This document shows positions 1 through 64,000 of a stretch of 64,000 nucleotides of DNA, piece after piece; the stretch's first letter is position 1; every line of letters starts with the position of its first letter. Origin of the DNA: Antedon mediterranea. Lineage: Eukaryota; Echinodermata; Crinoidea; Comatulida; Antedonidae. The DNA is taken from positions 1,493,001 through 1,557,000 of the forward strand of contig NC_092675.1 in NCBI RefSeq assembly GCF_964355755.1. The letters run 5' to 3'. The notes under the pieces were generated by a model. The model saw only the letters and a program-made list of their open reading frames with translations. It ran no database searches and had not been told where the DNA came from. Both the position numbers and the translations under genes were made by a program.

Positions 1-772
1 AAGTCATTCTCAAACTCCAACCCTTTAAGAGGATACCTTGAGGACTCAACAAAGTGTCCCATTAATAGGATCTTCCCTAATTGGCCAGAATATTGAAAAA
101 CATATATTGCCCCTTGTTCATTTCCAGGGAAACCGTTCCCATAATAGATGTACCCTGATTGAGGGTGTCCCAAAAAGAGGGAATCTACTGCGTAATAAAT
201 TTGTAATTTTTTTACAAAAAAAAACAAAAGTTACTGTATAATGTTGTAAAGCTCCATACAGCAATAATAGATTTCAAAATCACACATAAATTAAACTTGC
301 ACAAAACTAAATTCTTTCATCACATTGATCTTCTGTTTGTACTTGACAAAACAAACATATTTGTCACAGTCTGTACTGTAATATGAACAAAGGGGAAAGA
401 CCTTTGCTATAATAGGTCGTGCTCTAATCTCATCAAATATTTTAATAATCACAATGAACACAAAGATATGACTAGTTTGACTTTGTCAATATGTTATATT
501 TTTACAAGGTTATCAAAGTATACAACCCTTGCCACGTGGATGACAGTTACTTGATTTTAATGATATGTTTCATATTTTAACAGGTTCGAAAAAAGTGTTG
601 AAAATGGATTCATATCAATTATAATAAGGATGAATAAAACAAATTATTTCTCATCCAAATTCATTGGTTACAAACAGAAAAAATGTATCAATATTTGCAG
701 AACAACAACATGCTTTAAAACACTCCATTATTTCATTTATTATTTCAAAAAATAATATTTTGCTATTTGCAG
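1..772. other. Non-coding, probably MTTP intron
   Basis: I see no exon here. The first recognisable MTTP exon begins at 773 in the middle of a codon, after a TTTGCAG-type acceptor, so this stretch is most simply the 3' part of the preceding intron. An open frame at 38-241 has no similarity that I recognise and lacks splice context. Confidence 0.6.
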
Positions 773-3700
773 ACAAGACTTAACATATGTCTCAACAGAA
801 GGAGGTGCTAAGACGTTGTCAGGGTCAACTATAGAGGATGCATTGGCCAGTAATACTGACTTGGTAGCTATCTCAATGATCTCAGAACCAACTCAACAAC
901 AATGTACCAGTGGCTGTGAAATTGTAAGATTTTACAATTTCAATTTGAGATATTTGATATATATGTCACAGTGTTTATTTTATTAATTTGTATTTATCTT
1001 TTAAATTTCATTGTAAATCTTTATCCCTGCTTTTAGTCAACATATCCTCAGATGTTTATTTTACTTCTGTATTTCAAATGTATCTATTACTTTGATCCAT
1101 ATTTATATTCATTACAGCCTTCCAAAGTTATGGAACGTTTAAGGTCAAATTTAAAAGGTGAACACATGTCCAAAACAGAATCAGCTATTGCGTCGATTGA
1201 CGCTGTTCTTGCATTTCGCAACGCTGGTAAAGATACTCTTCTAGCAGTTCTTCGTGATCCTAAAAATAAAGATATTCTGTAAGTTTTAAATTTATTTTTC
1301 TTTACACCTTAAATGACGACTTTCCTATAAATACATTAGGGTAATACAAAAGGTTAAGACACTCTAAAGCCTTCTGGAGTTTTGAGATTCTAGTGTGTAG
1401 TGGAATATTAAAATAATTTCCCTCTCTGTCATGTAAACTGTATTTATCAATGATAGACATGAAATAATACATAAATGAAGATTGATGTGCAGTACTATGC
1501 TTTTGAAGGATTATATTCATTCATTCATTCATAGATGTAGTCTAAACTTGAGTTCTACATTTCTTCACCCTTTCATCTTTGTTTTATGCAAGGCCAAATC
1601 AGTTTAATCTTATCAACAAAACAAAAATGATCTTTATAATATCGTAATACTAATTAAAGGTCTACCTAAGTTTTTGTATTACTATATTTCCATTAGACAC
1701 ATAATCACGCTGTGCGATTCTTTTTCTAGACCTCAATTGATGGATATCCTTGCAGCAACACAGACATTGGCGTCAGAGAAGGTCCTCTTAGAAGTGGTAA
1801 ACTTCAAAGATGAAGAAAATGCAGAAGGTATTGAGCGGATATTCTTTGTAACTGGTTATAATAACCACCCTAGTGAATTTCTTCTAGAAAAATATTTAGT
1901 AAGTATACATTTGCTTTTTAGAATATCCTAAATGTAGAAAATTTAACAAAATTGTTAAAATACATTTTTCAAATAATATGTTAATTTATTTATTTTTTTA
2001 ATTCGTTTTTACTGATACTATTATTTTAGTGACATATAAATATATTTTTGTTTGTTTGTTTGTTTCAATTATTTATTTTCCACACATTGAACAAAAAAGA
2101 ACAGACATTTATACATTTAAAACAAGACAATGTGTGAAAGGAGATCAAAATAAGTTAAAATTACTTTAAGCATTTGATCCTGTTTATATGAACAAAAGTT
2201 TAAGCTCTATATGTATACATAAATGAATTTCTCTTAAAGTGGGATTTTTGTGGAATATTTCATATTTAATAATTTTGTTTTAATATTATTCTCATTCAAT
2301 GATTAGGATATGCTAAAAAATAATGGTGTACCAAATGATGAAGTTAAAGAGACGCTGGCGCTAACACTTGGAAATCTACTAGGCATATACTGTGGTACTG
2401 AGTCCAGATGTAAAACAAAGGTATGTTACACATTACACTATAATATTGAGTTCTTCAGATGAGGAGTAAAGCCGTTGGTCCTGTGTACATACAGTTCTTG
2501 TTAAAGAAAAGATTAGATACACTGCTGGCTGCGGTGGTCCGTAGAGGGCCTAATCTGTTTTCTTCAGTTTCAAGTATAATGAGGATTGCATTTATTTAAT
2601 GCCTTGACTGTAGTGTTAAACAGAAGATTACAACTTTCAGAATCATTGGTTGGAGGCATTTATTGGCTAACTATAACGGTTGAACTATTTTAATTAGCCA
2701 GAGATTCTCATCTATGCCATGTACATCACAAGATTATGATTATTTTTAAAGGTTGCTATTGACATCAAGGAGTATCTATTAGAAATGGTGAAGTCTGATG
2801 ATGTAGCAACCAAATGTCAAGGACTTCGTGCTCTGGGCAATGCAGAGATGCCATCTCTCTTTCAAACCTTTGTCGATATTGCTTCCAATGAAGTGGATGC
2901 AGACGTTTTAACTACAGTAATCAATGTTATGGACGTCTATGACAAAGAATTCTTTACAAAAGAAGTAAGATTCTAATATCATATAATTTATTCACTTGTG
3001 CGTTCTTGCGTTGATATAAGAAAAGATAATAAGATTTATAAAGCACACATATCCACAAAAAGCACTTAGTAACCTTGAAACTAAAAACAACAAACAATTT
3101 TGCAAAAAAAAAAACGGAATAAAAAGACCACTCTAACCCACATCACTGCTTCCGTTTACTGGCAATTTAAGGTGCACAGACATGCCAGTACATTACTTAC
3201 AGGTGAATTTCCAAAGGTATGCTCGACATGTTGTAATGTAGGCACAGTGGTGCATGGCGGAGTAAGGAGCATCACTTCAAGATGGCATGGCTCATTGGCC
3301 AATGTGATGCAGCCATATTCTGTGGTCCTGAACCATGGTGACATACTTTTATGGCTCTCTCGTTTATTATAAAACCAATTTTGATAATCTAACCACCATA
3401 TAAACAGTATATCATGAATGTCTAATAAACTTACCATAACAGCCTTTCATCTTGACAGGTGAATGCAGTACTCAACAGAATATACCATGAAGTTCAACGT
3501 GAATACACATATGTAATCCGGCTTACGGCTGCCAACAGCCTTCTTACAAAGAATCCTTCTGAACAAGATGTTATTAATATCCTGCTGTCTCTAAACTGCC
3601 AGAAAGTACCGGAGATGGTAACATTTCTGACAGCAAAGATTGACAACTTGATGACGCTAAATACTGTGGCAGGGTTGGTAAAATGATATCATTTTTTCAA

Positions 3701-6065
3701 CCCATAATCATACTCTGTTATACATCTTAAAAACTTTTTTCAAGAGACACATACAAAAAGTATAGTGGCAATTAGAGAATAAATTAAATATTGTTATTTA
3801 CACATCTTTTTTGACAGAAAAACAGTTCGCAAAGCTCTGTCTTCTGCAGCAGTTAGTAACTATAACACACGTGCCCACAGTGGACTTTCTGCAGCCTTTA
3901 CTAATGTTATGGCAGGTAGGCATTTAAATAGGCAAATGTATTCATAAAATATGCAAATACTGAACCTTTTTCTGTCATAACCTGAGTGGTCTTCATATTT
4001 TACTGTATCATTTCTTCTGTGATTTGTTAAACGAGTGAAATGCGTACACACATTGTCAAGTTATACATTTTAAATTGATAAAAATGTATGAAAATAGAAA
4101 ACAGATAACCACATTTATATAAATCGGAGATACATTTACATAAAAATCCATAAACAAGATAGGTGCTTTAGCTGAAGATCAAAAGGTTTATATAAAAATA
4201 GAAATACACAGAATTTTCAAAGAATATTCGCTTTCATTCAGATACTGCTGATGCACTGTCAACATTTGACCAAGACATTCTTTTTACATCCACTGCTGTG
4301 CTGCGGAAGAGTGACTTTTCTGTCAACCTTGAAGCTGATGACAACACTCTGCAGATTGCTAATGTAAGACTTAAGCTCTGTCTACGCTATGTGCCCAAAT
4401 ATGGTAGTAATATGACATCATCATGTCCATATATAGGCACATCATATTTTTTTGTCACATAAAGTTTGATGGTGTGACAGAGCTTTACTATTTTCAGAAT
4501 AATTTAGGTTGCACTCAATCACATTCTTTTTTTATTCAATTGTAGTCACTTTATTGCATCATGTGTACTGTTATAAATTTGACAAGTAGTTAAAAATATT
4601 CAGAACATTTAACATAAACAATTTATAAACACAGAAAAAGTAATTCCAAAATCTGCACGTAACCTTAGGTTGGAATCTGGGCAAGAGGTTTAGAAACCTT
4701 CCTTGGAGAAGACACTGGAGAGGAAGCAGGTGCCGCTGCTGGATTGTCTGTCAAAATGATGGATGTTCAACTTCGACCTATGAGCTTTTCTATGACTATG
4801 AGTGACCTGATGAGTCTTGTGTGGAGCATGGGTTCAGACAGTAGTATGACAGCCCTTCAAGGAATCATCTTACTTCAGGATCATTTTGAGGTATAGTGTA
4901 AAACCATGCTTATACTCTATATATAGTTAGGAAGCTTTCAATTTTTGACAACCCAGAACCTACTGTATGCCAATATATCAATTGTTGTCACCTGACCTAC
5001 AATCCTACAAAATAGTGTTGGAAGAATAGCATGAGGAATCATATTCATGTCCCCACTGGCACACGTTGAATTAACGTGATGTAACTAGAATATATAGTGA
5101 TGACAACTGTGTATTTAACCATCTCAATAAATCCTGTTTCAGACCATCCGCTTACAATCTGGATTTGGCGTTGAGGTTGCAGTACAAGGAACAGTATCTC
5201 TTAAACTTAGTGGAGGGCTTGATTTCAGTCTGTGGGAAAGATCTTCTACAACTTCCATTTATAACAAGTATGTAAAAGTGTTAATTAATAATTAATTAAT
5301 ATTTCGAACATATAGCATTATGATCGTCGGCACAGTTATCGCATCAAACTACCGTGAGAGATTCATGGAATCTATTCTTTAAACTTTTACATCAGCAAAC
5401 CTTATGTGAAGTCAGTTTTAGAAAAGTGCCCAATTGGATACAAAAGAGTTTTCTCTTTTTATTTTCAGTGGTGCAATGGCAGTCCGAGGATCTCTGAAAG
5501 TTGACACAGGATTCCTTAAAACTGGAATGGAATATTCTGCTGACGCCGATGGCAGTATCACCTTTATAACTACAGTACTATTCGCAGAATTGCCAGCCAA
5601 GTTCTGTATGCAAATGATGCAGGAACCCTTGCTATTTAGGTAAGAATTTGCATTAAATGCATGTATTATTGCTGTATCCTATTTGTTAATGCTTGGCATT
5701 GCAACTATGGCATTCAATACAGACCTAAATCTCCACGGTTTCTCCTGAATTTCCTGACTTCACAAATTTGTGTTTACTATTTCAAATTAAGGAAGAAGGG
5801 GTTTGTTTACAATTGTACTAAACAGATGTGTGGTATTTCCAATCTATCTTTTCAACATAGTTTAACTTTTTCATTTTAATTGATGTTTTTCAGACATAGA
5901 GTTTATAAATATGAGGAGCTAATGGGCTCCACAACTAAATTTAGCGTGGCAGTTAAGAGGAATACTCTCGCACCACCCCAGTCTTTCAAACTATACAAGC
6001 AGAACTCAATTCAATGTGATCAAATGCTGGGACAGGAGGAGGAAGAAAGTGATTCATGGTGGTAA
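773..6065 (+). CDS. MTTP: Microsomal triglyceride transfer protein large subunit (3' part)
   Basis: Lipid transfer protein of the ER lumen that, as a heterodimer with protein disulfide isomerase, loads triglyceride and phospholipid onto apoB-type lipoproteins; it belongs to the vitellogenin/apoB large lipid transfer family. Twelve exons join in phase: 773-923, 1118-1278, 1730-1898, 2307-2420, 2752-2964, 3459-3673, 3818-3915, 4242-4363, 4669-4890, 5143-5267, 5469-5639 and 5894-6065, giving 643 aa and a TAA stop. The first exons encode the helical domain. Later exons encode the C-terminal lipid-binding sheets, with MTTP-like stretches such as MDVQLRPMSF, GGLDFSLWERSS and CMQMMQEPLLFR. About 250 N-terminal residues (the beta-barrel) lie outside the window compared with the roughly 890-aa vertebrate protein. 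The donor at 3673/3674 (GTTGGT) was chosen over the better-looking GTAAAA four bases downstream because only it keeps the frame into TVRKAL. Confidence 0.93.
2043..2178 (-). repeat. Dispersed repeat with (AAAC)n tail, copy 1
   Basis: It starts with (GTTT)n on the + strand. The reverse complement contains CACACATTG twice and ends GTGTGGAAAATAAATAA-TTGAAACAAAC. A second copy lies in the opposite orientation at 21772-21917. A poly(AAAC) 3' tail suggests a retroposed SINE or LINE end. It sits in an MTTP intron. Confidence 0.6.
4371..4487. mobile_element. Palindromic MITE family A, copy 1
   Basis: Terminal inverted repeats AAGCTCTGTCTAC and GACAGAGCTT flank an internally palindromic body with GTGCCCAAATATGG and CCATATATAGGCAC. 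Flanking TTA/TA bases fit insertion at TA. It lies in an MTTP intron. Confidence 0.75.
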
Positions 6066-8403
6066 ATGAAAACCAGTTTACACTACTTTGGTTTTGGTTT
6101 TTAAACTTTTGTTCAAGATTTCATGTGATTTTTGTTTGTTTTTTGTCTGTATGAATCAGAATGTATACATACCGATACCAAGGGGCAGTATCCCAATGTA
6201 ATATTGGGAGTTTTGATATAGCGCAAAGAAATTGTGACTATTACGAAGATGAAATACAATGAAATTTCATTGAGATTCATGGTGAAGGCTACTGTAACAG
6301 TAATAATATTATATACTTTCTTTTCACACGGAAACAGTTGAATCACCCAAGGGTGTTTTTCATCAAGGCCAAACATAAGTACTGAAAATTAGCAAAACGA
6401 ATAAAAGAGAAAAAATAAACATAAAGGATAAACCCTGCCGGACACCAACCCGGTATTTTTAAACAATGTTTTGGGATATTAAACAATTAAAACAAGATTT
6501 ATGTAGTTAAGGTTATTCCAAGCTTACTGCCATGAAATGACTATTTTGCTTTAGGAATATTGAAATTTCTACTAGATGTCTTAAATTAAAAGCCTAAGAC
6601 AACTTTGATATAAGGGTAACCTATAGCTATTATATAAATGGCAAATGAGGGTTATGTAATAATACATATATAATAAATAAAGGGATGGCATAATGAAGGA
6701 GATACTCAATTAGGGTGAAACACGTGTCTTCCCAATTCATCTTACGCTGGTACTGTATTTATTAAATATATACCTTTTCTATATGAAATCGTTTGAAATA
6801 TATGGTTCAAAAATATATTATAAAGTAATGCTAAACATTTACTTTCTTAGTCCAATACTTTACTGGTAGTAAAGTATAAGCCCATATCCCAAATAATGCG
6901 CACTCATTTTCTACATCTAACCCTCTGGGTTGTAGTCTAGTAGTAGTTCACCCATCAAACTTGACTCAATTCTAGAATGGTAGGATAATCAAGTAGTAAT
7001 GTTAGATTTATGGAATTCAAATATTTAAGTATTTCAGATTATTTTTTTGTTTTGAATGGGTGAAAAAATGAACATTCCATTCTTGTTTGTTGAATAATTA
7101 CTATTTGATACTGATTTCAATAAACATTGACAATTTTAAAATAAAAATATAGATATATATATATTTAGATAAGTTAGTTCGCTTTATAGGAATATTTAGG
7201 TTAATACTGATCAGCAACTTTGACTTTAAATGATGAAATTTAAATTTAACATCAAAGTGCCATCGAAGTATTATGCTTGATTTGTAGGCTAGAGCTGTAT
7301 AGTTGAGAAAAAACACTCCAGTGGATCTTTATGCAAAACACAATGCTAATAAAATGCCCCTCAAATTCTATCCCACCAATAGCAGTATTGAAATTGCATG
7401 TTTGGCTGTTCAAAAGTACACTTAAAATGTTTATGTTTGCATGTTCTAGCATTAACCACAACCTACTGTACTGTGTTTTATATCTTTTAGTTTTAAAAAA
7501 GATATAGTTTAACGACAAGTGTACTTTAGAGCTATCACAAAGTTTATTTTCAGTATTGGCTTTATTATTAAAATACCACAATGCACTAATGCAGCTCTGT
7601 GAGGTCAAAAATGATTTTCCAGGTTGCAAATAAAGATTACGTAAAATTAAAAGATATTAAAACTTTCGTAAAAGCTATGTATAATATTGTTTAGAACAAA
7701 GTAGAGTTGCTATGCAAAGTAAAAGAACTAAAATCAATGACAATTATGCAATAAAACAATTTAAAATAAAATGAATGAATTAATGTTTTTGATTTCCTTT
7801 TATTGTGGTTTTAATGTGTAATAAAGTGGTTAAATCAGACACTGGTGTTTGGAAAAGTTTTAGAACACATTTTTTGGAAGCCTGTATTTATTTTCCTTTA
7901 CAGTATCATTAGGGCTGACTGTCATTATTTTATTATTTTTAGTCATTATATATTAATATATGTACAAGTTAATAAAAATCTAACTCCAAAGGCAAAATAC
8001 TGAAAAAATGACAATGCTGTTTATATGAGTGGCTGGATCTCAATGGAGATACAAAAAAAATAAGCGAAAAGCTAAATCAAAACGATAAAGTAAATCAGCC
8101 AGAAAAGTTAGCAGAGCTTTCAGGTAACATTAGCCCTTCATCAGTGCAAGTCTAAAACATTTAATAAAAATCTATTGAGATTTTACTTCACATAATTGAA
8201 CATTCACAGACAACTTGCTCTAATAGGATCTGTTCCACAATGTCCATTTCACCTGAATACCTTGCCAGACAGCTGTAGCTAGCCTATATGACATCTAGTA
8301 ATTTCCTAATACGTCTATGTGGAAATACACCATGTTAAAATCTGTGCGACAACCTTGTCATATAAATATACTTTTAAAAATATAATATTATGATGAATCT
8401 ATT
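6066..8403. other. Convergent intergenic region: MTTP and IVD 3' UTRs
   Basis: Both flanking genes end into this AT-rich stretch. AATAAA-type signals occur on both strands, for example near 6400 and 6671 on +, and as TTTATT-type complements near the IVD stop. I cannot pick the real cleavage sites. I recognise no coding potential, although minus frames stay open for 100 or so codons around 7252-7629. Confidence 0.5.
8008..8160 (-). repeat. Dispersed repeat ending in a GAGATCCAGCCACT block
   Basis: On the minus strand it reads GATGAAGGGCTAATG, then GAAAGCTCTGC and TTTTTTGTATCTCC followed by GAGATCCAGCCACT. Related blocks occur at 20295-20345 and 54905-55045. The multi-copy arrangement points to the 3' end of a retroelement, but I cannot assign a family. 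Confidence 0.55.
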
Positions 8404-11400
8404 TTATTGCTTAAACTCTGCGTTGAATGCCCTTCCAATTATAAGTCTGCGGATTTCACTTGTACCAGCGCCAATTTCGTACAGCTTTGCATCACGTAAC
8501 AAACGGCCAGTGGGGTAATCATTTATATATCCATTACCACCTGAAAATGAAGAATAATTATATTAAAACTATGACAGCTACTTGCCCCAGGGAGGTCAGC
8601 CTAAACCTATATGTATGCAATAGCAAATCAACAGGACAAACTCCCTCTCTTAATTTTGGCTCCCAAATGTAAGGACGTAGACACAATGCAAGAAAGTTGA
8701 CCAATGACAACCGACCGTGAACATCATCAGTGATTGGTCAAATGAGACCCAAGCTTATACCCCTTTCACCTGCCAAACTATGGAGTACAACACACTGTAT
8801 TCCCCCAGTATGTGTAAACCACAGAGTTTTGCTAGGTGATGTGAATTATTATATTATAAATGATAATGATCAATGATTTTGTTTACCAATTGGCTTGCAA
8901 ACTACATGACACATTTAAAGCGCAATAAATATATCCTCCTTTCTGGTTTTCATTCTAAGCCAAACAATCGCACTTTTCTCTACACCTTCGCACACGATTG
9001 ATTAAACACAAGTACACTCTTGACATTACAATGTACAATGAATCAATTCTGTTTGAGGCATTATTAGTAAAGAACATAACGGAGGGTGCCTTCACCCATG
9101 GTACATAATTTCATAAATCTAGGAAAATAATAATAATGTGTAATAGTAGTTCATAGTAGTACCTAGACACTGGATGGCGTCCAGGGCTACTTGCGTCGCA
9201 TTCTCAGCAGCATATAAGATAACACCAGCACAGTCTTTGCTGTTAACATGACCTCTGTCTACTGCCTTCGCCACATTGTAAACATATGACCGACACGCAT
9301 TTAACCTGGTGTACATATCCGCCATTTTTCCTTGCATCAACTGTAGATTTCAGAGAAATAATTTTCAGATAATATTAAAGATTATTGCATTACATGGTAA
9401 AGAAGGATTACAGGTAGTTTCAAGGAAGTGTTAAGTTAAAAAATTTGTCTTCTCTCATAACATGTCTCATGTACACGTTAAAGAATGCAGTACACTTTGG
9501 TAAAGATTAAGATATCATCTCCCGGTGTACTGCCAATTCACCGCCATAAGAACCCCACCGGAAGCAGGTCTACGGGCTTAGTTGGTTGTATATGTAACAC
9601 CAAATAACTAACAAACAAACAAACTTACCTGGAAGTGTCCTATAGGTTGTTGAAAGGCTTTACGCTCATGTAAATAAGGGAAGGCTATATCCACACAAGC
9701 CTGCATTAATCTGAAACGTTATAAATAAATATTCAATATACATTTCAAAATCCAACTGATTGTTTTCTTGATAATTATTTTTTAAAAAGGTGTAAAAAAT
9801 GGGAAAATTCAAACTCTATAATAATAGGTTGGTTACACTCACCCTAATGGTCCAGCAGCTAAAATTAGCCTCTCAATGTCCAGACCACTCATCAATACAT
9901 ATACTCCTTTGTTTATACCTCCTAATATATTTTCAGCTTTAAAAATAAAACACAAGTAAATTAGGATATAAACATACATTCTAGATCTTGAGAGAACTTT
10001 TAATTTGGTAATTGAAGGTATATGGCAAATGTCTTTTAGTGGAAAAGAGCCCTCCAAGATGGCCGTGAAGTTTAGGCCTTGTCCTGGGGAGAGCATGCAC
10101 TGTATCCTCCATATTTTGATTAAAACATTCAAATAATCATTAAAAAGCATGGTTTTACCTGGAACTTGACAGTCTTCAAACACCAGTTCACATGTGTTTG
10201 AGCCTCTCATTCCTAACTTGTCTAGTTTCTGAGCTGTGCTGAAACCTTTCATTCCCTGTACAAAACAACAAACAAGCATGTGAAAACATGCATACATAGC
10301 GGGCGTGTAAAGTAAAAAGGGTGTTGTATAAACACAGCCTAAGTCTATCTACCCTGCAGCCAACATGCATACATAGCGGGCGTGTAAAGTAAAAAGGGTG
10401 TTGTATAAACACAGCCTAAGTCTATCTACCCTGCAGCCAAATTTATATTTTTTTTAAATTGTTAGATTAATTGCCTATAGTTTATTTTAGTAGGTGTTTT
10501 AAAAGAGAGATAACATTTACAGGTGTACATGCCATTGAATATAAACTGTTCTATTCAACTTCTTGGCATACACTATATACAAACTGTTCTATTCAACTTC
10601 TAGGCATACACTGTATACAAACCTTCTCAATGATAAATGTTGTAATACCATGTGAGGCTTGGTCTGGTTCTGTCTTGGCATACACAACCAACACATCTGC
10701 ATCAGGACCATTTGTTATCCAAAACTTACTACCGTTGAGTATGTAATGATCACCTAAACAATAATAGTAAAGTAACTTAGTAAGTATTTCGTTATATTAG
10801 TTGATGATTCTGGGTGTTCTTCAAGGAGCATACTGTAATAAATTATACATCTTATATGAAATCTTATGTTTGTTTCTGTATATAATAATTTTTTTCTCTG
10901 AAAATGAATGTAGATGAAGGGCTCATCTTTTCTATTTATTTTTAATCCACAAGTTTATTGGTTCTGTACTTGTATTAAACTTATATATTGTATTAAGCTC
11001 TGTCTACACTATCAAAACTTTTTGTGACAAGAAAATATGATGTGCCCATATATGGACACGATGACATCATATCACTATGTACTATATTTTGGCACAACAC
11101 AGTTTTTTTATCAAACTATTTTTATTGTGTGCATAGATAATATAAATTAACATTGTTAAGTGCTGTGTACTTATTAGGGTTGCATATGAATATAGTATAG
11201 TATTTATACCATAGCCAACAATGAAGAACAGATGCCATAGTAAATTCAGAAGTTTAAAAAAAACAAACTAACCTTTCTTTTCAGCTTTTAACTTCATGGA
11301 CACAACATCAGACCCACTCCCTGCTTCACTCATGGCCAATGCTCCAATATGCTCTCCACTTATAAGCTTAAAATGTAAAGCAAACAAATATCAATACAAA

Positions 11401-13550
11401 ACTCCAAATTAAAAATAACACAGCATTCAACCCCACTGGCAGCATTAATCTCTGCCTACACTATCAAACTAGTGTGCTGTGCCCAAATATGGTAGTGATA
11501 TGCTCAAATATGGTAGTGATATGCTCAAATATGGTAGTGATATCACATCATCATGTCCATATATGGGCACACCACATTTTTTGTCCATACCTTAGGTAAG
11601 TATTTTTGTTTTTGTTCTTCATTTCCATTCTTTACAATTTGGTTAATACATAGGTTTGAATGGGCACCATAGCTCAGTGAAATTGAAGCACTAGCTCGAC
11701 TCATCTCTTCCAGAATGATACAATGATCAAGGTAGCCACCTCCAACACCACCATACTTTTCTGAAAAATAAAAATAATTTAAATCATCAAATAATTCATA
11801 TAAATACAATATATTACAATATTCCTTTATTCCTTTTGTCCCCCTACAAACATTTTTGTTTTCAATTTTTTTTTAATATACTGTACCATTTTAATGTCAC
11901 ATTTTAACTGTTACCAAATATTGGATCCAAAAAAAATATTTACCTGAAAAAACTGTAATTTAAAGCAAAAATAGTCAAATAGGCTGCCAGCCAATGGGTT
12001 TTATGTTGAATTTAACTGTTTACTTTGTCATTTTAATAAGTGAAAACATTTTTTCGGAGTTTTTTCTACAGAAGTGATTAAATTTACATCTATACTAACA
12101 ATACATACTATACATCTTTTAAATCATTCATATGAATATGTACAATATTCTTTTAGAATAAAAAAATGAATTCAAAAGAATCTTTAAATAATCATTACAA
12201 AATGATTAGCTTTACCAGGCACTGCAATTCCGTGAAAACCCATGTCACCTAGCTTTTTCCAAAATTCCTAAAATATAAAAATATAATGTATTAAATTCTA
12301 GTTTGAAGGACAAAAACCAACAGTTTAAAAGCCATCTATGATTGTGTAAATAACATAGAAAACATTTTAAAACCTGAATTGTGCATTTAATTGTAAACAA
12401 TGACTGTTTGATAATGTTTAGCTCTGTCTAAAATATCAAACTCGTTTGACAAAACAAGTGCCCAAATATGGTAGTGATAATGGTATGCTTAAATATGGTA
12501 GTGATATGACATCATGATGTCCACATATGGGCACATCACATCATGACAAAGCTTAAAGCTCTGTCTACACTATCAAACTTAATGTGACAAAAAAATGTTG
12601 ATGATGTCATATCAGTACCATATTTGGGCATACTGTATCACTCTTTTTTTGTCAAACTAGTTTGATAGTGTAAACAGAGCTTTAGTGTATGAATATTAAC
12701 GTAGTATGCCTACCCTTATTTGTTTGAATTCATTTGTTCTATCAATCTCATCTGCATATGGTGCAAGCTCTTCTTGAGCGAAGCGGAAAGCAGTTTGACG
12801 AAGCTGAAAGTGCACAAATATTATATAATCACCATTTTAATTGTTTTTATTATTTAATTTAATAAATTATGATTTTAAAATGATAAATCTATACATTAAG
12901 CTATCTTGCAATTTTTACGACTGTTGTGAGAAGCAATCATAATTCGTCAATATATATGCAGCTGCCGTTAATTTTCTAACTGCAAGTATACATATCATGT
13001 AGAAATAAATAGAATAGACAAAGACACTATTATAACTTTAAAAAAAATGCATTAAAACGTTCAAGTTATTACTAGAATGCTTTTTATTTACTATTTATTT
13101 ATATATAGGGTACTGCTCTGCTTTTTTGCAATATTATTATAATAAATATTCATGGTGTTGTGTATTAATATAGTCAAGCACTACTATTCATTATTAAAAC
13201 CTAGATTCTAAAAACCACACTCTCAAGCTCTCAATAGCAGGCAGGACTGCCACAAACATACAAATATCATTATAGTTCACTATAATATTTCTAGGCCTAT
13301 GACACAATACGAGTACGACCTTCCTCACTCATTCCATCCCCGCTCGGTCCCACCTCTACCACCTGGACATAGCCATCTACCTAGCTAGGCCTATATATAT
13401 GCCTACCTGTTTTTGGTCCTCCGTAAGACATGAAATTTCATCGTCAACTTCTACATGAGCAGAAAAAGATCGGAAACATTTTGAAGCACAGCTCTTATAG
13501 CTATTATTCAACCAAATAGACCGAATAAAGTTATTTGCCCTTAATGCCAT
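8404..13550 (-). CDS. IVD: Isovaleryl-CoA dehydrogenase, mitochondrial
   Basis: FAD-dependent acyl-CoA dehydrogenase of the mitochondrial matrix. It oxidises isovaleryl-CoA to 3-methylcrotonyl-CoA in leucine breakdown and passes electrons to ETF. Eleven exons (transcription order): 13407-13550, 12714-12803, 12216-12267, 11591-11760, 11273-11366, 10623-10753, 10159-10255, 9843-9936, 9629-9710, 9163-9340, 8404-8540. They give 422 aa, the usual length. Residues 1-35 or so are Arg/Ser/Asn-rich with few acids, as expected of a transit peptide. The IVD-specific catalytic glutamate is in [12 protein letters not shown] (E281 of the precursor), in helix G rather than the position used by other acyl-CoA dehydrogenases. 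[13 protein letters not shown] and [13 protein letters not shown] are family blocks. One oddity is that the usually conserved SEPNAGSD loop reads SEAGSGSD. It is divergent from CRIP1. Confidence 0.96.
9440..9627 (+). repeat. SINE-like element with (AAAC)n tail
   Basis: This stretch in IVD intron 9 has GTACACGTTAAAGAATGCAG, a partly repeated GTACAC/GTGTAC block and CCCGGTGTACTGCC, and ends in ACAAACAAACAAAC. The core plus simple tail resembles central domains shared by several animal SINEs. I could not find a convincing tRNA or 5S head, so the copy may be 5'-truncated. Confidence 0.4.
10288..10441. repeat. 77-bp tandem duplication in IVD intron 6
   Basis: Two virtually identical units containing CATACATAGCGGGCGTG start about 10288 and 10365. 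Near identity implies a recent duplication. It lies between exons 6 and 7 and does not touch splice sites. Confidence 0.85.
10534..10620. repeat. Short tandem duplication next to IVD exon 6 donor
   Basis: AAACTGTTCTATTCAACTTC followed by TGGCATACACT or AGGCATACACT occurs twice with a period near 38 bp, ending at 10620, beside the exon 6 donor (exon ends 10623 on the minus strand). The second and third bases of the intron are therefore part of the repeat edge. Confidence 0.7.
10993..11138. mobile_element. MITE family A, copy 2 (degenerate right end)
   Basis: Left end TTAAGCTCTGTCTACACTATC and the body with TGTGCCCATATATGGACA are clear. The right inverted repeat has decayed after ATCAAACT. It is intronic in IVD. 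Confidence 0.65.
11449..11590. mobile_element. MITE family A, copy 3, abutting IVD exon 4
   Basis: Left end ATCTCTGCCTACACTATC and central CATATATGGGCACACC are family A. A 22-bp internal segment (CAAATATGGTAGTGATATG) is present three times in tandem. The right end stops at ACATTTTTTGTCCATAC, immediately before the last base of exon 4 (11591), so the splice donor (minus strand GTATGGAC) lies inside element-derived sequence. Confidence 0.65.
11868..12080 (+). repeat. Dispersed repeat family E, copy 1
   Basis: It contains TTTACCTGAAAAAACTGTAA, TTTAAAGCAAAAA and TTTTAATAAGTGAAAACAT in the same order as 58725-58970 and, reversed, 52195-52480. It is an interspersed repeat without recognised coding capacity, in IVD intron 3. 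Confidence 0.55.
12418..12554. mobile_element. MITE family A, copy 4
   Basis: TTAGCTCTGTCTAAAATATC at the left end, ACATATGGGCACATCACATC near the right, and a shortened right end GACAAAGCTTA. It is directly followed by another copy. Confidence 0.65.
12555..12684. mobile_element. MITE family A, copy 5 (tandem with copy 4)
   Basis: Both ends are well preserved (AAAGCTCTGTCTACACTATC and GATAGTGTAAACAGAGCTTT), flanked by TTA/TA. The adjacent position to copy 4 suggests insertion into the TA at the older copy's edge, in IVD intron 2. Confidence 0.75.
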
Positions 13551-13804
13551 CCTATTAAAATGTGAAATGTATAAATGTACAATAATTATTTGTTGTATAA
13601 TTCTTTTCAGAGCATGAGAATTTCGACAGCGCCACCAATAATATCAGATCTATCTCTTCATTCAAGCATGAAGTTCAAGTGGTGGGTTGACCAGTGACTG
13701 TCTCAGTTTACTAAGTACGTTCTCTGGACAAGAAGTCTTTTATCAGTAACTGTGTGATCCTACTGTGTTTCTGCTCCTCTTTAGGTAGTTAAAACAAAAA
13801 CAAG
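13551..13804. promoter_or_regulatory. Bidirectional promoter between IVD and CRIP1
   Basis: Only 254 bp separate the two divergent start codons, so both 5' UTRs and core promoters must lie here unless an upstream non-coding exon exists. It contains a CCAAT (GCCACCAATAAT at about 13632) and no obvious TATA box at a usual distance. Transcription starts cannot be placed from sequence. Confidence 0.55.
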
Positions 13805-16800
13805 ATGCCTAAGTGTCCAACATGCAATAAAGAAGTCTATTTTGGTGAGTAAAGACTAAAAAATACAGCAAAATGCGGATCATAGGGAATTGAAACTTAG
13901 GAAGTGTAAGAGGGAAACGGTAAGATGACACTCACACAGAACTGGTGGAAGATGATGGAAAAACCAGTTTCTGTAAATTTATGAAGGAATCAAATACCAT
14001 TGGTCAAATGTTTTAAACATACATTTTGTGTCATATCAATCAAATGTATCAAGGTGATATCGTTATATTGAAAAGTTGAAAATATCACACAAATAATATA
14101 GGACATAAAATAGGACATAAAATGAGTAAAAAAAGGTTTTTTTAAAGTAATTCTTTTAAATTTTCCATTTATTCAAACAAAATTATTTGGGTAGACCTAA
14201 ATCACACTGCTTGTTTAGTTAACATTAATTTTTATTTAGGGTTAGTTTTTATCTATATCATTTAAAATTAAATATGTTGAAAAGAATTATTAAAAGTACT
14301 TTTTATATTGTTGTATATTATATAGAAAATGTCATAGTCACTGTGGTTATGTAAAACTCAAGTTTTTGAATAACATATTTAATTGATGATTGATTGAATG
14401 TATTATCACTTTTGGTTTTTTAGTGGTTTTGATTTTTGTTTTATTATTTACTAAACAGTACTTAAAATTATCCCATGTTAAACTACAGACCATGAAATAC
14501 TTAGTTCAAACCATAAAATAATACAATCTGATTGGTTAAAACCACAATACGAGCAGCGTCACTGATTTGAAGATTTAAATTATAGTCTTTTAGTAAATCC
14601 CAATTGAATTGAAAGGAAGTGGTGGGAGATATAAGGTTAACAAATTGTTTACTATGACAATAAATGACAATGAAAGGCAATCCCATAAGTGTATTGTACT
14701 TGAATCATGATACGTAATAGAATAAATGTACAGGCCTACTTTATCTTGAACTTTATATTCAATGAGAGGAAGAAGATTTTATGTTATATACACTCTCTTT
14801 TGAGAATGCATAAAATCAATTTTTCTTACAGATCATGAGGATTCATTAGTAGACTGTCAAAAATCAATACAAAATGTAGTTTAATTTAATTTTTGTTGTC
14901 AAAAGAGGGCACAACCTCCTTCACATTATCCCCTATCCCTTCCCCCTTTAGTTATTCTAAAGCTCTGTCTACGAGATTTCACTAGGTTCGCGTATGCATG
15001 TGTGAAAACGTGTAATAAGACCAAACCTGGTTACAACTTACTTGCTCATTGATTTAGAGTTTATATTTTATAATTATTATTTTGTTCATTTGTTCTTTTA
15101 GCTGAGAAAGTATCATCACTTGGCAAAGATTGGCATAAGTTATGTCTCAAGTGCAGGGAGTGTAATAAGCTGCTAAGCTCTGGTGGTCATGCTCAGGTAC
15201 GTAAACACCAGTGGTAAGATTGGTAGTAGATTATGTGAAGTACTGTCTCTGGTGTTCTTGCTAAGTAACACCAGTGGTAAGAATTAGTTGTAGATCTCTT
15301 GTGGTCACGCTCAGGTATGTAACACCAGTGATGAGAATTGGTAGTTCTGGTGTTCTTGCTAAGTAAAACCAGTGGTAAACATTGGTAGTAGATTAGGTGG
15401 AAGTACTATCTCTGGTGTTCTTGCTAAGTAAAACCAGTGGTAAACATTGGTAGTAGATTAGGTGGAAGTACTATCTCTGGTGTTCTTGCTAAGTAAAACC
15501 AGTGGTAAACATTGGTAGTAGATTAGGTGGAAGTACTATCTCTGGTGTTCTTGCTAAGTAAAACCAGTGGTAAACATTGGTAGTAGATTAGGTGGAAGTA
15601 CTATCTCTGGTGTTCTTGCTAAGTAAAACCAGTGGTAAACATTGGTAGTAGATTAGGTGGAAGTACTATCTCTGGTGTTCTTGCTAAGTAAAACCAGTGG
15701 TAAACATTGGTAGTAGATTAGGTGGAAGTACTATCTCTGGTGTTCTTGCTAAGTAAAACCAGTGGTAAACATTGGTAGTAGATTAGGTGGAAGTACTATC
15801 TCTGGTGTTCTTGCTAAGTAATACCAGTGAAGATTTGTAACAAATATTGTTCTGTTGACAAGTGTATCGTCAGTGACAAGGATCACCGCTGAAAGAATTC
15901 ATAACATAGGCAGGTAGTAAATTTAGTACATTCTCATATAAGTAATTAATTACAACAATTGGTAATAGAGGTAATATATAGGGACTGCTAGAAGACCCTG
16001 AGGTAATCAAATTTAAGTACACTAAAAATATTCAAAGGAATAACTATATACAATATAAAATTATTTAAATTATGTAAAAAAATAAAACGGATGCTGATTT
16101 CAAATATAAATAGAAAAAAATAGTCAAACATATGAACGTTTGAATATGGTATTTACATTAATGATGTTATTAGATTTTGTTGAGAGAAATATTTCAAATT
16201 AGTAGAATTTTTTTTTTAAATTCTAATAAACCAACTACATATATAATATCATCATAAATTGACGAGTTTTTTAGAAATCCTTTAGATAGAGCACGCCACT
16301 GATTTTTTTTTTTTTTTTTAAAGTGTCAATTATGAATGTTCTGTAAAAACAAGATGCAGTCAGATATCTGTTTTGTTGTATTTAAGTAATTTATTCCCAA
16401 GATAATACATTATATATTTTTAAACACGGCTTTCAATTGTACATTTTCTCTTCAGTGAATCTCTTACATAATCAATTATACATCACAACGTTTCAGTTTT
16501 GCAAACTTGTCACAATTTATAGCAGCACTTTAGATTTGCATCAATTATGCATATTTTGATTGAGCGTCTGAGCCTAAAATTATAATTACTGAGTCGCTGC
16601 GAGTGAGTCATCAGGTCCTGGTTGATGCTTGGGTAAATTTCATAAGCTGTGCTGTTAATGATTGTTGTGCTGTAAACGCATGAAATCTAGTAATAATAAT
16701 GGTGAAAGTTCACAATCTGTTGTTGTCATCATTACATAAATAAGAGATTATTGATGCATTAGTAAATTTCTAAAACATAAAAATATTATATAAAATCATG

Positions 16801-18544
16801 TTGAAAATGTAGCTTTTAACAGAAACATAGAAACAGTATAAAAGGCTAAATACAAATATTAGACATTCTTTTTAAACAAAAACGCATGCCAACAAAAAGC
16901 TTACATTTAGTAATTAAATCTACTGATTGTGTTAATTTTATTAGAATGTTTATAAATGGTCATCAAAAATGGCATATAACATACATCATGGCATACTGTG
17001 TATAAACATTTCAGAAACACAGATAAATGTGCCCTTAAACAGGGGCTTTCCACCTGTATATTGCACTCCACTACATTCAAAACAGCTTAAATCTCCGTCT
17101 ACACTATCAAACTTTATGTGCAAAAACAATGTGATGTGCCCAAATATGGTAGTGATATTAATGGTAGTGATATGACATCATGTCCATATATGGGCACATC
17201 ACATTTTTTTGTTACATAAAGTTTGATAGTGTAGACAGAGCTTTGGAACACTAGGCCTAATATATGGTGTGTTTCTGTTATTTTTCATCTGATTTGTAGA
17301 AAGTTATGATGATTAGATTACATAATCAAATGATGATAGTTTTAATCAGATTTCCTCTCTCTCAGGATAAGGAGTAGTCAGGGGTCTAGACTGGTCTACT
17401 AATACTACTAACATTCATATCTAATCTCTCTGCACTAATTACTTACAGTGTGCTCAACTTTTAAATTATTTGAAACAGTATTATTTAAAAATCCCTATTT
17501 GTATTCAGACCACTATTAACTTGTTTATTATTGTTTTATTTAACTTGTTTTATATGTTATTATTTTTGTTATATTTACGTGTTTAATGCAATACTTTGTA
17601 ATGTTTATATTTTAGATTATAAAAGGATCCCAACGGAAATAAGCTAATAAGCTTTTCTATCCTGAAAAATCTGTTATAAATGTATTATTTGTAATGTCAG
17701 TAATTTATGTTATCATTTTGTATTTTTATTTATTTATTTATTCACAATATTTAACCAGGGTGGGTGGCCCAATCAGTCAAAAAGACTGGTCTCCTTGGGT
17801 ATTTTTTATGATGATTTTCCTAATAAATTCAAATCAAAATCAAATCAATATACATACAGATTTTCTTAGTAGAAATAACATTTTTATGGTTGTCCACCAA
17901 ATCAGCGTTTCGATTTTTGTCTCAATACTACGTAATAGTGAGCTCAAGTATTATGCGTATGAAATGCCATATGTGCCAAAATATCAAATTTTACTAATTA
18001 TGGTCTAGAACTATAATAATAATTAGAATCCTGTTGTATCCTGATTAAATGGATTAATATCAATAACAAACAATGACAATATCTTTGTTTCTTTTTTAGC
18101 ATAATGGAGATCCATATTGCCATCAACCTTGTTATGCTAAAAAGTTTGGACCTTCGGGTAAGAACCTACCAAAAATAGTATGAGTACAAATTACGTCAGA
18201 GTAGGCAAAACATCTGACCAATTACTCAACTCCCTGACGCAAAGCTACTCCACAGTAGATACAATTACAAAAATAATATGCTTTCTCATTGAGAAAACTA
18301 ATTTTTTTAATGAAAAATGTAAACTGTATACAATAGAATACATGATTGTTTAGTTCAAACATTTTTTAAAACTTGACATATGAATATGATAAGTCAAGTA
18401 TGTTTCAGCCCAAGCGCCAACTGAAACATGCCTGTTTTTATATTTGATTGATGTGGCCTAATAAAGATGTTACTTTTCTTTCTCACAGGTTTCCGTGGAG
18501 GATCATCTACCGCTCCAAACAGCTACTACAACAAACCCAGATAA
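13805..18544 (+). CDS. CRIP1: Cysteine-rich protein 1, single LIM domain
   Basis: Small intracellular zinc protein of the CRIP group, thought to act as a protein-protein adaptor. Exons 13805-13844, 15102-15196, 18100-18157 and 18489-18544 give 82 aa; vertebrate CRIP1 is 77. Zinc ligands are visible: C4, C7, H25, C28 for the first finger and C31, C34, C52, C56 for the second. The start [15 protein letters not shown] and the linker [12 protein letters not shown] match CRIP1 closely, and the C-terminal tail after FGPSGFRGG is Ser/Asn/Tyr-rich and diverged. Only one LIM domain is present, so it is not a two-LIM CSRP. Intron 2 holds a minisatellite that begins in the exon 2 end. ATTAAA and AATAAA signals follow the stop (about 18602, 18806). 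Confidence 0.96.
14954..14985. repeat. Isolated family A terminal repeat
   Basis: CTAAAGCTCTGTCTACGAGA matches the family A end, but no body or second end follows. It is probably a truncated copy in CRIP1 intron 1. Confidence 0.4.
15176..15835. repeat. 65-bp minisatellite derived from CRIP1 exon 2 end
   Basis: Seven near-identical 65-bp units (anchor GTAGTAGATTAGGTGG, recurring every 65 bp from about 15385 to 15790) are preceded by three degenerate units. The first unit begins within exon 2 itself: CTCTGGTGGTCATGCTCAG then the donor GTACGT. Repeat units carry the matching CTCTGGTGTTCTTGCTAAG. A degenerate unit at about 15296-15330 keeps CACGCTCAG followed by GTATGT, which looks like a second splice donor at 15314/15315. 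Confidence 0.92.
17086..17244. mobile_element. MITE family A, copy 6
   Basis: Ends TTAAATCTCCGTCTACACT and AGTGTAGACAGAGCTTT with a palindromic body (GTGATGTGCCCAAATATGG, CATATATGGGCACATCAC). In CRIP1 intron 2. Confidence 0.78.
17525..17830 (+). repeat. LINE-like 3' UTR relic
   Basis: AT-rich tail with GGATCCCAACGGAAATAAGC and a stretch of TTTATT simple repeats before CCAGGGTGGGTGGCCC resembles 3' ends of CR1/L2-type or similar non-LTR elements. Related GGGTGG-CCC or ACCAGGG blocks occur near 19262 and 46920. No reverse transcriptase remains. Confidence 0.3.
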
Positions 18545-18950
18545 ATATTGTATGACCATGGCAACTGCTCCATCAAGAGGACCAGAATACCAGTGCTTTT
18601 ATTAAATGTACATATTTTTTTTAGCAAAAGTATAGTTAGGTGCTTAAGCCTATTTTATAAGTTTCACGCTTAAAAAACATCTAATTTTTTAGAAATGACT
18701 CAAATGATTTAAGTGTTTCTTATCAACTTAATAATTAAATCATAAATATATGTAGATTGTATTTAAAATTATTCAAAATCATTATTATGATAAAAGTTGT
18801 TTCTAATAAACCAGACTTAGTTCATAAATATGTAAATTATATTTTAAATTATTCAAAATCACTATTAATTGTAACAAAAGGCTGCAGACAAATAATTCAT
18901 AGCCACAACCTGAACAACTCAATGTATGAAACTAGTGACTTGTCAGTATT

Positions 18951-19157
18951 CAGCTCTGTCTACACTATCAAGATAGTTTGACAAAACAAGTGTGATGTGC
19001 CCATATATTTACCAGATTTCTAGAGCGCCCTTTTCATGAATACTCGTGCTCAAAGGTACTTCACATCATAATGTTATGATGGTAGTGATATGACATCATC
19101 ATGTCCATATATGGCCACATTTTTTGTCACATAATGTTTGATAGTGTAGACAGAGCA
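18951..19157. mobile_element. MITE family A, copy 7, with nested insertion
   Basis: Ends CAGCTCTGTCTACACTATC and GATAGTGTAGACAGAGC are intact. About 65 bp of unrelated sequence (from TTTACCAGATTTCTAGAGCG to TTCACATCATAATG) interrupts the centre. The insert has CATGAATACTCGTGCTCAAAG, a motif pattern seen in other dispersed animal repeats. Confidence 0.7.
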
Positions 19158-19317
19158 CAAATGTTAATTTTGTTAAATTGTATTCTAAATTTTCTGTTTT
19201 AAATATGGTATTCACGTCAAAATAGAATATCTGTTAATATACTTTATTTATTTATTTTATCAGGGAAGAATGTTTATACAGTATATTGTCCCCTGGTCTA
19301 CCAGAAAAAAATGCTCT

Positions 19318-19453
19318 TTAGCTCTGTCTAGACTATCAAACTTTATGTGACAACAAAATGTGATGTGCCCATATATGGATGTGATGATGTCATATCACTA
19401 CCATATTTGGGCACATCACACTTTTCTAGTTTGATAGTGTAGACAGAGCTTTA
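19318..19453. mobile_element. MITE family A, copy 8 (near-consensus)
   Basis: Well-preserved 136-bp copy: TTAGCTCTGTCTAGACTATC at the left, TAGTTTGATAGTGTAGACAG at the right, central GTGCCCATATATGGATG and CCATATTTGGGCAC, TTA on both sides. Confidence 0.8.
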
Positions 19454-20289
19454 TTGTTTTACATAGATTTTAAAGCTATAAATAAAAACAAATGTAAATG
19501 TCACATTTTTTAGATGTAACATAAATATGTTTTTTATAATTTTCTGAAATAATCTGAATTGAAATCGTTTGATGTGGCAAGAGCATCAGATATTTTTAGT
19601 ATCAATACATTTTAATATGTATAAATTATGAATCATGAAAATATGTTTATTATAATCTTCTTAAATAATCTGAAATGAAATTGTTTGTGCCAAGAGAATC
19701 ACATATTTTATTATAAATCCATTTTAATTATGAAATAAATGTTTCAGTAGACTCTATTATGTGGTCATTGTATAAATACATTTTAAACCTATTAAGGGAA
19801 AGTCAAGTAAGACCAAACAAATTAATACAAATTATTATTAGTATATAATTTGTGAAATAAATAAATGTGTATAAGATAAAGATAGAACATTTGTGAAAGA
19901 AACAGTGGGTGAAAGGAATTGTCCAAGATTTGAACTTGGAATCTTGTGCTTGATATGCAGATGATCTACTACAGTATATATTTAGGCATTTCTTTCAATT
20001 TGTCTTCATACCAGAGTATCCACTGAACAACGTGAGATGAAATAAAACAACGTATTAACTCCAAATTAAAGACAATACAAACTGTAAACTTTCCCAATAC
20101 CGCCAGACTTTCTGAAAACCGGAAACTCTCCCAGACTTTTCTTGAGGTCCAAACAGTGAGTCCCAAACACATTCCGAATACCAAACTTTCTGGAAAACCA
20201 GACATATTTGGCCAGCCCAAAGGTATCCAGTATTGAGAGAGTTGACTGTACTATGAATGTTGATGTTTAAATTAAGAATTTGAAATATA

Positions 20290-20345
20290 TTGTTTCATTT
20301 TTTTGTATCTCCGTTGAGATCCAGCCACTGATACCCATAGTATTG
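20290..20345 (+). repeat. Fragment of the GAGATCCAGCCACT repeat
   Basis: TTTTTTTGTATCTCC followed by GTTGAGATCCAGCCACTGAT is the complement-oriented block found at 8008-8160 and, more diverged, near 55000. Confidence 0.5.
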
Positions 20346-21771
20346 TAATTATTTAAGTAATTTCCCTTTGGATTTATATATATATAATTATATATCTGTT
20401 TATGTAATACTGTGACATATTTTTCCTCTTGAGCCTGATGTAAGTGCTTGTTGTGTTGAGATCAAGTAAGAATAAGATGACACAAAGTGTTTTACTTGTT
20501 AAGTTGTAACCTTGTTGAACATGACACTTGAATAGACTAAAGTAGTGATTTACTTTGAGGAACATAATAAATTACATCATGTAAAGGATGTACACTACGC
20601 TATCAAAATAATATTATAGCTATTTTAATATAATCTGTTGTGTAGGCTTATCATATAAAGTTGCTGGTATTGATAACTGTGTATAATTTATCTATGATAT
20701 ACACAATAATACACCAGAAGTAATTATGTGCTTCCTCCAATACAGTGAATTTCCTCTCAGCTCCAATTAATGACCACAAGTATTGGTACAGTTTCAATTC
20801 AATACTGGCATGGTCATGTGAATGAATTATCACTCTATGGTGATGACATCATCACAGACTACAAATGAAAAGGTTACCTAACCTGTCTGTAAAATTCTGC
20901 TCCAAAACTGATCACTTTTTTGGAAAATATATTGTAGCCCTGATGGCCTATACATTTATTTATTCTTTATTAAAAAATTAGCCATGGACCTATTAAATTA
21001 GATTATACATCCATGATATATCCCAATAATACATATAGGCCTATATTTCAATAAAATCGTATATTTTAATGTAAGAAAAAGGCTAATTTTGTTTGTTTGC
21101 AGCTTGTCTTCCATGTGCTAGTAAAAAGTATATAAATAGTGTAAGCTACGTAATTTCAAAATTACCAAGCAACTTGTAATGCAATGTATTATGGCAAATG
21201 CAAATAAATGTCGTAAAAGAATCCTAATCGTTCTCGAGTGTTACTTTAAAGTTGTCTTATTCTTATTTTATAGAGGGCGGTATACATATTATCAACAAAA
21301 AGCAACTCTACTTTTTTGTTTCAATAATAAATACAGGCGCGCTATTTTCTCCGTTTTTAGTGGATACAATCAGTTTTATAAGCTTCTGTTTAAATAATAG
21401 TTTCATTATAATTTGTTGGTTTAATCATAAAGGTGTAAGTAATTATTGACATCAATTAAGGGTAAAAATAGGTCTCTAATGCCTATCTCATTTGGCTCAA
21501 TTATATTGTGATGATATCATCTTTTTAAGACCCCTCCTCCCCTCAAACTTCAATAATTCCCGCTTCCCGTCAAAAAATCTTTGCCACGATTTTTCACTTG
21601 TTAACTTTATATGTTGTGTATTCCAATAAAAATCACTCACCGGTTACTTTTTAGAAGGTAGGCCTATCGTATTCAATGGTTTTTTAAATATTTTTTTCCT
21701 TATTATATTGTTTTTTGTCGTCAATATTTTATATTAATTATTAGTTTTCTTGTCATGTCGACAACTGTTCA

Positions 21772-21917
21772 GGTGGTCAATGCTTAAAGTAATTTTTACT
21801 TATTTTAATCTCCTTTCACACATTGTCTTCTTTTTTCTTTTCTTATAGTTCATATATCTGTTCCTTTTGTTCAATGTGTGGAAAATAAATAAATGAAACA
21901 AACAAACAAACAAACCG
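21772..21917 (+). repeat. Dispersed repeat with (AAAC)n tail, copy 2
   Basis: Reads TGCTTAAAGTAATTTTTACT, CTCCTTTCACACATTGTCTT and TTCAATGTGTGGAAAATAAA, ending GAAACAAACAAACAAACAAAC minus one base. It is the opposite-strand counterpart of 2043-2178. Confidence 0.65.
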
Positions 21918-23039
21918 TGTCAAGAAATCAAAGAGAGCCTTCCATTGTTTTGATTTTAATAATAATATCCTTTTTTATTTTCAAAGATTAGCTTTTAACT
22001 CAATAGAAACACTAACAGCGACTTTTAAACAATTCTTCAATGACCTACCAGATATTTGGGTACTCCTCATCAAATCCGCAAGTGAAAGGTTTTGGTTTTG
22101 TTTTTTAATACAAAAAAAAACAACCCTATTTATTAAAAAATATGTGTTCGAGGTGTTTCAGGAATAGTTTATTCGAGGGAGGCTTTATCCGGGGGTGGTG
22201 TTTAAAGTTGTGTGTGTGTGTAATATCGTAATGTATAATCAGATAAATTCATTCCATCCCTAATATGAAAAACACAATTTATATCAAATATAGTAGGCCT
22301 AATTAAAAATCTATCATTAGTCAATAGATAAGGCCCCCAGTAGGGAGTTTTATTTGAGGTGGTGTTTTCCAAACGATGTTTTATGGGGAAGAGGCGTTTA
22401 TACGAAGTGGAAATTTATTTAAAAAGCGAGGCGTTTATTATTCGAAGAAAAACGGTACAAATAAATCGCAATACTGAGTAAAACTTTATTTTTGTAAGTT
22501 TTTTTGTATAATAATATTTTGTATGCTGACTAAATGGGCCTATTGTTCACCACCACTCAACGCGCCCAATTCCCAACAAAAGTAACCCAAAGCACCCTAC
22601 CCAAAAGGAAACAATTAAATTCTTAGTTTACTACTTGCATACAACAACAAATGCTTTTTTGAAGATTTGTTTTGAAACCATACTTAGTTCCGTATTATTT
22701 AATAATACCATCATTGGTATGACCCAAATAATAGTGGGTCGTTGGTCCTGATTACATTTTTAGGTAGATTTTCCAATAATCATTACAACAAAATTAATAC
22801 CTACACAAGCTTGTTTACTTTTGCTTAATATAGATATAATTTACAGATTGAGCTGGTTTTCTAACTTACAATTATATTAATTAATTGTAATGTTGAATGT
22901 GTTTATTTTGTAAATTTGTTTGATTGAATTCCCCATTTTTTAATGGATTGGCCCAGGGAAATACTACATGGGTTACGAGCAGTTTATTAGCATAAGTAAT
23001 GAATTGACATACAATACAATTTTACTGAACGAGCCAGGG

Positions 23040-23560
23040 AGATAGAGAAAGGATTGGATTAGACTGCCATCTTGGTTTTTTCCTGTGGATAAATATCAAG
23101 TGCTCTGATCGTTTTCACGGGGCATTCCCGAGCAATTCAGGAGTTTTAATCGTGTAATATCGATGAAGGTATCTATAAGTACTTGTGGGAAATAATTGAT
23201 GTGTTTTAATGTTCAAATTATGTTACAACAGTTGAGGTATTTATAGAGGGACGCGCGGACGATCCGGGGAGCGAGAAAAGAAGAGTGGCGATCATACCGC
23301 TTTGTTGTTTTGTCCATCATACAACCAAAACAAGCTGGCTTTTCATTGATTTTTGGGTGGTATATTTCAATGCTAAACTAATGAATATTTATTTACTTAA
23401 TTTTCTAATGCTTAAGCTAAATACTACTGTCGAGTGTAATTGTGCTGATAGTGCAGTTTTTAGTGAATACTAAAAAACGCGTACGGAACCACACTTGCTG
23501 TTTTTCTCTGCTGCTGCTGTGGTACGGTGTACAGGGAATCAGGTCAGATGAACTCTGAAA
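23040..23560 (+). promoter_or_regulatory. Candidate CNOT6 promoter and 5' UTR exon
   Basis: This is the only CpG-richer block between CRIP1 and CNOT6 (GGACGCGCGGACGATCCGGG near 23250, AAAACGCGTACGG near 23475). GACTGCCATCTTGG at about 23066 is a YY1-type site in the orientation often found just downstream of start sites. GATGAAG followed by GTATCT at about 23168 could be the donor of a non-coding first exon that would splice to the acceptor at 26840. This is inference from composition and motifs only. Confidence 0.3.
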
Positions 23561-25221
23561 TTACCAGTGCAGTGTAGGCCCTAGGTAGAGGCCTAGGTTT
23601 ATTTTGGTAGGCTAGATCCGGTCAAAGAAAGGATGTTTTAAGCCTACCTGTATTCTAGCCATTTTTCTTGCAATCAATTTACTTTTTTAGATCCACTTTT
23701 CTAATTATAATTGTTTTTAACCATTAAAAAGGGTTTGAAAATGAATTCGTCCCAGGATTTGACCGGTACAATCAATTGGGGTTTTCAGTAGCAATAGATA
23801 GAAAAGTATATTATGAGATACTACTTATATTTAAGTCCAGATTTGCATTATATTAATCAATCATATATGGTAGGAATTAACCCTAGATAATATATAATAA
23901 TTTTCAGCTTTATATTTTTTTAAAGTGTCATAAATCACATTAAATTTCATAACGCGAAATATTCAATTACTCAAATTATGTGAATCCTGACGATCATAGT
24001 ACCCCTTCAATAGACCTTATATTCAAAACGACTTGTTTTTAAGTGCGAAAATGCATGTGTTATATGGTACCCTAAAAAATGTCAGCCAAATCTGTGTCGT
24101 GACCTATAATGACCCATTAAGAAATTACCAATTATTAAGCTAGGGTTTGTTGGTTTAACTTTAATTCTATTTTTTTCTCCTCTCGTCTCATCTTTACAGT
24201 ATTCCCATTTTGATTATATTGTTCCATTTTATACTAAGTCAACGAGCTTCCAAGTTCCAGTACTAAATATTACTGTTCTTAACCAATACAATAATCTATT
24301 TATAATTTTTAAAATAATTAAGAACAGCAGACATGACAACATGAGTTTAGACAGTTAGAATGTGTGATGTATAATATATATAAAAGCTCACAATGCCTTT
24401 GCAATTCCCAAAGCCCCTTAACCTGTATTTTATGAGTTTAAGAGTTTGCGTAATTTCTCATTTTAAAAATGTTCTAAATAGTTTATGCTATGCAATATTT
24501 GCTTTACTGTACATTATTGTGCCATAAACTACAATAACTAAGTAACAACATTTTTAAAGGGCCATACATACAGAACTACTGTAAATACAATTTTATTGAA
24601 ATTAAATTATTGCAAATTTATGCTTGATACTGTATACTGTACTTACAGTAGGTCGCAGCAATAAGAGTAGTTTACAGTGTACAGATAGTAGAAGAAGAAT
24701 TATTATTGTCAATGTCATGGAAATAAAGAAATTATTTACCAAATTCAGATTCAAGAATTGCATTTCTCCTTAATAATAATATTTATTCGGTCACTGATGA
24801 AAAAATAATGAGGAGTGCTGATAGGCTAAGCCAAATTAGATTCTGCACTCACTTCATACAATACAAACAGTTAAAATTGAACTTTAATATACAAGAAAGT
24901 TAATAGGGGTTTTACTGTTTCAATTTACTCAAATACAGTAGTTCATTGACCTTAAGGTTACTGTAATAATTAGGAAAGGAAATCAATGAAAATCAACATG
25001 TTTTTTGTATACTGTATAAGTTAACCATCTCTATGTTAGTGATTATCTTATTGATTGTGTAAGATTTAATTAATAGATATTTTGAATATAGGATAGTACC
25101 TCATTCATTCCAAATTGATCATAGACCAAATGGTTTTTAAAACTTAAAGAATGTGATAAAGTAGACTGAAATTATTTACTTCTGTATGTTGTGAATATAA
25201 CAAACATGACACACTATTATA

Positions 25222-25468
25222 GTAAAGGTAAAGGTGAGTCCTGTGTTCTCTGAACGTAGGGGAATGAGCTGTTAGGAGCTCATTGTACTAAGCCTCGGCA
25301 TTATGTGGTAGGGTGGGTAGTTCCTTTCCATGCCGCTGCTTTTTTTCTCCCTAGTATTTTCAACCAGGTACTCATTTACAGCTGAGTGGCCTGGGAGTTT
25401 TCAGGAATTGAACCCGGGTCTATCTGTATGACAGTCAAGTGTCCTAACCACTCAGCTATCCAACTCCT
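25222..25468 (-). mobile_element. tRNA-derived SINE
   Basis: Read on the minus strand it opens with GGAGTTGGATAGCTGAGTGG (A box region), followed by GACCCGGGTTCAATTCCTG (B box at 25404-25415) and AAAACTCC, which pairs with the opening GGAGTT as an acceptor stem would. A non-tRNA body then runs through GAGTACCTGGTTGAAAATAC and ends GACTCACCTTTACCTTTAC. The Pol III boxes plus an unrelated body make a SINE rather than a functional tRNA. Confidence 0.65.
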
Positions 25469-25520
25469 TAGTAGTAGTAGAACCTCTTGATATATTGGAT
25501 AAATATACACTTAATCTATA

Positions 25521-25760
25521 TCACTGGATTCCCAGTGCTGTATCTCCACATATTTCCAAAGTATCATAGGAATGTTTGGTAATACAGCATCTCATTTATA
25601 TCACATGTCTTGCCTGTATCATGTACAGTATGGTAAGGGTAAGGTTACTGGATACTACAGTACTGTACACTAGATACAGTACATGTGAAACACATGTTGT
25701 ACAGTATTACCAAATATTCCTATGATACTTCGGAAATAGATACAGTACCGAGAATCAGCC
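25521..25760. mobile_element. MITE family D, copy 1
   Basis: About 50-bp imperfect terminal inverted repeats. The left arm carries GTGCTGTATCTCC and AAGTATCATAGGAA then TTTGGTAATAC. The right arm is its complement (GTATTACCAAATATTCC, GATACTTCGG, GATACAGTACC). A second, older copy is at 38599-38804. Confidence 0.6.
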
Positions 25761-26854
25761 GTCTGTACAGTGTAAAGGCAATTATTTTTTTGTTATATAG
25801 ACTTAGTATTGTATTCTGTGGATATTGAACATTCGTGCAAAATACTGTATTTGAGAAATGCATTTCACCAGTTTTGTCTCTGCAGACAATTGAAAGTTTT
25901 CCTATATTGTAAACAATAAATGTTTAAACTTATTCACACATTAAATGGGTTTGATTAATTTTAACCTTGGGTATCTAGAAATCATTTTGTTTTTCAAGTC
26001 AACTATGACATTGCCGTCATTGCTCAGTGAATCAGAGTTAAGAGAAGTGATTATGTTTAGCCACCAGCCTGCAGTAGGCTCACGATCATAAGCTTACAAG
26101 CTGAGTGTAATCCTTGTAAGCTCCTTGCACAGCATTAAACATAGATAATTTCATTAAATTTGACTCGGTTGGAAGTGAATAACCTATGCAAAATGCTTAA
26201 TTTATGAAATACACAATTGTAGACTGCATTATTCGTTTAGCATTGTAACCGGTTTATGGCCAATATCGTCTTGCTCTTTAAAAACTTTTCAGTTTTCAGG
26301 CTGATTTTTGTTTTTATGGTACTAGTCATTTATTCAATGTATTGCTAGATTAGTTCTGTCTGCTATACCACTGACACCATCTTTACTGAATTAAGAATGA
26401 CAGTTAAATTACTGTACAGATATGCTTACATTACTACTTTTATACACTGTACTTACTATTATATTTATAATTGATATTGAAACAGGCAAGCTGAGGATAG
26501 GCTACTACTAGATTGTAATTTGTTTACTGTCATTTTATAGAAAATGAAGAATGCAGCGCATGCTGTAGGATACATGGTGCTTAGAGCCCTCATCACACTC
26601 AAATTAACCAACTTACCAGTAGAGTAGTTGTTGGGGGAAAGGGGAAAAGAGACTTGAAAGTATAAGCGCGATTGCTAATATACAGTACAACTGTATACAG
26701 TACAGTAGGTGAAAGGCCCAAAAAGTAACACATGTACAGTAGCTGTATACAATTTACTTCTCTAGGCCCGTGCAAGATGTTAAGCTGAGTGAGCTCTCTA
26801 AAGTACAGAGCATTCAAACCTTTTTTTTTTATTTTTGTAGAAATTAAAAAAGGA

Positions 26855-29800
26855 ATGCCTAAGGAGAAGTACGAAAGTAGTAGCAAAGACAGAAGACAGC
26901 ATCGCATACTCACCCCTGAGGAGGTAGCAGCAGGGAAGAAAACAAAATGGGAGGCGCTAGAAATAACGGGTACCATACGCAACGTTAGTCCAAGACTATG
27001 GAATTTAAACCATTTGACGGCGTTATACCTCAACGACAACTGCCTCCAGCGGGTACCTGCAGAAATTTGTCGTCTTACAAATTTACTCTACCTGGACTTA
27101 TCAGCAAATAAGCTTAGGAGTCTCCCTGCAGAGCTAGGTGATATGGTTTCTTTGAGGTGAGAGTCTTATTTTATAAATTTGTTTAGATTCTTACATTTGA
27201 TATAATATGATAATATAGGGACAGGTACAGGTTAGGCGTTGCAAATTTAAAGGTTGGGGGGGTGGGGGAGGAAGAATACTAAAATGGTTCAGGTTCCCAG
27301 CGCTCTGCTAAAATTAGGCTTGGTGGAAGACCTTAAAAATGAGCTTTAGGCTGGGTAGATGTTGCCATCCAGCACAATACAGAGAATAGAGAAATTATCT
27401 TCCTTTCATGTATACCAAACCAAATGATAATCTGATTGTTCCAAAACAAATTGTGTTTACATTATTACTATAGTGTAAGTTTTTGTATTGTAAACAAGCT
27501 ATAGACAAGCTTCACTGAATGAGAGTGTTAAGAAAAGAATTGAACAACCTGTGATCTCTTTGTTGTATTTCACAAAAACATTTTATTAATGTCAAGGATA
27601 TGGTGACCTCAATCGTGAGTGACCTCAGTCATGAGTGGGTCTGTATTGCTTTGGGTTTGTGGTTGTTTATATCTGTCTGATCATTACTGTATTAATGTCT
27701 TACTAGATTACTATGTTTATGTTTTTTTGGAGGTTTGCGGTGTTTAGCAATACCCCTATGTTTACTAAACTTTACTGTAGTGGTTAGGGAAAATAATGTT
27801 TTGTTGTAGGTTACCACTCTGGTTACTAACTAATGGGCAGTGAGGCAAAGTTGAATTTACAGTAGTGCTTTTTGTAATGATACAATTATCATGGATTGAA
27901 CCATTAATGTCATACTTTAGTTTACAGTTTTCAATGTAAATGACTTCTTATGCTTTTACCAGATTGAATGTTGCGTTCTTTTTAAAAGTAACAATCTTGA
28001 CAAATGCAAAGTTTTAATCATGTTTTGCTTTAAAACCAATATCTCTAAATGAAGTAAATAAGAAAGTAATGCATCGGATGTAATTGTAAAGCATTTTTTT
28101 CGAAATTCCAATTACCATAGGTTTTGCTACATCACAAGAGAAATGTCATTTTGGTGGATCCCTTGTAAGAGAACAACAATTACCATATTTCTTGCTAATG
28201 ACGTAGCTACTGTATATCACCAATGAAAATGTCATCTTGATGGATGGATCCTATAAAGAAAAAATTCAACAAATAACAAATATACATGATATACAGTGTA
28301 TTAGTTTTTTACTTTTTTTGGCAAGACATTTTATTATTTACCAGTATCCGATTCTTTTGCAATACGGTAATATATAAGAGAACATATTTTATTTTGCAGG
28401 GAACTGTTGTTGAATTATAACCATTTGCGAGCATTGCCGTTGGAACTAGGCCGTTTATTTCAATTAATCATGCTAGGTTTGAAGGGCAATCCTCTACCGA
28501 GTGACTTATTAAGCATTTATGAAGATGGAAACGGTACACAGCGACTTCTAACACAATTGTTAGATAATTTACATGCTGGATGTAAGTGCAGGAATTCTTA
28601 CATTGAATTTATAATAATGTTATCAAACTCTAAATGCAATGCAATTGGCTCTCTGGTTTCTTCTGTAAATTCAGACCTTGAGGAATATCGGCTCATGCCT
28701 TTCAGTTACCTATGAGTATTGGTTGAGTTTATATAACCAAAATTCAACACATTTTACCATAGTGGTTCACTTATTCATAATACCTCGATTGTTTTGGTAA
28801 AGGTGTAATTGTTGTTTGTGAATGCCACCCTCATAAAATATTGGTGAATTAAGTAAATAAAGGTCTGCAAGAAAGACAATACATAAGACACATTGTACTA
28901 GCTAGTATCAGCAAATTAAACAATCTGTATGTGATATGACAATAAAAAAAAAAACAGCCAGAGTATTCTTTCAGTTGGCTGCTGTTTTAGGTATAAAGCT
29001 TAGACCATGTGCTACATGTGATTCTTGACCTTTGAAAGTCAAAGTTCAACAACTTCACTTTGTTAAAAAAAATTGACCTTTCCTGCAAACTGTTCTGCTT
29101 TGTTTTTAAAAACACAAGTATTACAGAATTGTATTTTCCCCTACTGTAAAATTAACCTAATTTTATTCTTTGCTTGTTTTTTGTTTGTAGCTCCTACTGT
29201 CATGCCCCCTGTAAGGCCTTGGCTTCATCTAGCTCACCCAGAACGATCAAAACCTGGAGGTAAATTATTTACATTTTGTTGTACATTCATAAATTTACAA
29301 CCGGTGATTCCATATAACATTCAAAATGAAATGAGTTGAACATACTATGAAAGCTCAGTGGTATAATCATACAATACGCATGTAATAGAACAGAATGCAT
29401 ATTCCGACACATATTATACTTATATGAATTGAGTGAATGAACTTTTTAAAATATTAAATGTTTAGCAAAATGTGTATAAATGTCAGTGATACAGTGAGGA
29501 TAAATGTCATAATGTTTAATAATAATCTTATGCTCCGTCTACACTATCAAATTTTATGCGACAAAAAATGTGATGTGCCCATATATGGACATGATGATGT
29601 CATATCACTACCATATTTGGGCATATCACTACCATATTTGGGCACATCACACTTTTTTGTCATCATAGTTTGATAGTGTACAAATAGCATTAAATCAAAG
29701 ATTAGATTCCATGTCTCTTTATTGGAAAACTGCCCAAATCACTTTCATGTGCCCATGGGTGTCTACATTCTAATGTTAGTGTTTGCTAACCTGTTTGTGC

Positions 29801-32800
29801 AAAGGTTATATTTAATCACAGTTACACTTCTTGTATATATTTTCTCATGTGTACTGTATAGAGTGACCTTTACAAATTAGTGTACATGGTATAACACTAT
29901 ATTTTAAAATTGAAATAATGACTACAGTGCAGCTGACAAGCCCATGTCCATATTTGGAAACGAATACTCCTTGTGATTGGTCAACTCACTTTTGAGAACC
30001 AAGCTTTAGTTATGTAACAAGCACGAATGTGCGATACTCGGGGTACAGCAGCAAAAGAAGCTGGAATGACGTCATAAGACTGGATGTAACGTCACATACA
30101 CATCAATAACCTCGCTGCCAAATACGGCTATATGGTACCACCTTTGAGACGTCATATGGCTGCATCCGGTTTGAAATTAAAGGGCATGTCCCTGTAGTAT
30201 ATTCATGCCAAATCCCAGTTCAATACTACAACGAATAAGGGAGGAGTAGTACTTTATAAATCGCACTTTTTACTCAATAGTGTCAGATGGAGGAGAAGAT
30301 AAGAGAGTCCTAGACTCAGGTATCCCGAATAAAAATACAGTAGTTTAAACAATGGTTTGTTTTATTTCAGCCATTTTCTCATTGATGTGTTACAACGTGC
30401 TTTGTGATAAGTACGCTACTCGTCAATTATACGGCTATTGTCCATCGTGGGCATTGGACTGGGAGTACAGAAGAAAGGGCATCATGGATGAAATTATAAA
30501 CAACAGTGCTGATATCATATGTCTTCAGGTAACTCCTTCGTAATACTCTCTATCTGCAATTCTTATTAATTTCATTTATCTGAACTTTAACCTTTGGTTT
30601 TCCATTGTAATTCAATCCACTTGTTCACAGTAAAAAACACATTTTAAAGTTAATTTTGATATGTATACAGTACAGTGGACCGTATTGATTAAAAGCTGTG
30701 TTTGTATTAAATACTGTTGTGTAGGATATTTTCTATGTACACTGGCATATTCACATACTCTACTCTAACTATTCTTCATTAAAATATATTTTTTATTAAT
30801 TGAATATGTTTTCAATTCATATTTAACAAAGATCGTAATCATTTATTAATGAACTGAACATGCCTAAGAAAATTGATCTTTTTTCAAAATTATACTTTAT
30901 TCATATTGTCTTTTAATAGATTGGAAAATTGCTTAAAATCATCTTTTTTACGATGTAATAATATAACATTGTGACAGAAATACATTTTATAAATTTGTTA
31001 AATGCTTTGAAATTTAAAAATAATAATTAACATTAAACATTAAATATAAAATTGGTTTGACTTGAAGTTGTAGCTGCTTGGATGTTATTTTAAAATGGGA
31101 ATATGTGTGTGGAAAATAGTAAATGGTGGATGGTTGGATATTCAATTATTAGAAAAGAGTCTTCATGCTTAGCAAAATAAGTTAGTTAAGGCAACCATAC
31201 ATTATTTTACAGTACCCTCTACATACCAATTTGCACTTGGTAAATGTCAGCAAACTCGTGACCTGTTAATTATTAGGCCTAATTGATACAATCTAATTTA
31301 ATAATAACAAATTGATTTTGCAGGAAGTAGAGACAGAACAGTACTTCAACTTCTTTTTACTGCAGTTGAAGCAACAAGGGTACGATGGTGTCTTCAGCCC
31401 CAAATCAAGAGCAAAAACCATGGGAGAACATGAAAGAAAACATGTGGATGGATGTGCCATCTTCTTCAGGACAAGCAAGTAAGTTGAAGGGAAGATTTAC
31501 CGGTGATTACATTCTTCACATGTAAAAAAAATCTGAAAAATGAAACAAATTGTTACTGAATATTGGCACGAACATATGAAAGCGATGTGAAATCCTGGAA
31601 CAAGTCGGTATACAGACCTCAGACAGCGGTATCTCTACATATGGCCATATCTTTCTAATGAGTGTATCGCAACTAGAATAAACTAGTGTGTGAAAACATA
31701 CAATTTACCGGGAGATATCAATTTATTATTAGCCACTCGATTATGCATACATACAAAGAGACAGAACATACATAAAATAGGAATTAATCAACTGCCGAAT
31801 CATGGAGCTGTAGATTGGTGGTTAACGATCCCAATGTCTAGGGTTCAATTCTAGTGGCAGAGGTGTAACTCACGACTCTTTCAACTCCACTCTTTAAGCC
31901 TCAAATAAGACTTAGTTTATAAGCACGATAAATTATAAAATAGTTTATCCATCCTTGGCGAGTTACTTGCTGTTATATGCGTATGAAAAAGAAAGAAAAG
32001 AAAGATTTTTTTCATTTTTTTATTTCTTTATTCAAATTCAAAACAATATAATGTTTTAAAAAAACAGTGGAATAAATTCAGGGTAGCACAAAAAAGTAAC
32101 CAATTGTAATTTATTTCCATTGCGACCCTTAAGGATGAAATAGGTACAGAATATAGTTATATAAAATTAGACAATCACAATCACCTGTGTATTTTAAGCA
32201 AACCATGTAACTAATTAATTGTATTTGAATCTAGATTTAGCCTTGTCAAAGAACATCTTGTGGAGTTTAATCAGGTTGCGATGGCAAATGCAGAGGGTTG
32301 TGAGGACATGTTAAATCGTGTAATGACCAAGGATAACATTGGCGTTATTGCCTTACTGGAAATGCGAGAAGGATGTATTGATCCATGTATGTATAGTCTT
32401 TCTTATCCATTTTCCCATCTGATAACAGAGTTCCTCACCCGCAATGAAGAATGTTGTATTGAACATGCTGCTACATGCTACCACACCATAAATTCACTTT
32501 AGATATAAATTGAGATATTATGTCATTGATGTGTAGATGTAGCTACACATAACCAGTCGTGAACGGGTTAATAATAATAATATGGATTTATATAGATACC
32601 ACTCAGGGTGCAGCGTAAATTTAGGTTACCCAGCGTAAATTTAGGTTACCCAGCGTAAATTTAGGTTACCCAACCTAAATTTCTTCCTTCTAGCTCTGGT
32701 AATAAGAAGGTTATAAGGTCTTATAACAAGATAAATGTGTACCTATGGCCTACTCTAATAGTAATTATTATATTATTAACTCAATCCTTGGGTGCCAGTA

Positions 32801-33771
32801 TCACAATAAGAGATTGCCCAGACTTTCTAGATATATCTTTATCTACAGAATCTGTACTATTTTCTATAAACTACTAATGCTTGCTTTATTTGTTATTCCA
32901 TAGCATTTAATTCCGAGTCGACTCCAAGACAGCTATTAATGGTTGCTAATGCCCACATCCATTGGGATCCAGAATTCTGTGATGTTAAGCTTATCCAGAT
33001 CATGATGCTTATGAAGGAGCTGAAGAAGTTTCAGGAAGAAGAGTCGCACAGCTTTAGGCCTGGGTCATCAGGGTCACAGAATGACCAACCAGCAATTCCA
33101 CTCTTGTTAGCTGGTGATTTTAACTCATTGCCTGAATCAGGTAGGCTTTACCTAATAGGCACCTTTAAAAGTTCCTTGAACACCCCTCTGCAATAATGAA
33201 CTAGTCTGGTATGACTACTGTGCCAAAACCATTGTTAATTTTGTAATGTTGTTTCCTGTGGTGTGTATTTACAAATGCCTTATTTCTCCAAGCTTTGAAT
33301 TTAATTAGTTTTTTTATAATTATATTATAATGGTTTAAATTATGTTTTGTTTCAGGTGTGATTGAATATTTGGCAAAAGGAAAAATCTCACTAAATCATT
33401 CTGATTTCAAAGAGATGGATTACAAGAAGCTATTTAACTTTAGCAGCAGTCCCGAGCAAAACGGTCACATTAGCCATTCCTTCCGCCTACATAGCGCTTA
33501 TGAAAACACGCACATGGATTTTACGAATCATACGTTCGATTTCAAGGGTGTTATTGATTATGTATTTTATTCAAGTGACTTTATGTCGCCACTCGGGGTC
33601 CTTGGACCAATGAACTGTGACTGGTTTGAGAGTCAAAAAGTTGTAGGCTGCCCGAATCCAAATGTGATGTCAGATCACTTCTCGCTGTTGGTCGAGTTTG
33701 AGATGCCGTTGAATTTTAGCAACAGCGTTACGGGTGGCGGCAACAGTCACATCGTGCTCTCGAGGCGGTAA
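26855..33771 (+). CDS. CNOT6: CCR4-NOT complex subunit 6 deadenylase (CCR4)
   Basis: Mg-dependent 3'-5' poly(A) exonuclease of the cytoplasmic CCR4-NOT complex. Eight coding exons: 26855-27156, 28400-28581, 29191-29259, 30371-30528, 31324-31478, 32235-32386, 32904-33140 and 33356-33771; 556 aa against 557 in human CNOT6. An N-terminal leucine-rich repeat block (roughly residues 50-140, e.g. LYLDLSANKLRSLPAELG) binds the CAF1 partner. The rest is an endonuclease/exonuclease/phosphatase fold. Catalytic residues are visible: E238 in CLQEVE, D411 and N413 in GDFNSLP, D525 and H526 in MSDHFSLL. The start MPKEKYE matches the family start; bases 26841-26854 are 5' UTR of the same exon. Human has two paralogues, CNOT6 and CNOT6L; the sequence cannot decide which name applies and a single invertebrate ancestor is likely. 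Confidence 0.96.
29529..29690. mobile_element. MITE family A, copy 9
   Basis: TATGCTCCGTCTACACTATC at the left and AGTTTGATAGTGTACAAATAG at the right minus one base. The motif CATATTTGGGCATATCACTAC is repeated once internally. In CNOT6 intron 3. Confidence 0.72.
29935..30180. promoter_or_regulatory. CRE-like motif cluster in CNOT6 intron 3
   Basis: ATGACGTCATAA (about 30066), TAACGTCACA (about 30087) and GAGACGTCATA (about 30148) lie within 90 bp. They resemble cAMP-response-element half or full sites. The block could be an enhancer, an alternative promoter or simply part of an unrecognised repeat. Confidence 0.25.
31803..32005 (+). mobile_element. tRNA-derived SINE with GAAA-rich tail
   Basis: GGAGCTGTAGATTGGTGGTT is A-box-like and GGGTTCAATTCTAG at 31841 is B-box-like, spaced as in a tRNA. 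A body follows (GGTGTAACTCACGACTC to GGCGAGTTACTTGC) and a tail GAAAAAGAAAGAAAAGAAAG. The body differs from the SINE at 25222-25468, so at least two SINE families are present. In CNOT6 intron 5. Confidence 0.6.
32611..32670. repeat. Three perfect 20-bp tandem repeats
   Basis: CAGCGTAAATTTAGGTTACC occurs three times without a mismatch, followed by an inverted partial copy (CAACCTAAATTT). In CNOT6 intron 6. Confidence 0.95.
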
Positions 33772-34227
33772 CAGCCTTGGTGGCGCCATTTAAATTCAAT
33801 GATAATCTGTACAGTTGTGTATATGAGTTATTTTTATGTCTCAAAATTTAATAGAAATGACTAAATTTAAAATGACGTAATCTGATAGATGTTCCCAAAC
33901 GATTTTGCAGTAACTGCTTTGGTGGCTTTGTAACTGATGTTTGATAAATTGTAAAAATGCACTCCTGACCTATGACCTAAGCCATCCTGACCCTTTACTC
34001 ATTATTACTAGCCTAATTAGTTATTAATGAAAATTGCATACAGTTGTTAAGCCAAGTGTTCCATTTTAAAACTTATTTTAAGATTTTTATTTTATTTTTC
34101 ATTTGATATACAATTTAAATTGAATTTGTTGAAAAAAAAACCCCAAATTTTCATTTCTTCTACTTAATACTAATCATGTATTTATAAAATGGAAAAGGAT
34201 CCTCCCCAACATTTAAATTATTTCATT

Positions 34228-34348
34228 GTAATGATGTCATAAATGGTTTGTGATTTTGATGATGTCATAAATGGTGTGTGATTTTGATATCATAAATGGT
34301 TTGTGATTTTGATGATGTCATAAATTGTAGATGATGTCATTATGATGT
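34228..34348. repeat. ATGATGTCATAAATGG short tandem repeats
   Basis: Four or five degenerate units of about 29 bp with the core GATGTCATAAATGGTTTGTG, 460 bp after the CNOT6 stop and therefore probably in its 3' UTR. Confidence 0.75.
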
Positions 34349-34913
34349 AATCAATGATTAAAAGGGATATTTTTAATTATTTCATGAATACTAACTGATT
34401 CAACCAGAGAATTTATCCGTATAATTTGACCTTTATAATATTAATAATTATTTCCTATCATCAATTTTACACACCACAGTTTTTTGTTGTATTTAATATA
34501 CGAGGGGGTTTATTGTTTGCAAATGCGTTAAGTTGTAACAAGAATTCAAAGTAAAAACCATAGTGAGTATTTTAACAGCAGGTCAGTAAACATATCGAAC
34601 TAGGACCAAAATATGTGCAGTTACTATTTCATCGTTCAAACTGAAATGATATTCATCTAGTTTTTGAAGCGACCAATGTGTCCAATTTAGATATTTGTCA
34701 GAATTCTGGCAACACATATTTTGTGTCTATTTTATCGACTGTTTTATTTAGTGTTTCTGTAATTGATCAATGTAACGGTTGCGTTAATATTTTAATTTGA
34801 TTAAGATGTGTCTGGAAAAAACAGTAATGTGAAAATCAAATTTAGATTTCAACCCAATTTAACACCATAATACTGTTGATCCTTGCTATTTGATATGTCA
34901 ATATGTACATATG

Positions 34914-35276
34914 CATAATACTATGTACGTATGGTTTTACATAATGAGTACTTTGTGTATATCAATTTTATACATATTGTATACTATATGTATTTACATA
35001 TACTGTATGTATATATGTGTGTGTTGTATGGATGCACATATATGTACAAATTTTTGATATTACATGTGCATTTACTTGTTTTATGAAGCAATGATATAAA
35101 TGTACATATATGTACATATTTTTACATAAAAATATGTTTGCATATGATTATTTACATGTTTGTAAGTGGTTGTATAGATAGGTGTACATATATGTACATA
35201 TTTCATAAAAATGGTTTATGTGTCCAATCATACACATACATATGTACATATACAGTATATGTACCATATGTACATA
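34914..35276 (+). promoter_or_regulatory. Cluster of Pumilio-type motifs downstream of CNOT6
   Basis: TGTACATA occurs at 34914, 35101, 35111, 35183, 35193, 35243 and 35269, and TGTATATA at 35008. All eight fit the PUM element UGUAHAUA. They sit 1.1-1.5 kb after the stop. The region is also an alternating purine-pyrimidine TATGTACATA low-complexity tract, so the motif count may be a by-product of that. Confidence 0.3.
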
Positions 35277-36699
35277 TATATGCACCTTTTTAATATCCGT
35301 TTGCTTTTGAGTAAATTAATTGTATGTTTGATGTCTGTTTATCATAGATTAAAATCACACCGGATTGAATCAACATTTCTATTTTTCATACTAGGTTGGT
35401 TTCTGCCAGTCATAAAAGTATAAATATTTTATAAAAAAAAGAGAATATACAATTGTGGCTAGTTTTGACAGAATTCAGTCTAATATAATTTTCTTATACC
35501 TTACACTTTTTGCACTTTTGGTTGACAGGTTTTTGCAGCATATTTGGCCCAATTGTTGTGTACATTTTTATTGGGTCATGTTTTGGTAAAAGTGTAGTCA
35601 TTTGTTTGATCTAGGTAGAGTTTGTTTGCTTGTTGCAATACCATTTATTTTTGGACATGACTGTTAAGAACAATTACCTGAAAAATGACCAACAGCAATC
35701 ATGATAGGGTTATTGGCAAAACGGGTGTCGGCCTAGGCTGTGCCTGCTGCCCCGATGTTTGCTAATAATTCTGTCATTCCACAATGCTGCAATAATTTCA
35801 AATCTCCATTTGATACCAATGTGATATCATGAATATTAAATAATGTCATGTGAAAATGTAATGTTTACGAAACAAATTTTGATGAAGTATAATTTTGTTA
35901 AAATCAATGCAATTAAATTCATTTTCCTGGAAGGTATTTTAAAATTCAAGATCCTGTCAGTTTAATCTAAATTACGCAACCATAGGTTTTTGTTTGTGTC
36001 TGTACAGCTTATTTTTTCAATTGTTCATGTAATGATAATTCTGGTCTAGCCATGTAGTTAAGTTAATTTTTAACGTTCGTAGATGGGGTCAGAGGTCGAT
36101 TTGCAAGCACCACATTTTAGTAGATTGTTGTATTTGATCAATTTTGTATTTTTCCTTACTTGACGCTGGCTTTTCCAGGATTTCAAGTGTACAAATTTTA
36201 ATTCATTGTATTTCTTATAAAACCTTTTTTTATAAAACATAAAATGAAATTTACATTGACGGTAACAGAATTAAAATCAGTCTGTAAGCCCATCAATTAT
36301 GTAGATTAAATGAATAAATTGGTGCTGAAGGTGTTAGAATGTGCAATTTAAGAAATGGTCCAAATAGAATCTTAAAGTGTAAAGCATTAGTGTCAAAATG
36401 CTATACACTTTCTGTCATTGTTTTATATGTCAAGAGCTCTACTTGAATGACGTATATGGTTTATTGTTCATTTGGTTTCATTAATTGTATCTAATTAGGA
36501 CTATATTTTATACTACATATAAGTGACATCTTAGAATTAAAAAGTTTGTGACATTCAGATTACCATGACATCTTCATTTGAAAGTGACATCTGTAGGTGC
36601 CATATGACCATGATATTTGCAATGGGCAATGACACTTATAGGTGAGGTCTTCAAATGTTGGGTGTTCTTCCTGGTGGCAGTGTTGGTGTCAACATCTTT

Positions 36700-36771
36700 A
36701 AGCCTGGTTTCCACTTGCACGCAACGATGTACTCGCAACGTGCTTTGCGTGCCAGTGGGAACAAAGCTTTA
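36700..36771. mobile_element. Short MITE family B, copy 1
   Basis: 72 bp with inverted ends AAGCCTGGTTTCCACT and AGTGGGAACAAAGCTTTA and inner GCAACG/CGTTGC-like complements. Related to 41618-41890, 62052-62202 and 63906-64000. Confidence 0.6.
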
Positions 36772-38598
36772 GATGAAAAGAGAATAATCGTTAAAATGTG
36801 CAATTAGTCTTACCTAGAAATAAACAAGTTTTAAATGTGAAGAATGTGATTGGCAATTGGGAGGTTTACTCCGTTTTAATGATTTGATTTAAATTCAATG
36901 AATGTTTATTTCTAGACGGACTACTACCTATTTTTATATGGAGGAGGGTATCTTGTGAATATTTGTGTAAAGGTCATGTCATAGTTCAATTCAACCATGA
37001 CATCATCATTGTTAAAATAACAAATTATAAGGTTAGATTGCTTAGTGTTGTTTTCATTCCAATTTTGTGACACCAAAGGTGTAAAGACAAGAATAATGTA
37101 GATTTCTGAATTGTACAAATCTAGGGTTCATCGCAAATAATTGACCTTTAACCTTTGACACTTGATACCAAAGATGCTGGAGTGAACAGCTTTTGAAGAA
37201 GACACTGTCATCATCTTTTGAAACAGTACTAAATTTGAACAACCCTGAAAATAAGTTTACATAAAAAAAATTACAAAAACATCAAGTCTTATAGAAAAAA
37301 TGAACATTTGACTGAGAATATATTTTCTAAAAAACATAAATATGATTTTGAAACATAAATTGCGGATCATAGATCTAAATCTTGTTAATGTTATATCTTT
37401 TGTTGGGCGTTTCCTTTTATTAGGCCCGCATCTTGCAATTGTAACATTTTTAGAATCAAAATTTTATAATGAATTTAACGAAATATCAGTGAATTATGTC
37501 ACTTCTCAGGTGGTATTGGTAAATGCAATTGTCACATCTATATTGATCTGTACATTCCTATATTTGAAATATTTCAACTCTTTGGTTGAGACTTAGAAAG
37601 TATTTTAGAACAAGTGTTAATTTTTTTAAATTTTCAATTGTAGTCCATTGTTTTTTTTTTAATAACTTTGAAGGCCGAGACAATTTCATAATGGAAATAT
37701 ATATTTGGTGAATGTATACATAAAAGTATGATTTCTTTTCGGTTTCCTGATAAGTATATAAACATTTAAGTCAAGTCAATTATCCATGCTGTTACACTAT
37801 TTTATATATTAACATGATGTATCTCATGTGATGGTAGGCAATCAGTGAACATTGGTTTTTTTTAACAATTATCTTTTTATAATCTCTTATACTTCATGGA
37901 TAATTATAAAATCTTATTATGTATGAATTATTCTAGGAAAAATGTATATTCTTCAATCACTGATAATTTTTTTTCCATTGGGTTTGTTTTAATAATAACA
38001 ATGTTTGCTTGCAGCCAACTTTCCAGAACAGATCTCTCTGAAAACCGGAAACTTTCCAAAACCCAATTGGGTTTTAAAGGTCCCAAATCTTATTTTTTTG
38101 TAGTATAAATAATTCTGAAGGGGTAGGGGGGATTGGTGATGTAAACAAATGTTCCATTGGAGGTAATGTAAAAATGCAATCTGCAAGCTAAATTTTTTTG
38201 TGGAGAGTTGGCTGTAGTCACATAATGATCACGTCTGTGACACAGGAAAACTTTTTTTTATATTAGCCATTTATCAGTAAAACAAATTTAAGAAATATTT
38301 CAACACAATGGTGTATAATTCATGGTCTTTAAAAAAAATTATGTTTTGAGCAGCTGAATGTTCACTCAATAATAAAACATAATCAATTGTATTCTGAATG
38401 TAAAATTATCAAAGCACATTTTATGTGGATATTTTAATAATTCGATGTGTAAATTTAAATCCCATTTTGATGCAATACAGAAAACCCAATAAGAAAAAAA
38501 TATATTTTCAATTGTAAATTTTTTTTTTTTATACAATACCTATTATGAAGGTCGACATTGTATTAAAATGTATACATTTGTTTTTAATTGTATTTTTA

Positions 38599-38804
38599 GC
38601 CAATTCTTGGTACGTTATCTATAATTTCTCCAGTATCATAGGCAAGCTCAGTGATACAATGTCACATATGTATCACATGTGACTCGTGTATCGTGTATCA
38701 TGTATAAGCCTACCTTAGCATAGTACATGCACCACATGTGATATATATGTGATACAAAATTTGCCTATGATATTTGCCTAGGTGGAGATACAGTCAAGAA
38801 TTGG
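38599..38804. mobile_element. MITE family D, copy 2
   Basis: Inverted ends GCCAATTCTTGG and CAAGAATTGGG, then TATCATAGGCAA and its complement TTGCCTATGATA. The centre carries several CACATGTGA-type palindromes. It shares the TATCATAGG and GGAGATACAG blocks with 25521-25760. Confidence 0.6.
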
Positions 38805-39209
38805 GATGTATTTTAGTTGTTTCAAATCTATTATTTTTGTTATATTAATATTATAAACACATCGTTCAATTTGATTACCAACAACATAATCATAATAATA
38901 TTCAGTAAGATCTTTTGTAGAAACATCATTTTGATAGATTGAAACTTTGGCGACGATAAAGATGTATTTGGACCATTTTTAAAAGCACCTACTACTGTAG
39001 TGAAAGGGATGTTTAAGTTGATGTACTTTTTTGTTTTAGTTTCAAGAATAAGGTTAGCTGCCATTAGGCTGCTTCTGTTGTGGTTAGCTGCTTCGGTCTC
39101 CTCATCCATTCTTTGTACATTAAACAAGGCAATTGTAACATGTTGAAAATAAAGATAATGTGAAAATAAACACTGATTATTTTGCTTTCCGTTTTGGAGG
39201 ATGATTGAG

Positions 39210-39560
39210 TAAAGCCCGGCGCACACTAAAGCTTTCGGCTGAGCCAATTGGCACGAGTAACACTTGGCTCACTAAAAAAATTTGTCGCAAACTGTGATCG
39301 CGTTCTATCGGACGCACACTAAACGCTTCAGTACGCGATTTTCTGATTGGATAATTACTTACTACACTATACGGCAAGCGCTGACATGTAAAAAATATGA
39401 ACATGTCATGCGAAGGGGAATTTTTTAGTGAACTATCTGCTCACGTTCGGCGCAGACTCAAATATTAAACACGATAGATATTTTCCTCAGCGTGGCCGAT
39501 TCCTAACACATTCCCCGGCGCACACTGTGAAAAGAAAGCTCTAGTGTGCACCGGGCTTAA
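39210..39560. mobile_element. MITE family C, 351 bp
   Basis: Ends TAAAGCCCGGCGCACACTA and TAGTGTGCACCGGGCTTAA are inverted repeats flanked by or including TA. The inside is CpG-containing (GATCGCGTTCTATCGGACGC) in contrast to its AT-rich surroundings. No transposase is encoded. Confidence 0.75.
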
Positions 39561-39598
39561 TCAATGACTGGAGTGATAGTGTGATGATCATGGTGACT

Positions 39599-39700
39599 AA
39601 AGCTCTGTCTACACTATCAAACTTTATGTGACAAAAAAATGTGATGTTCTCATATATGACATGATGATGTCATATCACTACCATATTTTGGCACATCTCT
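39599..39700. mobile_element. MITE family A, copy 10 (left half)
   Basis: Starts TAAAGCTCTGTCTACACTATC minus one base and continues to CACTACCATATTTTGGCACAT, where a 137-bp tandem duplication takes over. The right end is missing. Confidence 0.7.
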
Positions 39701-39702
39701 CG

Positions 39703-39973
39703 GAAGTTTTCTAGTTCTAGTTGTCCCATGACCTAGATGATCATAGAGGCGTACCAGATGAGATACAATAGTTGTACTTATTATGATACACAGGCATATG
39801 CCATATCTCCCAGTGGTGCCTATTGTATCTCCTCTCTCAGAAGTTTTCTAGTTTTAGTTGTCCCATGACCTAAATGATCATAGAGGCGTACCAGATGAGA
39901 TACAGTAGTTGCATTAGGATACACAGGCATATGCCATATCTCCCAGCAGTGCCTACTGTATCTCCTCTCTCAG
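39703..39973. repeat. 137-bp tandem duplication
   Basis: Two units start with GAAGTTTTCTAGTT at 39703 and 39840 and end with GTATCTCCTCTCTCAG. A few substitutions and a short deletion separate them. GTATCTCC and ATATCTCCCAG resemble family D MITE ends, so the unit may derive from one. Confidence 0.85.
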
Positions 39974-41452
39974 TTAAGTGTTAGGCACATTTAAATAGAA
40001 ACATTCTGACATTGTTATACTACACAAGAAAACGTTTATTATTACAATAAAATTAAAATACAATGTTGTAAAAAAAGCCTCTATAAAGAATACCAAAAAT
40101 AACTCAATAAGTCTTTGTATCTAAATTTCATTTAGTCTAATAAGTTTTATAAGCCATTATGCTCTATGTATGACATTCGCTTTAGAAAAACCAACCTTGA
40201 TAGTCTTTTTTGAAATATTATATTAATATAGTGCGTACTATTGCACGCCATGTGACCTACAATCATCCAATCAAATGACAGGAATTTATTTAGGTGTTAT
40301 ATAACAAACATTATTCTACACTCTGAGTGGAATGTTATTATTACTACTATACAATTTTAGAATATCAATTTACAATATAACAAAATGGCATCCTATGAAA
40401 TCGTTAATATTTAGTCACACTGTGCCTTGATTTAGAATTTTATAAAGATATAATAAATACATAATTGTTACTTTTAAATTCCAGACATTCACCATACTGT
40501 GATCAGTTGTGATTTAGTCAAGAAAGTTTACTCCCAGATAGCAATTATAGATAGCTATATTTTTAGAAAACATATCAGCCTCTCACCCAATCGGTGCCAG
40601 TGGAATGGTTGTGTATATAATAAAGAACACCCATGTTGATTGTGATCAAGGGGCAATTTGGTGTCGCAATTGCTACAACTGATCATAATATTACACACGT
40701 CTGAAAAGGCTTTCAACTTGTTATTTCCTACAATGTGAACTTGTTATTAATATGGGTCACTGTATATACACAGTTTCAGGTTTACTGCATGCATACACTC
40801 ATGATCAAGCATTTTATGTTATCTCTCATAACTATTTTCATTTATAAAACTTCAATCAATATGTTATAGAGCAAAATGGAAAATTCCCATTAATACAGAA
40901 TAATTTGCAATAGCATATGCTGAATATTATATACAATAAATAATGTTTAAAAAAATGAATGCAAACATTAATACTGTACAACGTATACAAGTGTAATATT
41001 TAACTATAAGTATAAACTGTGCTTTAGCTATAAATTATTGTACTTTCCATTATACAATCCATTCAATTAAAATGTGCCTTGTGCATTCATTTGCTTATAA
41101 TGAAACTAAATCAGTATACCTCTTACGTACACTAAATATAAAAAAGAAAGGAGAAAATACTAATACATATTTTATAGATAAATATAAAGCTCAATCTACT
41201 ATGGAATATTAATAATAATGAATAAAAATAACACTTTAATATTATAGCACAATACACAAATATAATAAACAGTGTATAAATTGAGGTATATTATTGTAGA
41301 AATGTGGTAAATGCTAAAGTGCTTAAAAGTGAAGCAAAAACATGTTGCTATCAAAAAGATAAATAGTTGTATGACAAGAAACACGGCTAAAGAATAACCA
41401 ACATATATATGTATTTACATTTTTATACACTTCTTTTTATAGGTAAACAAGT

Positions 41453-42280
41453 AAGGAAACAAAGTTAAGTTAGGAAACAAAGTTAAGCAAGGAAACAAAG
41501 TTAAGTTATAAAAACAAAGTTAAGTTAGGAAACAAAGTTAAGCAAGGAAACAAAGTTAAGTTATAAAAACAAAGTTAAGTTAGGAAATGAAGTTAAGTTA
41601 TTAAAAAAAACTTAAGTTAAGCCTGGTTTCCATTAAAATCGCTACAGAGTTTCCATTAAAATCGCTACACGCGCAGATGTCGCCGACGCAATCGGGAAGG
41701 CTCCCCGATTCATCGCAGTCAAATCGGCAAAGTTCAACCATGTTCAACTTTGCCGATTTTGTCGGCGATGAATCGTATACGCGTACCAAAGAATATTTAG
41801 CGCTCGCGTACTAGATCCCCGATAAATTCTAGCGTTTCCATAGAATCACTACGCTCTGTCATGTAGCGATTTTATGGAAACCAGGCTTTAGGAAACAAAG
41901 TTAAGTTAGGAAACAAAGTTAAGTAAGGAAACAAAGTTAAGTTAGGAAACAAAGTTAAGCAAGGGAAAAAAGTTATGCAAGGAAACAAAGTTAAGTTAGG
42001 AAACAAAGTTAAGCAAGGGAACAAAGTTAAGTTAAGAAACAAAGTTAAGCAAGGGAACAAAGTTAAGTTAAGAAACAAAGTTAAGCAAGGAACAAAGTTA
42101 TGCAAGGAAACAAAGTTAAGCAAGGAACAAAGTTAAGTTAAGAAACAAAGTTAAGCAAGGGAACAAAGTTATGCAAGGAAACAAAGTTAAGTTAGGAAAC
42201 AAAGTTAAGCAAGGGAACAAAGTTAAGCAAGGAAACAAAGTTAAGTTAAGAAACAAAGTTAAGCAAGGGAACAAAGTATA
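41453..42280. repeat. 18-bp minisatellite split by a MITE
   Basis: Units of AGGAAACAAAGTTAAGTT or AGGAAACAAAGTTAAGCA with 16-17-bp variants fill 41453-41612 and 41891-42280. The gap is the MITE at 41618-41890, so the array predates that insertion. Because the usual unit is a multiple of three, its complement stays open for 83 codons of a six-residue motif; it is not a gene. Confidence 0.93.
41618..41890. mobile_element. MITE family B, long copy inside the minisatellite
   Basis: Inverted ends TTAAGCCTGGTTTCCATTA and ATGGAAACCAGGCTTTA, then AAAATCGCTACA and TGTAGCGATTTT. The centre carries a second inverted pair, CGCCGACG/CGTCGGCG-like, with AAATCGGCAAAGTTCAAC and its complement. TA flanks fit a Tc1/mariner-type integration. 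About 273 bp. Confidence 0.82.
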
Positions 42281-43277
42281 GAAATGCATTTAAAACTAAA
42301 AATAAAATAAATATTAATGTTGGAAGAAATTGATATTGCACCTTAGCAATAAAAGATTCAAATGTACTAATTAAACTAATTAAAATTCATCACTTTTATT
42401 ATTATTTAATTCAGGTTATCCTCAGTTTATTCGGGTAAACAAATTATCAATTCAAACATTTATATGATCGGCTTCAAAGATATCTTTTTAGTTGAATTTT
42501 TAAATCAATTAATGTAGGTTTCTGCAATTTAATCTTTTACTCAAATGGACAACATTAAAGACTTTTTTGTCTATTACTAAAAATATATATTTTTTTTTAT
42601 ATTTTAATTGATAAAAATGATTTTTTTTTTTCTTTACCCTGTATGTTGGGATGCAGTTGAATAGTAGGTATTATATTATAATACCTACTTTTTTGTTAAA
42701 GTTCCAAAAGTTTTGTTTTTTCTATTTCAATATATTTTTTTTATATAATTTCAAGGTGAATAGGAAAAACAACATTTCCTAATTATTGTTTATTTGCTTT
42801 GGTAAAATTATTAGTGCACCACTTTAAACTGATTTATTAAATGTTTAGAAAAAGTAAATTATTCAATTCACCAACTAGTTTTGGGCCTCTTAAATCTTTA
42901 TGTTGCCGTTTTCAATACAGTATAAAAATTTGAGGTTTGATTATATATTCATCAAATTTATTTATCATTATTTTATTAAAATTAAAGTTTAAATATTTGT
43001 TCAGATGGAATATAATATGCTTGGAAATGTTTATACTTTTAAAATTATTTTTATTTTTGTTCATATTTTCACAAATTTTCATAGTCGATGGCCCATTAGA
43101 TTCGGGTTCCTGAATTTTAAACACTATGAAAATTAGAGAATTTATAAATGACCTATAAAAACTTATGAACAATGTAAATACTTGTTGAAATGGAATATAT
43201 GTTTGGAAAGTTGCCTGCGGTACACAATCTTCAAATTGATTCAGAGGACACCCTAATTTTAAGGGGACACGCAAATC

Positions 43278-46200
43278 TTACGGATATCGCGATACCCCAG
43301 CATCACCAGAGGGGTCAGTGTCATCGTCGTAGGAACCGGTTCCACGTGCGCTCTTGGCTGGCTTTTCCTCAACTGCTGTCACATCATGGAACTCTTCTTT
43401 ATTCTTTTCGGCTTTTGGTTTGGGATCTCGACCCTTTAATGTCCGTGCGATATACATCACGCCCAGAATATCGATCATAATAGCTGTTGTCAAAATAAAA
43501 TAGCAATATCTTATATCATTTACACTATACTATATAAAATGTTTACACTTTTTCAAAATAAAAAAGATATTGCAAAACTTAATAAATTCTTTAAATAAAG
43601 ATAACCTACTTTCTACTGTACTAATAATAATTGGTAACAAACATATAGTATTGTAGGTCTTATCTTTCAAGTTTTTAGTTTTATCATTAATCATCTATTT
43701 ACAGAATGCAAGAATAAAATAATATAGATTTCAAGAATCCAAATGAAGTGATATACATATGGACTGAAGAATGTTTGTTAATTTTAAAAAGGTAGAAAAT
43801 TAAATATTAAGAGTACTAAACAGAATACCAAATCAGTGTCAGAAATTAGCCCCAGATGCCCGATAGTTAGGGCAAGGTTGATTAGATATTGCATAATAGA
43901 ATAGTAATAATTTGCAGCTATATTTTAATTTATGAAAATATTGCCTGTAAAAGTACAGTACAATATTTACTAAATTTTTTATTATCAAGTTCAACTTTTA
44001 AATAGACAATATATTTTACTTTTATTTTTCATTCCAATATGCTCAGTCTACACTATCAAACTTTATGTGACAAAAAATGTGATGGGCCCATATATAGACA
44101 TGATGATGTCATATCACTACCATATTTGGATATATCACTACTACTATATTTGGGCACATCACACTTTGTTTTTATCAAACTAGTTTGATAGTGTAGAGTT
44201 TAAGATATATGTACACATAAACAAATTGACATACCTATTATTTGAACAGAACAGCAAGAGTATTCCATTTTGTAGCAGGTCAGATTAAAATTGTAGGGAA
44301 ACAAACCCATCACCAATAAAATGTAGAAAGAAGCCATGCAATGAAATATGAAAGAGAGAAGAAAAAATAACATGCATTATGAAAATGATGAAAGTTAAAT
44401 GCAGTGGCTACTATGCACCATTATAAACAGATTGATTAATGAACATTTGTCAGATATTTTAAAGATTAAAGCTCTGTCTAAACTATCAAACTTTATGTGA
44501 CAAAAAAGTGTGATGTGCCCATATATGGACATGATGATGTCACATATCACTACCATATTTAAGCATATCATTACCATATTTGTGCACATCACACTTTTTT
44601 TTTCAAACTAGTTTGATAGTACAGACAGAGCTGTTGGTATTTTGTATCACAATACCAACCATGCAGTGTTTTTATAGCCAATGCATAAATTAAATGTAAA
44701 AAAACATTTTTTCACTCAAGAAAAAATCTATAAGAAAATCATTTTCTTGTGTAGTAATCAGTAAAAAAGTTGCTTAAGGAGATTGCTATTAAATTAGAAA
44801 GTATTACTGTCAGTCACGATTTATAAAATAATTTAAGCACAAGCAAGATGATCAAAATTCAATCTGTTTTTTAACTTTTATAATAAAAAATAATCAAACT
44901 ATTTTCAAGTATTATTTTTTTTTTTTAATGCTTGTTTCTGTTGCTACAGGAAATGGTTTAAAAATAACCAGGAGTAGTTTAGTTGAAAACATTATGTGAA
45001 ACAAAACTAAACTAATTAACATTCTGTACAGCAAGTACAGTACTGATAGATCAAGCTTTTTAACATGGAATTACAATTTTTATTTAAATAAAAATAAATA
45101 ATATTTCATTATTAATACATTTTAATTACTGTATATTGCAGTCAATAATTTCTTTTAATTACAAATGCATACCGTAGGCATATACTGTATATAATTAATA
45201 ATAATTAATTATTATAATAGTATTTTTTTCTATCACTAAAAAATATAAAAACATGATCATGTAAAAGATTTTTGTTTTTAAATAAGTACTATAAAAATGA
45301 ATAAAAATATAAAAAAGTGGCATTTATTAAAACTGCATTATTAGATAATGATTGTTGTACATCAAATAGTGAAACTAGTTGAATAACAATAGGATATTGA
45401 TTACCATTGTTGAAAATTGTAAGCAGATGGTTTGTTATTTAAACTTTGATATAACTGCATCGAATAAGCAAATTAGAACATACAGGATTTGTATACAGAT
45501 TTCTAGTATTTAGATTCACAAGATTTACTGTGTTTAAGAGAGAGCTTTTTATTTCATTCAAATATATATAGACTAACTCACTCTTTGTGAATAAAAATGC
45601 TACCTTAGCAGCCATCCAATAAAATACTATTTGAATGACTGACTACCTACAGTATAGGGTGCATACTGTACACTACCTCAGCCCATCATAATGGGACCAG
45701 GTCAGGCATGGTTATTTTAGGAAGCATACTGTATTTAAAATGTACTGAATGTGATAGGCTTGTATGTTAAACTATCTCAGTCCCACAATAAAGCCTCCAC
45801 ACCCCTTCCCACCGGCCAACAGATCAGGCTTAGGATATTCTATGAGCCTAGGCATTTTTTACTTAATTGGCACTCGCTCATAACTAAACAATAATCCTTG
45901 GTTTAAATTAGCATATATGATAATACAGAATCTTCTTTGTTAATTTTAATTAATAAATTTCGTATAAATTAGTCGGACAATATGAAATATTTTGTAAACA
46001 AATTGTAACATAGAAATATCAATTACTAAAAAACTATTAAATAAAAAAACTTTATATTGAAGTAAGAAAGTGCAGATTAAGAAAAGAGAAAAAAATTAAT
46101 TTAAAAATGTCTAGATTTTTTGTGGAAGAAATATTAGGAAAAATGCAGGTCAAATGTTTTCAAGTGATTGGTATTCCTCTCGTTGTGATTCTATTTCCTT

Positions 46201-48216
46201 CACTGTGCTTTCGTACAGTGTGTGAACGCTGTACAAGATTCCCAGGGATAAAACTAAAGATCCTTTTGAAGCAAAACAAAGCAAAATAATATATCAAATT
46301 AGGTTTGCTATAGGGAGGAAGTTTTTCAAAAAATTCGTAAAACTTAAAGAAAAAAATAAAATGTAAAAAATTATTGTTTTAATTGTAGATTGCATTTATT
46401 TTATTGTATTACTTACAGTCAGAAGTTTACTTGTTTTTACAATCAATTATGACACAAAAATAATATATTTTTTTACAAAACATCAAATTACAAAATGTGT
46501 ACAGTAATTAAAAGACATAGTAAAAAAATTAATTTCAATAATATAATTATATTTAAAAGAGATATTATCTAAAAACTGATTTGATACAGAAATGCCATGT
46601 CTAATACTGTTGAATGCATTATTATTATTATTACTAAATTTCCATTTCATTTTTTAATAATTGTATCTAAGGAATTCATCTTTACAAATTAAAATCAAAA
46701 TCTTACCACAAATGTAATTAGTTCCAGGATGTATCCATATAACAATAGAGAGAACAATGTACAGGCCGCCACGCTTCCAATTATCAAACCATCGCAAACA
46801 AGCCCAGAACTTTCCACAACAATTGTTTATGCTAGAAAACAAATTTGAAAACATTTATCATTTTATCTTAAAGAGGGAATCCCAGATTAATTTTTTTATT
46901 TATTTCAACAATATTTTATGAGGGTGGTCCATTAGGGACAAGATAAGTAAAACCACTGCTTTCCACTGGGCCTTGAATCATAACAAGATAAAAGCACACA
47001 GTATTTGGCGTAAAATTGATAGTGCAAAGTTGTTTTGCATTTCCTTTCATGTATTATACATATGTATTGTTGGGACCCTCATGAGACAAACATTTGCTTC
47101 TTCTAGTGAGGGCCCTAGCTATCATTGTTATAACTGAAAAAATGTGTATGAATAAATGAATAACAAATTATTGAGATCATCTCAGATATATCTGCTTGAT
47201 AGATTGATATAAATTACAACCATAACAATTTTTATTCCGATAAAAGGCAATATTGTGGCTGCCATGGGTTCATAGAGGACCTTATCCAAATTTCCTCAAT
47301 TGAGGATTGTGCAGTTAAATGAAAAAAACAAAGACATTTTCCATAAATCTCAAATATTTACAGATAGGCTGTTTTCTGGATCTTCCCAAGCAATTCGATT
47401 AAAGTCTTTATAACCTTTGACCTTCAAAAAACTTACTTGCAACATTTATCTAAACATGACCCAATGAGAAAGGCTCCTTCTAATAGAGTTAAAACAACAG
47501 CTACAAATCTGTGTAAATGAGAACAGAAGTTGCAATAAACACAAATGAATTGTATCATTAACATCAATTTCAATAATTTCAAATGCGTTTAAAAGAATCA
47601 GATGTTTTCCAAGAAAAAAAATAAACAAATTAAGCAACTGTAGGATTCATTCAAGTTAGAAATATTAAATAAAGTGTTCTTTAATATTTAATAATACCAG
47701 TATGATTAGAGGCCTAACAGTAATATATAAATAATAATTTACAAGCGATAGGTAGTGAGTGTATTTTATAAAATATAGGCTAATTATTATTAATATTAAC
47801 CTAAAAAAAACAAAAAAATTATACTTCACTTACACCAAATATGCTCCTACCCATGGTTTCACACTTGTACAAAGATCAATACCAATAGCCCATGTCACTA
47901 AAATAAAATGGTTTAAATATATATAAATAGTCTATAAATATAGGCTAGGCCTACTGACAGAGATGAACACCAATGTTGCTTGCTAAGGCACCGCTAAAAG
48001 TGGATCTATAATGCCTGGCAAGACTGACGCTGACTAGCCTAGCTTACCTGCCTGCCTGGTGGGCGTGTATCACAATGTAAATAATGGGTTTAATCATTGT
48101 TTATGTTTGTTTTTTATCATTGTTATCTTACCTACTGCAGTCAATATTCCCCATGCACGTATGATTAAAGTGTAATGCTCCCAAATCCAAATGCAAAAAG
48201 CATTATTACAAGCCAT
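43278..48216 (-). CDS. TMEM72: TMEM72-like four-helix membrane protein
   Basis: Membrane protein of unknown biochemical function. Five exons: 48132-48216, 47834-47897, 47437-47508, 46707-46831, 43278-43483, all phase-matched, giving 183 aa and TAA. Predicted helices: about residues 13-32 (LIIRAWGILTAVVTWAIGI), 42-62 (AYLVFVAVVLTLLEGAFLIG), 87-102 (LYIVLSIVIWIHP) and 112-124 (IMIDILGVMYIA). It shares with human TMEM72 the W-x-x-E start, the GI-TA-V...IG helix, the VxxxEGAF helix, the following cysteine cluster (CLDKCC) and the HP after helix 3. The tail is short and charged (KGRDPKPKAEKNKEE), whereas the vertebrate protein has a far longer cytoplasmic tail. Helix 4 is reached by direct joining of exons 4 and 5 across a 3.2-kb intron; a missed small exon cannot be excluded. 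Confidence 0.8.
44039..44198. mobile_element. MITE family A, copy 11
   Basis: Left ATGCTCAGTCTACACTATC and right AACTAGTTTGATAGTGTAGA; central GGCCCATATATAGACATG. In the large TMEM72-like intron. Confidence 0.72.
44235..44337 (-). other. Possible alternative first exon of the TMEM72-like gene
   Basis: On the minus strand an ATG at 44337 opens 34 codons (starting MASFYILLVMGLF, hydrophobic) and ends at a GTATGT donor in the phase that joins exon 5 (43483). There is no upstream AG acceptor near it, so it could only be a first exon, not an internal one. Without transcript evidence it may be chance. Confidence 0.2.
44467..44632. mobile_element. MITE family A, copy 12
   Basis: TAAAGCTCTGTCTAAACTATC minus one base at the left and AGTTTGATAGTACAGACAGA at the right. 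The CATATTTAAGCATATCATTAC block is a partial internal duplication. 270 bp from copy 11 in the same intron. Confidence 0.75.
47040..47165 (+). repeat. LINE-like 3' end
   Basis: GTTGGGACCCTCATGAGACA and GTGAGGGCCCTAGC form the small hairpin typical of CR1/L2-like 3' UTRs, followed by GTATGAATAAATGAATAA. A comparable hairpin (GAGGCTCCAC, GTGAGGGGCCTC) occurs at 51775-51830. Confidence 0.35.
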
Positions 48217-48384
48217 GTTTCCGGCGTTATCTAGGCCTCTGGTAGCTTATCTCATGAAATATTTTACCCCGCCTCGATTGCGCCATCTAGCTTCTCGCTC
48301 GACTCTCTCCAGTCGCCGTGTGTACGTATCCGTATTTTAACGGAATTGGCTATTTACACGATAATAATATACTGTACACTGAAT
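48217..48384 (-). promoter_or_regulatory. Remaining promoter region of the TMEM72-like gene
   Basis: 168 bp separate the start codon from the foldback element. The stretch is CpG-richer (CCCCGCCTCGATTGCGCC near 48280) and includes GCGCCATCTAGC, a YY1-like site. The transposon must either contribute to the promoter or leave only this fragment. Confidence 0.35.
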
Positions 48385-48396
48385 GGGATCCAGTCA

Positions 48397-48594
48397 AGTC
48401 GCCCCATCGCAAAGTCGCCCCATACAAAGTCGCCCAATACAAAGTCGCCCCATCGCAAAGTCGCCCCAAAACAAAGTTGCCCCGGCACAGTCGCCCCATT
48501 ACAAAGTCGCCCCATCGCAAAGTCGCCCCAACGCAAAGTCGCCCCATCGCAAAGTCGCCCCAACGCAAAGTCGCCCCATCGCAAAGTCGCCCAC
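48397..48594 (+). repeat. Left arm 16-bp repeat array
   Basis: Tandem AAGTCGCCCCATCGCA units with substitutions in the CATCGC part (CATACA, CAAAAC, CAACGC). Both strands stay open in several frames purely because of the repeat. Confidence 0.95.
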
Positions 48595-50317
48595 GGTTTT
48601 ATTTCGGAAGTGCCGCCGCTAGTAGTACGCTGTTTTAATCATATAGCGGTTGCGTTTGATATCGATTGCGTTGTTACTTTGGTCGCGCTAAATGTCGTAT
48701 ACATTATAATGTTTATCCTATTATATACATAATTTGTGTTTTAATTTTTATTTTAAAGGTTATAATGGAGTGATGTGCTTTTTAAAAATCATTAAAAAAT
48801 AGTCCCTTGTTTGAAAGTTCTAAAAAGATTTCGAAAAGATTATCCCTGATTTATAGTTTCGAAAATGTTAATTTAATATGATTTTAAAATTAGTTACCAG
48901 AGCCACAATTACGAATCTTTCTTCAACCTACGTGGATACCAGCTCATTTTTTTAGGATAATATAATAAGTGTATAAATAGTAGGCCTTCGTATATTTACA
49001 GTAGTTAAAACAATAACAGCGTTGTAAGACAATATGTTATATAGGCTACTTATTGATCATTTTGCATTTATTGACAAGTGTCTATAGTTATTTAATTTTA
49101 ATTATGACTTTTCAAAATGAAGAAATAAAAAAAGGGGATTTCTTCGCCGATATGATCGTTTTGCACATGCAGGTATTTTAGTAAAATTAAAACGCTACAT
49201 TTTGACCATGGAAAAACCATCGTACAGATGATTATCGTGTGCATGTTTTTTAAAAAGGGGAATCCCCGACGGGCAGCAGAATTAAAGACGTAGCAGCTGT
49301 GAGAAGGAAACAGATACCAGAAGGAGCAGCTCCGATTGGTTTCAGAGAATGTTTCAGATTGCAAGTCGCTTTTTATTCAACAGCAGAAAGATCATTTTAC
49401 TGAAGAAATTCTTTTCAACCCTTTTGGTTATAGAACATTCTAATTATCATGCCTAATAAATATCCTCATATCGGGTGTTTATTTAATTTTAATAAACAAG
49501 ACAGTGAAGAGGCACGGAATAATACGTACACGGACGTACGACGAATACACACATGCACGTCATCATTTACGACATAATATAGTGGCGATATGATGCAATT
49601 TTATAATGGATATAATGATGGGATTGCATTTCCAGGCTTATAATCAATGTTCATTGTAATACTATGTATATAATAGTAAACTGAATGTTTATAAACAAAT
49701 TGTTTTACCTAATTTGTTGCATATAAAAAATAAAAGACACAGACGTAGCCTACGTTCCCTATAAAATATTTCACATTTGAATTTATGTACTGTTAAATGA
49801 CATTATGCTGAATAATAGGCTTACTATAATCTTAAACTATGTTTACAAATTGTCATTTTTAAGGCACACATCTTTCTCTCATCATAGACCTCAGTGTAAA
49901 ATAAAAACAAAAATCAATTATTAATATAGGCCTAATAATAATAAATATTCATCGACCAAAGTAAAAATAATCTAGATCGTATAACATCATTTTATCGCGA
50001 CCAAAATTAAACGCCACCGATTTCGAACGCGACTGATATCATCGTAAAACTCCGACGGGGTTTCCCCATCTTCAGATGGTGCGTTGTAGTGTGACAACGG
50101 CGGAGTAATTACGGGGGTTTCCCTCTGGTGAGAGCTAGCACGTTAGTGCGACCGCGGAGTGATTAGTTGGGGGCTTCCTCTCTGATGATTGGGGAGCGTG
50201 CCGATCGTGTGACCTGAGACTACATGGAGGGGCTTCCCCTTTTATGCCTACACGTTCCGTGTTATTTTGTGTATCATTGCGACATTTTACGCACTTTTAA
50301 ACTATTTTTTAACGTTT

Positions 50318-50515
50318 TGGGGCGACTTTGCGATGGGGCGACTTTGTGTTGGGGCGACTTTGCGATGGGGCGACTTTGCGTTGGGGCGACTTTGCGATGG
50401 GGCGACTTTGAAATGGGGCGACTGTGTCAGGGCGACTTTGTTTTGGGGCGACTTTGCGATGGGGCGACTGTGTATGGGGCGACTTTGTATGGGGCGACTT
50501 TGCAATGGGGCGACT
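50318..50515 (-). repeat. Right arm 16-bp repeat array
   Basis: The complement of the left array: GGGGCGACTTTGCGAT units in tandem. Unit order is not a perfect mirror of the left arm, which suggests the arms change copy number independently. Confidence 0.95.
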
Positions 50516-50839
50516 TGACTAGCATCCCACTGAATATATGCGAGTTGACAAAATTGCGATCTCAGACGATTTTATTTGTCCAACCATTAAGCTATACAAT
50601 TAAAATGTAGCTCCATGGTCTAACTACATTTATATTATTGAATTTCATAAAAGATACATTATAAAAAATAATTAAAAAGTGCAGAAAAAAAACCATAAAA
50701 ACAGCTCACCTACAAAGCCATCCATAAACAATCATCGCAATATATTTCATCACTCATTTTCTTCCAGACAACTTGCAGAAATCTTCGTCATTCATCCATA
50801 TCTTCGCCTCGACTATTCCCACCAAGAATATGCAGACAT

Positions 50840-51012
50840 ACTTTTGCTGACCGGTCATTCACTTTCACAGCTTATCCTTATGGATTAAATACTCTTCCAC
50901 AATCAATCAAGAATGCCAATTCTTATTGACATCTTCAAACAATTGCTGAAAACCCATCTCTTTCGCATAGCATATGAAATGACGTTATTTCCACCTTGTT
51001 TCAAGCCTTGTG
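50840..51012 (+). pseudogene. Non-LTR retrotransposon ORF2 C-terminal relic
   Basis: Broken reading of the typical end of a LINE reverse transcriptase ORF: after a Ser-rich stretch comes a decayed W-N-x-LPQSI-x-NAN block (50881-50925), then, one frame over, IDIFKQLLKTHLF (50928-50966). At least one frameshift and a damaged Trp codon are present. It lies between the foldback element and the POLR3D 3' end. Confidence 0.6.
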
Positions 51013-51387
51013 GTCGTAGAAGGAAATTATTATATCCCCTAGAGAGGGTGGGGGGAGCATTTGTCCTTCAATATACTGTGTTTTTTTCCTGCATAGGTAT
51101 TGACCATTTAATAGTGTAACACATGTAGACTTATGGGTTATACCATGGTCATAGTGATCTATACATTTAAAGTTATTATGATTACGTTTTATACATTTTC
51201 AATGTAAAAAACTGTCAAAATACTGATTAGGGAGATCAGTTAAGAGAGTCAATTAGTAGATTGGTACTGGAATAATATGATTTATTGAGTTACTGACAAA
51301 AATGGCTCAATAATTTATTCATTAACTTTGACACGTACAATAAAAAATACAAAAAGTTAATTTATATAAGTGAAATTTATTCTGTTT

Positions 51388-54300
51388 CTAAGTTCCAAGT
51401 GAGAGTAAATTTTCAAAATCAGGAGAGCAAACTATTCGATGTTTAACTTTTCCTAAACAGTTCATATTTCCTGTTTTATCTTCATTTAAATGTGTTGCGA
51501 CCAAGTTCTAAAATAAAAGAAAATAAAAAACAATTAGTCAACAGGATTGTTTAAGAATAGTTTAAGAACCGAAATGATTTTGTACTTTATTTCAAAACCC
51601 AAACCAACAGCAAAAAAAAAACACAAGTTATTGTAAATCATAATCTACTGATCAACAGTGATTGATAGAATATTATATGTCACTGCTTTGCATCCTAGTG
51701 GAAACCAATCCTAAGCCAACATGACTGTTATATATTTCCACCTTCTGTTGCTAAGCTCATATTTGCTACATGTTGCAGAGGCTCCACAAGACTGTGCCTT
51801 GTGAGGGGCCTCTGGATGAAATTTTGAATAAAAAAAAAAGTTTACAATCATTCAATTAGCAAGAAATGCGAATTCTTAAAAAAAATTAATTTCAAAACTA
51901 GATACCTGCAAAAATGCACTTGGCATTCCCATTGAGACGTCCAGACTCACGTTCCCTAGCAACAGTCTGGTTCGTCCAGATTTCAAAACTTGAAGTTTCC
52001 CTATAAATCCTTCTGGAAGATGTTTTAGATGGCAGTTGTTGTCTTGCTTGCCTTGCATTGGCTTTAGAGAAAGTAATAATAATAACACTTTATTTTTACA
52101 CAGAGCATAGAGACTATTTTGAGATATACAAATTTAAAACCATTAACCATTAAATAACTATACCTAATAAATTACAACTGTTACATGACTCCACAAAACA
52201 TCCTAGCATTAAAGATGTATTGTTTCCCAAAAACATGAAAAATGAAGATTAATACAAAAAAAATACTTTAAATATGGCATTTTGCAGCTTTAATAAAGTT
52301 AATCACTTCCGTAGAAAAAATTTCAATTTTACTTGTAAAAAGACAATTGAACTATTTTTTGCTTTAAATTACAGTTTTTTCAGGAAAACTTTTTTTGTTT
52401 CGATCCAATTTTTGGTCAAAGTGAATAACTGATTAAAATGGAATATTCAACAAAAACAAATATTTTTTCAGGGGGGGGGGGAGCAATATATCTTTAAAAA
52501 TAGTAATAATGATATTTTAAAATTAAAGGTTATTTGGCATTTTGACAGTGCAGAACAGGCCAATAGACATACAGAACTATTCATTTATTTCTGTCTTTTC
52601 AGAGTACTGTTCTGATTTTAAAAGCACATACAGAAATACTGACACATTATACAGCGAAAACAAGGTACAAAAACCAAAAAAGAATTGATTTTATTGTTTT
52701 TTTTTTTTAATTGTGTAAAGACAACACAAATATATTTAGTATGATGTACTGATTAGATTTAATAGTTAGTAGGATCAACACAAACCAAAACCACTATCTC
52801 ACCTCTTCAACGCGACTAGTTTCTCCTTCTTTTTTGACATGAACTTTGCCTATCTCTGATTCTGCACTTCCAGGGAGTGAGTCCGGAAGTTGGAAGAACA
52901 CTAATTCTCCCTCCAGTTGTTTAGTATTTGAAAATAACGACCCTGTTGTAACCCCAACCTCAGATTTGTCTCTAAATTTGTGTGTTTTTGTTGCTGGTTC
53001 AGATGTGCTTGTTTCAATTCCTTCCATAGCATCAAATTCAACATCTTCTTTTTCTTTTTTTATTACTGTTGTTGAAACAGAAAAATTATATTTTCACCAT
53101 CAACAACCAATAATATTGACACATGTGTTATGTTTATCCATGGTCCTACATGGTTCTGAGAATTAATGTAGGATAATACATTATTTATATACAATGCCTA
53201 CTTGCTATAATAAAGAAATCAGATATGCAGGGGTAGTTGCAGAAGTTATCACACCAATAATGATCTAAAAAAGATCTCACCTATATCAACATCCATCTGT
53301 TCTTGTTGATTATTCTCTTCTGTTTTAACTTCTTTTTTAATTGTTTTTTTCTTTTGTTTCAGTGGGAGTAGAATTGGGTTGTATGATGAATTTTCACCCT
53401 CATCAACTAAATCATCAATAAACTAAAAGAAATAAGGTAAAGTATGGTAGTTATAAAAATTTTTAAAAGCTTATTATCACAAACATAAACTTTAAAAAAT
53501 ACTAATATATAAACAGAATATTGAAATTAATATTTTGTTATTATACTACATATCAAAATTATCTCAAAGCACAGGCCATGGGTCAACTGGTACAGACCCC
53601 TTCCCTGTCCAGCAAAGAAGTATGTGGTAGATAGAACACTAAGTTAAGTTCAACACATTTAAGATAGGACACTAAGTTAAGTTCAACACATTTAAGATAG
53701 GACACTAAGTTAAGTTCAACACATTTAAGATAGGACATTAAGTTAAGTTCAACACATTTAAGATAGAACACTAAGTTAAGTTCAACACATTTAAGATAGG
53801 ACACTAAGTTAAGTTCAACACATTTTGACAATGTTTGTTAGGCCTGATCCTATCCTAAAACAATTCTCTGAGATCCACCACGCATGGGTCTATAAAGTAG
53901 ATATTGACATCAGAATGGCTGCTACAGTACATTTCTAGTTTTAACACTTACATCATCTCTCATAAGGTCTTTCATCATTTTAGCATCTGCTTCTGGATCT
54001 CTTTCTTTTTTTATGACTCTTCTTTGTGACAAACTACCCCCACCCCCACCCCCACCTCCTCCGCCGCCTCCCCCTACAAAGATAAACAATATTAATATCA
54101 TTATACATACATATTTGAAAATCAAAGATAAGGTGTAAATATTCTTGCCTACCAAGTCCAGGAATGTAAGTTCAAATCTGGCAATACTCCTAATAATTAT
54201 GAGAGTTACTAAAGTTTTAATATAGATTTTACTAAGTTTAATTAATTAAAAGCTTATCATATAGTGTTGTTTATACTGTGAAAGAGATACTTAGGCTCTG

Positions 54301-55977
54301 TCTACACTATCTTTATGTGAAAAAAAAATGTTATGTGCCCATACATATTACTACCGTATTTGAGCACATCACACATGTCAAACTAGTGTGATAGTGTGGA
54401 CAGAGCTTTAGACTAGAATAGTTTATACTGTTTGAAGGTTTATTTATGTACTGTTAGATAGGTATATGCTAACAGTTTTTTATTCAATTTTTTCAGTACT
54501 GGTTTAAAAAATGTACTACAAAATATTTACATGTTTTCTTTTCTGCATTAGCAGGTCCTTCCTCAAATATAGATGAGTGACTTTGAACTGCTTCCTGACG
54601 GAACCTTTCCCTGCTATGCTGCCTATCTTTGTTTCTTCTCTGATCCTTCTTGGATGAACGACCTTTTGATGAACTTTCTGTACTTTCTTTTGCAGCACTG
54701 TGATGATAAAACAAAGAGTTTTATATATAATTCACTACAGACTTCATTGTAACCATAGCTTAAAAAAATGATTCAACATGGGGATGGACCATGGAATATG
54801 GCTACAGTCAGATATGCCAGTTTGTTGAGCATATTTATCATTACATGTATTGTTTCCCTATATATTTTAGATCAATCTTATATATTTAAATGGCACTTGC
54901 AATGATGAATGGCTAGTGTTGCCCGAAAGCTTTGCAGATTTTTCTGTCTGTTTTACATTATTATTCTGATTTAGCTTTTTCCTTATTTTAAAATTGTATC
55001 TCGACTGAGATCCATCCACTGATTCTCACAGCATTGTCATTTTCAGTAATTTGGCTATGTATATATAAATGGCAACTATTTTGAGGAGTACCTGCCCTCT
55101 TGGCATCACTCAGTTTTTTGGTTCAATCACTATACGAGTGAATTAAGCAAGCTTATTGCGATAAAATGATGGAATAAGGTAAATTATTTTAGAATTTAGG
55201 GAAAACACATTACACAGCTCACAGTTGAATAACCCCTCCTCCTCTTTTTGCCGCTTCCTCTCCCCCTCCCTTTCCCTCTCTCCCTCCTTTTCCCACTCCC
55301 AAATCTGCCTCATTTTAATAATGGTATAAAACTAAAGTCTTACTCCTTATTTCTCTCTTTTCTTGATGGAATGTTTGGTTTGAATGTTTTCTGCAAGTAG
55401 AAATAAAACATATTATAATAACAAAAGATAATTTATGTATTCAATTGCACATTTTGTCACAACTTCATCAGGTTGTTATGCACTTGTTAATGGTATGACC
55501 CACTATACAACCTACAACCCCGGGAGAGGTGTGCGTCATTTGTCTGATGTGCGTCAAACATTATGTATACCATGACGCAACCCTGCGTCAAAAAAGTGAC
55601 TTACATTTACGTGACAATGACGTACCCATTTTAAAATCAGTGACGGACCTTTTGGGGAACAAGGACGCACCATGACTACACCCCTGTGTCATTCATTATT
55701 TGTAAATGGGTTTCGTATAGTGCATCATACAATGACAACTTCATTAAGTCCTGTTGAAATTCACTTAATTTAACTTACAAAGAAGCAAAATAATAACTTG
55801 ACAATAACAAATTATGACAGTTACCTTTTGAACACCACCAAGTGTTAAGTCTCGTTGAGGACGCAATGACGGCAAGCGAGCATTTGGAGTTACTTTACCA
55901 CGTCGACTGAGCAAACCTCTGGGTAGACTTGTTGAGGACGAGGCGGCACTATTGTTTTCTGGCGTTTGTTCACTCAT
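51388..55977 (-). CDS. POLR3D: DNA-directed RNA polymerase III subunit RPC4
   Basis: Nuclear Pol III-specific subunit that, with RPC5, forms the TFIIF-like subcomplex used in initiation and termination. Exons: 55825-55977, 55344-55390, 54531-54697, 53952-54073, 53281-53422, 52803-53065, 51906-52061 and 51388-51507; 389 aa against 398 in human. Conserved blocks are LPSLRPQRDLTLGGVQKKTF near the N-terminus, QSHSSIFEEGPA, FFQLPDSLPG, GKLQVLKSGRTRLLLGNVSL, and the C-terminal GKVKHRIVCSPDFENLL. The middle is Lys/Glu-rich and disordered, as in the family. Exon 4 begins with a run of 12 glycines not found in the human protein. The gene is divergent from PRIMPOL. Confidence 0.95.
51690..51838 (+). 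repeat. LINE-like 3' UTR in POLR3D intron 7
   Basis: GAGGCTCCACAAGACTGTG and CTTGTGAGGGGCCTC form a hairpin, followed by TGAATAAAAAAAAAAG. The arrangement is that of a non-LTR element 3' end with poly(A). Confidence 0.4.
52195..52480 (-). repeat. Dispersed repeat family E, copy 2
   Basis: Reverse orientation relative to 58725-58970: AAAGATGTATTGTTTCCC, ACATGAAAAATGAAGATTAA, TTAAATTACAGTTTTTTCAG and GATCCAATTTTTGGTCAAAG are all shared. The end CAATACATCTTTAA is common to the copies at 58970 and 60420, so it is a true element end. Confidence 0.65.
53633..53825. repeat. 33-bp minisatellite in POLR3D intron 4
   Basis: Six units of 33 bp containing ACTAAGTTAAGTTCAACACA, nearly identical. As 33 is a multiple of three, an open frame of repeated 11-residue peptides results on the minus strand; it is not coding. 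Confidence 0.95.
54037..54074 (-). other. Poly-glycine / G-quadruplex-like tract in POLR3D exon 4
   Basis: The coding strand has GGGGAGGCGGCGGAGGAGG followed by three GGGGGT units directly after the exon 4 acceptor. It encodes 12 glycines and contains four or more G-runs able to form a G-quadruplex in the transcript. Confidence 0.8.
54291..54410. mobile_element. MITE family A, copy 13
   Basis: Ends TTAGGCTCTGTCTACACTATC minus one base and ATAGTGTGGACAGAGCTTTA. The body is shortened (CTACCGTATTTGAGCACATC remains). In POLR3D intron 3. Confidence 0.75.
54905..55045 (+). repeat. Diverged copy of the 8008-8160 repeat
   Basis: GATGAATGGCTAGTGTTGCC, GAAAGCTTTGCAGATTTTTC, TGATTTAGCTTTTTCC and GTATCTCGACTGAGATCC follow the same order as the minus strand of 8008-8160. 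In POLR3D intron 2. Confidence 0.6.
55493..55730. mobile_element. MITE-like inverted repeat in POLR3D intron 1
   Basis: GTATGACCCACTATAC at the left and GTATAGTGCATCATAC at the right are near-complementary. The inside is rich in GACGCA/TGCGTC motifs in both orientations. A single copy is seen here. Confidence 0.45.
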
Positions 55978-56501
55978 TGTTTATAATTGTCTGCATTAAG
56001 TTAGAATCATCAGTCAATATTTCTGAAATATAATCAAATATGATACTCATTATTCAGCATGCTAAAATATATTCTTAAAAAGGTCGCCCTCTGTCTTTAC
56101 CATCTATTTACTACTCCACACTACTTACTAGGCCTACTACTAGGGCTAGGCCTACTACTACTAATACTAGCCTAGGCCTAGGTAGGCCTACTATACTCTA
56201 GGCTAGCTTCCAGACAGACCCAGTACACTGGACACTTGCGCCCACTTATTATTTCTATACTCACTAATTAATTTCATATATTATAGGCTATTATAATATT
56301 TTACTCATAGATGTAATAAAGCTTCGGCTATTCTTCTATTTGTATGATTTTACCATAAAATTGTTATAGCTCCCTCTATCGGTAGAGTATATGGGGTTGT
56401 TTTGTTTTTATAATAATTTCGCGCACTCATTCAAAACACAGATCGCGCGAATTGGGCCTATACTAGGGCCGGCTAGCTCCAGTCAAATAAAAAAAACAAA
56501 C
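55978..56501. promoter_or_regulatory. Bidirectional promoter between POLR3D and PRIMPOL
   Basis: 524 bp between divergent start codons. TTTCGCGC at 56417-56424 is an E2F-type site, and GATCGCGCGAAT follows at 56441. Both are within 90 bp of the PRIMPOL start. The POLR3D-proximal half is dominated by CTAGGCCTA palindromic repeats (56125-56215). Confidence 0.5.
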
Positions 56502-59500
56502 ATGAACAAACTCGAACAACCATCATTTGTTCGTGAAAAGAACGTATTACGTACTATTAACTCAATACGAGAAAGGTCTGTTATAAAATAACGATTTACC
56601 TAACTAGCCTAGGGCCTAGCTAGCTAGGAGGCTTAGTAGGCCTAGTGGGTTAACGGTTAGGCTAGGCCTTTTTTAGGCTAGCCTAGCTAGCTAGCTAGGC
56701 CTAGCTAGGCCTAGGCCTAGTATGCTAGGCTAGCCTAGGTCTTCTTGATCTAGACTTCCTACCATTATGATCCTCCTGGACGGTTCTAGCTAGGCTTAGG
56801 TAGAAGGGTAGACCTTTCATATAGGACCTAGGTTTGGCCAGTGGTAGTACTACTACTAGTAACTGTTATGCGCGATTTGAACGATTTGCGCAATTTGAAA
56901 TTGCGCAAAAAAATCCTTGCGCAATTTGAAATTGCGCAAATAATTCTTGCGCAATTTAAAATTGCGCAAGGATTTTTTTGCGCAATTTCAAATTGCGCAA
57001 TCAACTTGCGCAATTTCAAATTGCGCAAGAAAATCTTTGCGCAATTTTAAATTGCGCTGCACAATTTGTAAATTGCGCAAGATAGTTCTTGCGCAATATG
57101 ACACCTTTGCGCAATTTGAAAACGAACTGTAAATTTTCCCATACATGGCTATAGGCTAGGCCTAGGCAGAGGAGTTTAAAATTTAGTATTTTATTATATA
57201 AATAAGACCATTTCAATGAAGATAATGTTTAATACTCACTTTTTAAGTTTTTAATATTAGTTTAAGCTAGGCCATGTAACCTAGTCAGTATCAGTAGTCC
57301 AGACCCTAGCTAGGCTAGAGTAGTATAGCCGGCCGCCCGCGCCGCGCCCGCCTGGTGGAACACCACCGCTTCGTTTTCCTTCGTCGGTTCTTCGACGATA
57401 TGCTAACTTATAACAATATTTGCACTACTAAAATAAGGAAATGCGATATTTATCCTTATTTTTGAATCATTCTTAGAAATTACTATAAAAATATGGGTGT
57501 ACATAATTTCACAATCTGTCGAAAAACCTTGCGCAATTTGCAGATTACTTGCACAATTTAATACGTTGCTTGCGCAATTTGAAACACATGTTTCAATTCA
57601 AATTGCGCAAGGATTTTTTTTGCGCAATTTCAAATTGCGCAAATCGTTCAAATCGCGCATAACATAACTAGTAGACTGTACTACCTGCCTAGTCTAGTAG
57701 TAGGATAGTAAAAATTAGGAGGGGAGTCTACCCCCAGGCATAAGGCTATAAGCCTAGCTCGGCTGTGGATATAAATACTAGGCTAGTGAGTGTAGAGTAG
57801 TGTTCGTATTGAAACGTAAATAATAATATGTAATGGTTTATTTGTATTGTATAATATTCTAGTTTCTCAGTATAGGCCTACTAATGCTTTTTTTTTGCAG
57901 CCGACAAATTGAATGGCTACGAAGGTTGAAGAAGTTGCAAAAAGTTGAAGAAAACTTTAAACAGTTTCCTCTTTTACCAATATATAAACCTAGGTAATAT
58001 GTGAACGCCAATAAGATACAGCAAGTAAATATATAGATACTTAAATCAATCTTTTTTAATTGGATTCCTTTTAGTTCAGGAGTAGAAATGATATTCCATT
58101 TTGTTCATCTTTAACGTAAAGTTTATAAATAATATTTTTAGCAAACTAAATCAACATAATATCTTTCATCAAATCAACATTTATTTCTTCCACATAAAAT
58201 AAGATATCCTCATGATCAAAAATAATGAGTAATAAAAGCGATTTCAGAGATGATAAGGCATAAAATAGAAAAAAAGACATTGAAAAATTGTAATTTGAAG
58301 GAAGAGGGCAATTACTCAAAAAGTACAGCAGATGAAAAACAGAAATTCTAATAGTCAAATGACATTGTTTGCTATATTACTTTTGTGCTAAAAATCATCT
58401 TCAAAATAATGTTAGTTAAATTTAAATGATACATTATGACTACGTAGGTTAAAATTATACTAAAATATGTTTTAAATAATTAGACTTGTTGATCCAGCTC
58501 CTCATTGGATAACATTCTTCCGTCAGAAACAAGCTTTTCAATATGTTACAAGTCATCAAGAGGTTAGTCAATATTATGTCATTGTATTGAGATGTATGTG
58601 TCATAATATAATAGGTGCACCAATTGCAGGATGAGCATGTTCGTTTGGACCCAAAAATAAAAACTGGTCCTTTAAACTAAAAATAATTGTCGTTTTTGTC
58701 CATGATATGCATTATGATGTTCCTTAATTGTTATTGACTTTGACCAAAAATTTGATCGAAAAAACATTATTTACCTGAACGATTTGTAATTTAGAGCAAA
58801 AAAATTGTTTTTGGATTAAATTTAATCATTTGTTTTGTCTTTTTATAAGTGAAAACATAATTTGTTATGAGTTTTAACTTTATTAAAACAAAATGATCTA
58901 ATCTGATTTTATTAATCTTCATTTTTCATGTTTTTTGAGGAACAATACATCTTTAACCTTTAGCTATAACAACTGTTTTTCAGGATGTTCATGTTTTTGC
59001 GTACGAAATCGACAAAAATCTGTCAGAGAACAAGGGACAGCGAAAATACTGTGTGACGTCGTATTCTCAACTATGGCACGTTATTAAACATGCGGCAAAA
59101 GGTTGCCACGTTAGTTTCTATGAGGTCATTCCAGACGGAGCAACTTGCAAACTTTACTTTGATTTAGAATATAACAAGCAAGAAAACCCAGGGAATGATG
59201 GGAAACAAATGGTGAACACTCTTATTCAGGTTTGTATACCTGACAACTTTTTACAGTAGCTAATGCGCAAGACAATAATTTGAAATTTAATACAGTGTTG
59301 ATTCTTCCTTTTTCTTTGTCTTTTTCTTTCGGAACCTCTCATGATACTTAAAACAAATGGTGAACACTCTTATTCAGGTTTGTATACCTGACAACTTTTT
59401 ACAGTAGCTAATGCGCAAGACAATAATTTGAAATTTTATACAGCGTTGATTCTTCCTTCTTCTTTGTCTTTTTCTTTCGGGACCCCTCAGGATACTTGTT

Positions 59501-62500
59501 TTCTTGTTGTCATTGGACTGTCTTTGCTTGTTCCTTTTCATTGTTCCGAATTTGTTGTCTTCAAGTCTGCGACTTTTGATGTATATTTTTTTATAATTGT
59601 ATTTTTATATGAGCAAGAAATAAAAACAAACAAACCCAAAATACGCCCTCTATGTTTAATTTTTCATCAAATTGAGTTAACCATAAAATACAAATAAAGA
59701 TACAGTAGGCCTAAGCTAATTATGCTCAATTTAATTAAATAACGTGTAGTCCTAGGCTGCTTTTCTTCCAAAATAGGCAATTTAATATTAAAATAATGTT
59801 TTCTGAACATGCGTGAGAAATAGCCACGTATGCGTGAGGCATACAAAATCGGCCCTCATGCGCGAGACTCGCACATTATGCGTGAGAGTTGACAGGAGAT
59901 TGTGTAACTAGAATCTGAACTTTAATGCAACCTTTTTGTGTTTTTTTAGTTTGTTTGTGATGAGCTAAGATCAACGTTCAAAGTTAATGCCACTTGTAAG
60001 AATGTACTTATCCTAGACGCAAGTACAGATAGTAAATTTAGCAATCATTTAATTTTCAATATTCCTGATTTTGCATTTAAAGACAATTTGCATCAGGGTA
60101 AGTTTCCACTATAATGCACTTGTCTAAGTCTTTCCGTTTATTTGAAATGATCGTTTATACCCAATTAGGTACAGTATTCTGTTTTTTAGTCCCTATAATA
60201 TAATATTATATAATGTATATATACACTTTCCCATCAAATCAAACATATTTTACCATTTTTAGCAGATATTGTCTTTTGTGTTTGGTTTGTTTTCAAGTTT
60301 GTATTTATCCCCTAGTTGTAAGCCCGAGAAAGTAGTCTTTTAAAAGCAACTTGATGGCCTATTTCAAGTCTGATTTAGTTAATCTTCATTTTTCATGTTT
60401 TTGGGCGACAATACATCTTTAAAAGCAGAAATAATAACTTAACATGTTAAACATTTTTTTTTCGTTTCTTTATAGGCCATTTTGTTCTAGGACTTTGTTG
60501 CAAAATCAGAAGTATTATTAAGCAGCAACAAGAACACAAAACAAAGTTAGAAGGTGACCTTGACTTGACAGATGAACCAATCACAAAGAAGCCAAAACAA
60601 GAGAATGATACAAGTTATAATAATATTTGTGATCTTTTAATTAAAGATAAAAATGGTAAAGAATGCCTGTTTATTGATGAAGGTAAGAATTTATTAACTT
60701 AATATCTTGTAGCCAAAGTTGTAAAACACTAAATCGGAAAAATGCTCATGGTAAAAGAACCTTTCAATACAGAGCAACAAAAGAATGGAATCCTTTACCA
60801 ACTGAAATTAGAACGAACGTATGGGAAAAATTTCTATAAATTCAAAAATATATATCAACTCAAATGTCATCTAAGTGATCCTGTATATCTACTTTTTTAT
60901 TTTACTTTGTATGTCTGTATGTCTTTTATACAAAATAACATGTTTTTAACTGTTCTGTATATTCCTTTCAAATTAAGCATATAGTATGCTTTTATTTTTC
61001 TGTATATATATTATAATTTTTCTTTACTTTTAAACCTTGTAACTGGACCATTTTGAAAAGCAGTACTACATTACTGAAAATGCAATCCAGTAAAAAGAAA
61101 GATTAAATAAATAAAATATGAAAGGGAATAGGAATATTTATGCATTGCAGTCTTCTGCATCAAATTTATATATAAAACTAGAAAGCCACTCCGAGAGTGC
61201 ATACCGCCTACTGTAAAATTATTCTACATCAGATTTAGTCACCGGAAAGTGTGTGTCTTAATGCTGCATGTGAATTATATAAGCATGTGTATGCGAGTTT
61301 GGTGTAAAGGTTATGTAACCCACCTTTCAACTAACAAAAGGTTCTTTAGAACAGAAACGCGAAAATCAAACGAGTGAATTTGAAAAGAAATAGGGTTTTT
61401 AAACTACTCGTATCAAAAAACTTGTACATTAAATCTAATTATGTTTTAAAATTACAAATCACAAACTATAACTATTACCTCTTGTACAAAAATGAAGTTT
61501 TTTAGACAAGTAGTTCTCGAGAAAATACAATTTTAGTTTACTTGTTACTTTAAGACTGCTCACCGGCTTTTGAAATTTCAGTCCTATCTTTTAACACTAG
61601 CAGGTCTGAAAAGTATATTTAAAAGTGGTCCAGAATTGGGACCATGGTCTTAAATGGTCCCAAAATTTAATGGAATGGTCCTTGACCATATATGTAAAGA
61701 TCTTGTATTTACTTTTTGAGTAATCCTGCTAACAAACAAACAAACATACAAACAAACAAACACACGCTACCGATTACATATACCTCCTTGGCGGAGGTAA
61801 ATAACATGGCAATGACGCATGTGGTATTCAAGCAATGATAAATTTCATTTAATTTACATATTTCAGGTGTATATACCAAGAACAGAAATTTCCGCCTCTA
61901 CAAATGTTGTAAACAGTCAAAGAAAAATCCACTGCTTCTAGCTGATTACAATGAATATAAAGCAGTGACTTCTAAATGCAATGGACACAATATTGAACAC
62001 CAGATATTTCTAGACTCTGTCATCAGTAATGTCAGGTACATTTATCGTTACTAAAGCTTGGTTCCCACTAGAGATGTAACGCAAAGTAGGTGATTTGACC
62101 AATCACAAGCGATGGATTATTCGAACAGTCTCTTTTCATTGGTCAACTTGCTTGCTGTGCGTCTACATTCTTGAGTTGCGTCCTAGTTGGAACCAAGCTT
62201 AATGAATTTTGTGTCCTGTCATGAATCAGTAATTTGTCATGATCTTCTATAGTCTAAGAGTGCATGGTGGTGGTGTCAGTCACTGGAATTATGTTGATGC
62301 CTTAAAGCCTATCAAATGATGTGCCCATATATGGACATGATGATGTCATATCACTACCATATTTGGGCACATCAATTTTAGTCCAACTAGTTTGATAGTG
62401 TAGACAGAGCTTAAAGCCCCCTTCCCTACGTTTTTTAGATCTAATTTAAGATCACAAACTATATTTAATGTAAAAATAATACTATATGGTCTTATTGCGA

Positions 62501-63559
62501 TAACTTTTTTCGTCTTTAAACGGTTAAAAATGTGAAAAATAAGTCGATTCTAATAATTATAGCGGCCCGCTATAAATCCCAAAATGCATTGCGCGCGGAT
62601 TGATATTTTTGTTTTTCACCTGTAATTCGCCCACTTTTCGATCGATCGTGAGGTCAAAACAAATGGAAGACTCCTAACTTTTCAGCGAAAATACCAGGTT
62701 TCCCCCAATTTGTATCAATGGAGTCTGACAAAAATAGAAAGACAATTAATGCAGCAACTATACAACGTCAGGCTAGGTATATAGCTAGCGTACGATGTTC
62801 GTACGTTACCGATGTTTACCAGCTAGGCCTACAAAACTCAGCCTAGCTAGGCTAGGCCTAAGACTGTCCACGAGAAGTCGATCGCCGCGAGCTACTTAGG
62901 TAGTGCATTGTTTCTCACTTTTTATCATAATTTACCATAAAACGTACATTTAAGACAAGGAATGACATGGTTTAATGTTTTTAAAGTAATATATATGTAT
63001 TATTTTCCAAAAAACGTCAAAAATTGCAGGGAATGGGTCTTTAATGATTGTTAGTATTTGTGTCTTTCAGATATTCAGCAAAGATGAGAGTTTATACCTC
63101 TGAAGGGTTTAGTAGAGACTACAAATCATTATTTGATGGAGAATCTGATACTGCAAAAGAGGATGGACAAACAAGGTCAAAGGAAGGTTAGCTTTAAATG
63201 TGCTGACTTTATTTTCCAGTAATGCAATTATTTTCATTTTCATCTTTCGAACTTGAACACATCATGGCTCTGGTGATTTAATGCTAAAATATCCTCACAC
63301 CAAGTTCACTGATTCTTGTCATTATTTATAATGTTTGAAATAAATTATACATTTGTTTTTTAGATGTAACTGAAGGGTACCAGTCTTCTCTTTATCCTTC
63401 CTTGGACAGTTTCATTTTATCAAAGGTGAACCGAGGTGGAATCAACGGCGAGATCCGTCGATGGTCATACTATGCCCAAGGTGGAATACTTGTGTACAAC
63501 ATTGCTAAAAATCGCTGGTGTGAAAATGTGCGGAGACAACACAAAAGTAACAATATCAT
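56502..63559 (+). CDS. PRIMPOL: DNA-directed primase/polymerase protein (3' end outside window)
   Basis: Archaeo-eukaryotic primase (AEP) enzyme that reprimes stalled replication forks and bypasses damage in nucleus and mitochondria. Exons: 56502-56575, 57901-57993, 58484-58562, 58984-59229, 59950-60097, 60476-60682, 61867-62035, 63071-63186, 63364-63559, about 442 aa, ending in a donor, so the gene continues beyond the window. Catalytic residues are visible: D142 and E144 in LYFDLEYN, H197 in SNHLIFN, D281 in LFIDEGVYTKNRNFRLY. The start of the C-terminal zinc module is present (C and H in RWCENVRRQHKSNN). The N-terminus is some 20 residues longer than human. The exon 4 donor lies in a 148-bp tandem duplication and intron 1 contains a foldback element. 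Confidence 0.94.
56590..56770. repeat. CTAGGC-rich low-complexity tract
   Basis: Dense overlapping CTAG, TAGGCCTA and GCTAGC palindromes, for example CTAGCTAGCTAGGCCTAGC. The same vocabulary recurs at 56125-56215, 57150, 57290 and 62820-62855. In PRIMPOL intron 1. Confidence 0.8.
56864..57664. mobile_element. Second foldback-type element, 801 bp
   Basis: Ends TGTTATGCGCGATTTGAACG and its exact complement CGTTCAAATCGCGCATAACA are followed inward by arrays of a palindromic unit, TTGCGCAATTT then a near-mirror AAATTGCGCAA. The left array (56879-57115) has about eight units; the right array (57530-57650) has about four. TAAC abuts both ends (56860-56863, 57665-57668), a possible 4-bp target duplication. 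The centre is single-copy with a very CpG-rich stretch near 57330-57360 (GGCCGCCCGCGCCGCGCCCG). No coding sequence. In PRIMPOL intron 1. Confidence 0.85.
58725..58970 (+). repeat. Dispersed repeat family E, copy 3
   Basis: ACTTTGACCAAAAATTTGATC, TTACCTGAACGATTTGTAAT, AAGTGAAAACATAATTTG and TTAATCTTCATTTTTCATG, ending CAATACATCTTTAA. It abuts the exon 4 acceptor region of PRIMPOL (exon starts 58984). Confidence 0.65.
59203..59498 (+). repeat. 148-bp tandem duplication of PRIMPOL exon 4 end and donor
   Basis: Two copies start with AAACAAATGGTGAACACTC at 59203 and 59351 and differ at few positions. The first includes the last 27 bases of exon 4 and the donor at 59229/59230. The second carries an identical pseudo-exon end and donor (CTTATTCAG/GTTTGT) at 59377/59378. 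Confidence 0.93.
60385..60425 (+). repeat. Dispersed repeat family E, 3' fragment
   Basis: TTAATCTTCATTTTTCATG and CAATACATCTTTAA match the 3' end of the copies at 58970 and 52195. It lies 50 bp before the exon 6 acceptor of PRIMPOL. Confidence 0.6.
60745..61118 (+). pseudogene. Non-LTR retrotransposon ORF2 end and 3' UTR relic
   Basis: In one frame FQYRATKEWNPLPTEIRTNV (from about 60761) is the classic LINE reverse transcriptase C-terminal motif. It then hits a stop, with YKFKNIYQLKCHL in the neighbouring frame, so a frameshift is present. The AT-rich 3' UTR includes CATTTTGAAAAGCAGTACTAC and ends AGATTAAATAAATAAA near 61117. In PRIMPOL intron 6. Confidence 0.72.
62052..62202. mobile_element. 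MITE family B, copy 3
   Basis: TAAAGCTTGGTTCCCACTAG at the left and CTAGTTGGAACCAAGCTTAA at the right are inverted repeats. GATTTGACCAATCAC and ATTGGTCAACTTG form an inner pair. 151 bp in PRIMPOL intron 7. Confidence 0.78.
62302..62413. mobile_element. MITE family A, copy 14 (left end truncated)
   Basis: Left end reduced to TTAAAGCCTATCAAATG; body GTGCCCATATATGGACATG and CCATATTTGGGCACATC; right end AGTTTGATAGTGTAGACAGA then GCTTAA. Confidence 0.75.
62820..62860. repeat. CTAGGC-type palindromic tract
   Basis: AGCTAGGCCTAC and CTAGCTAGGCTAGGCCTAAG repeat the vocabulary of 56590-56770. Confidence 0.5.
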
Positions 63560-64000
63560 GTAAGTATTACTCGTGTGACAGCAAACAAAGATGTAATTTA
63601 ATAGATGAGTTGAACATGTTCTTAACATGGCGGATCCAAGGGTAGCGCTAGGGATGCACAGTCCCCCCCCCCCCCCCCGGCTTTTCACAGCTAAAATGAA
63701 ATGATAAACTACTTGTTGATATCTGTTTGACAGACTATTAATATTATGTTAGCGATTCCCTGTTCCAGATCCGCTTCTGCCCAAAGTCCCCTAAATCATA
63801 TCTCAACTTACAATTAAAATACCTATGATACAGCATGTACTAGCAGTTGTTCTTTGAGTGTAAACCTGTTCAGTACATTTATTTTTATATACATGAATTT
63901 GTTCATAAAGCGTGGTTCCCACTAGCGATGCAACGGAGCGACGTATTGATGCAAAGTGCTGTATTGCGTAATCACAAGTGGGAACCAACGATGCAACAGT
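63560..64000. other. PRIMPOL intron 9, start; no further exon
   Basis: After the donor GTAAGT the expected next exon of the zinc-module coding region is not found before the window ends. The stretch contains an 18-C homopolymer at about 63662-63679 and the beginning of a family B MITE. Confidence 0.6.
63906..64000. mobile_element. MITE family B, copy 4 (cut by window end)
   Basis: TAAAGCGTGGTTCCCACTAGC then GATGCAACGGAGCGACG; AGTGGGAACCAACGATGCAA near the end is partly complementary. The outer right end is outside the window, or the copy is rearranged. Confidence 0.55.

Follow-up and report, generated by a model that had tools for sequence, protein, structure and literature searches.

The Locus and Its Repeats

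The window, a stretch of 64,000 nucleotides from the crinoid Antedon mediterranea, contains the 5′ part of a TMEM72-like gene and, upstream of it, an element bounded by two inverted arrays of a short tandem repeat (Table 1). The PF16054 match that identifies the gene comes from an exon within 46654-46854, and the first exon, with its start codon at 48216, is a presumed one. The element lies about 160-168 bp upstream of this presumed ATG. Replacement of the promoter, as proposed in the first-pass annotation, is not supported, since it is the position of the element that the locus shows.

Table 1. Features of the element and of the neighbouring gene (positions in the window).
Feature	Position	Strand	Remarks
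5′ part of TMEM72-like gene	46654..48216	-	PF16054, E 4.4e-8, joined exons
Whole element, 2,143 bp	48385..50527	+	Left to right in family orientation
Target-site duplication, left copy	48377..48384	.	CACTGAAT
Left end motif, 11 bp	48385..48395	+	GGGATCCAGTC; 19-nt end exact at 165 genome sites
Left array, 13 units	48396..48592	+	Core CAAAGTCGCCCC plus short variable spacer; irregular short unit mid-array
Interior	48593..50317	+	Without transposase similarity; 95-98% common to most full-length copies; passenger DNA
Three degenerate units, 57-59 bp	50113..50246	+	Inner side of right arm; cores at 50113, 50170 and 50229
Right array, 13 units	50318..50516	-	16-bp repeat of left array, inverted
Right end motif, 11 bp	50517..50527	-	GGATGCTAGTC as read on minus strand; 19-nt end exact at 163 genome sites
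Target-site duplication, right copy	50528..50535	.	CACTGAAT

Each arm of the element is about 208 bp long and consists of an 11-bp end motif followed by 13 units of about 16 bp. Tandem Repeats Finder (TRF) reports the 16-bp unit at 12.6 and 12.7 copies in the two arms, and over 201 nt the stretch 48392-48592 shows 96% complementarity to 50320-50520, confirming the pair of inverted arrays that had been described at 48377-50535. That span is correct with the duplications included, and the element proper runs from 48385 to 50527. At the left junction CACTGAAT adjoins GGGATCCAGTC, and at the right junction GACTAGCATCC adjoins CACTGAAT; the identical 8-bp flanks are a real target-site duplication. 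The termini, which had been called matching and of GGGAT type, are similar but not identical (GGGATCCAGTC on the left, GGATGCTAGTC when read from the right). Tandem-repeat inverted arms within a duplication, the structure that defines a foldback element, are present, as are the inverted ends of more than 100 bp with subterminal tandem repeats that characterize Mutator-like elements (MULEs) of the Phantom/Muta kind.

Other repeats are found in the same window. At 56864-57664, arms of 50 nt with 100% complementarity are separated by 701 nt; their sequence is based on a self-complementary unit, TTGCGCAATTTGAAATTGCGCAA, and they may represent a further element of foldback type. A sequence of about 67 nt recurs in several inverted copies, with complementarity of up to 95%, at 17089-19386 and 12555-12598, and it resembles a miniature inverted-repeat element. 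An 18-bp unit of the AGGAAACAAAGTTAAGCA type forms two direct arrays at 41449-42277; no inverted partner was seen there, and these arrays are therefore not a foldback.

A Genome-Wide Family

The exact 19-nt ends occur at 165 left and 163 right sites in the 354-Mb genome (18 contigs), while a reversed control pattern of the ends has no match in the same 354 Mb. Pairing by polarity, at distances of no more than 30 kb, yields at least 123 elements genome-wide, ranging from 81 bp to 16.9 kb (the copy at G000:C1:8205947-8222857) with most between 1.9 and 2.2 kb; this and the other copy counts are minimum values, since they include exact ends only. Exact 8-bp duplications flank 91 of the 123 pairs, a number that re-pairing would put at 0.9. 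Another 8 pairs have exact 9-bp duplications, defined as flanking 8-mers that match after a one-base shift, where re-pairing predicts 0.16. Of the other 24 pairs, some have flanks with one or two mismatched bases, and the remainder have flanks without a match. This mixture (91 of 8 bp, 8 of 9 bp) falls within the mixed lengths of 8-10 bp that mark MULEs. The target preference is weakly palindromic: among 86 distinct exact 8-bp duplications, a GT start or an AC end is present at 22% per half-site, against a background of 5%.

The first-pass annotation had identified the element as a foldback transposon. This holds, since there is a genome-wide family with paired ends and duplications, and the finding survived the test by which that annotation would have been refuted, namely an absence of other loci with ends, arrays and duplications or membership in a larger satellite block.

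Some members have a more complex arrangement. At G000:C3:9595756-9599967, two lie head to tail; a single GATGATAC separates them and another borders each outer end, an arrangement that represents a tandem copy with a shared duplication. Single ends with identical flanking 8-mers are found at G000:C7:13501855, 13507342 and 13511423, at C4:17099122, 18812480 and 18859839, and at C9:13910667 and 14090698; these are likely to represent one insertion multiplied along with its surroundings. An inversion signature of swapped duplications, as in Galileo, was looked for among the copies, and no clear reciprocal pair emerged.

Recent Movement and Deletion Derivatives

The family has been recently mobile, and the element in the window is a gene-less member of it. 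Its interior is 95-98% identical to that of most full-length copies, and four further left arms are 100% identical over 234 bp. Homogenization of the arms within a copy was considered and rejected, as the two arms within a copy resemble each other no more closely than arms taken from different copies (p 0.31).

Two copies of 725 bp with one common internal deletion are identical at 723 of 725 positions and are flanked by different duplications, ATACATAC and ACCCTGCT, so the 725-bp derivative must itself have moved. The degenerate inner units, of about 58 bp, had been proposed as a second transposase-binding domain. The units exist, but they are absent from the 725-bp derivative at both of its sites and are thus not required for movement. 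The interior as a whole is passenger DNA that can be lost. Still shorter copies, of 346 and 81 bp, are also present, with 8- and 9-bp duplications; in these, deletion after insertion is possible.

A Transposase-Bearing Copy

Nothing resembling a transposase was found in the window element or in the common copies that were read. A relative with such a gene, of the sort that the first-pass annotation had suggested looking for, does exist. This copy, L080 (G000:C7:5449137-5458047), is 8,911 bp long and is flanked by the exact duplication CTATTAGA. Both of its arms are in register with those of the window element, down to the irregular short unit in mid-arm, with 96.6% identity to the left arm of the latter. 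Between the arms (L080:4804-8068), six exons with GT-AG junctions make up an open frame of 553 codons without a stop, and a further upstream exon is possible.

The frame matches the MULE transposase domain of Pfam (PF10551, E 8.8e-13), a match that lies between family ends in this one copy. Its N-terminal part, as a joined exon pair, matches FLYWCH (E 1.4e-5) with 25.6 bits against a curated cut-off of 23.6; on the whole 553-aa protein the score is 23.2 bits, just below that cut-off. A reading by eye for the DDE catalytic triad picked out IDGT and MDFE stretches and located no third residue. A search inside L080 for a nested pair of inverted ends found none. Among the copies read, L080 is the one in which a MULE gene was located.

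Other long copies proved not to be carriers. The 8.7-kb copies L061 and L062 were rejected as autonomous elements, because the scanned frames of both lack a transposase domain; L061 contains an insertion of about 7 kb within the standard interior. The extra length of L063 is a LINE with an endonuclease and a reverse transcriptase.

Assignment of the Family

The window element very probably belongs, as a non-autonomous copy, to a Mutator-like family of the Phantom/Muta kind whose ends are of foldback type. This reading is adopted because the architecture, the duplication length and the L080 protein all match the mosquito element Muta1, described below; and since Muta1 has similar ends, 8- or 9-bp duplications and similar domains, a MULE is the expected owner of such ends. 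By contrast, an origin without any transposon, through local duplication of two minisatellite arrays in inverted orientation, agrees with what tandem-repeat finders show at the locus, namely just two minisatellites. It retains practically no credibility, being refuted by the numbers of exact ends against none in the control and by the 91 exact 8-bp duplications, in a family whose 123 paired copies share common ends and a fixed polarity. The affinity proposed in the first-pass annotation was to hAT-like or TU-type elements, for which the 8-bp duplications of those 91 pairs and an architecture recalling that of sea urchin TU would speak. Such kinship is not supported and is highly improbable, because hAT dimerization-domain matches fall inside a family copy at none of 59 places in the genome, by a first-look filter that may miss weak matches, and because the 8 pairs with 9-bp duplications give the mixture of 8 and 9 bp that is the habit of Mutator-like elements. 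In addition, the ends of hAT elements are of the CAGNG kind, whereas those of the family are GGGAT/GGATG, and the sole intact-looking transposase in the family is that of a MULE.

The P superfamily is a more serious competitor, if an unlikely one. Here, the family would be related to Drosophila Galileo and moved by a THAP-domain P transposase like the truncated one in L064, a copy of 3,679 bp with family ends and the duplication GTTGGAGC. L064 has matches to TNP-like_RNaseH_N (E 1.7e-40), Tnp_P_element (8e-13) and THAP (1.4e-7) and, at the protein level, to the P transposase structure 6p5a (E 1.2e-15). Galileo, moreover, combines long repetitive arms with the palindromic target GTANTAC, to which the GT/AC half-sites of the family may be compared. 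However, only 1 of 33 P places is inside a family copy, the truncated P gene of L064 forms a fusion with a shortened left array, the related P copies read elsewhere in the genome (L067-L069) are without family arms, and the arrays contain no canonical THAP sites. P elements make duplications of 8 bp and Galileo of 7 bp (sometimes 8), whereas 8 copies of the family have exact duplications of 9 bp. The P superfamily, which L064 had brought up as an answer, was dropped because L080 provided an intact-looking MULE gene between arms of the identical type and because the 9-bp duplications emerged. The P gene of L064 is most likely a nested P insertion that subsequently suffered a deletion. It is very doubtful, though a shade less so than hAT or TU kinship, that one set of foldback ends is or once was used by both the L080 MULE transposase and the P-type one captured in L064; if true, identical foldback ends would have served two unrelated transposases.

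Two further repeats are associated with these P-bearing copies. Nested in L064 (L064:2150-2617) is a different dispersed repeat, very abundant and often present as inverted pairs. In L068:3870-4691 (G000:C6, about 11713470-11714290), inverted arrays of the 14-bp unit TGAATGAAATGTTT adjoin a P-type transposase frame; this is a second foldback-like structure, unrelated to the window family.

Comparison with Known Systems

The closest counterparts are Muta1 and Muta5, Mutator-like elements of the mosquito Aedes aegypti, the former of which its authors class as a foldback element of type 2 (PMC5225508). Like the present family, they have long ends in which short subterminal tandem repeats accompany a short terminal motif, generate 8- or 9-bp duplications, and are accompanied by many non-autonomous derivatives (hundreds in the mosquito) with varied interiors and unit numbers; their transposases of 504-554 aa combine FLYWCH and MULE domains, as does that of L080 (PMC5225508). 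Muta1 and Muta5 have 9 subterminal tandem repeats, the Muta1 unit being 12 bp with spacers of 3-4 bp (PMC5225508). The crinoid family differs from them in its host, in having 13 units instead of 9, and in a unit sequence that is unrelated, as judged from the description. Its transposase-bearing copy is also larger, at 8.9 kb with six exons, those of the mosquito being 3.2-3.5 kb long and having two or three exons. Among the three, Muta1 is the one with demonstrated activity.

Tm1, a Mutator/foldback family of the Phantom subclass from root-knot nematodes, likewise has composite, internally repetitive inverted ends, with a FLYWCH-MULE transposase in few copies and many small derivatives (PMC3169594). 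Its duplications are mostly 9 bp, with a range of 8-10 (PMC3169594), whereas 8 bp dominates here by 91 to 8. No target preference was reported for Muta1 (PMC5225508) or Tm1 (PMC3169594), in contrast to the weak GT..AC preference of the present family.

Galileo, a Drosophila element of the P superfamily, resembles the family in its foldback-like arms with tandem repeats, its palindromic target preference and the predominance of non-autonomous copies (PMC3688188, PMC4168063, PMC3573991). It differs in its P-type transposase, its 7-bp (sometimes 8-bp) duplications and its arms of 0.5-1.2 kb. Sea urchin TU and Drosophila FB resemble the family in overall architecture, with arms made up of short tandem repeats, as cited second-hand in PMC4079207. 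Compared by description with these nearest systems, the family is a new one of the known Phantom/Muta MULE kind.

Mobilization and Significance

On the best reading, a transposase of the L080 type moves the window element in trans. The 16-bp arrays may be the binding sites of this protein, by analogy with Galileo, an element of another superfamily in which long inverted-end repeats bind transposase (PMC3688188) and multiple transposase-binding sites have been shown in the arms (PMC3688188, PMC4168063, PMC3573991). A FLYWCH-MULE transposase like that of L080 would thus bind the arrayed units and bring the two ends of an element together, whereupon the element would be cut out and inserted elsewhere, a cut-and-paste reaction in trans. 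Insertion would take place at a break with a stagger of 8 bp or, sometimes, 9 bp, and fill-in would then leave the duplication.

For annotation, the family illustrates that architecture by itself would point to hAT, TU or P, while the mix of 8- and 9-bp duplications, together with inspection of the long members, settles the class. The series of copies, whose lengths extend from 81 bp to 8.9 kb and beyond, is natural material on the number of arm units needed for movement. Above all, a foldback family that repeat finders see as two minisatellites is now linked with a Mutator-type transposase gene that lies in the same genome and appears to be intact.
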